The notes beneath the pieces are model-generated. The model saw only the letters and a program-made list of their open reading frames with translations. It searched no databases and was not told where the DNA came from. Below, piece by piece: positions 1 through 64,000 of a stretch of DNA of 64,000 nt; the first letter of the stretch is position 1; each line of letters opens with the position of its first letter. Source of the stretch: Apostichopus japonicus (taxonomy: Eukaryota > Echinodermata > Holothuroidea > Aspidochirotida > Stichopodidae); NCBI RefSeq assembly GCF_037975245.1, contig NC_092570.1, positions 13,652,501-13,716,500 on the forward strand, read 5' to 3'. Made by a program: the position numbers and the translations under genes.

Positions 1-3000
1 TTTTTGCATTGGGCCTAACTTTATGCACTGCTCTGATTCAAAATCTGCTTTTTGCATTGGTCCTAACTTTATGCACTGCTCTGATTCAAAATCTGCTATT
101 TGTATAAGGCCTAACTTTATGCACTGCTCTGATTCAAAATCTGCTTTTTGTATTGGGCCTAACTTTATGCACTGCTCTTATTCAAAATTTGTTTTTTGCA
201 TTGGGCCTAACTTTATGCACTGCTCTGATTCAAAATCTGATATTTGCTTTAGGCTTAACTTTATGCACTGCTCAAGATTATTCAAAATCTGCTTTTTGCA
301 TTAGGCCTAACTTTATGCACTGCTCTTATTCAAAATCTGCTATTTGCATTAGGCCTATAACTTAATGCACTGCTCTTATTCGAAATCTTCTATTTGCATT
401 AGGCCTATAACTTTATGCACTGCTCTGATTCAAAATCTGATATTTGCATAAGGCCTACCTTTATGCACTGCTCTGATTCAAAATCTGCATTTTGCATTAG
501 GCCTAACTTTATCATTTATGCACTGCTCTGATTCAAAATCTGATATTTGCATTAGGCCTAACTTTATGCACTGCTCTGATTCAAAATCTGCTTTTTGCAT
601 TAGGCCTAACTTTATGCACTGCTCTGATTCAAAATCTGCTTTTTGCATTAGGCCTAACTTTATGCACTGCTCTGATTCAAAATCTGCTATTTGCATTAGG
701 CCTATAACTTTATGCACTGCTCTGATTCAAAATCTGCTATTTGCATAAGGCCTACCTTTATGCACTGCTCTGATTCAAAATCTGCTATTTGCATTAGGCC
801 TAACTTTATCATTTATGCAGTGCTCTTATTCAAAATCTGCTATTTGCAGTAGGCCTAGCTTTATGCACTGCTCTGATTCAAAATCTGATATTTGCATTAG
901 GCCTAACTTTATGCACTGCTCTTATTCAAAATCTGCTATTTGCATTAGGCCTATAACTTTATGCACTGCTCTGATTCAAAATCTGCTATTTGCATTAGGC
1001 CTATAACTTTATGCACTGCTCTGATTCAAAATCTGCTATTTGCATAAGGCCTACCTTTATGCACTGCTCTGATTCAAAATATGCTATTTGCATTAGGCCT
1101 AACTTTATCTTTTATGCACTGCTCTTATTCAAAATCTACTTTGTGCATTAGGCCTATAACTTTATGCAATGCTCTGATTCAAAATCTGCTATTTGCATAA
1201 GGCCTAACTTTATGCACTGCTCTTATTCAAATTTTGCTATTTGCATTAGGCCTAACTTTATGCACTGCTCTGATTCAAAATCTGCTATTTGCATTAGGCC
1301 TAACTTTATGCACTGCTCTGATTCAAAATCTGCTTTTCGCAATTAGGCCTATAACTTTATGCAATGCTCTGATTCAAAATCTGCTATTTGCATAAGGCCT
1401 TACTTTATGCACTGCTCTTATTCAAAATCTGCTATTTGCATTAGGCCTAACTTTATGCACTGCTCTGATTCAAAATCTGCTTTTTGCATTAGGCCTAACT
1501 TTATGCACTGCTCTGATTCAAAATCTGCTTTTCGCATTAGGCCTAACTTTATGCACTGCTCTTATTCAAAATCTGCTATTTGCATTATTCCTAACTTTAT
1601 GCACTGCTCTTATTCAAAATCTGCTATTTGCATTGGGCCTAACTTAATGCACTGCTCTTATTCAAAATCTGCTTTTTTGCATTGGGCCTAACTTTATGCA
1701 CTGCTCTTATTCAAAATCTGCTATTTGTATAAGGCCTAACTTTATGCACTGCTCTTATTCAAAATTTGCTTTTTGCTTTGGGCCTAACTTTATGCACTGT
1801 TCTGATTCAAAATCTGCTTTTTGCATTTGGCCTAACTTTATGCACTGCTCTTATTCAAAATTTGCTTTTTGCATTGGGACTAACTTTATGCACTGCTCTG
1901 ATTCAAAATCTGCTATTTGCATTTGGCCTAACTTTATGCACTGCTCTGATTCAAAATTTGCTTTTTGCATTGGGACTAACTTTATGCATTGCTCTGATTC
2001 AAAATCTGCTATTTGCATATGGCCTAACTTTATGCAAATAGCAGATTATTCAAATCTGCTTGTTGCATTAGGCCTAACTTGAGGCACTGCTCTTATTCGA
2101 AATTTGCTTTGTGCATTAAGCCTAACTGTATGCACTGCTCTGATTCAAAATCTGCTTTTTGCATTTGGCCTAACTTTATGCACTGCTCTTATTCAAAATC
2201 TGCTTTTTACATTAGGCCTAACTTTATGCACTGCTCTTATTCAAATTCTGCTTTTTGCATTAGGCCTTACTTTATCATTTATGCACTGCTCTGATTCAAA
2301 ATCTTCTATTTGCATTAGGCCTAACTTTATGCACTGCTCTGATTCAAAATCTGCTTTTTGCATTAGGCCAAACTTTATGCACTGCTCTTATTCAAAATCT
2401 GCTATTTGCATTATTCCTAACTTTATGCACTGCTCTTATTCAAAATCTGCTATTTGTATAAGGCCTAACTTTATGCACTGCTCTTATTCAAAATTTGCTT
2501 TTTGCTTTGGGCCTAACTTTATGCACTGCTCTGATTCAAAATCTGCTTTTTGCATTTGGCCTAACTTTATGCACTGCTCTTATTCAAAATTTGCTTTTTG
2601 CATTGGGACTAACTTTATGCACTGCTCTGATTCAAAATCTGCTATTTGCATTTGGCCTAACTTTATGCACTGCTCTGATTCAAAATTTGCTTTTTGCATT
2701 GGGACTAACTTTATGCATTGCTCTGATTCAAAATCTGCTATTTGCATATGGCCTAACTTTATGCAAATAGCAGATTATTCAAATCTGCTTGTTGCATTAG
2801 GCCTAACTTGAGGCACTGCTCTTATTCAAAATTTGCTTTTTGCAATAGGCCTTACTTTATGCACTGCTCTGATTCAAAATCTGCTTTTTGCATTAGGCCT
2901 AACTTTATGCACTGCTCTTATTCAAAATCTGCTTTTTGCATTAGGCCTAACTTTATGCACTGCTCTTATTCAAATTCTGCTTTTTGCATTAGGCCTTACT

Positions 3001-5480
3001 TTATCATTTATGCACTGCTCTGATTCAAAATCTTCTATTTGCATAAGGCCTTACTTTATGCACTGCTCTTATTCAAAATCTGCTTTTTGCATTAGGCCAA
3101 ACTTTATGCACTGCTCTTATTCAAAATCTGCTATTTGTATAAAGCCTAACTTTATGCACTGCTCTTATTCAAAATTTGCTTTTTGCTTTGGGCCTAACTT
3201 TATGCACTGCTCTGATTTTAAATCTGCTTTTTGCATTTGGCCTAACTTTATGCACTGCTCTTATTCAAAATTTGCTTTTTGCATTGGGACTAACTTTATG
3301 CACTGCTCTGATTCAAAATCTGCTATTTGCATTGGGCCTAACTTTATGCACTGCTCTGATTCAAAAGTTGCTTTTTGCATTGGGACTAACTTTATGCATT
3401 GCTCTGATTCAAAATCTGCTATTTGCATATGGCCTAACTTTATGCAAATAGCAGATTATTCAAATCTGCTTGTTGCATTAGGCCTAACTTGAGGCACTGC
3501 TCTTATTCAAAATTTGCATTTTTCAATAGGCCTTACTTTATGCACTGCTCTGATTCAAAATCTGCTTTGTGCATTAAGCCTAACTGTATGCACTGCTCTG
3601 ATTCAAAATCTGCTTTTTGCATTAGGCCTAACTTTATGCACTGCTCTTATTCAAAATCTGCTTTTTGCATTAGGCCTAACTTTATGCACTGCTCTTATTC
3701 AAAATTTGCTTTTTGCATTAGGCCTTACTTTATCATTTATGCACTGCTCTGATTCAAAATCTTCTATTTGCATTAGGCCTAACTTTATGCACTGCTCTTA
3801 TTCAAAATCTGCTTTTTGCATTAGGCCAAACTTTATGCACTGCTCTTATTCAAAATCTGCTATTTGCATTATTCCTAACTTTATGCACTGCTCTTATTCA
3901 AAAGCTGCTTTTTGCATTAGGCCTAACTTTATGCACTGCTCTTATTCAAAATTTGCTTTTTGCAATAGGCCTTACTTTATGCACTGCTCTGATTCAAAAT
4001 CTGCTTTTTGCATTAGGCCTAACTTTATGCACTGTTCTGATTCAAAATCTGCTATTTGCATTATTCCTAACTTTATGCACTGCTCTTTTCAAAATCTGCT
4101 ATTTGCATTAGGCCTAACTTTATGCACTGCTCTTATTCAAAATCTGCTATTTGCAGTAACCCTAACTGTATGCACTGCTCTGATTCAAAATCTGCTATTT
4201 GCATTAGGCCTAACTTTATGCACTGCTCAAGATTATTCAAAATATGCTTTTTGCATTAGGCCTAACTTCATGCACTGCTCTTATTCAAAATTTGCTTTTT
4301 GCAATAGGCCTTACTTTATGCACTGCTCTTATTCAAAATCTGCTATTTACATTAGGTCTAACTTTATGCACTGCTCTTATTCAAAAGCTGCTTTTTGCAT
4401 TAGGCCTAACTTTATGCACTGCTCTTATTCAAAATCTGCTATTTGCAATAGGTCTTACTTTATGCACTGCTCTGATTCAAAATCTGATATTTGCATATGG
4501 CCTAACTTTATGCACCGCTCTGATTCAAAATCTGCTATTTGCATATGGCCTAACTTTATGCAATGCTCTGATTCAAAATCTGCTATTTGCATTAGGCCTA
4601 ACTTTATGCACTGCTCTTATTCAAAATCTGCTATTTGCATTAGGCCTATAACTTTATGCACTCCTCTTATTCAAATTTTGCTATTTGCATTAGGCCTAAC
4701 TTAATTCACTGCTCTGATTCAAAATCTGCTATTTACATTAGGCATAAATTTATGCACTGCTCTTATTCAAAATCTGCTATTTGCATTAGGCATAAATTTA
4801 TGCACTGCTCTTACTTAAAATCTGCTATTTACATTAGGCATAAATTTATGCACTGCTCTTATTCAAAATCTGCTATTTGCATTAGGCATAACTTTATGCA
4901 CTGCTCTTATTCAAAATCTGCTTGTTGCATTAGGCCTAACTTTATGCACTGCTCTTATTCAGAATCTGCTATTTGCATTAGGCCTAACTTAATTCACTGC
5001 TCTGATTCAAAATCTGCTATTTACATTAGGCATAAATTTATGCACTGCTCTTATTCAAAATCTGCTATTTGCATTAGGCATAAATTTATGCACTGCTCTT
5101 ACTTAAAATCTGCTATTTACATTAGGCATAAATTTATGCACTGCTCTTATTCAAAATCTGCTATTTGCAATAGGCATTACTTTATGCACTGCTCTTATTC
5201 AAAATCTGCTTGTTGCATTAGGCCTAACTTTATGCACTGCTCTTATTCAGAATCTGCTATTTGCATTAGGCCTAACTTTATCATTTATGCACTGCTTTTA
5301 TTCAAAGTCTGCTATTTGCAATAGGCATAAATTTATGCACTGCTCTTATTCAAAATCTGCTTGTTGCATTAGGCCTAACTTTATGCACTGCTCTGATTCA
5401 GAATCTGCTTTTGCATTAGGGCCTAACTTTATGCACTGCTCTGATTCAAAATCTGCTATTTGCATTAGGCCAACTGTATG
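1..5480. repeat. 48-bp satellite array, about 114 units
   Basis: Tandem repeat with a 48-bp consensus unit that begins near TTTATGCACTGCTCTGATTC and ends in a GCATTAGGCCTAAC-like segment. It starts at or before base 1 and stops near 5480. Single-unit variants (GATTC/TATTC, CTATT/CTTTT, CCTAAC/CCTATAAC) are mixed throughout. Longer periods are visible: a block containing an AGCAGATTATTCAAATCTGC variant recurs at about 2040, 2769 and 3450 (steps of about 729 and 681 bp, differing by one unit), and another recurs with a step of about 288 bp near 4700 and 4985. Because 48 is divisible by three, long open frames with a 16-residue repeat appear on both strands; I do not treat them as genes. The array lies on the 3' side of the minus-strand Arg/Ser-rich gene, probably in an intron. 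Confidence 0.95.
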
Positions 5481-5917
5481 CACTGTAGAGTGTGAGGTCA
5501 TGACCTCATGACTGGGTGAACAGTGAATGAACCAAGGTCTGAATGATCATGTGACACCCAAGTTTTGACTATTTCACCTGGGTCCTCTCTTGGGAACTAC
5601 TAATGGGTTAGAATACCAAATGGGTAGGAGTACTGGAGTCAATCCAAAATAGATCAATTCATTTCTATCCACTACTGATAATGACAAATTCTTGAGACAA
5701 TCTCATAGAAAGATGATCTGTAAAGTGAAATCCAAATTCATTAAGTTTGTCTTACTTAAAACCAAATTTAAAAAAAAAGAAGAACAGCCACCAGTAAGAC
5801 TACTTGACATGTTTTTCTTGCTCTCCACATGTCTCTCTCTTTTTCCTTTCTTATTATTTTTTCCTTTCTTATTATTTTCCCCGCTGCATAATATTGATGG
5901 GCACCTTCATTTCTTAC
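5481..5917. other. non-repetitive spacer, no gene seen
   Basis: Sequence between the end of the satellite and the last recognisable minus-strand exon of the Arg/Ser-rich gene. It holds A- and T-rich runs and pyrimidine-rich stretches. I saw no convincing exon or poly(A) site. It is probably the start of the intron that contains the satellite. Confidence 0.5.
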
Positions 5918-8900
5918 CAATTCAGCGAGCTGTTCGGACACCTTTGCTTGGGAGTCAACCACTGACTTTACATGCTCCTGTAACAACAAAAACAAACGTT
6001 TTTCTTTATACGTAAAGATCCATTGTAACTCATATATTGTCAAGGGTCAGGCACCACAAGAAGGGGGTCAGGAGGGTCACAGTCCTACAGTCAATTAGGG
6101 TGCAGGCAGTGGTGTAACAAGACTTTTTTATCTGGGAGGCTAAGGGGGCAAAGAGTTGGAGTGTAGGGGGGGTGGGGCAAGTTTCGCGAGCGACCAGTTC
6201 AGTCATTTTTATGTACCTTTGCAATATATGCCCCATTCCCAAGCACTTGAAACGATGGTAACAGTACTGTTATGAAAGTTTTCTTTACCCAGGTTGCACA
6301 ATTTATTCCTGAGTTACATCCACCAAATTGTTCTCATTTTTGGTTTGGACTATTCTTTCAACAGTACAGTTTAAGCTATCTCATTGTCTATGATTAACTA
6401 TAATTATGGTTTAAATAAATATGAATATGAAGCTCACTTACATCGAATTAGGCTTCATTCATCAGCCACTACAAAACTGTCTGTCCAGCACCATAGTCCA
6501 TCGGTTTTATTACATTAATCGGCTTAAATCTATATATACTTTGGTTAGGCCTATTCTAACCAATGATCCGTCTGTGTGAGTTCATACATGTGATGATAAA
6601 ATTACTCATATATCATGCTGCAGCTTCCAAGTAACAATATCCGATTCACTTCAGACAGTGGAAAGTGGTATCATAGTTATAAACATACACATGATATAAC
6701 AAGCATGGTAGCAGCCTAGCAGGTTATCTCGTTGGGTAGTGTGTTTGGCGAGGGGACCTCGTAGCGATGACAGACAGCAAAATAATAGGATAATATTTAA
6801 CTTGAGATGCAATTGGCTGGTATTCCTGTCAATTAAGGATTAACATCAACCACGAACTGGTTTAACTGAGTCTTTAAATGCATTTTGGCATTTCCGTCCA
6901 ATATTTTTGCTTGTGCCCATCAATGTCATTTGGGGTGGCAAGCCGGGAGCAAGACATTCCACGGGGCAGGGGGGAGGGAAGGGGGGTTGGGCTCCCTGAA
7001 GTATTGATATCATTGATGTCAGTGACAATACAGCTACATTCACCATGTAAATTATGAAACTGAAAAGCAATCAGTTTCTCCCCCTATCCTCTTATAGTAA
7101 CACTACGACATCAGACATAGAGAAATATGGCAGCTAGCTAGATGGCTAGTTTATTCTAGGGCATCTTACAAACAAAAAAGTCAGTTCCAAGGTCATTTGA
7201 AAATGTAACTAACCTCTAGGGCAGTGGTGTCATTTCTCAGAGCTTTTATCTCATCAAGAATAGCTGATAGTAAATTAGGACTATTAGCATTGTTATTTTT
7301 GCACAGCTTGTGATCCATAACTGAGGAATCTATACCATTCGCCGTCTTACTTCTCCCGAGCATCTTTCTTGGGTCTGTTAAAATTCAATAATGCAAATCA
7401 AGAAACAAGACAAGAAGGTCAGAAGTCAGATATTGTTCAGAAGATCAACATAGTTAGTGATGTTTGCAAATGCATAAGGACACGGGAAGGAAAGTTTAAG
7501 TTTTGTGTCCGAACATTTAATTTTCCATACAGCATGAGGCTTTTTACTTATATTTTACAAGTTAATTTTTTGCAATGTACAGATATAGGTGCTACTGATA
7601 AATTTGTCAAACTGTGGTTCATTAGAAATGGCACTTGGGCTGTTTTGTTAACTAGCCTACTGCATGTTGGTAATATTGACATGTGAAGGTATGAATAGCC
7701 TACCCATTTAGTACTGTTGGATAATGATTTGGAACAGTTTTAATTTGTAAGATGGAGTGCCTTTTTCTTGAAAAATCATTTTTTGTAAAGAATAAAGTTT
7801 TTTGGAAGGGGCTTTGAAGCATACAGGCAGTGGATGCAAATCAAAAACTTTCATTCCCAAGATTTAATCTAGATTGCACAATTTGAATGCACATCTACTG
7901 CAAGTAGATATTCTTTTTATCATGCATGGGTAAGGTGACTAATTTTCCTGACTGGAATCAGGGACATTTATTGTGTGACTGATATGGGTGAGGGGTCAAA
8001 GGGGAGGGGGTGAAAACAAATTTCAAGTGCCTATGGTGCTTCAAGATGTAAAATGGTGATACTTAGAAGCACTTTTTAAATCAATTTTACTTTCAATAAT
8101 GTAGCTTTTTCTTAGATGAAAGTTAGTTACTTTACGAAAGAGTGCTAGGCTAGAGCGATCTGAAATATATTTTTATGTCAGTGTTTCCACTTTACACTGG
8201 TCCACCTGGAATGCTGGTTAGTTTCGTTCTGCTTCTGCACACTTGACTAAATTTTGTTTTTACAATTATTTTACTAATAATGTGGGATATTTTCAAAATT
8301 CCTGAACATTTTGACGACTCGGGGGCATTTTCGGGGACACTTGTTCATCAGGGACAGCACACTGTAATCTGGGACTGTCCCCAAAAATCGGGGACGTCTG
8401 GTCACCTTAATTTAAGGAGACATTGAAATTCTTCCTATTACCTTGCTCTTCTACTGCCTTGGCACAGACTGCTCTGACTTGTTCCATCAACGCAGGACCC
8501 GCGAGAGATGGCGACACTCCCACGTCGGCCAGGATCATACCGGGGGTAAACTTTGATGTTTTAACTTAAATGTTGACATAACCATCATGATATTAGTATC
8601 CCATATTGTACTAAACCAAACTTACCAAACTTAACATACATATCCCAACTTGTATGCACACATGTTGGCCCAACAATCTTAACAAACACATCCCAAATTG
8701 TTTGCACACGAGTGCAAAACTTCTCCATTAATCTGCAGACTGATAAGGAACACAAGTCTACCCTCCAACTACCCTTTTCCGCCATCTTGCACAGTTTTTC
8801 TGTAACAGTTGGTGAAAACTTGTCTTAGAGGGCTCTTGAAGCAACATTTGAATGTAGCATAATCATAAAATTCTTAGAAAAAGCTGAAAAGCAAAAACAT

Positions 8901-10376
8901 TAAATAGTTTACTTACTTGCAGGCTTGTCTTCTTGCAAACCGTCTTCGTCTTCGACGACAAAGTCGTCGTCGCTGATATCTGACAGATCTTGTTTTCCTT
9001 CCTCCTCCTCCTCCTCGTCCTTCTCCTCCTTCTTGATCGTCCTCCTCTCACCTTCCTTCGTCTTCATCTCTGGAGCAGCTTCCGTCTTCTCCATCTTCAC
9101 TTCGGACTCTTGCTTCACTGCGGAATCGATTCTCTCGTTTGTTTTCACTTCCACTATTGCCTCCATCTTGATGTTCTCTTCGGCCCTGTCGACGTCCCTC
9201 TGTTTGCTTCTCGACCTCTGAGCGCTGCTCCCCCTGCTCAGGCTGCGACGGGTTCTCTCCTCGCGACCGCCTTCCTTCAAGGCAGAAGATTCCCTGCTGG
9301 ATCGTGATCTGTCTCTAGAACTGGATCTAGTTGGGTTCGCCTCCTCTTTTAGCTCCGTTACCCTGGTCTCACCCTTGACCGAGGGTTCCTTCCTGGCAGC
9401 GTGCTGACTGCCGATGGAGTCGTCGCTGGAGATCTCCTCCATCTTGAGGGGTTTCTCTGGTTTGGGTTTCACTTTGTCGTCCGGTTCCTTTGCTGACCCT
9501 GTTCTATCCTTAGAAGAAGTCCTCCTTGCCTCTCCTTCCTTCTTCTTAGATGACGGTCCTTCTCCTTCTTCCCTCTTACGTTTGGTTGGCTGTTCCTGCC
9601 TCTCTTCTCCGTGTTCTCCCTCCCTCTTTCCACTCCCAGAGTGTCTATCGTGTTTGTACCTATCGTGCCCGGGAGGGTCGCTGTCTCTCTTGGACCTGTC
9701 CCCTTCAGACCGATATCGATCCCTACCGAAGCTTCCTCCCCTCGGTGGACCTTCTCTCAGAGGATATGCCCAACCGTGTTCCTCCTCTCTACCCCTTCCT
9801 CCTCCACCGCTCCTTCCCTGATCAGGATACTGCCCTCTTCTGCCCCCTCTAACATCGCTTCTGTTCCCAACGGGGTAGTGAGAATCTCTTGGGCCTCTGA
9901 AAGAGTCTTGGTACCTGTTATCTCTCTGAGGATGATCACAACCTCTCCAACTATCTCTTCCTCCCTCACCCTTAGGTTTGTAAGCTCTGTCCCATTCACC
10001 TCTTGGCCTAGGTTCATATCCCCCTCGCCTATCCTGATAAACCATCTTCCTTTGATCCCCCCTGGGGTCCCTCAGGTCACCTCTCGGGTCTCCCTGTATG
10101 TCTCTAGGCTCCCCTACATGATCTCTCCTCGTGTCATCCCTAAAGTCACCCCTGTGGCCAGCCCTCGAGTCCAGCCTGGGATCAAAGTTTGGGCCGCCTC
10201 TTGGATCAGCTCTCATATCTCTGGGAGGCCCCCTGGGATCTGGGAAATACTCATGGTGGGCATGGAAAATGGCTGGATCAGGACCAGACTGCTGGGGTAA
10301 CGGTGGGGGCGGTGGTGGAAACAAGAGGCTCTCTCTGGGATCGTGAGTGTCTCTGTAGTCAGGTCGCAAATGCTTA
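5918..10376 (-). CDS. Arg/Ser/Glu-rich, probably nuclear protein gene (partial: four exons)
   Basis: Four minus-strand exons join in one frame: 10376-8917 (1460 nt), 8564-8442 (123 nt), 7374-7214 (161 nt) and 5977-5918 (60 nt). All have AG acceptors and GT donors (GTAAGT, GTAATA, GTTAGT, GTAAGA). The first exon encodes a proline patch, then repeated DPRG/RGD-type segments, then Arg/Ser dipeptides, then long Lys/Glu tracts, and an acidic DISDDDFVVEDEDG motif near its end. The later exons are ordered, with a short helical segment (MEQVRAVCAKAVEEQ) and a likely coiled coil (ILDEIKALRNDTTALEEHVK). This composition is typical of splicing or chromatin proteins, but I do not recognise the family. 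The 5' exons were not found, and the 3' end lies left of the window or inside the satellite. Exon joins rest on phase and splice signals only. Confidence 0.75.
7931..8409. mobile_element. miniature DNA element, copy 1 (TAAGGTGAC ends)
   Basis: Begins TAAGGTGAC and ends GTCACCTTA, so its ends are inverted repeats, with TA at each outer edge as expected for a TA target duplication. The interior has GGGGACA/TGTCCCC blocks. An inverted second copy lies at 19443-20042 and aligns along both ends. No coding capacity. It sits in an intron of the Arg/Ser-rich gene. Confidence 0.75.
8917..10376 (-). CDS. large low-complexity exon of the Arg/Ser-rich gene
   Basis: A 1460-nt exon, open in one frame for 486 codons. 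The acceptor is TTTGCAG before 10376 (phase 2) and the donor GTAAGT follows 8917 (phase 1). If translation ran through the donor it would stop three codons later, so the exon edge is well placed. Content in order: PPPPPPLP proline run, about ten DPRG or RGD repeats, Gly/Arg-rich middle, basic KKKE and KRKRE stretches resembling nuclear localisation signals, RSRS/SRDRSRSS, then a glutamate run and an acidic end. GC content is clearly higher than in the flanking introns, as expected for coding sequence. The long plus-strand frames over the same bases are shadows. Confidence 0.8.
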
Positions 10377-11288
10377 CTGCAAATCAAAGTTACAAAACCA
10401 CAGGTCTATATGTGTGACTGAAAACAGAGGTTGAAATATACAAATGGGGTGGCCTGGTGACCATTTGGTCATTTCAAAATGGCTATGGAATAGTACCATA
10501 AAACTACTCTTTTGTGGCAATTTTAGCCAAATGGCTATTATGCCAGTCATCTTATGAAATAATGGCAATCTTGCATATGAAGACAATTCGGTGGAATGTG
10601 CTCATACAACCTCTATTAGAACATAAACCATGTCATAGCATTTATTGTTTTTAGACTGGGTCCCGTCTCTCTGTCTGTATATAGGCCTAGTAATGACTTC
10701 CTTCGTGGTACAGACTACATGTCTTGATCGAAAAGTTACACAAGCAATACTCTGTAATGTAAAGATATATACTCATATCGTCCACTTTTTTTACCCAATT
10801 CCACAGAGGAAACGTCTGAAAACACCTGGTCATTTATTGCAATGGAAAGATATGACACAATTTTGCAAGCTACATCAGTAAGATCGATAGAAAGATATTA
10901 TTCAAGAGAAGGGACCTAACACAAGGTAGCCATGAAATTGAAAGTAGTCCTAGGCCTAACGTAACGGTCGTAATCAAAACAGACAGATCTGATTGGCACA
11001 TTATCTATTGGCACATTCACGTTATCAAATTTTGATTGAAGTTTGTAAAATCTACGGACTCGTTAATAAATCTGGCGAATTTTATTTCATTTTAATTCAG
11101 CTCAAAATGTTTAAGGACAGATAACTCAATTAAAAATAATGAATACTGAGATGGAAATTGCATTGAACGGTGTCAATTTTACTGAGATCTTAGGGTAGTA
11201 AGCTGGAAAGGTCGAAGTTTAAATTTGGCAAACACGTACTGAGACTTTAAATCAGTTTGGCCTTACCATGTTTACTGAACGGCCTGTA

Positions 11289-11656
11289 TAAAGGGAGTGA
11301 AGACTCGCACTCAAAGAAACGTCTGATGCCGGTAATCTTACTTAGTTTTGAATGTGGTGTAACAGAATTGTTAGACACCACCATCGATCCCAGAAAACAG
11401 ACACACTGCTTGCTACGGTCGGTAATTAAACACTAGTGTACATTCAATACATGCAGCTACGGTGAATACCCACAACACAGTGTACATACTGTATCAGCGA
11501 TGAACATCTCAGTCAAGATAAATGATAAGAAGGTATCACGTTTCATTACTTTCTGCATTTTGTTGAGAAAAAAAAACTTCACTTGCAAGCAACGGAAAGT
11601 TAACATCTTTTCAGAAGGCGGCATGCGGTTTGAGGCGAGTCTTCAATGCCTTTTAA
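11289..11656 (+). mobile_element. TTAA-flanked miniature element, copy a
   Basis: About 368 bp with inverted ends: AAAGGGAGTGAAGACTCGC at the left and GCGAGTCTTCAATGCC at the right. The right edge is TTAA; the left TTAA has changed to TATA. Two fuller copies lie at 34566-34939 and 50549-50923. A TTAA target site is typical of the piggyBac and Kolobok superfamilies. There is no transposase inside, so it is non-autonomous. Confidence 0.75.
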
Positions 11657-12418
11657 GGCCTGTATGTTAGGCTCTAATTTATGTATTTTATTTTATTTTA
11701 TTCGCACTCAGAATGTTCAAAATACAAAACTATTACAAAGACAAAATGGACGGAAAAGAAAAGAACAAAAAGAGTAACAGGAGCTAAATCCATTAGGCTG
11801 ACTGAACGTCGGCCCATTTCCAATGGGGCCAAATAGACGAAAAATTGCACAATGAATGGAAAAAACTAGGGAACCAATAAATAAGACACAAAAAATGAAG
11901 ATATTGCACAAAAAACAGAAAAGTGCCTCCCTCTCCCCCACCCCCAAAATTACATGAGATGCTTCCTTAACTCAGCTCTAAAAAGATGAGAAGACTTAAT
12001 GGATTTGATATTGTTTGGAAGAGCATTCCAATCCTGAGTTGCCGTGAAGTAGAAAGTAGAGCTAACACCACCCTTAGAATCAATAACATAGAAATTGTGA
12101 TGTCTTCTATGTACTGTAAGCACTAGTAATATAAGCCTAGCCTAGGTACAGGCCTTCCCTGGCTTAGGCTACAGATTAGCATATGATATAGGCCTAAGCC
12201 TGGGAATAGGATGCTTGTCGCAAAAGACATTCACCAAAACCACTGATTTAGACTGCACATCGTTCACCTATTTGATATCAGACAACCATCCGGCCTACCA
12301 CTTCCCCCACTCGTTATAACTTACTCCATCAGTCCGGTTATGGACTTGTTTGCACCCAACATGGCGATAGTTTTTGGTTTCGATGAAATCGTAACCTATG
12401 CATTCATGCAGGCGGAGA

Positions 12419-12462
12419 CTGTGTGTGTGTGCGTGGGTGTGTGTGTGTGTGTGTGTGTGTGT
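12419..12462. repeat. GT dinucleotide microsatellite
   Basis: Run of TG repeats interrupted by GCGTGGG. Confidence 0.9.
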
Positions 12463-12491
12463 GACGCCTTGCTTGTAAACACGGAATCTTC

Positions 12492-12617
12492 CATAACAAC
12501 TCCCTGGTTAGACACCACCATCGACCCCAGAAAAAAAAACCCATGCAGCTTGCTACCGTCGGTAATTTGGCACTAGTGTACAGTCAATACATACAGCTGC
12601 AGCAGGGAGTTGTTATG
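12492..12617. mobile_element. 126-bp element with perfect 15-bp inverted ends
   Basis: Starts CATAACAACTCCCTG and ends with its exact reverse complement CAGGGAGTTGTTATG. The interior matches the middle of the TTAA element family (GACACCACCATCGA, CACTAGTGTACA). The same 15-bp end is found at 18599-18613, again joined to a piece of the TTAA element, and part of it at about 54638. It may be a rearranged derivative of the TTAA family, or a second family using the same interior. Confidence 0.6.
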
Positions 12618-12628
12618 TACTAAATGAG

Positions 12629-13310
12629 GTGGATATTCAAAGAGAAGCAGAGGTATTATTCATTTTACAGCATGCCCTGGAAAAGATATTTTCCTCCCTA
12701 TTAGCAACCTTGCTGGAAAGTGACATGCCAGCAACAACCTTAGACGTGACCCCTGAAGCAATGACTCAGACAGCGGACCAAGCATTGCGGTATTGTGCTA
12801 GTTGTACCATATAAGTTACTAAAAAAATACAATAAAATGCAAAGCAATGAAGTTGCTGCTCAATATGTGCAAATTTTATCTAAGTGGTGTTAGGATGAAA
12901 GCCCATCTGCAGACTCATTTCTGGCTTATTCAAATAAGTGGATTCAAATACAGAATAGAGGTGGCTTATTTCTAGTCAATGATAGTGTATTTATGTTTTT
13001 CAAACGTATGGAAGAAATTGTAAGGACAACCGTACAAACTAAAAATATTGTCTGCTTACAAGATGTACACCTGCAGGGTTTATTAATGAAAAATATGGAA
13101 GGTAATCGGCAACTGTTGTGTACGTGGAATACTGTTTGTGACGTTCTTTCTCAGGAAGCTATTTCTAAACTTCGTTCTGAGGTTATGGAATGTTTCATCA
13201 AATTGAGATGTGAATCCTTTATGAAAGTATATGTAAGTATTAATAAGCAAACAACAGACAAAATATCAAGAAAATCTGACAAAGGACTTAGAAATTTTTT
13301 AGGGAAGTAG
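12629..13310 (+). pseudogene. decayed transposon-like protein fragment
   Basis: Two plus-strand frames read as one protein. The first (12629-about 12805) ends in ALRYCAS; the reading then shifts by one frame into YKLLKKYNK, passes an in-frame TAG near 12892, and continues through WIQIQNRGGLFLVNDS and VFMFFKRMEEIVR to a stop at 13308. The order LRY..., a helical stretch, then NRGGLF and a phenylalanine-rich helix resembles recurrent transposon-like proteins of invertebrates, from memory of the pattern only. One frameshift and one nonsense codon make it a pseudogene. No terminal repeats were found around it. Confidence 0.6.
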
Positions 13311-14593
13311 AGAAACCATTGTTCTAGTTGAAATGAATAGTCCTAGAGCATGAATGGAGGGAGGATGGTTGCATAAGGCTTAACATTAAGTTTTGTTCTA
13401 ATTATAACAGTTAATTTGTCATGTTGACACTTACACTACAAAGATTTGTGAAACCACTACTGATAATTTAACACTCAAGTTTGAAGGTTTACATATCTTT
13501 TTAATTTTGAGTATGTGGTTTTAAGATGAAAAGCGCGGTGGGGAGGGGGGGGGAGGCAGGCTCTGAGGTTAACAAACCTAGGGACAGTAATAACTAACCC
13601 ATAGTTTATCGTATTCCATATCATGTTATTCATTCCTTAAATTTCTTCTTTTGTCCATTTTGATAATTTTGTGTACAAGTTTTATGTTAACAATGAAGAG
13701 TTTACAACAGTCATTGCAAATTCACATTCTTGTTTTGTGTACTTTCTTTCATTTAACCTCTTAATGCTCTAGTTTAAAGCCAGCATAAAGCATGCATTTG
13801 TATCACTGTATGATGTGTTCACTACAAATTCAACAAAAAAGCGATGAAGATAGCATCGTGAATACTACTTCTTCAAGAATAATTTATACAGCATTCTGAT
13901 CATACCCAGGGTGTACTCTACCCACAGATCAATATTGTCCACTTTCCAAAACTTTGTCATTTCTACATTTATTTGAATTGTTGAAGGAAATGCTGCTACA
14001 TACAAAGAAAGGTGCCATTTACATCAGTACAAGTTTTAATCTGTGATGTACAGTATAAAATCATTTTGGAGTGGACATAGTGAAAATAAATCAGCGAAAT
14101 TGTGACAATTCATTATCCTGAGAAACATATTGTCATTCAGAAGCATTAGGCAAATAATCATAAGATATGATCAAATTCGCGGCTCACTTGCACGACTTAT
14201 GGACCACAATATAGGCAACTGTCTGAACGCCTAAGCTAAAGTATTCAGAATACAGTAGGCTATTTATTTAGCTAATTTTATCAATGTGTACACCTCAGTC
14301 TTGACTAGGGGGCCAAGCAGTAACCATTCTCTCGATTGTGACTTTCCGTGAATAATATCCTGTAAAAAGTACTAAATTCCCCAAATATACGAATGAAATG
14401 TTGTAACAACTTAAAAAATTTAGAACTAACGTTAGTCCTAGCCCTACCGCAGTACCACTACCACATAGTACCACACTGTATGCCGTTTTACGTTCAAAAG
14501 TTGTGCGCCAGTGAGATATCTGTATCATGTGATATGAATTGTCCAATGAGCCATGAGTTCTGTGTGCAATCTTTGTAGAAAACAACAAACAAC
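13311..14593. other. no gene seen
   Basis: AT-rich intergenic sequence with a G run near 13540. No splice-bounded exon, RNA gene or clear repeat was recognised. Confidence 0.4.
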
Positions 14594-16829
14594 ATGGCGG
14601 CTCCCACGGGCGCTAGTCAGTCTCCGACACACGAAAATCTACAGTGCTCAGTGCACATTGATTCTGTAAAATTTGAAGCAGTGAAGGCACTGACGAATAA
14701 ACGATGGACTAAAGTTACTTCCTGCACTAAAGATTGGCTTAATCTCAGCGGCGGAGACAGTTATATCACCGTACTACTATTACTAATCAAAGTGGCTATT
14801 CTTACGACTGTTTGTAAGAATAATTTCCGATTACGCATGCGCAGTTGCTATTTTTATGACAGGCGTACTATTTTTTACGACCAGGAGTAACAATAATTTC
14901 CGGTTAGGGTTAGGATTGGGGTTTAGGGTTAAGGTTACGGTTACCCCTACTACATGCGCAGTTGTTTTATTTACTTTACTGCGCTCGAATTCGCCTTTGT
15001 CGTAAGAATAGTTTATAAATAATTGTTACGACTAGTCGTAAGAATAGCCACGGCCATTACTAATTACTCCTGGGAGTCCATGGCCTACTACGATCAAGCG
15101 TGTGTTCAACAGCATAGTATGATGGGGTTCCACGATAAGTGTTACAGGCGGTTCATTGATAGCAAGCACATTGCTGTATGAAAACGGACAGTACCAGAGG
15201 AGACCCCATATGATTTGAAACGAAGAATTGACGGAAAAGATCGAGGAAACCAAGCAGAAGCTGGTGTATTGCCTGTACAATGTATTATATGTGGGAAAAG
15301 AAACAATGCATTACTCGGCGTTGCAAACGGGTGCAGGACAAGCTGCAGCAGGCAGAGACTTTCGATGGAGGTAAGCCTAAGCATACTACACGACTCTACT
15401 TGTACTTCTGTGGCATAGTTGAAGTGTTAAGAGAAGTTGCATAATGCAAGATCAGTAGCTCTTGAGGGATAGAATCCAAGTCAAAGGGCACAGTGTTGGA
15501 CCTGAACATAATATAATTAGTGGCATGGTCATCTGATTTGTTTTGTTATAAGGTGGTAGGAATGGAAATTTGTTTCAAATTCTCCTTCTGGGGCACTAGC
15601 CTAAGTGTTAAATACAGGCTTCATAGTTTTCTTACTGTGGTCCTTTATTTGAATGATAGAGATATTATATTAATTAAAAAAATAAGTGTAACAAAGGTGC
15701 AATAAGGTTAGGTTTGCAAGGTCTTATGGTCAGCCTGTCTAGCTTTACCAAAATGAACTTGTATCTGACTCCTTTATTATTAGTAACAGATATAATCTAC
15801 CATTGTATAATTTAAACCATAACATTAAGAGGTAATGTACTGTACTGTCAAAAAAAAGCATGTTTAAATTATTTTTGCATGACACTGGTTTGCAAAATTT
15901 GAATGTGTCTTTGTTTGTCCATAGAAGATGAGCAGATCACATGGTATATTGTCTTAGTTCTTACTTGTTCAAACTTACATTTTGATCAACAGAAAATGCA
16001 AAACAATTTGCTTTTTTTTATTTCATTTAATTAAAGTATTGCTTCGACAAGCAGCAGAGCGGAAACAAGATGAGCCCAGATTTTATGCATATTAGAGGAA
16101 AAGACTGTGTTGCCATTGAAGTGAGGTACCACTCTCTATGTTGAAGAAACTAGATACAATTCTTGACAAGGAAGACATACAGATCTTGAAAGGTAAAGTA
16201 CTGTCTTCAATGTGTGGTTCATTGAGTGTTCAGGGTTGGATCTAGGACTTTTGGAATATGGGGGTCCTCCCCCAAGGAAAATTAAAAAATTCTCTAAATG
16301 CTTTGAGATGCAATATCAGGTTTATCTTTCCATTGAAATTCTTAAAGTAATTTGCAACATATTTCTAGCTGAATTGTAATTATATTAGTACCCCACCATA
16401 AAATGTGAGACTAAAAAATATCCAATTTCATGGTACAAGGTGTTCTGTTCATCTCCATCCTCAGAGCAGAGTTTACCACCAACAAAAGATGCTCTGATCC
16501 AGCATGTTAAGTGCTGCACCAACCAGGCTGCTATTCATAGTAGGGCATTACAGCAAAGGATTGATGCACTCTCACCAGAGGGACATGGATGGAAACTTGA
16601 AAATGATGACCTTATAATCACTTGGATGACGAAGCCACCTGACCCAGATGTTTTGCTTCAGTGTTTCAGCAGTAGCTGTAGAGTCGGCAAATGTCTTAAA
16701 GGAAGATGTTCCTGTATGAATGCACAACTACCGTGTACAGACCTATGTAAATGTAGAAATTGCAGCAACTTCCAAGAAGATGTTGAGATTGTTGATGCAG
16801 GGGAAGATGATTTGGGGGATGAACTGTGA
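14594..16829 (+). pseudogene. decayed gene of a CXC-motif repetitive family
   Basis: It starts in a good context (AACATGGCGGCTCCC) and reads WTKVTSCTKDWLNLSG before a miniature element interrupts it at 14788. Beyond the element the frame YDQACVQQHS, FHDKCYRRFID continues but meets an in-frame TGA at 15179-15181. It then reads VLPVQCIICGKRNN to a GTAAGC donor after 15370. A second exon from about 16037 (LRQAAERKQDE) shifts frame before HIRGKDCVAIEVRYH. A last exon from about 16463 (acceptor CATCCTCAG) encodes LPPTKDALIQHV, HGWKLENDDLIITWM and a cysteine cluster CRVGKCLKGRCSCMN ending near 16829. This order (CxxC near the start, IRGKD, DALxQH, HGW, CXC cluster) matches a multicopy protein family of invertebrates that I know only as uncharacterised. 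The stop codon, frameshifts and insertion indicate a dead copy. A large middle part of the family also seems to be missing. Confidence 0.65.
14788..15055. mobile_element. miniature element with 18-bp inverted ends and 9-bp target duplication
   Basis: GTGGCTATTCTTACGACT (from 14792) is repeated exactly in reverse complement ending at 15051. The direct repeat ATTACTAAT flanks it at 14779-14787 and 15056-15064. A 9-bp duplication is typical of MULE-type transposons. The interior contains telomere-like TTAGGGTTAGG and GGTTTAGGG (about 14902-14935) and two CATGCGCAGT segments. It interrupts the CXC-family pseudogene. Confidence 0.85.
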
Positions 16830-18294
16830 TGGTGTTAAATCTTGATATATCTTAGTCTGAAATTTTAATCAAGTTTGAAGTTTGTGAAGAGGGTTAACTT
16901 TTTTGAAGACATGTTGTCATTATTTTGTTCCCCAGAGTTTAAAGGAACCAGAAAACATGATCTTATTCATATATTCATTTTAGCTATTAGTAAATTTACG
17001 TAGATTACCCTACCTACCAGACACCTTATGATAAATATCCACATTTTCTTCAAATCACACCTTTTTTTTCTGAGAGGGGAGGGGAGGGGGAGGAGGGTGT
17101 TATGGGCATGCTTTACCTCTTGCATATTCACAACTACATTTACTGATGGCGATGACGCAAATACCACGTCCTGAAACCAGTCAGACGTTTATATACTGTT
17201 GTTGGGGAACCATAGCCCCTGACCCTGTTCCAATATCACGGTTCTTGTTTTGCCGTAACATTTCGTTACCTGTTTATTCATATTGTTAATACGTTCTGTG
17301 AACCTGTTCAAGTTTTGACTGAAGGATTTGAACTCCCTTGGAAGCTCTTTTTGCAGGAATACGAATTATAAACATGTCGTTTCTGTAACATGGAGAAAGT
17401 ACCTAGTTTTGCAGAAAACTGTACAAAGAGTACTAAGGTAACGGATATATACCGACTATAACTTTATTTCACATCTACAATATGCCATGACGTCTTAGTG
17501 TGCCAACTTATATATTGATTTATACAAAAGAAATAGCTCACTGGTCTTAGGGCATTGGCACATCTCACTGTAACTAGGGATTTAGCTACATGTAAAGTAG
17601 AGGGGGAGGGGGTCACATCATCACATGTGTAAAACAGTTTGGATGGGGAGTGTAACAATTATGGAGAGGAACTTTTCATTATATGTGTATATTTACGCAT
17701 ACATGCACAGACGAAATGCATTCATAACATAGGGGGAAATCTAAAAATATTTGATTTATTACAATGCATTATATCTGAGTTTATTAAAAGTGGTACATTT
17801 TTATAATTAAAACCCTTAAGTTATAATGTGTAAAAATTGTATTGCATATTTCAAAGTTGAGAATGTGTTTTTTACCATTTTGGCGAAAATGGAGGGGGGG
17901 GGGGGCACAACTTTTTATGCCTGAAAACAACCCTCACTGACCCTTAGACCAGAAACCTCTTCCACCATTCTTATAACCCTGACCCAACTATTATACAAAA
18001 AAATTATATCAGTCGTAATTAAACATATAAGAAAAGAGTGGTATGTATGCACCACTGTACCAAATCTAACGTTAGTGTGTTCCTAATACATAGCATCGTA
18101 GCACGTAATGTCTATATAACACACCCAATTTCGAGGGTGCGTTACGAAAATACTGCAGGAAATTTTTTGGAGAACTTTTGATATAATGTCTATGATGCAT
18201 TGAACTACCCCAAAATGCTTTAAAAATCTAGACCCAGTTTTGCTGGAATGAAACTAATTTTGCAGCCTCTTTTTGAGTTTCAGCTGATGGCCTA
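16830..18294. other. no gene seen
   Basis: Intergenic sequence with purine- and G-rich runs (17058-17098, 17891-17906). No exon, RNA gene or tandem array was recognised. Confidence 0.4.
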
Positions 18295-18516
18295 TCACTG
18301 ATTCTTCTTCAACTGCACATAAGTTTCGGCCATGACACTACAAGAAATAACTACTGCGTATGCTGTAAGTATCAGGGGAAGCCCCATGAAGTAATCGGCT
18401 AGATACGGTCGAACGATAGAGGGCTTTTTGAACAAGTCGCCTGAGTCGGCAACTTCATATGGTTCAAAGGAAATCTGATCGCTCTCTGGGGAGGCCTGAC
18501 CTTCGTGTTTAGTCAT
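18295..18516 (-). CDS. small possible one-pass membrane protein, 73 residues
   Basis: A single minus-strand open frame with a plausible acceptor (CCACGCAG) about 15 bases before the ATG. The N-terminal half is polar and acidic. Residues about 45-62 (MGLPLILTAYAVVISCSV) form one hydrophobic segment, followed by a short basic tail ending LKKNQ. The composition looks like a real short membrane protein, or the last exon of a longer one. I do not recognise a family. No poly(A) signal or partner exon was confirmed. It could be a chance frame. Confidence 0.4.
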   Translation of the reverse strand: MTKHEGQASPESDQISFEPYEVADSGDLFKKPSIVRPYLADYFMGLPLILTAYAVVISCSVMAETYVQLKKNQ

Positions 18517-18598
18517 AGGGTTTACATAGGCTGCGTGGTATATCCTGAGGTGGTTTTAAGGACATGGTGATAAAATATCTGAAGACAGAACTCCATTC

Positions 18599-18702
18599 CA
18601 TAACAACTCCCTGGTCTAACAATTCTGTTACACCTCATTCGAAACTAGGTCAGATTACCGGCATTAGACGTTTCTTTTTGCGCAAGTCTTCACACCCTTT
18701 AA
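18599..18702 (-). mobile_element. fragment of the TTAA element family
   Basis: Reads CATAACAACTCCCTG at the left, then the inverted terminal part of the TTAA family (GCGCAAGTCTTCACACCC), and ends TTTAA. It is truncated to about 104 bp. The left boundary is the same 15-mer that bounds the element at 12492-12617. Confidence 0.65.
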
Positions 18703-19442
18703 ACCTGAATATGTCCAGATATCTCCTTGTCTGTATCTGAATCACATTACACAAAATGAAATAAAACTGTTGAGCAAACTAGCAGCAAGGTCGAAAAGTT
18801 TGTCTCCAAATGCAGATAGCAATCACTTCCGAGAAATTAAATGAACATGGAGGACGAATAAGTACCAACGACATCTAGAAATAGTTTGACACAGATATAT
18901 ATTGGCTAATTACTACAAGCACCTGATTATAAATGATGAAAGACCATTGAATTAATACAACATTGATATTGAATAATTATCACAAATTGCATATCATAAC
19001 ACAAAAAATACAAAGAATGATTTTTTTTTATCTTTAATTAAAACTTGAATTTTGAACCGTTTAATTTAAAATAATAAACTGAATTTGATTTTACTTTGTG
19101 GAATGCACCAATGAGATTCTGAAACCTGACCAATAGAGGGCCATCCAATAGGAAGTGTTGTTTTTGGTAGAAACCAGGAAGAATCCCCCCACCTTCCCTC
19201 CACCCCTTGATAAGTACTACCAGGAAGGTTGTCTCCCCATGGTTGCCTATAGCAACAGCACTGACCTCGGACATTGTATGGATAAGATGCTGCATTATAA
19301 AACTCACTATGCATTACGTGAGGCCTAGATCAATCAAACTGAAACAACCTCTTTAAATTCTTTCAGCAAACGATAATAAGCATCTAAAATGAATTATTAA
19401 ATTCAATCTTTGACTGTCTGTTGTTCATATGCTTTCTTAAAA

Positions 19443-20042
19443 TAAGGTGACCAGACATCACCAATTTTCCGGGGACAGTCCCAGATTACAGTGTGCTGTC
19501 CCCGATGAACAAGTGTCCCCGAAAATGTCCCCGATTCGTCAAAATGTTCAGGAATTTCGAAAATATCCCACATTATTAGTAAAGTAATTGTAAAAACAAA
19601 ATTTAGTCAAGTGTGCAGTCGCAGAACGAAACTAACCAGTACTTCAGGTGGGACAGTGTAAAGTGAAAACAGTGGAAAGTCAGAACCCATTTCAGTATGT
19701 CTTGTCTGGAATTCAGCAATAAGCTCAGTAGCATCAATGAAGTATTGAAGAGAAAATACACTCTTCAAAGAAGTACACTAAGACCAATTGATCACAAATT
19801 TATGACACAAGCAACTCATAAGCTCTAGCTCAAAGAACCATGTAAAAGTAATTGAATTTCATCTAAGAAAAACCTACATTTTGGAAAATAAAATTGATTT
19901 AAAAAGTGTTTTTAAGTATCACCATTTTACATCTAAGCACCTTAGGCACTTGAAAATTTTCAAAAGGGGAGGGGGACCCCTCCACCATATCAGCCACGCA
20001 ATAAATGTCCCTGATTCCAGTCAGGAAAATATGGTCACCTTA
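19443..20042. mobile_element. miniature DNA element, copy 2 (TAAGGTGAC ends)
   Basis: Begins TAAGGTGACCAGAC and ends GGTCACCTTA. It matches 7931-8409 in reverse orientation over both outer segments and is about 120 bp longer in the middle. Non-coding. Confidence 0.75.
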
Positions 20043-22169
20043 TCTTAACAGTATGAACCAAAATATAAGGAGGAAATGAAAATCGTCAAAACTGTAGAGT
20101 TACAAAGTCTAAACTTGAAAGGAAGTTTGACCAATCCATCCAACTTCAGACCGAAATAATACCAGAATAATCAAAATCAGACTTTAAAAGCAGGACCGTC
20201 CATAAGAAATCTCCTTTCCAATTAAAATATTCGGAGGTTACATCACACAACCTATATGTTGTACAGTTTTTCTGCTTTAATCATTTAATTTTAATGCAAC
20301 TAAATACTGATAAAAAAATCCACTTAATAATATATTATAAATATATATATATATAAATTTGGTTTTGTCTTTCTTTTTAGGGTGATGAATTTCAAGGTGG
20401 ATATAATTTGCAAAGACACACTGGCTCAAAATGAATACATCACACACATCAAACATAACAAAACTTAACACTAACGATTATTCACAAACAGTAGCAAAAC
20501 ATTTTGATTAAGAGTAACGTATCTATCGGGGCTTGAATTAAGGATCCATAGCAACAAAGTAACTTACAATATAGTCTTGGGAATATCATTCAAAATGACA
20601 GCAATTATTTCAGCCTTGACAAGGAAAATGATGGCATTTTGCAAGAATAAACCCAAGGCCAAATGTTTTTTTCCAAAGTAAGAGCAAAGATGTTCAGAAA
20701 AGACGAAAGTATCACTTTTTTTTCCCATCTTGCAATCTACCATAATTCTAATACTTCTGATAAGATAAAGAAATTGAAGGTTAAATGATTGAGATCTTTA
20801 ATATCAAGACATGAGGGAAGTTTTAAGAAGATGGCATTAAAGATGTGAAACGGGCAGCAGTAGAAATCTACTGCTTGTTACAGCCTAACACAATCAATAA
20901 TCAATGCATCTGGTTGCCATGGAAATGCAAAATAATCAGATATTCTTATTAACAGATCAACGTTCTGCAAGATTTACTGGTTGTAATTCTAAGCTTTCAT
21001 CGGATAGTTTCCGTTGATAACGAGCATGAACGGGGAAGGGGACAAGGTCATTGATTATCCTTTTTTTTTTCTCTGCAAAAAAACTCTCCCTTATATTAAA
21101 GAAGCTTAATCAATTTGAGAATTGGAATAACCTTGAAAACCCAACCTAGGGCCAACATGTCATTTACAATGAACAGCAAAAATACCTTTTCAACTTAGAG
21201 ATGTATTTATAATACTTAAACATGTCAAGAAATGAAAACGGTTTACTGCAGCAATTAAAAAAGTTTAAAATGTTTCTAAATATATCACTAACACAAATGT
21301 TGTAACTGAGTTTTCTGTGTTACCCTTTTCAGCTACATAGCATGTGACTGTTACTCATACATATCTTTCTGCTCGTACCAGATATTCGTTAAACCCTTTT
21401 CTTCTTCAAAAATGTTTTAAAGCAAAAATAAAACAAAACAAAACTAACAGGTTCTTTGACATTGGTAAATAGGAACCATTTAGGCCTTTAATACCTACAT
21501 GGAAGTTTTACAGTTTTAAAAAATTTGCATAACAGTGAGTTGATATCACTTTTCCAAAAATAAACTAAAGACTGATAGGAGCTAATGCTGCAAAGTAAAA
21601 TGTCATGGTGTTAATCGTTTGATAAAGTACTGGTGAATAAAAAGTTTCAGAAAGCAAACAAATTTGAGCACCCAATTGGGGAAGCAAAATCTATTCCAGG
21701 CAGTCGTCATTGACTCTCTGGCCCTCCAAGTTACTACAAAGACATTGATGCCCAATACGACTACTAAAATGAAGATACTAAAATGAAGATATTAAAATGG
21801 AGATACTAAAATGAATGATAAAGTTGGAACGTGACAGACCATCATGTGACTAGCATATTAATTTGGCCATAGTGTTAACCTTTAATATAGTCGATACAAA
21901 ATTCTCCCCCACTCCCCAACCATTACAAAAAAAAAACAATTTGAGATTGAAGGAATAACATCAAGAAGGAACCTGATGGAAGTTTTCTGTGTGATTTCCA
22001 CCTACTGAAATATCTCTCAAGTATGACACCCAGCCTGATGTTCTCCTATACATGGTTTACCTCTGACCTTTAGATTAGTTACAATCTTGTTGCCGCTTTC
22101 AAACAATGACACGATATGTTACGTTTGTAATTGTGCCATGTATGACGATGATATGATACTTAACTTACA
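20043..22169. other. AT-rich stretch, no gene seen
   Basis: Contains a short TA repeat (20338-20355) and four imperfect copies of AAAATGAAGATACT (about 21765-21815). No exon with both splice signals and a coherent frame was found on either strand. Confidence 0.4.
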
Positions 22170-23977
22170 TTCCATAGTAACGTTCTACACAAGGCTTTCA
22201 TATATAGCCTAACACTCACTGTAAATGACCTCTGGCACAACAGTAACGTTCTACACAAGGCTTTTATATATTACCTAACATTCACTGTAAATGATCTCTG
22301 GCACAATAGTAACGTTCTAAACAAGGCTTTATACATAGCCTAACACTCACTGTAAATGACCTCTGGCACAACAGTAACGTTTTACACAAGGCTTTTATAT
22401 ATAGCCTAACACTCACTGTAAATGACCTCTGGCACAATAGTAACGTTCTACACAAGGCTTTTATATATAGCCTAACACTCACTGTAAATGACCTCTGGCA
22501 CAATAGTAACGTTCTACACAAGGCTTTTATATATAGCCTAACACTCACTGTAAATGACCTCTGGCACAATAGTAACGTTCTACACAAGGCTTTTATATAT
22601 TACCTAACATTCACTGTAAATGCCCTCTGGCACAATATAACGTTCTACACAAGGCTTTTATATATAGCCTAACACTCACTGTAAATGACCTCTGGCACAA
22701 TAGTAACGTTCTACACAAGGCTTTTATATATAGCCTAACACTCACTGTAAATGACCTCTGGCACAATAGTAACGTTCTACACAAGGCTTTTATACATAGC
22801 CTAACACTCACTGTAAATGACCTCTGGCACAATAGTAACATTATACACAAGGCTTTTATACATAGCCTAACACTCACTGTAAATGACCTCTGGCACAAAA
22901 GTAACGTTATACACAAGGCTTTTATACATAGCCTAACACTCACTGTAAATTACCTCTGGCACAATAGTAATGTTCTACACAAGGCAGTTATATATAGCCT
23001 AACACTCACTGTAAATTACCTCTGGCACAATAGTAACGTTCTACACAAGGCTTTTATATATAGCCTAACATTCACTGTAAATGACCTCTGGCACAATAGT
23101 AACGTTCTACACAAGGCTTTTATATATAGCCTAACACTCACTGTAAATGACCTCTGGCAAAATAGTAACGTTATACACAAGGCTTTTATATATAGCCTAA
23201 CACTCACTGTAAATGACCTCTTGCACAATAGTAACGTTCTACACAAGGCTTTTATATATAGCCTAACACTCACTGTAAATGACCTCTGGCACAATAGTAA
23301 CGTTCTACACAAGGCTTTTATATATAGCCTAACACTCACTGTAAATGACCTCTGGCACAATAGTAGCGTTTCTACACAAGGCTTTTATATAGAGCCTAAC
23401 ACTCACTGTAAATGACCTCTGGCACAATAGTAACGTTCTACACAAGGCTTTTATATATAGCCTAACACTCACTGTAAATGCCCTCTGGCACAATAGTAAC
23501 GTTCTACACAAGGCTTTTATATATAGCCTAACACTCACTGTAAATGACCTCTGGCACAATAGTAACGTTTTACACAAGGCTTTTATACATAGCCTAACAC
23601 TCACTGTAAATGACCTCTGGCACAACAGTAACGTTTTACACAAGGCTTTTATATATAGCCTAACACTCACTGTAAATGACCTCTGGCACAATAGTAACGT
23701 TCTACACAAGGCTTTTATATAGAGCCTAACACTCACTGTAAATGACCTCTGACACAACAGTAACGTTCTACACAAGGCTTTCATGTACAGCCTAACACTC
23801 ACTGTAAATGATCTCTGGCACAATAGTAACGTTCTACACAAGGCTTTTATATATAGCCTAACACTCACTGTAAATGACCTCTGGCACAATAGTAACGTTC
23901 TACACAAGGCTTTAATATATAGCCTAACACTCACTGTAAATGACCTCTGGCGCAATAGTAACGTTCTACACAAGTTC
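22170..23977. repeat. 66-bp tandem array, about 27 units
   Basis: The unit runs CTCTGGCACAATAGTAACGT ... CACAAGGCTTTTATATATAG ... CACTCACTGTAAATGAC. Identity between units is high, with one- or two-base variants. The length is 22 codons, so minus-strand frames stay open for more than 200 residues; these are artefacts of period. On the minus strand nearly every unit has TATATAAAAGCC, a close match to a TATA box, and CAGTGAGTG, which resembles a 5' splice site. The array passes directly into the 90-bp array. Confidence 0.95.
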
Positions 23978-24960
23978 TACAAAAGTTTCTACAGAGTTGT
24001 CAGGTATTTCTCTACTTCCTGCCTGTCTTATCAATCTCGTTATCAGGTATTCCTCTACTATAAACCTGTTTTAAGTTTCTACAGAGTTGTGAGTTATTTC
24101 TCTACTTCCTGCCTGTCTTATCAATCTCATTATCAGGTATTCCTCTACTATAAACCTGTATTAAGTTTCTACAGAGTTGTCAGGTATTTCTCTACTTCCT
24201 GCCTGTCTTATCAATCTCGTTATCAGGTATTCCTCTACTATAAACCTGTTTTAAGTTTCTACAGAGTTGTGAGTTATTTCTCTACTTCCTGCCTGTCTTA
24301 TCAATCTCATTATCAGGTATTCCTCTACTATAAACCTGTATTAAGTTTCTACAGAGTTGTCAGGTATTTCTCTACTTCCTGCCTGTCTTATCAATCTCAA
24401 TATCATGTATTCCTCTACTGTAAACCTGTATTAAGTTTCTACAGAGTTGTGAGGTATTTCTCTACTTCCTGCCTGTCATATCAATCTCATTATCAGGAAT
24501 TCCTCTACTATACACCTGTATTAAGTTTCTACAGAGTTGTGAGATATTTCTCTACTACAGAGTACAGACATGTATATAAATATCTGCCAAGTTGTAGGTA
24601 TTCATCATCATAGGTACCTGTATCAAGTTTCTACTGACTTGTCATGTATTTCTCTAAAACAGACCTATATTAAGTATCTGCTGAGTTGTCAAATATTTCT
24701 CAACTAGGTATCTGTATTAAGTATCACAATTATCAGGTATTCTTCCACTATCAAACAGTATTGGGTTTCTGAAGAGTTGTGATAATATATTTTTCTACTA
24801 CAGATATGCATTAAGTTCCTGCTGGGGGTATCCCTATACTACCCACCTGTATTTAATATGTATCACCATTATCGAGTATTCCTCTAATACCACCCTGTAT
24901 CAAGTTTCTACTGAGTTTTAAGGTATTTCCCTACAACAGACCTGTATTAAGTATCTGTTC
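23978..24960. repeat. 90-bp tandem array, decaying to the right
   Basis: About seven units start with TTTCTACAGAGTTGT between about 23985 and 24540. The first ones alternate in pairs (CAGGT/GAGTT, CTCGTT/CTCATT), giving a 180-bp period. From about 24560 to 24960 only degraded units remain. The unit shares the CTGTATTAAG...GAGTTGTCAGGTATT skeleton with the neighbouring 51-bp array and with the end of the coding exon at 26110-26150. Confidence 0.9.
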
Positions 24961-26122
24961 ACAGCTGTGAGGTATTCCTCACTACTAGGTACCTGTAATA
25001 AGTATCTGTTCACAGCTGTGAGGTATTCCTCACTACTGGGTCCCTGTATTAATTATCTGTTCACAGATGTGAGTTATTCCTCACTACTAGGTACTTGTAT
25101 TAAGTATCTGTTCACAGCTTGAGGTATTCCTCACTACTAGGCACCTGTATTAAGTATCTGTTCACAGCTGTGAGGTATTCCTCACTACTAGGTACTTGTA
25201 TTAAGTATCTGTTCACAGCTTGAGGTATTCCTCACTACTAGGCACCTGTATTAAGTATCTGTTCACAGCTGTGAGGTATTCCTCACTACTAGGTACCCTG
25301 TATTAAGTATCTGTTCACAGCCGTGAGATATTCCTCACTACTAGGTACCTGTATTAAGTATCTGTTCACAGCTGTGAGGTATTCCTCAATACTAGGTACC
25401 TGTATTAAGTATCTGTTCAAGGCTGTGAGATATTCCTCACTACTAGGTCCCTGTATTAAGTATCTGTTCACGGCTGTGAGGTATTCCTCACTACTTAGGT
25501 ACCTGTATTAAGTATCTGTTCACAGCTGTGAGGTATTCCTCACTACTAGGTACCTGTATTAAGTATCTGTTCACAGCTGTGAGGTATTCCTCACTACTAG
25601 GTACCTGTATTAAGTATCTGTTCACAGCCGTGAGATATTCCTCGCTACTAGGCACCTGTATTAAGTATCTGTTCACAGCTGTGAGGTATTCCTCGCTACT
25701 AGGCACCTGTATTAAGTATCTGTTCACAGCTGTGAGGTATTCCTCGCTACTAGGCACCTGTATTAAGTATCTGTTCACAGCCGTGAGGTATTCCTCGCTA
25801 CTAGGCACCTGTATTAAGTATCTGTTCACAGCCGTGAGGTATTCCTCACTACTAGGTACCTGTATTAAGTATCTGTTCATAGCTGTGAGGTATTCCTCAC
25901 TACTAGGTACCTGTATTAAGTATCTGTTCACAGCTGTGAGGTATTCCTCGCTACTAGGCACCTGTATTAAGTATCTGTTCACAGCTGTGAGGTATTCCTC
26001 ACTACTAGGTACCTGTAATAAGTATCTGTTCATAGCTGTGAGGTATTCCTCACTACTAGGTACCTGTATTAAGTATCTGTTCACAGCTGTGAGATATTCC
26101 TCACTACTAGGTACCTGTATCA
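24961..26122. repeat. 51-bp tandem array, about 22 units
   Basis: Unit GTGAGGTATTCCTCACTACT followed by AGGTACCTGTATTAAGTATC and TGTTCACAGCT. Seventeen codons per unit keep both strands open for about 200 residues. The minus strand reads through ACTTAATACAGGTACCTAG in each unit. The right end merges without a break into the last coding exon of the WD-repeat gene. Confidence 0.95.
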
Positions 26123-26346
26123 ATTTCCTGCTGAGTTGTCAGGTATTCTGATGCAGCAATTCTATCTCTCATCATGTTTGCTGCAAATTCCTCTTCCGTG
26201 AACTCACCGTCCACCTCCTGTACGGCTCTGTCCACCAGCTGTAGAACCAATCGGTTCACGTAGAGCTCAACGTGACGACAATCATCTCGGTCTAAGATGT
26301 ACTTTCTTCTCCGAGTGGTCATTTCAACTGGCACAGTACTTGGAGT
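26107..26346 (-). CDS. WD-repeat gene last recognised exon, ends in the 51-bp array
   Basis: With acceptor GGAAGCAG the frame continues from exon 18 and encodes RRRKYILDRDDCRHVELYV, VDRAVQEVDGEFTEEEF and ASEYLTTQQEIDTG, then a stop (TAG, 26107-26109) lying inside the first repeat unit. The alternative is a donor at GATACAG before GTACCT, leading to an unseen exon beyond the arrays. A further acceptor, CACAG, lies eight bases upstream but would be out of phase. Confidence 0.65.
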   Translation of the reverse strand, partial: TPSTVPVEMTTRRRKYILDRDDCRHVELYVNRLVLQLVDRAVQEVDGEFTEEEFAANMMRDRIAASEYLTTQQEIDTGT

Positions 26347-29300
26347 CTGCTTCCTGTGATTTACCAAGAAACAAAAACCAAAAACGGAGAAAAAATTAAT
26401 CCTCTTGATTGGTTGACATAATTTGTCTTATATAACAGAAGTGGTGTATCAGAGGTGGGAAGGGAGGGGGGGGGGAAGGGGAATCTCTAAAAGATCCTAA
26501 TAAGGCCTCTCACAAGTTGTTAGTGAAAAATGCGAAATACGTCTTTTCTGTCCCATGCCAAGGAATACTTTCTCCCCAGAAACTCATACCCCTGCCCCAA
26601 ATCTGCCAACCCCCCCTCCCATATCCTCATGCCCTTGCTTATTCAGAAAGAAAACAGTCCACTTGAGAAGATACTAACTCCAGCACTGAGAATCTTTCAA
26701 CTCAAAACAGCAAACATTTCCATTTATTATGCTTGGTAATATATATGATCCCTATATGGCAATATAACATGCCAATAATGATGACAAAAGAAAAAATAAA
26801 AAAGCAAAATGATTTTGAAAATGAGCCCCTGGGCATGTCTGTTAAGCTCACCAGAGTTTATAAGCTTTGTACAGCAGCCTCCTCTTTTCAGGTATGTTCC
26901 TATCGGTCACATGAAAAATGTTCACCACTGGGTCGTTCTGAAAAGCACAAGAAAAAATTGGCACTGAAAGTTTATTGTTAGAGCCCAAACAATACCCTAG
27001 AGAAAGTCATATTTGTTATAACGGTCTTACCTTTTCAAACCTTACCCACTTCTTGGTCACCCAAAAAACATTTGATTACATTGTCTGGGAATAATCTTAA
27101 TCCCCCCCAAAAAAAAAAAAAATATGTTAATATATTTTTAAATTATATTTTTGTTTTTTCTTTACTGAAGACCATGGTTGTAATATTATGAACTTCATAC
27201 TTTTCACCTAAGGGTGATGGGAATGGGGATGAGGAAGGTGGGTAGGGGGGGGGGGATAATTGTGAAATTTAAGACAAAATTCTACCGGTACTGACCTCTG
27301 CGAATAAGATGGCTTGCACGTGACCAGCGCAGTGGGCTAACCGTATGTGGGATCTGATGTTAAGCCTCTGCAATGCTTTAAGTGATCCGACTGAGGTCAA
27401 AGGTTGATCCCTCTCCCTAGAGGAGACCAGTAGTGATCTGGTGTTTCTCGAGTAGATCAGTAGGGACCCAAGAAGAGTGACGAATAGATATGATGACTTG
27501 GAGGCATCGAGTACCTGAGAAACCTGTTACACGTGCAAGGAAAATTTACACAGAGGAAGATGAGTACCAAATGATGTGCCCACGCTGGGCGGCCCTGCCC
27601 AGCACTAAAAATTACCGCCCAGCACTGTCTTAAAAATCGTGATCCCGCCCAGCACTATTTTCATCTAAAATCCTGACATTCCTAACAATATATTCAACAT
27701 AAATTGGGCCTAGCCTATGCCAAAATCATACAGACTAATAATGCATCAGTTACGCATGCGAGAAACATTACTTAAGGCTCTCGATTGGTCCCTTGTAAAA
27801 TCTCTTTGAAACAAACTAATAACTTTTACCAGGTACATAATATATTTCACTAAAAAAAAAATTAAAAATGTAAATTGTTAGCAAAACTAGTACTTGTGTA
27901 TGTGCTTAAAAAGCTACACAAGTGCCAGCATTTGGCATCTGAGCACCTTCAAAAATCGAAAATTTCTCCAAGGGGAGGGGGTGACCCCCCATTAGACCCC
28001 TCCCCAAGGACGGCGATCAGTATACCCAGCACTCAGTAAATCCTGGGCACATCCCTGAGTACCAAATGAGGATTTCAGTCAAACAAAAACAAAAAACTTA
28101 TAGTAATGATGAAATGTGGGGACCTATCAAATGACAAGTACCAAATGGATGAGTACCATATGAGGACCTCAGTAAGAGCCAACATTCAGATTTGCACCAA
28201 AAAAGGAAAAAAAAGTTACAAATCCTAGGAGAGTAATGAAGAGATGTGGGGACTATGGAAAACTTGAGAAACTTATGAAATGTAAATACCAAATGAATGA
28301 GTACCAAAATGAGGACTGCAGTAAAAGTCAACGTTCAGATTTGCAAAAAGGAAGCATAGTCAATCCCGGGAGAGTAAGAAAGATTTATGGGAACTTTGCA
28401 AACTTGAGAAACCAATATGGAAATTGTACAAAGAAGATATTACTAGTCGAAAATGAAAAAACTAAGGATCACAGATAAAGACTACTGTAAAGACCAAATC
28501 AAAACACCCAAGGACTGCATTAGTATCAGTGTGGGCATGAAATCAACGTACGTAGCAGGACACAGTGAAAACTCTTACACCAATTGACTAAACACCTAAG
28601 AATGTTTATACCCCCACGACCAAAATGGAAGTGTTAAATATATGAGAACGAACGTTTCTTTATATCTTCTATGCTGAATTATCCTAGTGCAATGCAACAA
28701 TAGATTCCCCATAGTATTTTGGTCCATCATTGATATGTAATTAATTAATGCAGTCAATTTATGGTTGGAGAAAAACAATACTACAATATCATAAAGTTCG
28801 GCAAGTCGCATCAAAAGTGTTTTGTGAACCTTCTGGAGTCTCACTTTATTAACGTTGAGGGCGGGACGCACTTCTCCCACCTGTGATTAACATCAACAAT
28901 CAGTTCCAGGAAATGTGCAGCTTAGAGTTTTCCTTCCAAATTATGACCTCACATTCAAGCCTGAGGAATACTACATAGTGAATAAGTGGCCTATACGTGA
29001 CCTATAAGTGACCTATAAGTGGCCTATAAGTGACCTATAAGTGACCTATAAGTGACCTATAAGTGGCCTATAAGTGACCTATAAATGGCCTATAAGTGAC
29101 CTATAAGTGGCCGCCTATTGAAACGAAGAGTCGGCCAGTTCACTTGATCTAGGACACAAGGGACATCAAAGAACATAAACTCTCAAACGCTTCTAATACA
29201 GAAATAAAAAGGTGTCTCTGTCCCGCCCGCATAACTTACCGCAAACTGACAGACGTTGTCATTCAGGCATCTAAAATACTCATTCTCGTTGAGTAAAACA

Positions 29301-32300
29301 TCAATCCTCACGTCATGAACTTTGACCTCGGGTTTCAGTCGCACGGTAATGAAAGATATGTGGGGCTCTGTAGAACAGAAAATAAGGTTAAACAGAGTTA
29401 TAGATATGGAACTGAACTGCAGTGACTAAATTCCCTATAAGCCGAGATGCTAGAGAGTTGAGACCTACACCTATCACTTAAAACTTAATACTCCCCCAGC
29501 CATACCCAGTTTGTCTGAAAATTTCAACATCATCAGATTAATAGATTTAAAAGCAAACAATAACACTGTTGAGAATTCAGACACAGCTTTGTGAAGTGCA
29601 CAAAGAATCCAATGACTCAATAGGTGTTAAATCATGAGTTAATAATAGTCAGTATGCATAATAACTTGTAAAGAGAAATAAAGCCAGTCTTTGAGAGAAT
29701 AGAGTCATGTCAGCACAAACTTTTGGCACAAACAAAACCAACCTTTAGGATAAAATGGTGGAAATAAGAGACAAAAGATTAATTCTGTTCCACTTGGACC
29801 CATTTTCACGTCGATCAGTCTAGCACAGTAGCTCTGTAAATCATTAAAAAACAAAAAGAAAGGAGAAACAGTGAACTTAAGTGAGAGAGACAGGGTGGTC
29901 AAAGCAGGGATGAGCCTGGGGTAAAAAAAAAATCATGGAACTTTGCAAATATTGCGGTATAGGCTCCAGTTTGCATATGCTACAGTGTGTTAGGATAATA
30001 GTTTTTGTCCTGAGGTAGAAATGAAATCACGGATATTCCGCGAATTCGCGGAAAAAGCTTGTGCCTGTCAAAGAGGGTTCAATGCTGACTAGGGGTGGTG
30101 GGAAGCGGGGGAGGAGGCATAAACTCTGACAGTTAGACAGACATTTGACATTGACTTGACGGGTAAAATAACAAAGTTACCTCAAACATTTCTGACGCAA
30201 CAGATCCTCTGTGCATTGATTTTCTCAATTCTAGTTTCATCAATTCTAGTATTTGAAAGTTTCTTCAACAAGAGGGCAATGTTTAACTTGACTGTTTTGT
30301 GTCTTAATTTTTTTTACTTTTTTCATTACAATGAATTATAATTTTAATATTTCGTCAAAGCTCTTTTATTCACAAAAATGGTGGGAACGTTACTTAAAGT
30401 ATACTGCCAAGTTCACTCTCCCAACTGCCTCGTCTCCCTAGCTCTTAATTTTTTAGATGAAACACAAAGTTAAAGGATCCTGTAAACACTCCTGCAACTA
30501 TCAAAATTTAAAAAGTGACCCGCAGAGTCAAAACTACAGAATGAAAGAAAACTTTTCTACATGAAATTGATATTCAACTGGTCATAGCTGATTGCTCAGC
30601 AAAATTACTGAAAAACTTCTCAACTGTAGGTCAAAATCAGATCTTCATAGCATTTTGTATCATAAATATGTGGAATTTTTTGGGGTTTAAATTTGGTCAT
30701 ATATTTGCGTAATTGCATCTGGCAACAAAATGGAGGATAATGTCATCATGGCAATTGAGCTGCAAAAATGCCTTTTGTTTTTCCTATATAACATTTCAAT
30801 CATTTATCCACAGATGAAAATAACATCTCTGTAACAAGAGTTGCAGTTCTGAATATAACATCTTAATACAGAGAACAATGACTGTTGAGCAAGTATTCCA
30901 ATTTTTTTAAGGTTTCAAGGATAAATCAACAAGAAGATTATAATAGACTAAGTAAAGCTTTCAAGGGAATAACAGACTCCCCACCCCCCCCCCCCACTTA
31001 CTGTGATTTAAAACTTCCTGCAGTCATCAAAGTTTTAGCCAGTCAAAATAGCTTTATACATTCAATCAACAATACCTTGAGTTTGGGACAGAGATACCGA
31101 GATGGAGTTTTCAACTAACAATGTGGAAAAAACGTTTTCTTGAATATGTACATTAAAATTTGTCTGCCATTATAATATCTTATTAATGCTTTCAAGTGTA
31201 TTAAATCACACAAGGGGGAAAAAAATGCTTGCGCTGACTGTCAACTTTTAGATCAGACTTATTGCCCCTCTGACCCTGAAGTTAATTCCCCTGTTATTAT
31301 TCAAATTTAATTTGGATCTTTCCTCTGGGGAAGAATTTTGAATCTTAAAACTTACAGAGAAAATGCCCTTTTGGAAAACTGAGCAAAACTTTCATCAAAA
31401 AAGGTTAGACTCACCTTCACGACTTTATACATTTGACCAAAATGTTTTAATAACTTCTTGGTGGAGATCTCTCGTATGGTACCGTGAAAGTAACTTCCTC
31501 TGCCATCTACCACCATTGGCTCACAAATAGTTGTCTGTTAAGAGAGGGTAGGGAGGCAGGGGGGGAGGGGGAAAACAAAAAACAAAATTTATCACACTAC
31601 CTTGTCAAGTAATGCGATGTGTCAAAAGTAGGTTACTGGGCAATCTGCATCATCCTACAGCCGAGCTGCTTAAGATCATGGAGGTAAGATGGAATCTTTT
31701 GTGCAGACATGTTGGTCTGCCAAAATTATCTCTATTATTTGATATTTCCTTCAGCCTTGCTGCAGGGGATTTTTTCTGCTGCTGCAGCTTGGCTTTTCGA
31801 CACGGTATGAGTTTACAAGGCAAGCCCTCCAAAAGTTTAATGCATATATGCATGGGGCTTAATGTAGTTTCCATTAAAACAAAAGTAAATAGTGTAGAAA
31901 ATGTAACAGAAACACAATTTGACCAATTTCAAAGCTTGTGCCACTGCCGATTTTAGATAGGACTGAAGTTTCTACATTTCTTTTGGGAGAGTGCATTGCA
32001 GAAAATGACCACTCATTTGATGAATGTTTTGGCTTCCTCACCATTTTGTAGACACAGACAAAGATGTCATAGTTTTTTTGTTTGGATCCCTCATAAGCTC
32101 CATTTCCACGAATTGGCCAAATTTTGGCTAAAAAGTCCATTATCACAACTCTGTTGTATATTTGAATACTACAAGAATAAAATGCCGCATCCACTTGTTT
32201 CATACGAACCACATTCACTAAAACAGGGATACTAACCACTCTATTTCCTTTGGTGTCTGCCTCTCTCAGGAAGAGCCTGCGATACTTGGTCCTTACGATG

Positions 32301-35300
32301 ACCTCCTCGGCTGCTTCTCTTCTTTTCTCCCATTTTTTCTTTATCTCGGCCAGTTCGCTACCTTTTTTCTTCTTTATTTCTGCTGCAGATTCGTCGCTGA
32401 AATAAATCTGTAATGGATCATAACGAGGTAGACCCTTGAAAAGTATTCCGAACACCGAAAGATGAAACTAGGCGCAATTGGTGTCAGAGCAGAATGTAGC
32501 ACCGAGAAGCTTAGGCTTCGCAGAACTGTCCGATTGTAAACGTTAGAGTAGCCTACATGCGAACATTCTTCGCGATGAAGCTGGATAGTGCGATGTATAA
32601 ACAACGAAGAGTTTGCTGTACACAAAGACCACGAAACCACCGATCTACAACATATATGGCAGCTTAAGGAGTTTCTGAAAACATATCGAATTTATAAGAA
32701 ATTTCACCGAAAATTAAGGAAGAAATTAATCTGTATACAAACGCAATTTTTGTTGTGATTACTGTAGGTACTGTACGGAGCATGGGTTATGTCGCAATCT
32801 GCATTAGCGTAGATGACGTAACGTTCTGTACTGTTCAAATCACATTGGAAATGTCCATCCTTAACGATTAAAAAATTGTTTCTCTGTCAAACGCAACATT
32901 AGCGTTCTCATACTTTGACAACATGTTTGGAAAATTATTTATCATTTTTAAGGTAACTTCTTTTGGCCACCAGACAATCCTTAAGCTTAAATGTCATAGT
33001 GTTGAGAGTAGGGTGTGGGGCAGGGGAGGGGGGTGAGGTGGGTGGGTGGGAGGGAGGGTAATAAACAGCTGTACTATGTTTCGTGCTGATGCGAACAAAA
33101 ACATATTTGTTGGTCAAAGACAGTGACACAAGGACACATGATGCAGTAAAGTCTGCGACCAGAAATAGACCCGGAATAAAACCACTACAGCAGATTTTCG
33201 GTACTGGAATCCATACTCTTACTTGAGGTTTTTTTTTTTTTTTTACGTTCTCAGAGTTTGTACTTCGAGAAAGTAAATTTCATGTACTCATTATTGCATA
33301 CTCAAATTTGTACTCAAGTTTGCTGCATTACACTATTCCATTTATTTAGTGCCAATTCCAGACTAAAATAATATCAAATCACTTTACGATGTACAATCGC
33401 AGACTTGTTGTCAACTTCAGGTTTCAAATAGCTTAAACTAAACATAATATTGCACGCAAGGTTTACATCACATAACAAGGATTACGTTAAAATGAACGCA
33501 TTATCATCTTTTAACATTCAAACGTAAACTTAAACATAATATTGCACGCATGGCTTACATCACATAACAAGGATTACGTTAAATGAACGCATTATCATCT
33601 GTAAAAATTCAAACGTAAACCTAAACATAATATTGCACGCAAGGTTTACATCCCATAACAAGGATTACGTTAAATGAACGCATTATCATCTGTAAAAATT
33701 CAAACGTAAACCTAAACATAATATTGCACGCAAGGTTTACATCCCATAACAAGGATTACGTTAAATGAAAGCATTATCATCTGTAAAAATTCAAACGTAA
33801 ACCTAAACATAATATTGCACGTAAGGTTTACATCCCATAACAAGGATTACGTTAAATGAACGCATTATCATCTGTAAAAATTCAAACGTAAACTTAAACA
33901 TAATATTGCACGCAAGGTTTACATCACATAACAAGGATTACGTTAAATGAACGCATTATCATCTGTAAAAATTCAAACGTAAACTTAAACATAATATTGC
34001 ACGCAAGGATTACATCCCATAACAAGGATTACGTTAAAATGAACGCATTATCATTTGTAAAAATTCAAACATATACTTACCACCTTGTCTTCGTGCTCAT
34101 TAATCTCGTAAACTCTCTCGGCCAGGAAGAGGCTGTATTTTTGATGAGGTCGAAACCATCCAAAATGGCTCAAATTGTTCCTATCGGTAAAAGACAGTCA
34201 TGGATGTTTACTCTTTGGCTGGTTTGACAAAAAAACTACCTCAACAATTCCTCATAGTTGAGTAACTTTTTATGAAAGTGCAAACAACAATCCAAGATGT
34301 TAGGTGTCCAACAAACACTTTAAAAAAATCAAAAAAAAAACTTTCCATTTTACCTAAGACCCAGTTTCCTCAAACCAGAAGCAATGATGAGCTATTATTC
34401 AGGAATTACCAGCAATGAGTTGCTTAGAATTTGATTAAATTCTGGGTGGTTTGCAATAGGAGCAAGTAGTGACAAACTTTGCCCATGTGACTTGTGGCCC
34501 ATAAAAATCCTACGTTTGCCAATTGACTTTTGTGTTGCATATGAGGAAAGTGACAACAGTGTCGCTTAAAGGGTGTGAAGACTCGCGCAAAAAGAAATGT
34601 CTAATGCCGGTAAGCTGACCTAGTTTCGAATGAGGTGTAACAAAAGTGTTAGACACCACCATCGATGCCAAAATATACGGACACAGCTTGCTACCTTCGG
34701 TAATTAGACACTAGTGTACAGTCAATACATACAGCTGCCGTCAATATACCCACAGCACAGTATACAAACGATACAGTGAAGGACATCTCAGATCCAGCTA
34801 AAGATAACAATTAAGGTATCACGTTTCATTACTGTCTGCATTTTGTAGCGACAAGCAGAAAACTTCACTTACAAGCAACGGAAAGTTAACTTTTTCAGAG
34901 CATGGCACGTGGTTTGGGGCGAGTCTTCAATGCCTTTAAGTCATTTATGAAGAGCTACCCGTTGCTACATGAGAGGTAGCAGACAGCTACCTGTTGCTAC
35001 ATGAGAGGTAAACAAACAATGATGACAATACCTGTCGTATTTCCAAACAAAGATATTTCCGGCAGTATCCACGGTGACCATATCATCAAAGTTACTAATG
35101 AATCCCACACAGATGAGGGGCACCCTATGACCTCGGAATAACTCCCCTCTGATGTCCTGGCCGAGGTAGTTATCTCTCGGAACTGAAATCTGCCAACACA
35201 AAATCAGGAAATGTATGACAAATGAGCAGATTTTTGTCAGTGGTCACACCATGGATGAGACAGACAAAAGTTGGTGAGTATTATTTGGAACTAGAGAATA

Positions 35301-38300
35301 AGAAAAACAGACACATTGAAGTAACCAGGCAGTTCTGTAAAAAACCCATGAATCCTTTTTTAAAAACATAAACATATAAGTATAGAATAAAATAGTAAGT
35401 AACAAGTACACTGAGGGCCATTTGTGTTGGGAAACAAAGAGAAACAATTGTCATCCCCTACCCCACCCCCCCACCCTCCATGCAGAGCACTGAGTTTAGT
35501 TTTCAAAAGCAGACATATTTACGTAGGTACCTCATTTTGGATGATTTCTTTTCATTAAAAGCTAACATCTAGGCATACTTAAATGATCAATATAAAACTA
35601 TTAACTACTTGCTTAGGGAACTGAATTTCACTCGCTGTATGTTTGAGGTACAATTTCGTACGATTGAGAGCAAATTCTCGCATCACTCGACACCTCTGAG
35701 TGATTCCATTCTTGGTTTTCATTCCTAAGACTATCGAAAAGCCTTTCCGTACAGTTTTGACAATAATTCCTCTCCACCCCGCTGTCAGTAGTAGCTCCAT
35801 TACCTCCCACCCAGGGGCGGACTGGGTCTTAAAACCGGCCCGGGCATTTTCCACCTATAGACCGGCCCATTATTCATTGATATGCCACTTACATAGTGAT
35901 CGCCGTCCTGGTGGAGGGGTCTAAGGGGAGGGGGGTGTCACCTTCCCCATTGAGAAGTTAAGGACTGCCTAGATGCAAAATGGTACTATATTTCTCAATT
36001 TTGTACGTTACAATAATCCTTTAGAAATGACCCAAAAATAATTTTCCAGAAGCTACACTTGATTAAACTGAGGAAAGTTAAAAAGGTAAACAAAAGTAGA
36101 GAAAAATATATGTTTTAGACTGGATTTTATTGATAAAAAAAACCTAAATAAAATCTATTAGCACAGACGGGTTGCCAATAGCACGTTCTTTTGTTATGAA
36201 CTAACAGGGTAACTAACATGGTGGTGATTTCATGAGCTGCTTCCCACAGTTAAAAATATATTTCTACACAGCCCGTCTGTATTCTATTAACTACTGTGAA
36301 AATGGGCTGTAACTTTTACCAGGCTCCCCAGCCCACCAGCCCACCGGGCCAGCGGCCCACCGGGCATTGCCCAAATGCCTGTGTGGCCAGTCCGCCTCTG
36401 CCCCCACCCCAGGGAATGGAGATAATTAAGGTAGTGGACTGATGCTCTCTGTAACTCTTCCGCACCGTCACATCTTAACTTTCATGCTCAATTCTCTGCG
36501 ACCATATTTTGGGATGGCACGCCGGTAGGATATATGCATTCCCTCACATGTTGCATAAACAGCAACATATTAACAATTGTTTCAGAATTTAAATATCTCA
36601 AAAACACTAGAACCATCTGAAACAAAAACATCATTTCAGATTTGTGATAACATTATGAAAGAAAGGATATATATTGCTATGAACTAACCTCTGGAAAATG
36701 AATATTGGGGGCAGCAGCATCCGATTCCACTGAAGTGTCAAAAACAGCATTGCACTTCAACAGATCGCCACTCTGGAGACCAACTACAATCGAATTCTGA
36801 GAAAAGGAAGACAAAGAAAAATGAAAAAGCAATATAAGGTAATTCATAAATTAGGTTTTTCAAATCTATGTTCACCAGATATTTATGTCTTATGTCTGAT
36901 AGTTGGATGAATCTCTAATATTTTTGCATAGCTGGTCAGCTATTGTATAATAATGTTATGTTGAGAAAAATCGTAGAAAAGGACGCAAAATGCTGCTTTA
37001 ATACAAACATTTCAAATGCCAACACTTTTCATGGTTGGTGGAGGTGTCATATGGTTGGGTGTGGTGTTGTGATTTTTAAGTTTTTATCATGTGACGTGTT
37101 GTAATAGATCTTAATAAACAAATATGGTAGGTTAGTATCTATGATAATACACAATAAATTAAATATACCACAAAATTAATTGATAATTATGATACCTTTA
37201 ATACATACAATATTATCAATCATACAAAGGTAAGTGTTTTTCTTCTACGACATACCTGTGTAGCTAAGAGGGTGCAAGCGGGGTGAAAAGCGGCCACAGA
37301 GGGGAAATCAGTTTCTTTCTGTGCACCAGTGTCAGATAACGGACCTACAAGAAGCAAAAGAACCCAATATTAAAGATATCATGAATTTTTCTCTCAGTGA
37401 AGCTTTTGATGCAAAAGTAAGGATTAAAATAGGGCTGTTGCCAACCAAGAAGCAGGAAAACTTGGAGAAACATTGGGTAGGAGTAAGTAGGAGTAAAATC
37501 GGTTTTTATCAGTATACATGAAATTGTCATTAGTATGAAAATTCCCTATCCAGTCCAATTGGCTGACAGGTTTTCCCTAAATAATTAATACTGATGGAGT
37601 GCTCTTCAACATACTGGACATTCTCTTCTGACTGGTCCTCTGTCGATGAAACTAATGCACTTGAAAATAAAATAATCAGGTGGTCAGGGATGAAAAAAAA
37701 TCATGGAACTTTGCAAAAACTGCGGTATAGGCTCCAGTTTGAGTATGCTACAGTGTGTTAGGATAATAGTTTTTGTCCCCGAGGTAGAAAAGAAATCACG
37801 GATATTCCGCGAATTCGAGGAAAAAGCTGATTCCAGTGTGGTGCTGTTCAACATAATGGACCGTCTCTTCTGAATATGGTCCTCTGTCCATGGAACTGAC
37901 GGACCAAGGACCATTCCAGCATCTTAAAAAAGATGTTAAATGATGAATATTAGACGTGATAGGTACACTGACAGTCTCATCTCATAGAGATGTGGTTACC
38001 TGAGATGTGTTTACTGGCTATTTAACTATACTGTAGGGAAATTCCGTACACTGCTGCTATGGGCTTTTGCTGATGACACTACATGCAGTTATGCCTAGCA
38101 GCTAACAGTTGATATGACTGTGTGGTGATCCTGTTCATGAAATGTATGTGTCTCTCAAACATATGCCGACAATGGCCTGGCCTCGAGAGCATCCCGAAAG
38201 CTAAATCCGGCTGTGGTATGTAGTGACAGAAGCTCGATATGACAGAATCCCTGCGATAAACTGTGTTTCAACTCTATTCATGTGCAGTACTCCAACACAC

Positions 38301-41300
38301 TCAAACGTGCATGCTTTTTATTCTTCATACTCATCTATATTGTATTTTATTCTGCAGTTTTATTACATATTATGTGTCATATATATTTTTTTTTTACTGT
38401 TACATAGCGTTTTAGAGCACTTTTTTGGATTTTACGCTTCATAAAATAAATTATTATTAAAATTATTAAATGATGGTTCTCACCAGCCTGAAAATTAAAG
38501 TCGTTCTCCTGATCGTCCATGGTGATTAGCAGGGTCAGTTGGGGCGGTACAGAATCGGTGCTGGTATTCTTCACAAGGTCCAACTCCTTAGCATCTTTCA
38601 CCAGTCTTCTACCGGGAAGGGTTGACCATACTCGAAGCATTCCCTGTTAAAATCAGAAACCAACAACCTTCTACATGTTAAAACAGGGTTTTGGGTTTCA
38701 TTCAATGTTTTCCAAAAAAACAAAATGGCAGTTTTTCTGCTTTATGTGTTAAATTTAAACATCTAATAAAAAAAAATAAATAAATAAAATGTGCATAAGT
38801 ATTAAAATCGAATGCAACAATATTTTACCTAGCTTCTTTAAATTGTGACACTGTACAACAGTGGCAGGATGGAGAGAGGGGGGAGGGAGGGCAGCTTATC
38901 CCTTCTTCCCCCTGTTCCTATGCTTGATGCCATAGGTTGTGTTGAAAAGGTACATTTTGTTGTGTAAGGCGACCAAATTTAATGTTTATTTACCAAATAA
39001 AGAATTCATGAACCAGAAAACTGTCAGGAAACGAAGAAACAATTAGGTAGAATCGGCATAAACCGGGAGAAGCATCTTGAGCTCCACCAATTGATCTAGT
39101 CAGCCCTTACTTGGTAATTATCTCTCTAAACCATGGATGTGCTCTGAATCGGGATACCAATTTCAGATACAGTAACTTTGTTACCAGAGATAAACCAATT
39201 TATTGTTAATGGTTTTATGTGCTGTTCTGAGGAAGTCTGTTCCTTTAAAAAAAATTGTTTTGTCATTATATCATCTTGAAGTAAAATTCCAGCAGACTTT
39301 TTTTGAGCTTTTGGTTTCGATAATATTCAGGTGGCTTATTCACAGAGGAAAGTAATATTTCTACAAAGAAACTTTTCATTTTAACAAAGAGAAATACAGA
39401 GAAAAGGCCAACAAAGCAAACTTTTAAAAGCAAGGTTAACAACTTCCATTTCAGGCATAAGTCAATAAGAACCTAATGCTAGGAAGGTAACACCTCCAAG
39501 AACAACTTCCACGACGTTATTTCAGACTACCTATTGTGTTCTACTCTATGGATGATGAGTCAAGGGTGTAGCCAGTGAAAATAGCTTAAATTCAATCAAC
39601 AATTTCTTCATTAATGGACAAGATATTGAGATGGGGGATTTCATCAAACGCTGTGAAATATTTTGAACTTTTAATGAAATCCCTACATCGTCTACAAATG
39701 TAATGTCACTTTAAAGCAAACAAGAAAGAGGAAATTAACCGACAAATTATCACAAAGGTTTACTTACGGAATCATTGACATTCATAATTCTATTTCCATC
39801 TAAACTCCATGTGAGGCTGATGAGTGGGTCACCGAGGGCACTTTCATTCCTGATATACCTCACTGCTTGAGGCTGGTCTTGCATCAAACTGTATGTGATG
39901 ATATCTCCTGCAAGAGACATGTCACAGAAAGTGACTTAGTATTTAACAAGGACAGGGTATGTTCATAGATGGTGATGTGACGATATCTCCTGCAAGAGAC
40001 ATGTCACAGAAAGTGACTTAGTATTTAACAAGGACAGGGTATGTTCATAGATGGTGATGTGACGATATCTCCTGCAAGAGACATGTCACAGAAAGTGACT
40101 TAGTATTTAACAAGGACAGGGTATGTTCATAGATGGTGATGTGACGTTATCACCTGCAAGAGACATGTCACAGAAAGTGACTTAGTATTTAACAAGGACA
40201 GGGTATGTTCATAGATGGTGATGTGATGATATCTCCTGCAAGAGACATGTCACAGAAAGTGACTTAGTATTTAACAAGGACAGGGTATGTTCATAGATGG
40301 TGATGTGATGATATCTCCTGCAAGAGACATGTCACAGAAAGTGACTGAGTATTTAACAAGGACAGGGTATGTTCATAGATGGTAATGTGATGATATCTCC
40401 TGTAAGAGACATGTCACAGAAAGTGACTCAGAATTTAACAAGTACAGGGTATGTTCATAGATGGTAATGTGATGATATCTCCTGTAAGAGACATGTCACA
40501 GAAAGTGACTTAGAATTTAACAAGGACAGGGTATGTTCATAGATGGTGATGTGATGATATCTCCTGCAAGAGACATGTCACAGAAAGTGACTTAGTATTT
40601 AACAAGGACAGGGTATGTTCATAGATGGTGATGTGATGATATCTCTTGCAAGAGACATGTCACAGAAAGTGACTTAGTATTTAACAAGGACAGGGTATGT
40701 TCATAGATGGTAATGTGATGATATCTCCTGCAAGAGACATGTCACAGAAAGTGACTTAGTATTTAACAAGGACAGGGTATGTTCATAGATGGTGATGTGA
40801 TGATATCTCTTGCAGGAGACATGTCACAGAAAGTGTGACTTAGTATTTAACAAGGACAGGGTATGTTCATAGATGGTAATGTGATGATATCTCCTGCAAG
40901 AGACATGTCACAGAAAGTGACTTAGTATCTAACAAGGACAGGGTATGTTCATAGATGGTGATGTGATGATATCTCTTGCAAGAGACATGTCACAGAAAGT
41001 GACTTAGTATTTAACAAGGACAGGGTATGTTCATAGATGGTGATGTGATGATATCTCCTGCAAGACATGTCACAGAAAGTGACTTAGTATTTAACAAGGA
41101 CAGGGTATGTGCACAGACGGTGATGGGAAGGGTGCAGAATGTCAAGGTATCATGTGTGGATGTGACTAGGGGTGGGAGAGGAGGAGGGGAGGGGGAAATA
41201 TGTGTTGGAGTGAGTGGGTGGGGCCTTTGGTCTTCTTGTCATAGGGAACTTCTGAAAGTATGCTCATACATAATTGTAAATATGAGAATCTTTCTAGTAT

Positions 41301-44300
41301 TCCACAAGAATGTGTCAATGTTCCCTAGTTTTGAACTATACGAGAGACCGCCTTATCTAGCTGTCTTCCCTCTGCTGTAAATCCATCCAATCTTAATTCC
41401 GCTCAGTAACATGAGCAGGAGATTATGTATTTCGGGGATGTTTAATATTTCTCCTGTATATGGCTACATCATCAAAACTATGACATTTTCAAATGCAAAT
41501 CATGATGTTTTCAATGCAGGCTTGACTTTGTATTGCATTGAGTTTCACCTCAGTTCACCTCAAGTATGCTCACCTTTCATGGTACCGACAGCTATCTGCT
41601 GTTGATTAGCAGAAACTTCTACTGCAGAGACACCAATCACCTTCTTATTGATGTTCAACAATGTTGACTCTATAGTAAATTGCTGTAAAATAATGAATAA
41701 AATGCCCCCAAAAAGAAGAAGAAGAAAACACAATGGGTCAATAAAAAGTAACATATTATAAACCATAATGCCGAAAAAATGTTAACAAACAATAATAATG
41801 TGATAAAAACAAGTGAATCTGCATTTGTTTATTGTGTATATTCGATAGGATCTAGGCACAGTTTTCAGCCATTAGAAATACACCCAAATAGTGGAACTTG
41901 TTGTAATGAATGTACAGTGTCCCAATGGCTCAACGATTTTGAGGCAGTTTTCTTTTTGCGGTATGCTTCCTAAATTCAAACTTCACATGTCCCCCTGCCA
42001 TTTCCAAGAGTGCCCCACTCCCACCCCCCACTCCCACCCGCCCCCCCACCCACCAGATTAAATCCTCCTCCACACTCCTCTGCCCTCTTCTCTTGCTGTT
42101 CTCTCATGCAAAATGAATTAATTCTGTCACTTACTTTCCAGCACTCGATTTCGTGATGTTTATAAATTCTAAAGGCGGGGACATCTTCGATAAAGTTCAA
42201 ATCGAAGGTTCTTAATGAAAGAAAATTGAGTTGCTGAGTATCTGGATCAAGAAGGGCCAAAGCTCCTGCTGGTTGAACAGCATCTGATGTTTGTAACAGT
42301 TGCGTGTGCTGCCAAATGTTTTTCCTGCAGTGAACAAGAAAGACTGTTGTATATGACAGTTACAAAAGACAGTTTTGAACACACTGTTGTCTAACAACTA
42401 AACTTCATTCATAGACTTGATACATATAGTACAAGTACACTAATGGAAAAATAACTGCCAGTGGGTATGTGCTGGGGCTTCAATTTTATTTTGGATGAGG
42501 AGTCGAGGGTGGGAGAGGGAGGAAGGGGAGGGGCCGGAGGAAGGGGAGGGGCTAACTTGTGTTGGCAGTACAACTAGGCTAATGATTAAACAACTGGGAG
42601 TGAGTGAACCTCGGGCATCGTCTTTTTTTTTGGGGGGGGGGTGAAGAATGGGGAACACTTGTGTGTCTTGCCCCATCAATACAACGCACTAGCAGTACAG
42701 CTAGTCTATTAAATGGGAAATTAATATGAGTGGGTTTGCTGAGGGGAGGGGGGGGGGGTTAGGGAGGAGGTGCACAGCCATCTTTCTTTATCATATACAA
42801 TCTTTAAAAGTTCTTTAAATGTGCTTACTTGTCTTACCACATTGTCAATATATTCTTCGTCACAGAGTGCTATGATCACAGGATAGAACCAATCATTATT
42901 GACAAATTTGTTCAATGCCAATGGGATCAGTAGTTAGTATTTTCATCTATAATACCAATCGGTTGACAAGAACAATAGCACAAGGATGATTTTCATTCTT
43001 ATTCCCTTGGCCTTGCCCCTCCTCACCCCCCCCCCCCACATACCCATCAACTGTAAGAGAAAGTATATGAATATGCATAAATTTGTGATGATTCAAACTT
43101 CACATATATACTCTTCTAAAGTTTGCTAATTGTTACATAAACACAAACTCACCTCTTGGATTGCCTCTCTGTAACCATATGATGGTACGTTCCTGTCACA
43201 AGATCATAAGCTGGGTCGTCCCTACCCCGGTTTCCCACGACGGCCGTCTCAGCGGACCTAATAATGATCTGCTCCATTTGCCAGAGTATGTAACGCTCAC
43301 AGTTTACGGGCTCCAGTACGGTACTACATACCGACTCGGCCGGACGCCGGTCCAGCAGATCCTCTGAGAGTGGATTGGCTAATTTTTGCTGATCCTGTTG
43401 CGATTCTCTTTCTTCCCTGTTCTGTTTCCTTGCTTTGAGTTGGAATTCCGAAATGTCTACAATCTTTTGGAATTGTTCCTCTTCGGATTTGTCCACTGCA
43501 TTGTTGATGAGGTGCACTAGTAACTCTCTTATCTGTAACCAAAATGAGAAAATCCCTTTTAGCTATGACACGTACAGGTGATAAGATCTCTAGGTAACAC
43601 AGGGGGTATGACAAAGGTAGCTACTAGCTATGACAAAGGTAGCTATGACAAAGGTAGCTATGACAAAGGTTATCAAATGCTGTATAGTTATAAAAGGAAG
43701 GGGACGCTGATAGCAATGATATCACCAAAAGGCAATGAAACTTAGTAGTTAGCATCACTGAAAGCAATGAAACTAAGTATCACCAAAAGCAATGAAACTA
43801 AGTATCACCGAAAGCAATGAAACTTAGTAGTTAGTATCGCTGAAGTCAATGAAACTGCGTAGTTAGTATTACTGGAAGCAATAAACTAAGTATCACTGAA
43901 AGCAATGAAACTGAGTAGTTAGTTTCACCAAAAGCAATGAAACTGAGAAGTTAGCATCACTGAAAGCAATGAAACTAAGTATCACTGAAAGCAATGAAAC
44001 TAAGTATCACTGAAAGCAATGAAACTAAGTATCATCAAAAGCAATGAAACTTAGTAGTTAGCATCACTGAAAGCAATGAAACTAAGTATCACCAATAGCA
44101 ATGAAACTTAGTAGTTAGTATCGCTGAAGTCAATGAAACTGCGTAGTTAGTATTACTGGAAGCAATAAACTAAGTATCACTGAAAGCAATGAAACTGAGT
44201 AGTTAGTTTCACCAAAAGCAATGAAACTGAGAAGTTAGCATCACTGAAAGCAATGAAACTAAGTATCACTGAAAGCAATGAAACTAAGTATCACTGAAAG

Positions 44301-47300
44301 CAATGAAACTAAGTATCATCAAAAGCAATGAAACTTAGTAGTTAGCATCACTGAAAGCAATGAAACTAAGTATCACCAAAAGCAATGAAACTAAGTATCA
44401 CCAAAAGCAATGAAACTAAGTATCACCGAAAGCAATGAAACTTAGTAGTTAGTATCGCTGAAGTCAATGAAACTAAGTATCACCAATAGCAATGAAACTT
44501 AGTAGTTAGTATCGCTGAAGTCAATGAAACTGCGTAGTTAGTATTACTGGAAGCAATAAACTAAGTATCACTGAAAGCAATGAAACTGAGTAGTTAGTTT
44601 CACCAAAAGCAATGAAACTGAGAAGTTAGCATCACTGAAAGCAATGAAACTAAGTATCACTGAAAGCAATGAAACTAAGTATCACTGAAAGCAATGAAAC
44701 TAAGTATCATCAAAAGCAATGAAACTTAGTAGTTAGCATCACTGAAGTCAATGAAACTAAGTATCACCAATAGCAATGAAACTTAGTAGTTAGTATCGCT
44801 GAAGTCAATGAAACTGCGTAGTTAGTATTACTGGAAGCAATAAACTAAGTATCACTGAAAGCAATGAAACTGAGTAGTTAGTTTCACCAAAAGCAATGAA
44901 ACTGAGAAGTTAGCATCACTGAAAGCAATGAAACTAAGTATCACTGAAAGCAATGAAACTAAGTATCACTGAAAGCAATGAAACTAAGTATCATCAAAAG
45001 CAATGAAACTTAGTAGTTAGCATCACTGAAAGCAATGAAACTAAGTATCACCAATAGCAATGAAACTTAGTAGTTAGTATCGCTGAAGTCAATGAAACTG
45101 CGTAGTTAGTATTACTGGAAGCAATAAACTAAGTATCACTGAAAGCAATGAAACTGAGTAGTTAGTTTCACCAAAAGCAATGAAACTGAGAAGTTAGCAT
45201 CACTGAAAGCAATGAAACTAAGTATCACTGAAAGCAATGAAACTAAGTATCACTGAAAGCAATGAAACTAAGTATCATCAAAAGCAATGAAACTTAGTAG
45301 TTAGCATCACTGAAAGCAATGAAACTAAGTATCATTGAAAGCAATGAAACTAAGTATCACTGAAAGCAATGAAACTAAGTATCACCGAGAGCAATGAAAC
45401 TAAGTATCACTGAAAGCAATGAAACTTAGTAGTTAGCATCACTGAAAGCAATGAAACTAAGTAGTTAGCATCACTGAAAGCAATGAAACTAAGTAGTTAG
45501 CATCACTGAAAGCAATGAAACTAAGTAGTTAGCATCACTGAAAGCAATGAAACTAAGTATCACTGAAAGCAATGACACTAAGTATCACAGAAAGTAAAGA
45601 AACTGAGTTGTTAGTATCATTGAAAGCAATTAAACGAATTATCACTGAAAACAATGAAACTAAGCATCACCGAAAGCAATGAAACCGAGTAGTTAGCATC
45701 ACCGAGAGCAATGAAACTAAGTATCACCAAAAGCAATGAAACTAAGTAGTTAGCATCACTGAAAGCAATGAAACTAAGTATCACCAAAAGCAATGAAACT
45801 AAGTATCACAGAAAGCAATGAAACTGAGTATCACTGAAAGCAATGAAACTAAGTATCACCAAAAGCAATGAAACTTAGTAGTTAACATCACTGAAAGCAA
45901 TGAAACTAAGTATCACTGACTGCATTGAAACTAAGTATCAAAGAAAGCATCGAAACTTAGTAGTTAGCATCACTGAAAGCAATGAAACTAAGTATCACCG
46001 AAAGCAATGAAACTTAGTTTCACCAAAAGCAATGAAACTAAGTTTCAACAAAAGCAATGAAACTTAGTAGTTAGTATCGCTGAAAGCAATGAAACTAAGT
46101 CGTTAGTATTACTGGAAGCAATGAAACAAAGTATCACCAAAAGCAATGAAACTAAGTATCACCAAAAGCAATGAAACTAAGTATCACAGAAAGCAATGAA
46201 ACTTAGTATCACTGAAAGCAATGAAACTAAGTATCACCAAAAGCAATGAAACTTAGTAGTTAACATCACTGAAAGCAATGAAACTAAGTATCACTGACTG
46301 CATTGAAACTAAGTATCAAAGAAAGCATCGAAACTCAGTAGTTAGCATCACTGAAAGCAATGAAACTAAGTATCACCGAAAGCAATGAAACTAAGTATCA
46401 CAGAAAGCAATGAAACTTAGTATCACTGAAAGCAATGAAACTTAGTATCACAGAAAGCAATGAAACTTAGTATCACTGAAAGCAATGAAACTAAGTCGTT
46501 AGTATTACTGGAAGCAATGAAACTAAGTATCACTGAAAGCAACGGAACTGAAGTGCACTGAAAGTAACGAAAAAGTATTGAAAGCGATGAAAATACAGTC
46601 AGTACCACTGCAAGCAATAAAACTTTGCATCACTGGCAGCTGTGAAATATAGTATCGTTGAAACCAACAAGAAAATATCAATCACGTAATGGAGTAGTAT
46701 TGATTTTGTTTGTTAGAATAAATGATTCAAATCCTTAAAATTACCAAATAGTACTCCGGTGCCTGCCATGATGATATTACAGTTTCTGGGGAGATGAAAT
46801 TTGTCGAACGCCTTCCGAGTTGTTCCAAATTCTCTGCCGATCGAGACAAATCTGATTCATCTCTTTTTGGCAAACTTGAGTCTTGATCTAAATACAAAAA
46901 AAAAAAAAAAACGAAGAAAAAAAGCAGATGAGATAGACAGAGCTACAGGAGTGTAGGTAGAATTGAGTAAAAATGAAATATTTGTAAAATTTGATATATA
47001 ATTCATATATAAGATGACATCACAGAAAATAAAAAAAAACTCATATCATGGCAGAGATATATATTAAGAAGTAGACTGGTTCGTGATATTACTGCCTTTT
47101 GTTTTATGATATGACACAGATGATATAACAATAACAGCGACGTCTGTTATCTTAATTGGCTGCTATTTACTTCATTTCTACATACTGGCTTCTATGTGTA
47201 GAGCTGTACTAATACTCAATATAACTGCTTCAAGGCTACCACCTATTCTAACAAAGGCACACCATTTTCTTTGGGGGGGGAGGGTGGGATGGGGCAGGGG

Positions 47301-50300
47301 ATGATGTGTATAGTTTAGTGAAATTTCTGCGAGCTATTAGCATACAATTTCACCTGATATATTTTACAACTTATTACATCCTTATTCATTCATTAAACTA
47401 CCTGACTTTGGTAACACCCCTATAGGACTGCCCCATCTTTCCTTGGCTTTGATGAGCCTTTCTTGCTCCTCTGCCAACCGCCTTTGTTCCTTTTTCAATT
47501 GCTGTACCTGTTTTTGTGTCCAGCCATACTCTTTATCTCTTTCCTATAAAATAAAAAAATATATAATTTATTTGAAAACACCAAAATGATAGATGGAAAG
47601 GTTAAAAAGAAGACGTTGGTGTAAGTGATGGTATGGTGATGAGACAGTAAACCCCCCCCCCCTGAGCCAGTGGCGGAGCTAGGGGTATTGGTCAGGGGGG
47701 GGCGAGAATGGTCTGTAGGGGTGCTTTCGACACCATCTAAGCGGAGCTCCACCATAGGTTGGCGCGGAGCGTACAGAAATATTTTTGAGTAAAGATACTC
47801 CCTAGATCACCAGAAATGACCCTTTCCGGGCCTTGCTTATTTGCAGATAAACGAAGAATAAATAGGTGTCATGGCCATTTTGTCAGAAAATTACACCAAC
47901 AAAATGTGACAAATGTCAATAGGTATTTGAGAGCGCAATAAAAAAGTCAAAAATCGCGAATAAGTAAAAAGTGGTAAAAAGCTGAAAAGGGCGCCAGCAG
48001 TCCATTTGAGTCCGTCAGGGGGGGCATCCGCCCCCTCTGACTATATGGACGCTCGGCCACTGCCCACCTCCTCATATGTATTGCATTTCTTGTTGAGCAC
48101 CTACCATGGAACATAAATTCTTGACCAGGCCTAATGAGGGGGTGGGGGGGTTGGTGGGGTATGGGATGCTTAGGCCTGGGTCAATTAGGGGGACAGGGAA
48201 GTATTGGATACAGAATATTGAACTCTCATTTCATAATATATTCATAAGGAAACATGGGGACTTCAAAAGGGGGTCTTAACCATGGACCATGAGAGGGGTC
48301 GGGGGGGGGAAGGTTTTCTAGGGAGCTAAAGGCTATGAGGATTGAAGACTTCAAAAAGGGTCTCGGCCCCAACTTGGCTCTTCACGACCCTGCTCTTGAC
48401 TTATTCAAACTACACAAATGGTGATTACTTCCGCTCTTCTAGTTTCTTGCTTTGTAGTTATACAACAGTTTCTGTACCTCTCTCAGTAACTGGAGAACTG
48501 GTGAGCTCCTATCCTGGGGTTAATCCTTCATATCAAGACAATGGTAGTCACATTAGTACCCTGACGATATTTGCATACTAAACATGCATGCAGTATCAAG
48601 TTCATTTAGTATCCTAGTCAATCTCAAAGATTTGCTTTTCATTGGTGCTAAAACATAAAATTTACAAACATGAATACCAAAAGCGAAAAATTTACATGTA
48701 CAAGCAGAAGTATAGAATAAGTAAGCAGTAAAAACAGTTCAGAAATACCAAGAAAAATTTTCAAAAGGACCCCAAAAAATGAAGAAATGACACACATTTG
48801 TAAAAGTGAAGATTGCACAGGGAAAACAAGACTTACAGCAATTTGAGGCACATTTGGAAAATGAAAATTGCACACTTAGTTTTGAGACACCTAAGTATAT
48901 CAGAGTTTTTGGATTTCATGTGGAAGACTGTTCCAGGCTCTGGCAGAATGCACTGGAAGGATTCTTTGTGGACCCTTTCTATATACACATCTAGTTCATA
49001 TCGCTTTTGTCTGGGTTTTTATTTTTCTTCTGTTTAGTTGCTTGCCTTCTCATTTTCAAAAAGAGATGGTTTGGTGTAAATATGTGTTTGCAGAAGTGAC
49101 TTCACATGGATTGGATGTCAAATGAGCCTCTGTAGGCTTCCAAACCCTCCTGATAATACTCAAAGCCAAACTTTGCCCAGATAGCATCAGCATAGGCAAA
49201 GGAGGCAAGGGGGCTGGGGGGGCTGCACCCCCCCCCCGAACTAATTTTTTTGTGAAAATTTGGGCATTATGCTGAAAATTTTTCGGGCACCTGCTGAAAG
49301 AAAAATAATTTGCAATGTGTTTTTCAATGGTTAAACTGATATTATTATTATCATTATTATTGTAACGACTTCCCCAATAATTCTAACCAATATGAAAGGG
49401 TAATAACACGGCAAATGACTGTATGTTATTGGCATGCGATGTCAAAACCGATGCATGCCTATATGATATGCACATTTACATGTTGAACGCGCGCAGAGCG
49501 TGCAAAAAATTTGGTTATATTTTTCGGGAAAGTCGTTACAGCCCCCCAAATCAAATTTGGCTCCTACTCCTATGAGCATCAGTGTGGAAAGGTTGACTTG
49601 TAATGGGTGTAAATTATCTTAAACCATTGATAATATACTTCTATCATATCAGGATCACCCACTGAAATCAAGAAACTTCAGCAAAAGTACCCCGTTTTAT
49701 TTTTTTATGATTATACTGAGGGTTTTGTACAAAGGGACATATTCCAGCTGTCTCTAGCCTACCATTCACCTCAGTTGGAACTACATCAGGTATGGGTACA
49801 TTTGGAATTATTACACGCCTTTATGAAAAGACATGAATGAAAAATGACTTTTGAAAGATTTCTTGCTAGTCTAGATAAGCAGTTCTAGGAGACCTTGAAT
49901 ACTTTCTACCAATTCTCAAATTGATATTTTGGGCCTTTTGCACACCATTTTCAGCATTGGAAAAACAAAAACACACATTTTCAGGGCAAAAATAGTCTGT
50001 AGATAATACATCAAGCCAATTTTCAAAACATTTCAAAGAATATTTTGTTTAACAATAACTGACTGTCAAAACCTCAGTGATTCACATATTGCTCAATTCA
50101 GTGGGCGCTTTAATGATACTTTTGAAAATTTCTCAGTCTTCTTTCGTTTCTTTTAGTCTTCTTTTCTTGCGAAGCAAGACATAATTTGTGTTAAAATACT
50201 TATGTTTGTAAGGGCCCATAGAAGGACTGTATCACATATATGCTATGTAGGAGTAACTCTTTCCTGCATCTTTGGCTTCAGCTGCCTGAAATCATGGGAT

Positions 50301-51352
50301 AAGGTTTCTCATGTAAATCAACATAACAACATTCCAGAGCTATTTGAGGATGGTTGTAAAATTTGGGTTTCCGGGATCCTAAATCTTCTTAGGGAAGTCT
50401 ATGTCTTGCCGTCAGCTCACCTTTTGCCTTTCATTTAAAGCCCTCTGCAACTGCTCTGGACTTCTTGCTTTGTAATCTAACCAAGGACCTGGAAGAAAGG
50501 CAAATAAAATCACAGAAGAAAGGATGACATACAGTAGATAGCTTGGACTTAAAGGGTGTGAAGACTTGCGCAAAAAGAAACATCTAATGCCGGTAATCTG
50601 ACCTACTTTCGAATGAGGTGTAACAGAAGTGTTAGACACCACCATCGATCCCAGAAAAGACACACACACAGCTTGCTACCATCGGTAATTAGACACTAGT
50701 GTACAGTTAGTACATACACCTGCGGTCAATACCCACAGCAGAGTGTACAAACAATACAGCGATGGACATCTCAGGTCCAGCTAAAGATAACAAGGTATCA
50801 CGTTTCATTACTGTACTGTCTGCATTTTGTAGCGACACGAACAAAACGTCACTTGCAAGCAACGGAAAGTTAACTTTTTCAGATGGCCGCACGCGGTTTG
50901 GGGCGAGTCTTCAATGCCTTTAACAAGAAAGGAAATTCACTTTATCAGTGGCCAATTACTTATCCCCATTTTCAACTGACTCTGCCCTGAAATTTCTCCC
51001 GACAGAGAGGTTTATTCTTTACCTATTCATTTTGTCCTTCGTGACAGGTTGGAACATTGAGAAAAGCAATTTATGAAATTATAGATGCCCCTACATAAAA
51101 CGTTGGTGCCACCCCTCCTTAAATTATTGTGCCCCTCCATAAATTGTTGGGGCTACCGACCTGTGTAAGTAGCTTACCAGATGTAGTTTTTGAAGTTGAA
51201 TGACTTGGCTTCGTCCTTCTGTCAAATTCAGGGTGTCTTTCCAAAAGGGTTTGAAAATTACGAGCTTTCTCAATAATGTCTTTGTCTGAAGCGACTGTGA
51301 ATGATCCTCTTCGTAGCATGCTGCTTCATATTATAAATCCAAAATGTGACAT
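26107..51352 (-). CDS. WD-repeat / coiled-coil protein gene, 19 exons
   Basis: Nineteen minus-strand exons join with every phase matching: 51352-51178 (ATG at 51319), 50488-50421, 47543-47402, 46887-46745, 43532-43153, 42324-42135, 41682-41574, 39907-39768, 38643-38484, 37344-37256, 36796-36689, 35803-35609, 35189-35032, 34180-34081, 32407-32237, 31534-31415, 29833-29743, 29367-29240, 26346-26107. The predicted protein is about 957 residues. In order: a basic N-terminus, an EQ/K-rich coiled coil (exons 3-5), WD-like blades (LTWSLDGNRIMNVND, GMLRVWSTLPG, FISNFDDMVTVDTAGNIFVW; exons 6-13), a charged helix (AEIKKKWEKRREAAEE, exon 15), and a C-terminal domain with NENEYFRCLND. The architecture suggests a scaffold, possibly ciliary or dynein-associated, but I cannot name the family. 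Exon 12's acceptor and the true 3' end are the uncertain points. Confidence 0.85.
27571..28057. mobile_element. hAT-like miniature element, copy 1
   Basis: Ends GGGCACATCCCTG on the right and GATGTGCCCA on the left (two or so terminal bases lost), flanked by an exact 8-bp duplication AGTACCAA at 27563-27570 and 28058-28065. An inverted copy with perfect 14-bp ends lies at 59351-59770. An 8-bp duplication and CAGGG ends are typical of hAT transposons. It lies in intron 18 of the WD-repeat gene. Confidence 0.85.
28058..28480. repeat. local imperfect repeat of about 130 bp
   Basis: Segments with GAGTACCA, ATGAGGAC, CAGTAA, CAACGTTCAGATTTGCA and AACTTGAGAAAC recur two to three times between 28058 and 28430, and once at 27510-27570 on the other side of the hAT-like element. 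The element therefore appears to have inserted into a pre-existing local repeat. Confidence 0.6.
28985..29113. repeat. 11-bp tandem repeat
   Basis: About eleven copies of GTGACCTATAA or GTGGCCTATAA in intron 18 of the WD-repeat gene. Confidence 0.9.
29905..30060 (+). repeat. dispersed repeat, copy 1 of 2
   Basis: Starts CAGGGATGA and shares about 150 bp with 37685-37828 in the same orientation (AATCATGGAACTTTGCAAA, CGGATATTCCGCGAATTC). The left end resembles a hAT terminus; no matching right end was found. Confidence 0.7.
32450..32945 (+). repeat. dispersed copy of a gene or retroelement 3' end, copy A
   Basis: On the plus strand it reads STEKLRLRRTVRL then a stop (TAA at 32537-32539) and about 400 bp of following sequence. 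The same peptide tail and following sequence occur on the minus strand at 57905-57430. It lies in intron 14 of the WD-repeat gene, in the opposite orientation. It could be a truncated retrocopy or the 3' end of a LINE-like element. Confidence 0.7.
33430..34075. repeat. 92-bp tandem array, seven units, touching a splice donor
   Basis: Seven units contain TAAACATAATATTGCACGCA, CATAACAAGGATTACGTTAA and GAACGCATTATCATCTGT. The last unit runs into GTAAGTATATG, the donor of exon 14 of the WD-repeat gene (34080-34075 on the minus strand). The similarity begins within ten bases of the exon edge. On the minus strand each unit holds GAATTTTTACAG, which resembles a 3' splice site. Confidence 0.9.
34566..34939 (+). 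mobile_element. TTAA-flanked miniature element, copy b
   Basis: TTAA at both edges, ends AGGGTGTGAAGACTCGC and GCGAGTCTTCAATGCCT. It matches 50549-50923 over its full length. In intron 13 of the WD-repeat gene. Non-coding. Confidence 0.85.
35609..35803 (-). CDS. WD-repeat gene exon 12, acceptor at a transposon boundary
   Basis: 195 nt, 65 codons, phase 0 at both ends, filling the gap between exon 11 (ends NIHFPE) and exon 13 (starts ISVPRDNYLG). It encodes LLLTAGWRGIIVKTVRKG and KTKNGITQRCRVMREF and ends QFPKQ before GTAGTT. The only in-phase acceptor AG is the last two bases (35805-35804) of the target duplication of the miniature element at 35812-36400. The start of this exon is therefore less certain than the others. 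Confidence 0.65.
35812..36400. mobile_element. hAT-like miniature element at a splice acceptor
   Basis: Begins CAGGGGCGGACTGG and ends CCAGTCCGCCTCTG, inverted repeats with one mismatch. The 8-bp flanks CTCCCACC (35804-35811) and CCCCCACC (36401-36408) agree at seven positions. On the minus strand the element lies directly upstream of exon 12 of the WD-repeat gene. Confidence 0.85.
37685..37828 (+). repeat. dispersed repeat, copy 2 of 2
   Basis: Same orientation and sequence as 29905-30060, starting CAGGGATGA and ending near GAGGAAAAAGCT. In intron 9 of the WD-repeat gene. Confidence 0.7.
39768..39907 (-). CDS. WD-repeat gene exon 8, preceded by a 3' splice-site array
   Basis: 140 nt encoding GDIITYSLMQDQ and LISLTWSLDGNRI, part of a WD blade. 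The acceptor is GACATGTCTCTTGCAG before GAGATATC. The first ~16 exon bases and the whole acceptor are copied about 15 times in the 82-bp array that fills the upstream part of the intron. Donor GTAAGT after 39768. Confidence 0.85.
39890..41110. repeat. 82-bp tandem array carrying 3' splice sites, about 15 units
   Basis: Each unit contains, on the minus strand, CTGTGACATGTCTCTTGCAG followed by GAGATATCATCACAT, that is, the acceptor of exon 8 and its first bases. The remainder (CACCATCTATGAACATACCC and GTCCTTGTTAAATACTAAG) comes from the intron. Copies differ by single bases, for example CCTGTAAG and TTGCAGGAG variants. The genuine exon sits at the left (downstream) end. Confidence 0.95.
43153..43532 (-). 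CDS. WD-repeat gene exon 5, largest exon
   Basis: 380 nt, in phase with exons 4 and 6. It encodes a Gln/Glu/Lys/Arg-rich helical stretch (FQLKARKQNREERESQQDQQ), then PLSEDLLDRRPAESV and a conserved-looking segment with VNCERYILWQMEQIIIRSAE. Acceptor GGTTACAG, donor GTGAGT. Confidence 0.85.
43620..43670. repeat. short tandem repeat of about 15 bp
   Basis: Three to four copies of GCTATGACAAAGGTA in intron 4 of the WD-repeat gene. Confidence 0.8.
43715..46570. repeat. 2.85-kb array of AGCAATGAAACTAAGTATCA units
   Basis: The basic unit is about 25 bp (GAAAGCAATGAAACTAAGTA plus TCACT), with longer versions that add TAGTTAGCATCAC. A marker segment AATGAAACTGCGTAG recurs at 43857, 44141, 44532, 44816 and 45100 (position of GCG), giving a 284-bp higher-order period with one 391-bp step. 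The right part (45.6-46.55 kb) is more diverged. It lies in intron 4 of the WD-repeat gene, about 180 bp from either exon. Confidence 0.95.
47668..48062. mobile_element. possible hAT-like miniature element
   Basis: Ends CAGTGGCGGAGC and GCTCGGCCACTG, inverted with one mismatch. No clear target duplication. Intron 2 of the WD-repeat gene. Confidence 0.55.
49191..49574. mobile_element. miniature element with perfect 8-bp target duplication
   Basis: Flanked by AGCATCAG at 49183-49190 and 49575-49582. The ends CATAGGCAAAGGAGGC and GGCTCCTACTCCTATG are imperfect inverted repeats. The right two thirds matches 53150-53410 in the same orientation. The 8-bp duplication suggests hAT. Intron 2 of the WD-repeat gene. 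Confidence 0.8.
50549..50923 (+). mobile_element. TTAA-flanked miniature element, copy c
   Basis: TTAA at both edges, ends AGGGTGTGAAGACTTGC and GCGAGTCTTCAATGCCT. It is a full-length match to copy b. Intron 1 of the WD-repeat gene. Confidence 0.85.
51178..51352 (-). CDS. WD-repeat gene exon 1 (start codon at 51319)
   Basis: The exon follows a CTTCTCCAG acceptor and carries 33 nt of 5' leader. A short upstream frame begins with ATG at 51352 and stops after eight residues, before the start at 51319. Translation begins MLRRGSFTVASDKDI and the donor is GTAAGC after 51178 (phase 1). The presence of an acceptor implies at least one untranslated exon further upstream, perhaps near 52.8 kb. Confidence 0.7.
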
Positions 51353-52840
51353 CTGGAGAAGAGAAATAAGGTAACAGTGAAATTATAAAATATATCTAGC
51401 CTAGAGTAGTCCTACAGTGTACAGTATATGGACATTCCAATGAACTTTACAGAGTTTACACTAAGCTACAACATTGAGTTACCTACACATAATAGAACAT
51501 TCTTGTTTTTAATGTTTCGCATGAAATTATTGTTTCAAAAATATTACATTTAAAACAAGCTCATTTTCTCAGAAAATAATTTTCTATTATTTTCCACTTT
51601 TTTTACATTTTCTGCAAATTCGTCAGACTGCTTTTCTTTTCTGTTTTTATTAATAACAGGAGAGAACAATGCCAGTATTTACACAATGGAACAGCAAATC
51701 CTAAACTACAGGATCCTGTGAATTTAACTACATTTAACTACAAGTATGTCCTTTCCTGGTACTAATATTGTACTGTTAATATTTCACAATATTACACATT
51801 TACAGCATATGTTTAAATTTCTCTAGTTGTGCTGCTAGTGTATTTGAAAAAAAAGTATATATAAAATGGTTTAATCTTGCTGTGTTTTTGTTTCCCTATG
51901 GTCAGAGTTGATCAAAATTTCAGGAAAACGTTTCAACAAATAGCTGGGTTAACAATTATTTTGTTCAGTGGCAATGATAAATATATTACTTCACCAAGTC
52001 ACTGTGACTTTAAGAAAGAAATTGAACAATTGCATTACTGTGCACTGCTAACAAAAGTAACAAGTAACTGTCAGTGCTACTGACAGTACTGTAGCCCAAT
52101 TCAGGTAGATGGGTGAAGTTATTTGTGAACATGCCTAGGCTAGTAGTAGTAGTAAGTTGAGTCTCGTCTATCCGACATGCTCAGTGATTAACCTCCGCCA
52201 CGTATCACGATCTTGCGCAAGGAATATTGCTTCCTCGAAATTGTTAATATTAATGGTGTGAACATGCCTACAACTGCAAATTGCATATTTTCTTCTTTCA
52301 CTCACTGTATAAATTGAGGCTTTTGCAATTTGACTTATCAATACGGCAGCTACAGTGAGAGTTGTAACTCATAGTAATACCAATTACTAGTAATACTATA
52401 GGCTAGGCTGTGTACTAACTGCTACAAGTATATACAACAGTTAACACGCGAAGTTAGTGAACAGGATAATACCACTACTAGGCTTGGCCTAACTTAGTAC
52501 AGTAACAACTAACTAACATATACTAGGCCTAGTCTACCATAACCTAGGAAATTAATTATAACCACTTTGCTGCATTCTGTGCGAATAGTTTGGCGATTTG
52601 GATAAACTTGTAATGTGGGACTATTCGATATCATCGATTGTCCTTTACTCTTCTTAGCTTTCTCTGAGAAAATGCAGAATAGTCAAGCAGTGCAACACTA
52701 TATACGAGAAACATATACCCAAAGACAAGAACATTCGCGTCCAACGTTACCGTGAGTGACAACCACAGACTTCAACTAGTTAGAAGCTACTTCTCACAGC
52801 TGACAAAGCTACGCTTTGCATTGGATTCGATACTCGTTTG

Positions 52841-52850
52841 CGCCATCTTT
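52841..52850 (-). promoter_or_regulatory. YY1-like AAAGATGGCG motif, possible start region of the WD-repeat gene
   Basis: On the minus strand AAAGATGGCG matches the YY1-type motif common at animal transcription starts. It lies about 1.5 kb upstream of the first recognised exon of the WD-repeat gene and in the correct orientation. No TATA box was seen nearby. The assignment as that gene's start is inference. Confidence 0.3.
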
Positions 52851-53149
52851 TCAAACACAAACCCTATGTTGGCTACGTTATTGTAACACAAAACATGTGG
52901 GCGACAACCATGCACCGAACTACGAACAGGTTTCGTCTAAACAAGTCGTTGAGTAACGATTTCGTTGTCCTATGTTATCGTTGTACAGCCTTCCTTCTAA
53001 CAGGATAAACATATTATTTACATATAACCAATAAAATAATAAATAATAATAGCCAGTAAATGGGAATTTCCAAAATCACCCGTATAATTTTCTTTTAATA
53101 TGAAATACTACATTTATGTTTGTAAAGTAAAGAACTAAAAACTGAGAAT

Positions 53150-53410
53150 ATTTCGCTCACCTACTGAAAGAAAAATAATTTGCAATGTGTTTTTCAATGG
53201 TTTAACTTATAAATTATGATCATTTTTATTGTAATGACTTCCCCAACAATTATTACCAATCAGGAAGGGTAATAACACGAACAATGTCTGTATGTTATTG
53301 GCATGCCATGTAATAACCGATGCATGCCTATATGATATGGGCATTAAAATGGCCAAAAAATTTGGTTATATTTTTTGGGCAAGTCGTTACAGCCCCCCCC
53401 CCCCCCCAAT
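53150..53410. repeat. partial copy of the element at 49191-49574
   Basis: Shares GAAAGAAAAATAATTTGCAA, GTATGTTATTGGCATGC and AAGTCGTTACAGCCCCCC with the full element. It ends in a C run. No target duplication was recognised. Confidence 0.75.
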
Positions 53411-53867
53411 CATTGTATACCATAGAGACAATATGAATACTGAACTTACTTGAAGCTAGCGAACAGGATCAACCCACCCAATATAGCAAAATTAGTACAA
53501 ATGTAAACCGAATTGAAGCTGGCGAACGTCGACGGTAGTTTTATTAGGCACTTTTATTAGAGTATTCAAAATCATACGAAGTTTTGTATGGTGGATCGCG
53601 AGACGCGAGATACAATTTCTCAAAGTGGCAAGGATAACGTGGTAAATATGACTTATTAAAGGTCAATTTTGACCGAAATTCTTCATTTTCTAGGTCATTC
53701 ACTATCACAGGAATGTATGAATAGGCCTAGGTAAATTAGAGTGCGACAGTCGGAAATTCCGACTGTCGTACTCCAATTTTCCAACTATAGTCAGTTTTAC
53801 CAAGATTGGGGGGGGGGGGGGGGTGAGACACCCCACACCCCCTATGACGGCCCATCAGTCTCAAATC

Positions 53868-54305
53868 GTGGGGAATCGACTTATACCGATTTAAATCGAC
53901 ATATACCAATTTCCTTCGACTTATACCAGTTTCCAGCAGCTTATAAATTGACTTCTGCTGATTTAAATCGATATACCAGTTTCATGCTACATATCATCGA
54001 TTTAAATCGACATATACCAGTTTAATTCGACATATAGCGATTTAAATCGACATATACCAATTTAAATCGATGATATGTAAAATAAATCGGTATATATATA
54101 TCAATTTAAATCGACATCTAACAGTTTAAACGGATTTAATTCGACATATCATCGATTTAAACTGGTATTTGTCAATTTAAATTGACATATACCCATTTAT
54201 TTTACTTATCATCGATTAAAATTGGTATATGTCGATTTAAATCGATGATATGTCGAATTAAACTGGTATATGTCGATTTACATATCATCGATTTAAATTG
54301 TTTTA
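53868..54305. repeat. AT-rich palindromic repeat cluster
   Basis: Many copies of ATCGATTTAAATCGA-like palindromes linked by CATATACCA or TATATGTC in both orientations, for example GATTTAAATCGACATATACC and its reverse complement. The cluster can fold on itself extensively. It lies in the divergent intergenic zone. Confidence 0.85.
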
Positions 54306-54743
54306 AATTGTTTAACAAACAAAACAAGCTTGGATCTCACTGGTAGGTTAACACGTCATCCACTCGAATAATTAAGATAGCATGGAAAGTTTATTTTATA
54401 ACGACTAAAACTCGGAATATATACGTACGGTAACTTCGAAAATTGTTTCACAATCCTTGATGAAAACGAAAATTTTCAGATTTTGACGAGAAGTACGTAG
54501 TGTGCAGAAAGATAATTTTTTCAGTGTGTTCAAATTTCATTAATATAGTTTACTACATTTTTATACCAAAGATCCGGCTGATCGAAGAAAGGTTGTCAAA
54601 TAATAAGACATTTGGAAAACCACTTCGCATACATTGCCCAGGGAGTTGTTACGGAAGCATTTCCTCTCTACATAATGTCTACTACATAATTTGTCACGGT
54701 TTTATTAATATTTGATCTCCCGCTGACGACGATGGTGTCATTG

Positions 54744-54773
54744 CACGTTGTTACGTGATTCTGCAAACACGTG
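54744..54773. promoter_or_regulatory. E-box cluster upstream of the timeless-like gene
   Basis: CACGTT at 54744-54749, TACGTG at 54752-54757 and a canonical CACGTG at 54768-54773 fall within 30 bp. CACGTG E-boxes bound by CLOCK:CYCLE drive tim in insects. Here they lie about 300 bp upstream of a GT donor (55081) that could end an untranslated first exon. The functional link is inference. Confidence 0.35.
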
Positions 54774-54849
54774 CAAGGTATTCACGTTTTTCTCGACTAA
54801 CTCTAATCCAAGCTCTTGATTGGTTGTTTCTTCCGTGATCATCGGATCG

Positions 54850-55080
54850 GATCGTTGTAAACATATCTGATTATATGCCATTTTTTCAGCCACGGGAACT
54901 GCAATCAACGTACATTTTACCTTCATTGTGTTCGCTTAGTAATTGGAAATTTTACTCGGAGAACAATGTTTCGAATATATTTGTCATTTTCCGTCGGGAT
55001 CTAAGAAAGACAAGACTACCAACAATTCTAGCTGGAATCGTACTAATAAGCCTGCAGACAGTCAGATTTCTTTCCCGCAG
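54850..55080 (+). other. possible untranslated first exon of the timeless-like gene
   Basis: The stretch ends TTTCCCGCAG followed by GTATGC, a good donor. It precedes the start-codon exon at 59962 by 4.9 kb, with no competing plus-strand exon recognised in between. It contains several ATGs, including one opening a 78-residue frame (54875-55111) that runs past the donor. It could therefore be an independent short gene or non-coding. Confidence 0.3.
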
Positions 55081-57429
55081 GTATGCTTACGTTATCCTAG
55101 ATTGTGATTAGGCCCAACCTCTACTAAAAGAACGAAGTACGAAGTGAATTAAGCTTTCTGCATGCATATTGGTGTCCGGAACGTTAAGCTAGTAGTAGTA
55201 GTAGGACTAGCATACTGTAGTAGTACTAGGCTAGGCTGTGCGTGATAATCGCCAATTGGAGGTGATTGCACAGAAGCAGAAACCTCACTCCACAGGTACT
55301 CCCAAAGTATGCTGCACAGTTAATAACTTGGTGTGCCATTAAAGATAAAATTTTGATAGTTAAAGGGAAATCAGGGAAGACAAGTATGTTTAACAGATTT
55401 CATTCCAAGACTATCTGTCTGTGGTTTTGAAGTAGCCTACTATTGCTGACTGCTATTGCTAAATGAAAGTACCTCTGAGTCTGAGAACAGTTAAAACATA
55501 TCCAGAGAGTTGTTAAGAAACTGGCATGAAACTTCAGTATTGTTACTAGGATTTTTAAATTTTGTCCCTGCAGTCCTCCATGAAAACATGCACTTAAAAC
55601 TTATATCTCTACATAAACACACAAAGCTTAGTCATAATTAGCCCTGACAACAACTTTGCATATGTGCAATGGAATAGTCCTATGATGTAAAGAAAAACAA
55701 TGAAGAAACTTTACTAATATACAACAACAAAATGACTATCACATTCTAAAGCGGGAAATTTTGCTGTAGAATAGTAAGCATACGTATGCGGGTATAGAGA
55801 TCATGCAAATACACAGGGGATAGTAACGTTACAAATACAAGTAGTTGTAGTTGCACAACATACTTTGTGTTCATTGACCACTGCAATTTGGGAGTAGCTG
55901 CAGAATACCAAGCTGGATCCGAGATTGTGGTTTTGACGGAGACGAACAACGTCCAACGCAGTCTTATATTGTGCTTGAGTAGATGGCGCTATTATAGTAT
56001 TGTTAAGATTATTGGACTTTGATTTTTTTCCCTTTTTTCTAATGTACATTGCATATACTTGTAAAACGGGCGATATCTAACAGGGTACATGGTCCGTTTT
56101 TGTTTCTGTTGCCGAAGAACCAACAGGCTACGCAGTCATTCTGTAAAGGAAAGTAAAGCCTGAAGATGTGGGATGACGGACGTGGGGATCTGGGGCGACA
56201 TCCAACGGGCTCCTGGGTCTAGCTTTGTTTTTAAGTAAACCCAACGGACTACGAAGTCAGAAGTGGTGGAATGGGGGTTGAAGTATTTATTCGCGGGGTA
56301 TTCGACAGCTATGCCGCAATTTGTTTCTCAAGAAAAAATTTGCGTCTGTCAGATGCATTAGTTTGAAGATATTGCGACACTGGCCGAAACATAGCACACT
56401 GGACGCAGAAACCTGCGTTCGAGTAATGCTGAAACTTGATTTTAAAATATAAACTTTTTCATACATAACAGTGTGAATAGTCTCAGTCTGGAAAATCATT
56501 GAACATGTGTTATGAAGGAAGGCTATTCCGATGAACATGATATTTTTCTCTGGATTCCATTTTTATTTGTAAATTACAATTTGAATTGCCCCAGTTACCT
56601 GTATTTACAGAACACACAATGTATGTAGGACTGAGTGTGTAAAAGTGGTCTTGGACTCTTGTCAATAATAATAATAATTTTTGCCAAGAAATTGGTGTTT
56701 GCTGGCCATGGCATTGTTAACTGCTCAGTATAAACGAAAGAAAGACTTGTTGCTTAACTGGGCAGGGAACTTAAAAAGAAAGCAGTGAATATGCATGGAG
56801 AATAGTGCTGATAGTTGTTATCGATTAGTCGCCAGTAGTTGCGATTACACTTCGGAAGTTTGATTAATCGCGTCGAATTCTAAGTTCCGATTACTCGACT
56901 ACAATTTTTACAAACTAGCACTAAACACATAAACTGTATAATAGCCTAACCTATCAAAAACAACGCTAAAACAGTTTGTTAGCAAATATCGCAAAAGTAC
57001 AGGTTCTCACAATGCTACACTAGCACTATGCTGTGTTAAAAATCAGCAAGCACCTGCTCCGGTCAGATTCATGTGTTTACTTGTCAGTAATATGCCTTAT
57101 TCTGCAGTGCAACATTCAGTCCTAGCACAGTTTTAACATGATTTTAGACACCACATGTTAAGACACGAAAGAACAAATAAAACAGTGCACATGGATAAGA
57201 TTTGTTTTGACTGTATTTCTGCAATGTAAAAATGACAGTGATGACCTAATAACTGTAATCGCAGTAATCGCGAGGAGAGCTTTGCGATAAATCCACTTCA
57301 AAAGAAAGAGTCGACTATCAGCACTTATGGAGAATAAGAAGTTTTTTTGTGCAGAAGTTTGCATAAGACCATCATGTAGTTGGTGCCATTAATAGAATTG
57401 TCTGGTAGCCCTTAGAAGTTACCTTAGAA
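55081..57429. other. no gene seen
   Basis: Probably intron 1 of the timeless-like gene, or intergenic. Contains a TAGTAGTAGTAG run near 55190. No exon was supported on either strand. Confidence 0.35.
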
Positions 57430-57905
57430 AACGATAAATAATTTTCCAAACATGTTTTCAAAGTATCAGAACGCTAATGTTGCGTTTGACAGAGAAACAA
57501 TTTTTTAATCAATTAGGATGGATATTTCAAATATATTTTGAACGGTAGAGAATGTGACGTCATCTTCGCGGATGCAGATTGCGACATAACCCACGCTGCA
57601 TAAAGTTCCTACAGTAATCTAAACCGTGTTTGAATACAGATTTATTTCTTCCTTCATTTTCGGTGAAATTTCTTATAAATTATATATGTTTTAAGAAATG
57701 GTTAAGACATCATATAGTCCATCAGTGATTTCGTGATTTTTGTGTAACACAAGATAAGTTTGAACTGCAGACTCTTCGTTGTTTATACATTAGGTTGTCC
57801 AGCTCCAATGCAAAGAATGTTCGCATTTAGGTTACTCGTTTACAATCGGACAGTTCTACGAAGCCTAAGCTTTTCAGTACTACCCTCTGCTCTGACATCG
57901 ATTCC
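57430..57905 (-). repeat. dispersed copy of a gene or retroelement 3' end, copy B
   Basis: Inverted relative to 32450-32945. On the minus strand it reads KVKLGGIDVRAEGSTEKLRL to a stop at 57840-57842, followed by the same ~400 bp of trailing sequence. The open frame extends further upstream here than in copy A (MAEIKFTDLLYSKRKLESAH), so B is the more complete copy or the source. Confidence 0.7.
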
Positions 57906-58361
57906 GCCAAGTTTCACCTTTCGATGAGCACTTTCAAGCTTCCTTTTACTGTAAAGTAGATCCGTGAATTTTATTTCAGCCATTTCAAAGAATGATTTAT
58001 GAACTGTATTTGAGTGTGAGAATGTATTATGTGCAACGTTGTGTACATACCGACTGGACATGGTAGGCTGTACATATGTTCGCGATGTGTACATAATATA
58101 AACGTAATACTGTATATAATAGGCAATCTCCTGTGTGTGTACATGTGAGAGTGTATTTGCTGCGGAAATGGGAGTGTTAACTTCAAGTCACTCGTTTTGC
58201 CTATTTGCACGCATTGCTTCATTCACCAAATTGATGCATTCGAACAAATGGTTCTTTTGATGAGAAACTGGTAAATTTGAAAACCAGATTTCTACAAGAA
58301 GAAGATCTTGTCGAATGGGGACAATTTTCACATGGGTAGAAAGCTTTTCTCGATCCACCTT
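57840..58361 (-). CDS. unrecognised minus-strand coding fragments
   Basis: Two open segments look coding. At 58361-58188, after a TTTCCAAG acceptor, the frame reads VDREKLSTHVKIVPIRQDLL, FSNLPVSHQKNHLFECINLV and stops after NRQNE. At 57986-57840, starting MAEIKFTDLL, the frame ends in the tail shared with the copy at 32.5 kb. The phases do not allow a simple splice between them. They may be two exons with an alternative junction, or parts of a retroelement-like gene. The family is unknown. Confidence 0.35.
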
Positions 58362-59350
58362 GGAAAGTGATGAGTTTAGTGTGTAAGTCAAAGGGAGTAA
58401 TTAATTGTGGTGTGATACTTGAAGGTTACTTTATTGGTAGAGATCTGATATTAGGTGTGCAGACAGATGTAGGGGTTCTGTTGTAGAGAGTTACTATGGA
58501 GGTCAAAGTGTAAGTGATCTACTGGGACTTACAGGTTGGAAAAGTATTTTATTATGTTAATGGTTTCTGGGAAGTGTGATGTAGGAGGACTTCCTGTCTG
58601 TGATTCTAGCCTAAAGAGATTGTTCAAGTGAACCTAGGGTAAGGGGAAGGTGAGATAATGGTAAAATGCTCTCTGTTATAACTATGTGAAATGGCTCACT
58701 ACTGTTGCGTACATTATGTATGGGGATTGTTTGGGTGCAGTGACTGTTTACGAGATATAGTGATACTGAATCTTCAAGGGCATTCAAATATTAAGTAGTA
58801 ATGTTGCCAAAATAACATTACTTACCACAAAATGAACGACAGAAATTTCACTGGATTAACTTTCAGTCATAAAAAGTTGATAATTCTAGAGACCTGACCA
58901 AGGAAAGTAGTAAGACCGACAATTCATTGATAATAACAATAATTGTCATGTATTTTGTCAGCACCTAGCATATGTCTTAAGTTGTTAATGATGCAAACAC
59001 ATACATACTGTAGTCTGATGTCATGCCAAGCCAAAAGTTATATCTCAAATGATTGTAAAGTCACTTTTGACAAAGCACGTTGTAAACTAAGCTTACAATT
59101 GTTCACATTTTTATTTCTTATAATGTTTTAAACGAACCCCAATTAAATATATCATTTTACTGTTACCAAGTTACTCTATACATAATGGTAGGCCTAAGTA
59201 AATTGAACGTTTTTGAGAGTAGAATTTTAACCTCGGTCGTCAGTTGGTGAGTTGTTTTAAAAAAAATTGTCTTGGCCTGACATAATCCCTGATGACAAGG
59301 TCTACAAGGTATTGTGGCTTTTGACTGGCATCCCCCCGCAAAGAAATGTC

Positions 59351-59770
59351 CAGGGATGTGCCCAGGATTTCCTGAGTGCCAGATGTACTGATCGCCGTCC
59401 TAGGGGAGGGGGTTTCCCCCTCCCTTTGAAAAATTTTTCGATTTTTGATGGTGCTCAGATGCCAAATGCTGGTACTTGTGTAGCTTTTTAAGCACATACA
59501 CAAGTATTAGTATTGCTTACAATTTACATTTTTTATTTTTTTTTTAGTGAAATATATATTATGTAACTGGTAAAAGTTATTAGTTTGTTTCAAAGAGATT
59601 TTGCAAGGGACCGATTGAGAGCCGTAAGAAATGTTTTATGTTGAATATATTGTTAGGAATGTCTGGATTTTAGATGAAAATAGTGCTGGGCGAGATTCAC
59701 GATTTTTAAGACAGTGCTGGGCGGTAATTTTTAGTGCTTGGCGGTGCCGCCCAGCATGGGCACATCCCTG
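59351..59770. mobile_element. hAT-like miniature element, copy 2
   Basis: Perfect 14-bp ends CAGGGATGTGCCCA and TGGGCACATCCCTG, flanked by AATGTC on both sides (59345-59350, 59771-59776). Inverted relative to 27571-28057. It ends about 190 bp before the first coding exon of the timeless-like gene. Confidence 0.85.
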
Positions 59771-59803
59771 AATGTCTATATACGGATACCACCATCTGTA
59801 ACA

Positions 59804-59874
59804 GCTGGATAGCTCAGTTGGCAGAGCGCTCGGCCTGTATCCCAGAGGTCAATGTTTCGAATCCCATTCTTGCC
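59804..59874 (+). other. tRNA-like sequence (tRNA relic or SINE head)
   Basis: Reads GCTGGATAGCTCAGTTGGCA at the 5' side with a good A box (TAGCTCAGTTGG), and TTTCGAATCCC as a weakened B box. The acceptor and anticodon stems pair poorly, so it is more likely a tRNA relic or SINE head than a working tRNA gene. Confidence 0.5.
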
Positions 59875-59961
59875 ATAAATTTCTAATGCTCTCTTCCATT
59901 TCTAGTGAAATGAACGGATCCTGGATTAATGCGGGATTACTTTCTTTTTTTCTCCTTGTAG

Positions 59962-60088
59962 GTGTTGCTGTACTAATAATCTACAATCATGGAATGGCTT
60001 GTTATGATGGGAGGTGGATTGAATGCGGTGTCTTCAAACCTTGGTTGGTTCGAAGGAGACGACTACATAATATCCGACGAATGTCAAG
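59962..60088 (+). CDS. tim: timeless-like start-codon exon
   Basis: The acceptor TTCTCCTTGTAG precedes 59962. A 27-nt leader is followed by ATG at 59989 and 33 codons. The exon ends CAAG before GTGATT (phase 1), which with AA of the next exon makes a Glu codon and continues into ENLEEM. A different frame over the same bases stays open longer and hides this exon. Confidence 0.85.
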
Positions 60089-63000
60089 GTGATTAACATT
60101 GCATTAAAATTAATTATACTTTTACTTTGACCAATATTTGTTTTGGTGATTTTGATGATATGGGTAATCCTGTGAACTTTTTAATTTTGCATGCTAAAAG
60201 ATATATTTATACTTGTACAGTAGGTTGAATAACAAAATCCCAGATGTGCATGAATTTTATTTTAAGTTTTGCTTTCGACTTGACCTTCACTATTTCATAT
60301 CTAAGCAAAACAACAATTTGAGTAACCTTAACGATTATTATGATTTCTTTATGTAAGCTTCTTATGTTAGTCTTTTTGCTGATTCTTTTGTATTATGTGT
60401 TACGGTATTGTAAATAAATACAGTGGAAAAAAAAAGAAACAAAAAAAGGGTGATTAACATCATTTCCTGGTTTCCATGATAATCGCAACCTTTGTAGTTA
60501 TAAAAAGGCAGAGTTTGTAAATGTGCGTTTGTTTTGCTATCTGACCGAGGACTTGAACAAAAGAATTTCAGGTCCTCGGTTGTGATTTCTAAAGAATCAC
60601 CACGTCCTCGGAAGAATTCTATTGTATGGGGTATTGTTAAGGTTAGGGTACGTGGATTTGAACAATAGAAAATACAATGGGGTCCTCAGTTGGAATGTAA
60701 TACAAACGTGTGTGTGATGCCTTGCTTGTAAACATGGTATCTCAAGAAGGGAAGCTTGGACCAATCTCATATCTGGTATGTAGTTGAAACATGTTGAGTT
60801 CAAAATCCCTATTGTTTGTGGGGAGGTCAATGTCAATTGGGGTCACCAGGCGTAAAAATGTTGAAACCATGTATAATCTACTATAGCCTATTAAATAACA
60901 TGTGAGTTTTGCCTCATAAGAATAGGAGAGGCTGTAGCAATTGGAAATAAATTTAAGGGCATCCGTAGATCAGATCAGAAGAATCAGAAGTCTTGACCAA
61001 ATCTCCATTGACTTAAGTGTGTCGGTAACTTTTGGAGTTGCCATGTACGTCTATGGCCAGCCAAATGCTCAATAAATCGACAAACATGGATTATCGTAAA
61101 AAAAAAATCATGTTTATTGACCGATAAACCATGCTTTTATGTTAATTCTGCATGTTAGATTATTATTCCCCTGTTCTGTCATCTTTAGAAAACCTTGAAG
61201 AAATGATCACAAGTTTGAAGAATGAGAACAGAGTGACATTACCTGTACGCAAGAGTTACGCTGCAAGTCGCTTGGTGGAGATGGTAAGAAGGCGTTAGCA
61301 GCTGATCATGCTAGCTGTGAACTGATCAATTTAAGTTGGCTAACTACTGTATTGATACAAATGAGTGGGGAGTTGATGGTTTCATTTTGTTGAGGTATAT
61401 TTTGTTGGCTCAATAATATGTATACCGGTGCTGTGGCCAAGTGGATAAAGGCAGTGGCATTGAAGCAATGAGGCTTGGCAATCGGGAGTTTCCAGGTTTG
61501 ATACCCAACAGGGACATAGTAAGGTGGGTTTTCCATCCAAGAGCAATCTACGGTCTTCCCATCTGAAATGACTTCCTGAAAAGATTCCAAATTTGGAGTT
61601 AAAATGTTGAATTGGAAGCCACCCGACATGTAAGTTGTAATCCATAAGCCCTTGCGGGTTTCACCCACATCTGTGGTCGCTCAAGCGTCACAAAAATAAC
61701 TGCTTATTATGATTATATATATATATCTGGTTTGCACATGGTTTTACATAATATGTTCTTATGTAAAATCATATGTGGCAAGTTATCACAAAGCCTGTGG
61801 GCTTTTTCTTTTCTGTTCATAGGATCTGTTTCCAATACTTATTGCAGCCAAGGATCAGCCAGAGGTTTACCACCGAGTAGTGCAGTGAGTAAATTTAAAG
61901 AATATTCTACTGATAGAAATTTTTTTTTTTTCAAAGGTAAAGTTTATACATGTCAGCCTAAAAGGATTCTCTGGTGGCCAAGTTTATTGCTAATTATGTT
62001 ATGTTGATAATTTATGATGATATATTTCAACTGTTATCACAGTGTATGTACTACAGTAAATTGTGAGATATCATCTGCAGTGCCATCCTCTCCAATACAT
62101 TTCAAAACAGTAGTGATTGGCAGAAGGCATATATAGGGTCACAGTCCTTGTTTTTTTTTTTTGTAACATATCTGCTTTGACTAAAGTTACACCTGATATT
62201 CTTATCATTTCTTTTCTTTCCTTATTCTTATTTTCTTTTTAATCTTCCTGTCTTGTAGGCTGTTAGTAGAAATCACGATGCCCTTGGAGATAGCGATGCC
62301 CCGCCACTCTAGTACAAACATGGAGGCTGTTAGAACTAGAGAAGTACTGAAAAAAATGCTCACTCAAAGCAGGAAACACTTCAGTAACAGAAGAGTAATT
62401 GAGTCTGTTGTCAGTCAGATACAGTGTGCACTGGTAAGTGTCGTCTGTCTATTGCCTGTCACATTTGATAGAGATCACTGTCAGAAACAACTTGCCCAAA
62501 CAGCTGAGAACAGAATTGAGAGAAGTTCCTTCATACACAAAGGCTGAGGACTTGGTCAAGTCAAAATATGACATATATGAATACAGCTGTGTCATGGTCA
62601 GTCTAGTCTTCCATGTCGTGTTTTCTATCCACAGGCACAATGCAAAATGGCTGAAACTTGCAAGAAGACCCCGCTCTCTCTGATCCAGGATAGCCTGAAA
62701 CTTGTGCGAAACATCCTTCACATCGGTCACGACGATTGTTCTTCAGAAATCATCAAGTAGGTGGAAATGTTCCATAATGTCTGTAAAACCTGAGATCTAC
62801 TGAACAGCCCTGGTTGATTATGTGTTAGATGGTGACTGAGTGATGATAAGTATTTGAGTGTGGTGCCAGGGATGGGTAACCCTCCTAGGGGGTAAGAACA
62901 CTATCTTCAGTGCTCTCTCATATACTATTCACAGAATTGATCTACCCTGAAACAGACATTCAGTCATGCTCCTCACTTGTATGTATGTCTCCTCACAACA

Positions 63001-63761
63001 AATGCACACTGGCTCCTCCTTGTCTGGAGCACCTTTGTTAACCTTAACCTAACACAGCATATGCTCCTGATGAAAGGCCTATCCATGTCTACCGCCCTCC
63101 TTTTAATTCTACCTCTCAAAAGTGTCATAGATAACCAACTTTTGGCAAAACATCAGTCATTTTCAAGGATCTACTTCATCTTATTAACCAGAAGCACATC
63201 TCCACACGAACGATTGGAGGGGATATCCTCTTCTTTTTGGTGTTTTGTGGTCCTTATTTTTCCTTATTTTTTTTTTTATTTCTTGCACCTGTGTTTCTTG
63301 TGTGGGGCCCAGTTGTGTGATATTTGTTCTCTTCTAACAACAAATAAAAAAACAAATTCTGGATAACACAGAGTTATCGCTGGGTCAGGTTACGTCAGAA
63401 CGGCATTTGAATGCCAGTCAAAGTTAACTTAAGCAGTTGTTATATTTATTATGATACTCTTGAATTAATCTTTCCAAAACGAAGTATTCTAAATGGCACA
63501 TGATGCCTTTTCCCATATCACCAGACGTGCAAATCTGACTCAAGTCATGAAAATATTTCAGTGGTAATGTTAGAGTAAAGTCCAGTATATATTGAGTTGT
63601 ATCATTAACAAATATTGTATATAAATATATATAAATAGTATATATATTTATATGTCATTATTGATTTCTTTTTCTCTATTTTTTCTTAACTTCTTACCAG
63701 TACCATTATGTCGTCTGGATTTGGTGATGTCATCATTAATATCTGTGAAGCTGACATCGAG
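59989..63761 (+). CDS. tim: timeless-family gene, N-terminal part (six exons, partial)
   Basis: Six plus-strand exons join in phase: 59962-60088 (ATG at 59989), 61189-61283, 61823-61884, 62259-62433, 62635-62756, 63701-63761, all with AG/GT borders. The translation opens MEWLV and GWFEGDDYIIS, continues ENLEEMITSLKNENRV, DLFPILIAAKDQPEVYHRVV, LLVEITMPLEIAMPRHSS, then SLKLVRNILHIGHDD and TIMSSGFGDVIINICEAD. These match in order the N-terminal TIMELESS domain: an M(D/E)WL start, LG..EGD.Y, DL.P.L, a hydrophobic helix ending in MP/VP, then (V/L)RNILHI. The M-W-L start and LEE motif look more like insect circadian TIM than TIMEOUT. TIM partners PERIOD in the insect clock; TIMEOUT acts at replication forks. 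The gene continues beyond the window. The symbol is by family resemblance. Confidence 0.85.
61427..61705 (+). mobile_element. tRNA-derived SINE
   Basis: Head with A box TGGCCAAGTGG (61434-61444) and B box GGTTTGATACC (61495-61505, one mismatch), spaced as in a class II (Leu/Ser) tRNA. About 190 bp of unrelated body follows, and a TA-rich tail near 61710. It lies in intron 2 of the timeless-like gene. The body family is not recognised. Confidence 0.65.
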
Positions 63762-63854
63762 GTTAGTCGTAACTTTCTTATTTTTTATTCTATTTTTTAA
63801 CAGATACAGATGTAAGGCTGTATTATCAGTCAAGGATGCATGACTTTCAGCACA

Positions 63855-64000
63855 GAATTCATTTTGATTTATTGCTGACTGCTAGAATTCATTTTCATTT
63901 ATTGCAGACTGCTAGAATTCATTTTGATTTGTTGTAGACTGCTAGAATTCATTTTCATTTATTGCAGACTGCTAGAATTCATTTTGATTTGTTGTAGACT
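63855..64000. repeat. 30-bp tandem repeat at the right edge, five or more units
   Basis: Units TGCTAGAATTCATTTTCATT plus TATTGCAGAC alternate with a GATTTGTTGTAGAC version, giving a 60-bp period. Each unit on the plus strand is pyrimidine-rich and ends TTTATTGCAG or TTGTTGTAG, like a 3' splice site. It lies in the intron after exon 6 of the timeless-like gene and continues past the window. Confidence 0.9.

Follow-up and report, generated by a model that had tools for sequence, protein, structure and literature searches.

An 82-bp minisatellite spans the intron 7/exon 8 border of a WD-repeat-like gene in an echinoderm genome

Results

We show that, within the 64,000-nucleotide stretch of Apostichopus japonicus DNA analysed here (the window), an 82-bp sequence lying across the intron 7/exon 8 border of a WD-repeat-like gene stands in 15 near-identical tandem copies, and that this array is not singular in that similar arrays, different in sequence, lie across further exon borders of the genome. 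Neutral minisatellite turnover, tolerated through exon definition, is the account that fits best. In particular, the array is probably a splice-junction minisatellite of the kind termed a 'mirage', which arose by chance duplication over the border, expanded and stayed harmless through exon definition; we also infer that the last copy is used in transcripts and that the upstream copies (decoys) are silent.

The host gene is read from the minus strand. Exon 7 (41574..41682) ends with AAAG before a GTGAGC donor and leaves phase 1; intron 7 (39908..41573, 1666 nt) contains the 14 decoys; exon 8, as numbered in the first-pass annotation (39768..39907, 140 nt), starts with GA (GAGATATC), ends with GATTCC followed by the donor GTAAGT, and has an open frame in phase with exon 7; intron 8 (38644..39767, ~1124 nt) leads to exon 9, which begins GGAATGC at 38643. 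Exons 7 and 8 join in phase to give WD-repeat-like sequence (AVGTMKGDIITYS at the joint), and the three exons joined read ...QQQIAVGTMKG-DIITYSL...WSLDGNRIMNVNDS-GMLRVWSTL, which is WD-repeat-like over both joints. The exon 8 peptide has a single match in the 671.6-Mb genome, namely exon 8 itself. Attempts to name the gene by Pfam and PDB sequence searches and with a joined approximate translation gave just weak generic beta-propeller matches, those in Pfam falling below the curated cut-offs. The donor of exon 8 itself (TCC before GTAAGT) is under threshold according to generic splice-site weights. A short C-rich array (CCCCACTCCCACC, 13 bp × 3.4) was also reported by Tandem Repeats Finder (TRF) at 42013-42055, within the intron that separates exon 6 from exon 7.

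TRF, run on the window, placed the array at 39893..41125 (period 82, 15.0 copies, 96% matches, score 2266), and unit alignment on the minus strand resolved 15 complete copies from 41122 to 39893, each of 80–84 bp and with 0–5 differences from the true copy; taking both together, we place the minisatellite at 39893..41122. The unit comprises the end of the intron, the acceptor (TGTCTCTTGCAG in the consensus) and 15 nt from the start of the exon at 39907..39768, and the exon-derived part (consensus GAGATATCATCACAT, 0–3 changes) is present in 15/15 units. About 28 nt upstream of that part the consensus carries TACTAA, which we take to be a putative branch site. The alignment was run as a refutation test of the proposal that this is a satellite built from a 3′ splice site with the exon edge in its unit, and it places the exon edge inside the unit. 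The exon start is indeed repeated in every unit, over 15 nt by alignment rather than the ~16 coding bases first estimated: GAGATATCATCACAT is followed by ACAG in the exon as against CACC or TACC in the array. As had been proposed, the full exon follows the last copy only; sequence runs on into exon 8 at u15 alone, and in the 14 other copies CACC or TACC follows, leading to another unit.

The true acceptor is therefore that of u15, the intronic part of which (39908..39974) carries the putative branch region, a pyrimidine tract and TGTCTCTTGCAG, and the '~15 near-identical decoys' of the first-pass annotation are more precisely 15 units made up of 14 upstream decoys and the true site, with the AG moved by one base in three decoys. 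These three, u2 (40961..41042), u4 (40795..40878, 84 bp, with an insertion) and u6 (40631..40712), have CAAG; CAG is kept in the remaining 11/14. Three of the 14, u5 (40713..40794), u7 (40549..40630) and u11 (40221..40302), are identical to the true copy across all 82 bp. As regards the escape of edge copies from homogenisation, a mirage trait, five differences each are found in the edge copy u1 on the intron side (41043..41122, 80 bp, CAG kept) and in the internal copies u4 and u9. Some variants are common to neighbours: TTACAG in u8 (40467..40548) and u9 (40385..40466), and ATCGTC in u13 (40057..40138) and u14 (39975..40056), both of which keep CAG and have one change in the exon-derived part. 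CAG is likewise kept in u3 (40879..40960), u10 (40303..40384) and u12 (40139..40220), the last with three changes in the exon-derived part. Matches to the 82-bp unit in the 671.6-Mb genome number at least 15 (genome-wide unit counts being lower bounds throughout) and all lie inside the array at 39893..41122.

At the outer joint, CACAT^ACAG on the exon side and CCCAT^CACC on the intron side have 3 bp (CAT) in common, an overlap that is consistent with ordinary tandem duplication and is too short to serve as evidence alone. A 6-bp joint homology (CATCAC) was rejected on inspection, since the unit would then have to be shorter than it is; a homology of 3 bp agrees with it. Minisatellites abound in the window, where TRF found six other large arrays, at 3-5485, 22174-23974, 24940-26120, 33434-34079, 43754-46572 and 63854-64000, with units of 48, 66, 51, 91, 25-284 and 30/60 bp respectively.

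Generic weights, which were not obtained by training on the genome at hand, give the 11 CAG decoys and the true site the same score (3.39). On the minus strand of the window 90 AG sites score at least as high as the true site, compared with a mean of 52 in 20 base shuffles, and 12 of the 90, the true one included, lie inside the array, where ~1.7 would be expected at the mean density of the window. Joined to exon 7 at the true border, the frame is open to the end of exon 8; joined to any of the 11 CAG decoys, which are those that the read-through to a stop codon covered, it meets a stop within the unit after 51 codons, 15 of them beyond the joint. Since CAG-decoy mis-splicing leads to this early stop, the resulting mRNA would presumably be destroyed. 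Two further ideas were discarded. An RNA hairpin over the acceptor as the reason why decoys are skipped was rejected because the fold is unexceptional (z = −0.94, 36/200 shuffles as stable) and the folded unit is the same sequence in true and decoy copies; and the 25-bp array at 43754..46572 does not qualify as a second decoy array, just two of its sites reaching the score of the true acceptor.

We then considered other exon borders of the genome, in a sample of 160 exon-like hits: 30 of 150 WD40 matches taken as 3-kb loci, 100 more WD40 matches taken as ~600-base regions, and 30 of 134 kinase matches. The remaining 20 WD40 matches were skipped because they lie in or beside stretches already taken; some hits come from the same gene, and some of the stretches touch or share sequence. 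Junction arrays were judged by eye, TRF arrays being read against open frames. On this basis 8/160 hits carry a clear junction-spanning array (seven donor, one acceptor), and three weaker cases bring the number to 11/160. The clear acceptor case, L029 (C14:16091359-16092952, minus strand), has a 73-bp unit in 22 copies in the genome, which includes ~25 nt of exon and is without other genome match. One of the clear donor cases is L121 (C9:5797586-5801471, minus strand; 72 bp, 54 copies in the genome, 3.9 kb), whose unit holds ~60 nt of exon end plus GTGAGTG; the others are L022 (35 bp, ~41 copies), L028 (1659-2421, 53 bp × 14.6, with only ~4 nt of exon), L055 (31 bp × 15.9), L096 (116 bp, at least 2.5 copies), L105 (110 bp, at least 1.9 copies, the region ending inside the array) and L157 (29 bp, four copies). 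We regard as weaker L092 (acceptor; one decoy, with next to no exon sequence), L114 (donor, with degenerate copies) and L134 (430-602 on the hit strand; 83 bp, at least 2.1 copies, ~5 exon-like nt in common). The own donor of L134 looks to be GC (AAAG|GCACGT), while GT is present in the copy that follows it downstream (AAAG|GTACGT). In seven further loci (L009, L027, L069, L077, L097, L122 and L136) arrays lie near exons and, by eye, do not include the border.

A cross-locus control of the 11 junction cores was clean (0/318 locus-strands) for eight; the others were L022 (2), L092 (3) and L028 (44), the 11-base core of the last being too short to inform. Junction-core copy counts are lower bounds, as best-match mode skips imperfect copies and missed the L092 decoy. 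By best natural single-stretch PDB match, L029 is SKI8/WDR61-like and L028 is PRPF19-like, both matches standing behind designed or many-repeat proteins, whose scores sum over repeats; the PDB sequence search gave no name for the L121 gene. Further sampled hits are presumably DAW1, WDR47, DCAF11, NLE1, coronin and EIPR1. The PRPF19-like gene, a splicing factor by name, itself carries a donor array.

To set junctions beside deep intron, TRF coverage was computed over junctions placed automatically (111 donors and 128 acceptors), with 10/160 hits that have an in-frame stop, L055 among them, left out, and with the far bins (300-1200 nt) drawn from the 60 longer loci. On the donor side arrays cover 4.5% of bases at +0..5 as against 11% at 300-1200 nt, the donor figures being low because L055 is left out and L022 is misplaced; on the acceptor side they cover 1.6% of the last six intron bases as against 5-7% at 300-1200 nt. 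A stricter junction call (62 donors, 113 acceptors) gives 3.2% versus 11-17% for donors and 1.8% versus 5-7% for acceptors. We make no claim from the donor/acceptor asymmetry (seven versus one clear case), because in deep intron, too, arrays cover roughly twice as much on the donor side as on the acceptor side.

Discussion

We suggest that the array may have started when a tandem duplication happened by chance over the intron 7/exon 8 border. With the original border preserved and the extra copy lying in the intron, such a duplication would have done no harm, and unequal exchange or slippage could later have expanded and homogenised the array. Between large introns the splice sites nearest to each other across the exon are preferred (PMC9225289). 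Exon 8, which lies between introns of 1666 and ~1124 nt, would thus have its splice sites paired across the exon, and the last copy, as the 3′ site nearest the donor of exon 8, would be favoured even though identical sites are transcribed earlier. More generally, the last copy of an acceptor array and the first copy of a donor array would win by position, identity of sequence notwithstanding, and growth of an array, by lengthening the intron, may push recognition further towards exon definition.

Several other readings have to be weighed against this one. That the copy number or the entire array is an assembly artefact has some general grounds, in that tandem arrays are prone to mis-assembly and one published mirage was aberrantly assembled in a draft genome (PMC3087553); considering that the units here carry private variants, some common to neighbours, rather than being exact stacks, and that arrays elsewhere in the genome are built alike, we judge it most improbable. 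We give equally little credence to the notion that the true exon edge lies elsewhere and that the apparent start of exon 8 is part of an intronic satellite, since the border at 39907 joins exons 7 and 8 in phase into WD-repeat-like sequence (AVGTMKGDIITYS), exon 8 continues in phase into exon 9, and the match between array and exon is limited to 15 nt.

Regulated use of the decoys, each of which would yield an early-stop transcript so that the array works as a tunable off-switch with its strength set by copy number, accords with 11/14 decoys keeping CAG at a score equal to that of the true site, with all 11 leading to a stop at the same codon, and with the human IFI6 minisatellite, which supplies alternative donor sites that are in use (PMC4526556). 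We nevertheless consider it unlikely, given that three of the 14 decoys read CAAG and that several show changes at further positions of the unit, that the same type of array occurs at unrelated genes of the genome, and that amphioxus mirages are reported to be without effect on regular splicing (PMC3087553, PMC3902484). Somewhat less likely still is that splice junctions actively seed tandem arrays, minisatellites being born there and not merely tolerated. The eight clear cases in 160 exon hits and the privacy of the unit to its locus in both arrays searched genome-wide (L029 and L121) would agree with seeding, yet TRF coverage is lower at junctions than 300-1200 nt away, and the stricter junction call points in the same direction; the rarity of arrays at junctions relative to deep intron, in what is a small sample, favours a general minisatellite process over splice-site seeding.

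Canestro et al. in 2002 are said to be the reference for amphioxus mirages. Tandem repeats over exon–intron borders are described under that name in amphioxus globin genes (BflGb6 and BflGb9), Adh3, TnC and PGBD5, and Adh3 data together with globin RT-PCR suggest that they leave regular splicing undisturbed (PMC3087553, PMC3902484). Mirages are minisatellite-like copies of a border at either exon end, many, although not all, of which keep AG or GT; the exon 8 array likewise has a minisatellite unit length, a unit spanning the border with exon bases, and a splice signal kept in many copies. BflGb6 is an acceptor case as here, differing in having a unit of 150–160 bp in six or three units in two haplotypes (PMC3087553, PMC3902484), whereas the exon 8 array has an 82-bp unit in 15 copies. 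The host here is, by mitochondrial gene order, an echinoderm and not a cephalochordate, the lineage in which mirages were described but to which the definition does not confine them. On contig C35 (16,099 bases) cox1, identified by Pfam, comes first, and the ORFs of the initial 9,000 bases, as read here, continue with nad4L, cox2, atp6, cox3, nad3, nad4, nad5 and nad6 in reverse, which is the gene order of echinoderms. A GFP search directed at an amphioxus origin gave no hit and carries no information, all 14 control genomes being likewise without one; ARAGORN with the bacterial code gave no tRNA on C35, a result that was set aside. The structure is accordingly of a known kind, and what is new is the lineage (the echinoderm phylum) and a rough frequency; in the open-licence literature, outside which most subscription papers fall, we found no report of mirages in echinoderms.

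Turri et al. in 1995 reportedly described a minisatellite with multiple splice donors in human IFI6 (6-16). In this gene, minisatellite donor sites are present and two downstream units are used as donors (PMC4526556). IFI6 resembles the exon 8 array in that a minisatellite unit bears a splice site at an exon border, and differs in being a donor case with units in use; here the site is an acceptor and all 11 CAG decoys would bring a stop, and the closing of the frame after every one of them argues against protein isoforms of the IFI6 type. Minigenes with duplicated splice sites in competition are reportedly the subject of Lang and Spritz in 1983, Kuhne et al. in 1983 and Reed and Maniatis in 1986. 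There, too, identical tandem splice sites compete for one partner; the exon 8 array, by contrast, is natural, has 14 competitors and lies in an animal genome. Internal tandem repeats at exon–intron borders of human segmental-duplication genes may alter splicing and form new introns (PMC2812944); of the internal repeats in those genes as a whole, half fall within coding regions and the product is changed by many, unlike the case of exon 8, which is left whole. Earthworm metallothionein introns were considered as a like case and set aside, as the text consulted describes intronic minisatellites and no border-spanning unit (PMC12783039).

A broader proposal, towards which we lean neither way, is that splice-junction minisatellites are pervasive in this genome (at ~1 exon in 20) and perhaps in ambulacrarian and cephalochordate genomes, exon definition freeing splice sites to amplify. 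If so, such genomes would offer a natural collection of competing donors and acceptors that are exact duplicates, in copy numbers from 2 to more than 50, from which site choice by position alone could be read in RNA. At exon 8, where 14 competing acceptors (11 of equal score and three identical over 82 bp) are transcribed before the true one, the gene would fail if the first site to appear were always taken, and would not if sites are paired across the exon. Given a large number of such genes, long-read RNA from wild animals could show, with no need of constructs, how position weighs against sequence in splice-site choice, and the rough frequency (eight clear cases, 11 with the weak ones, in 160) makes the phenomenon testable at scale. 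Junction arrays may also provide sequence from which new introns and exons arise, an idea put forward for amphioxus (PMC3087553).

A separate observation made in the course of the genome searches concerns contig C29 (31,219 bases), which holds five cox1-like fragments and is perhaps a mitochondrial duplicate or a mis-assembly.
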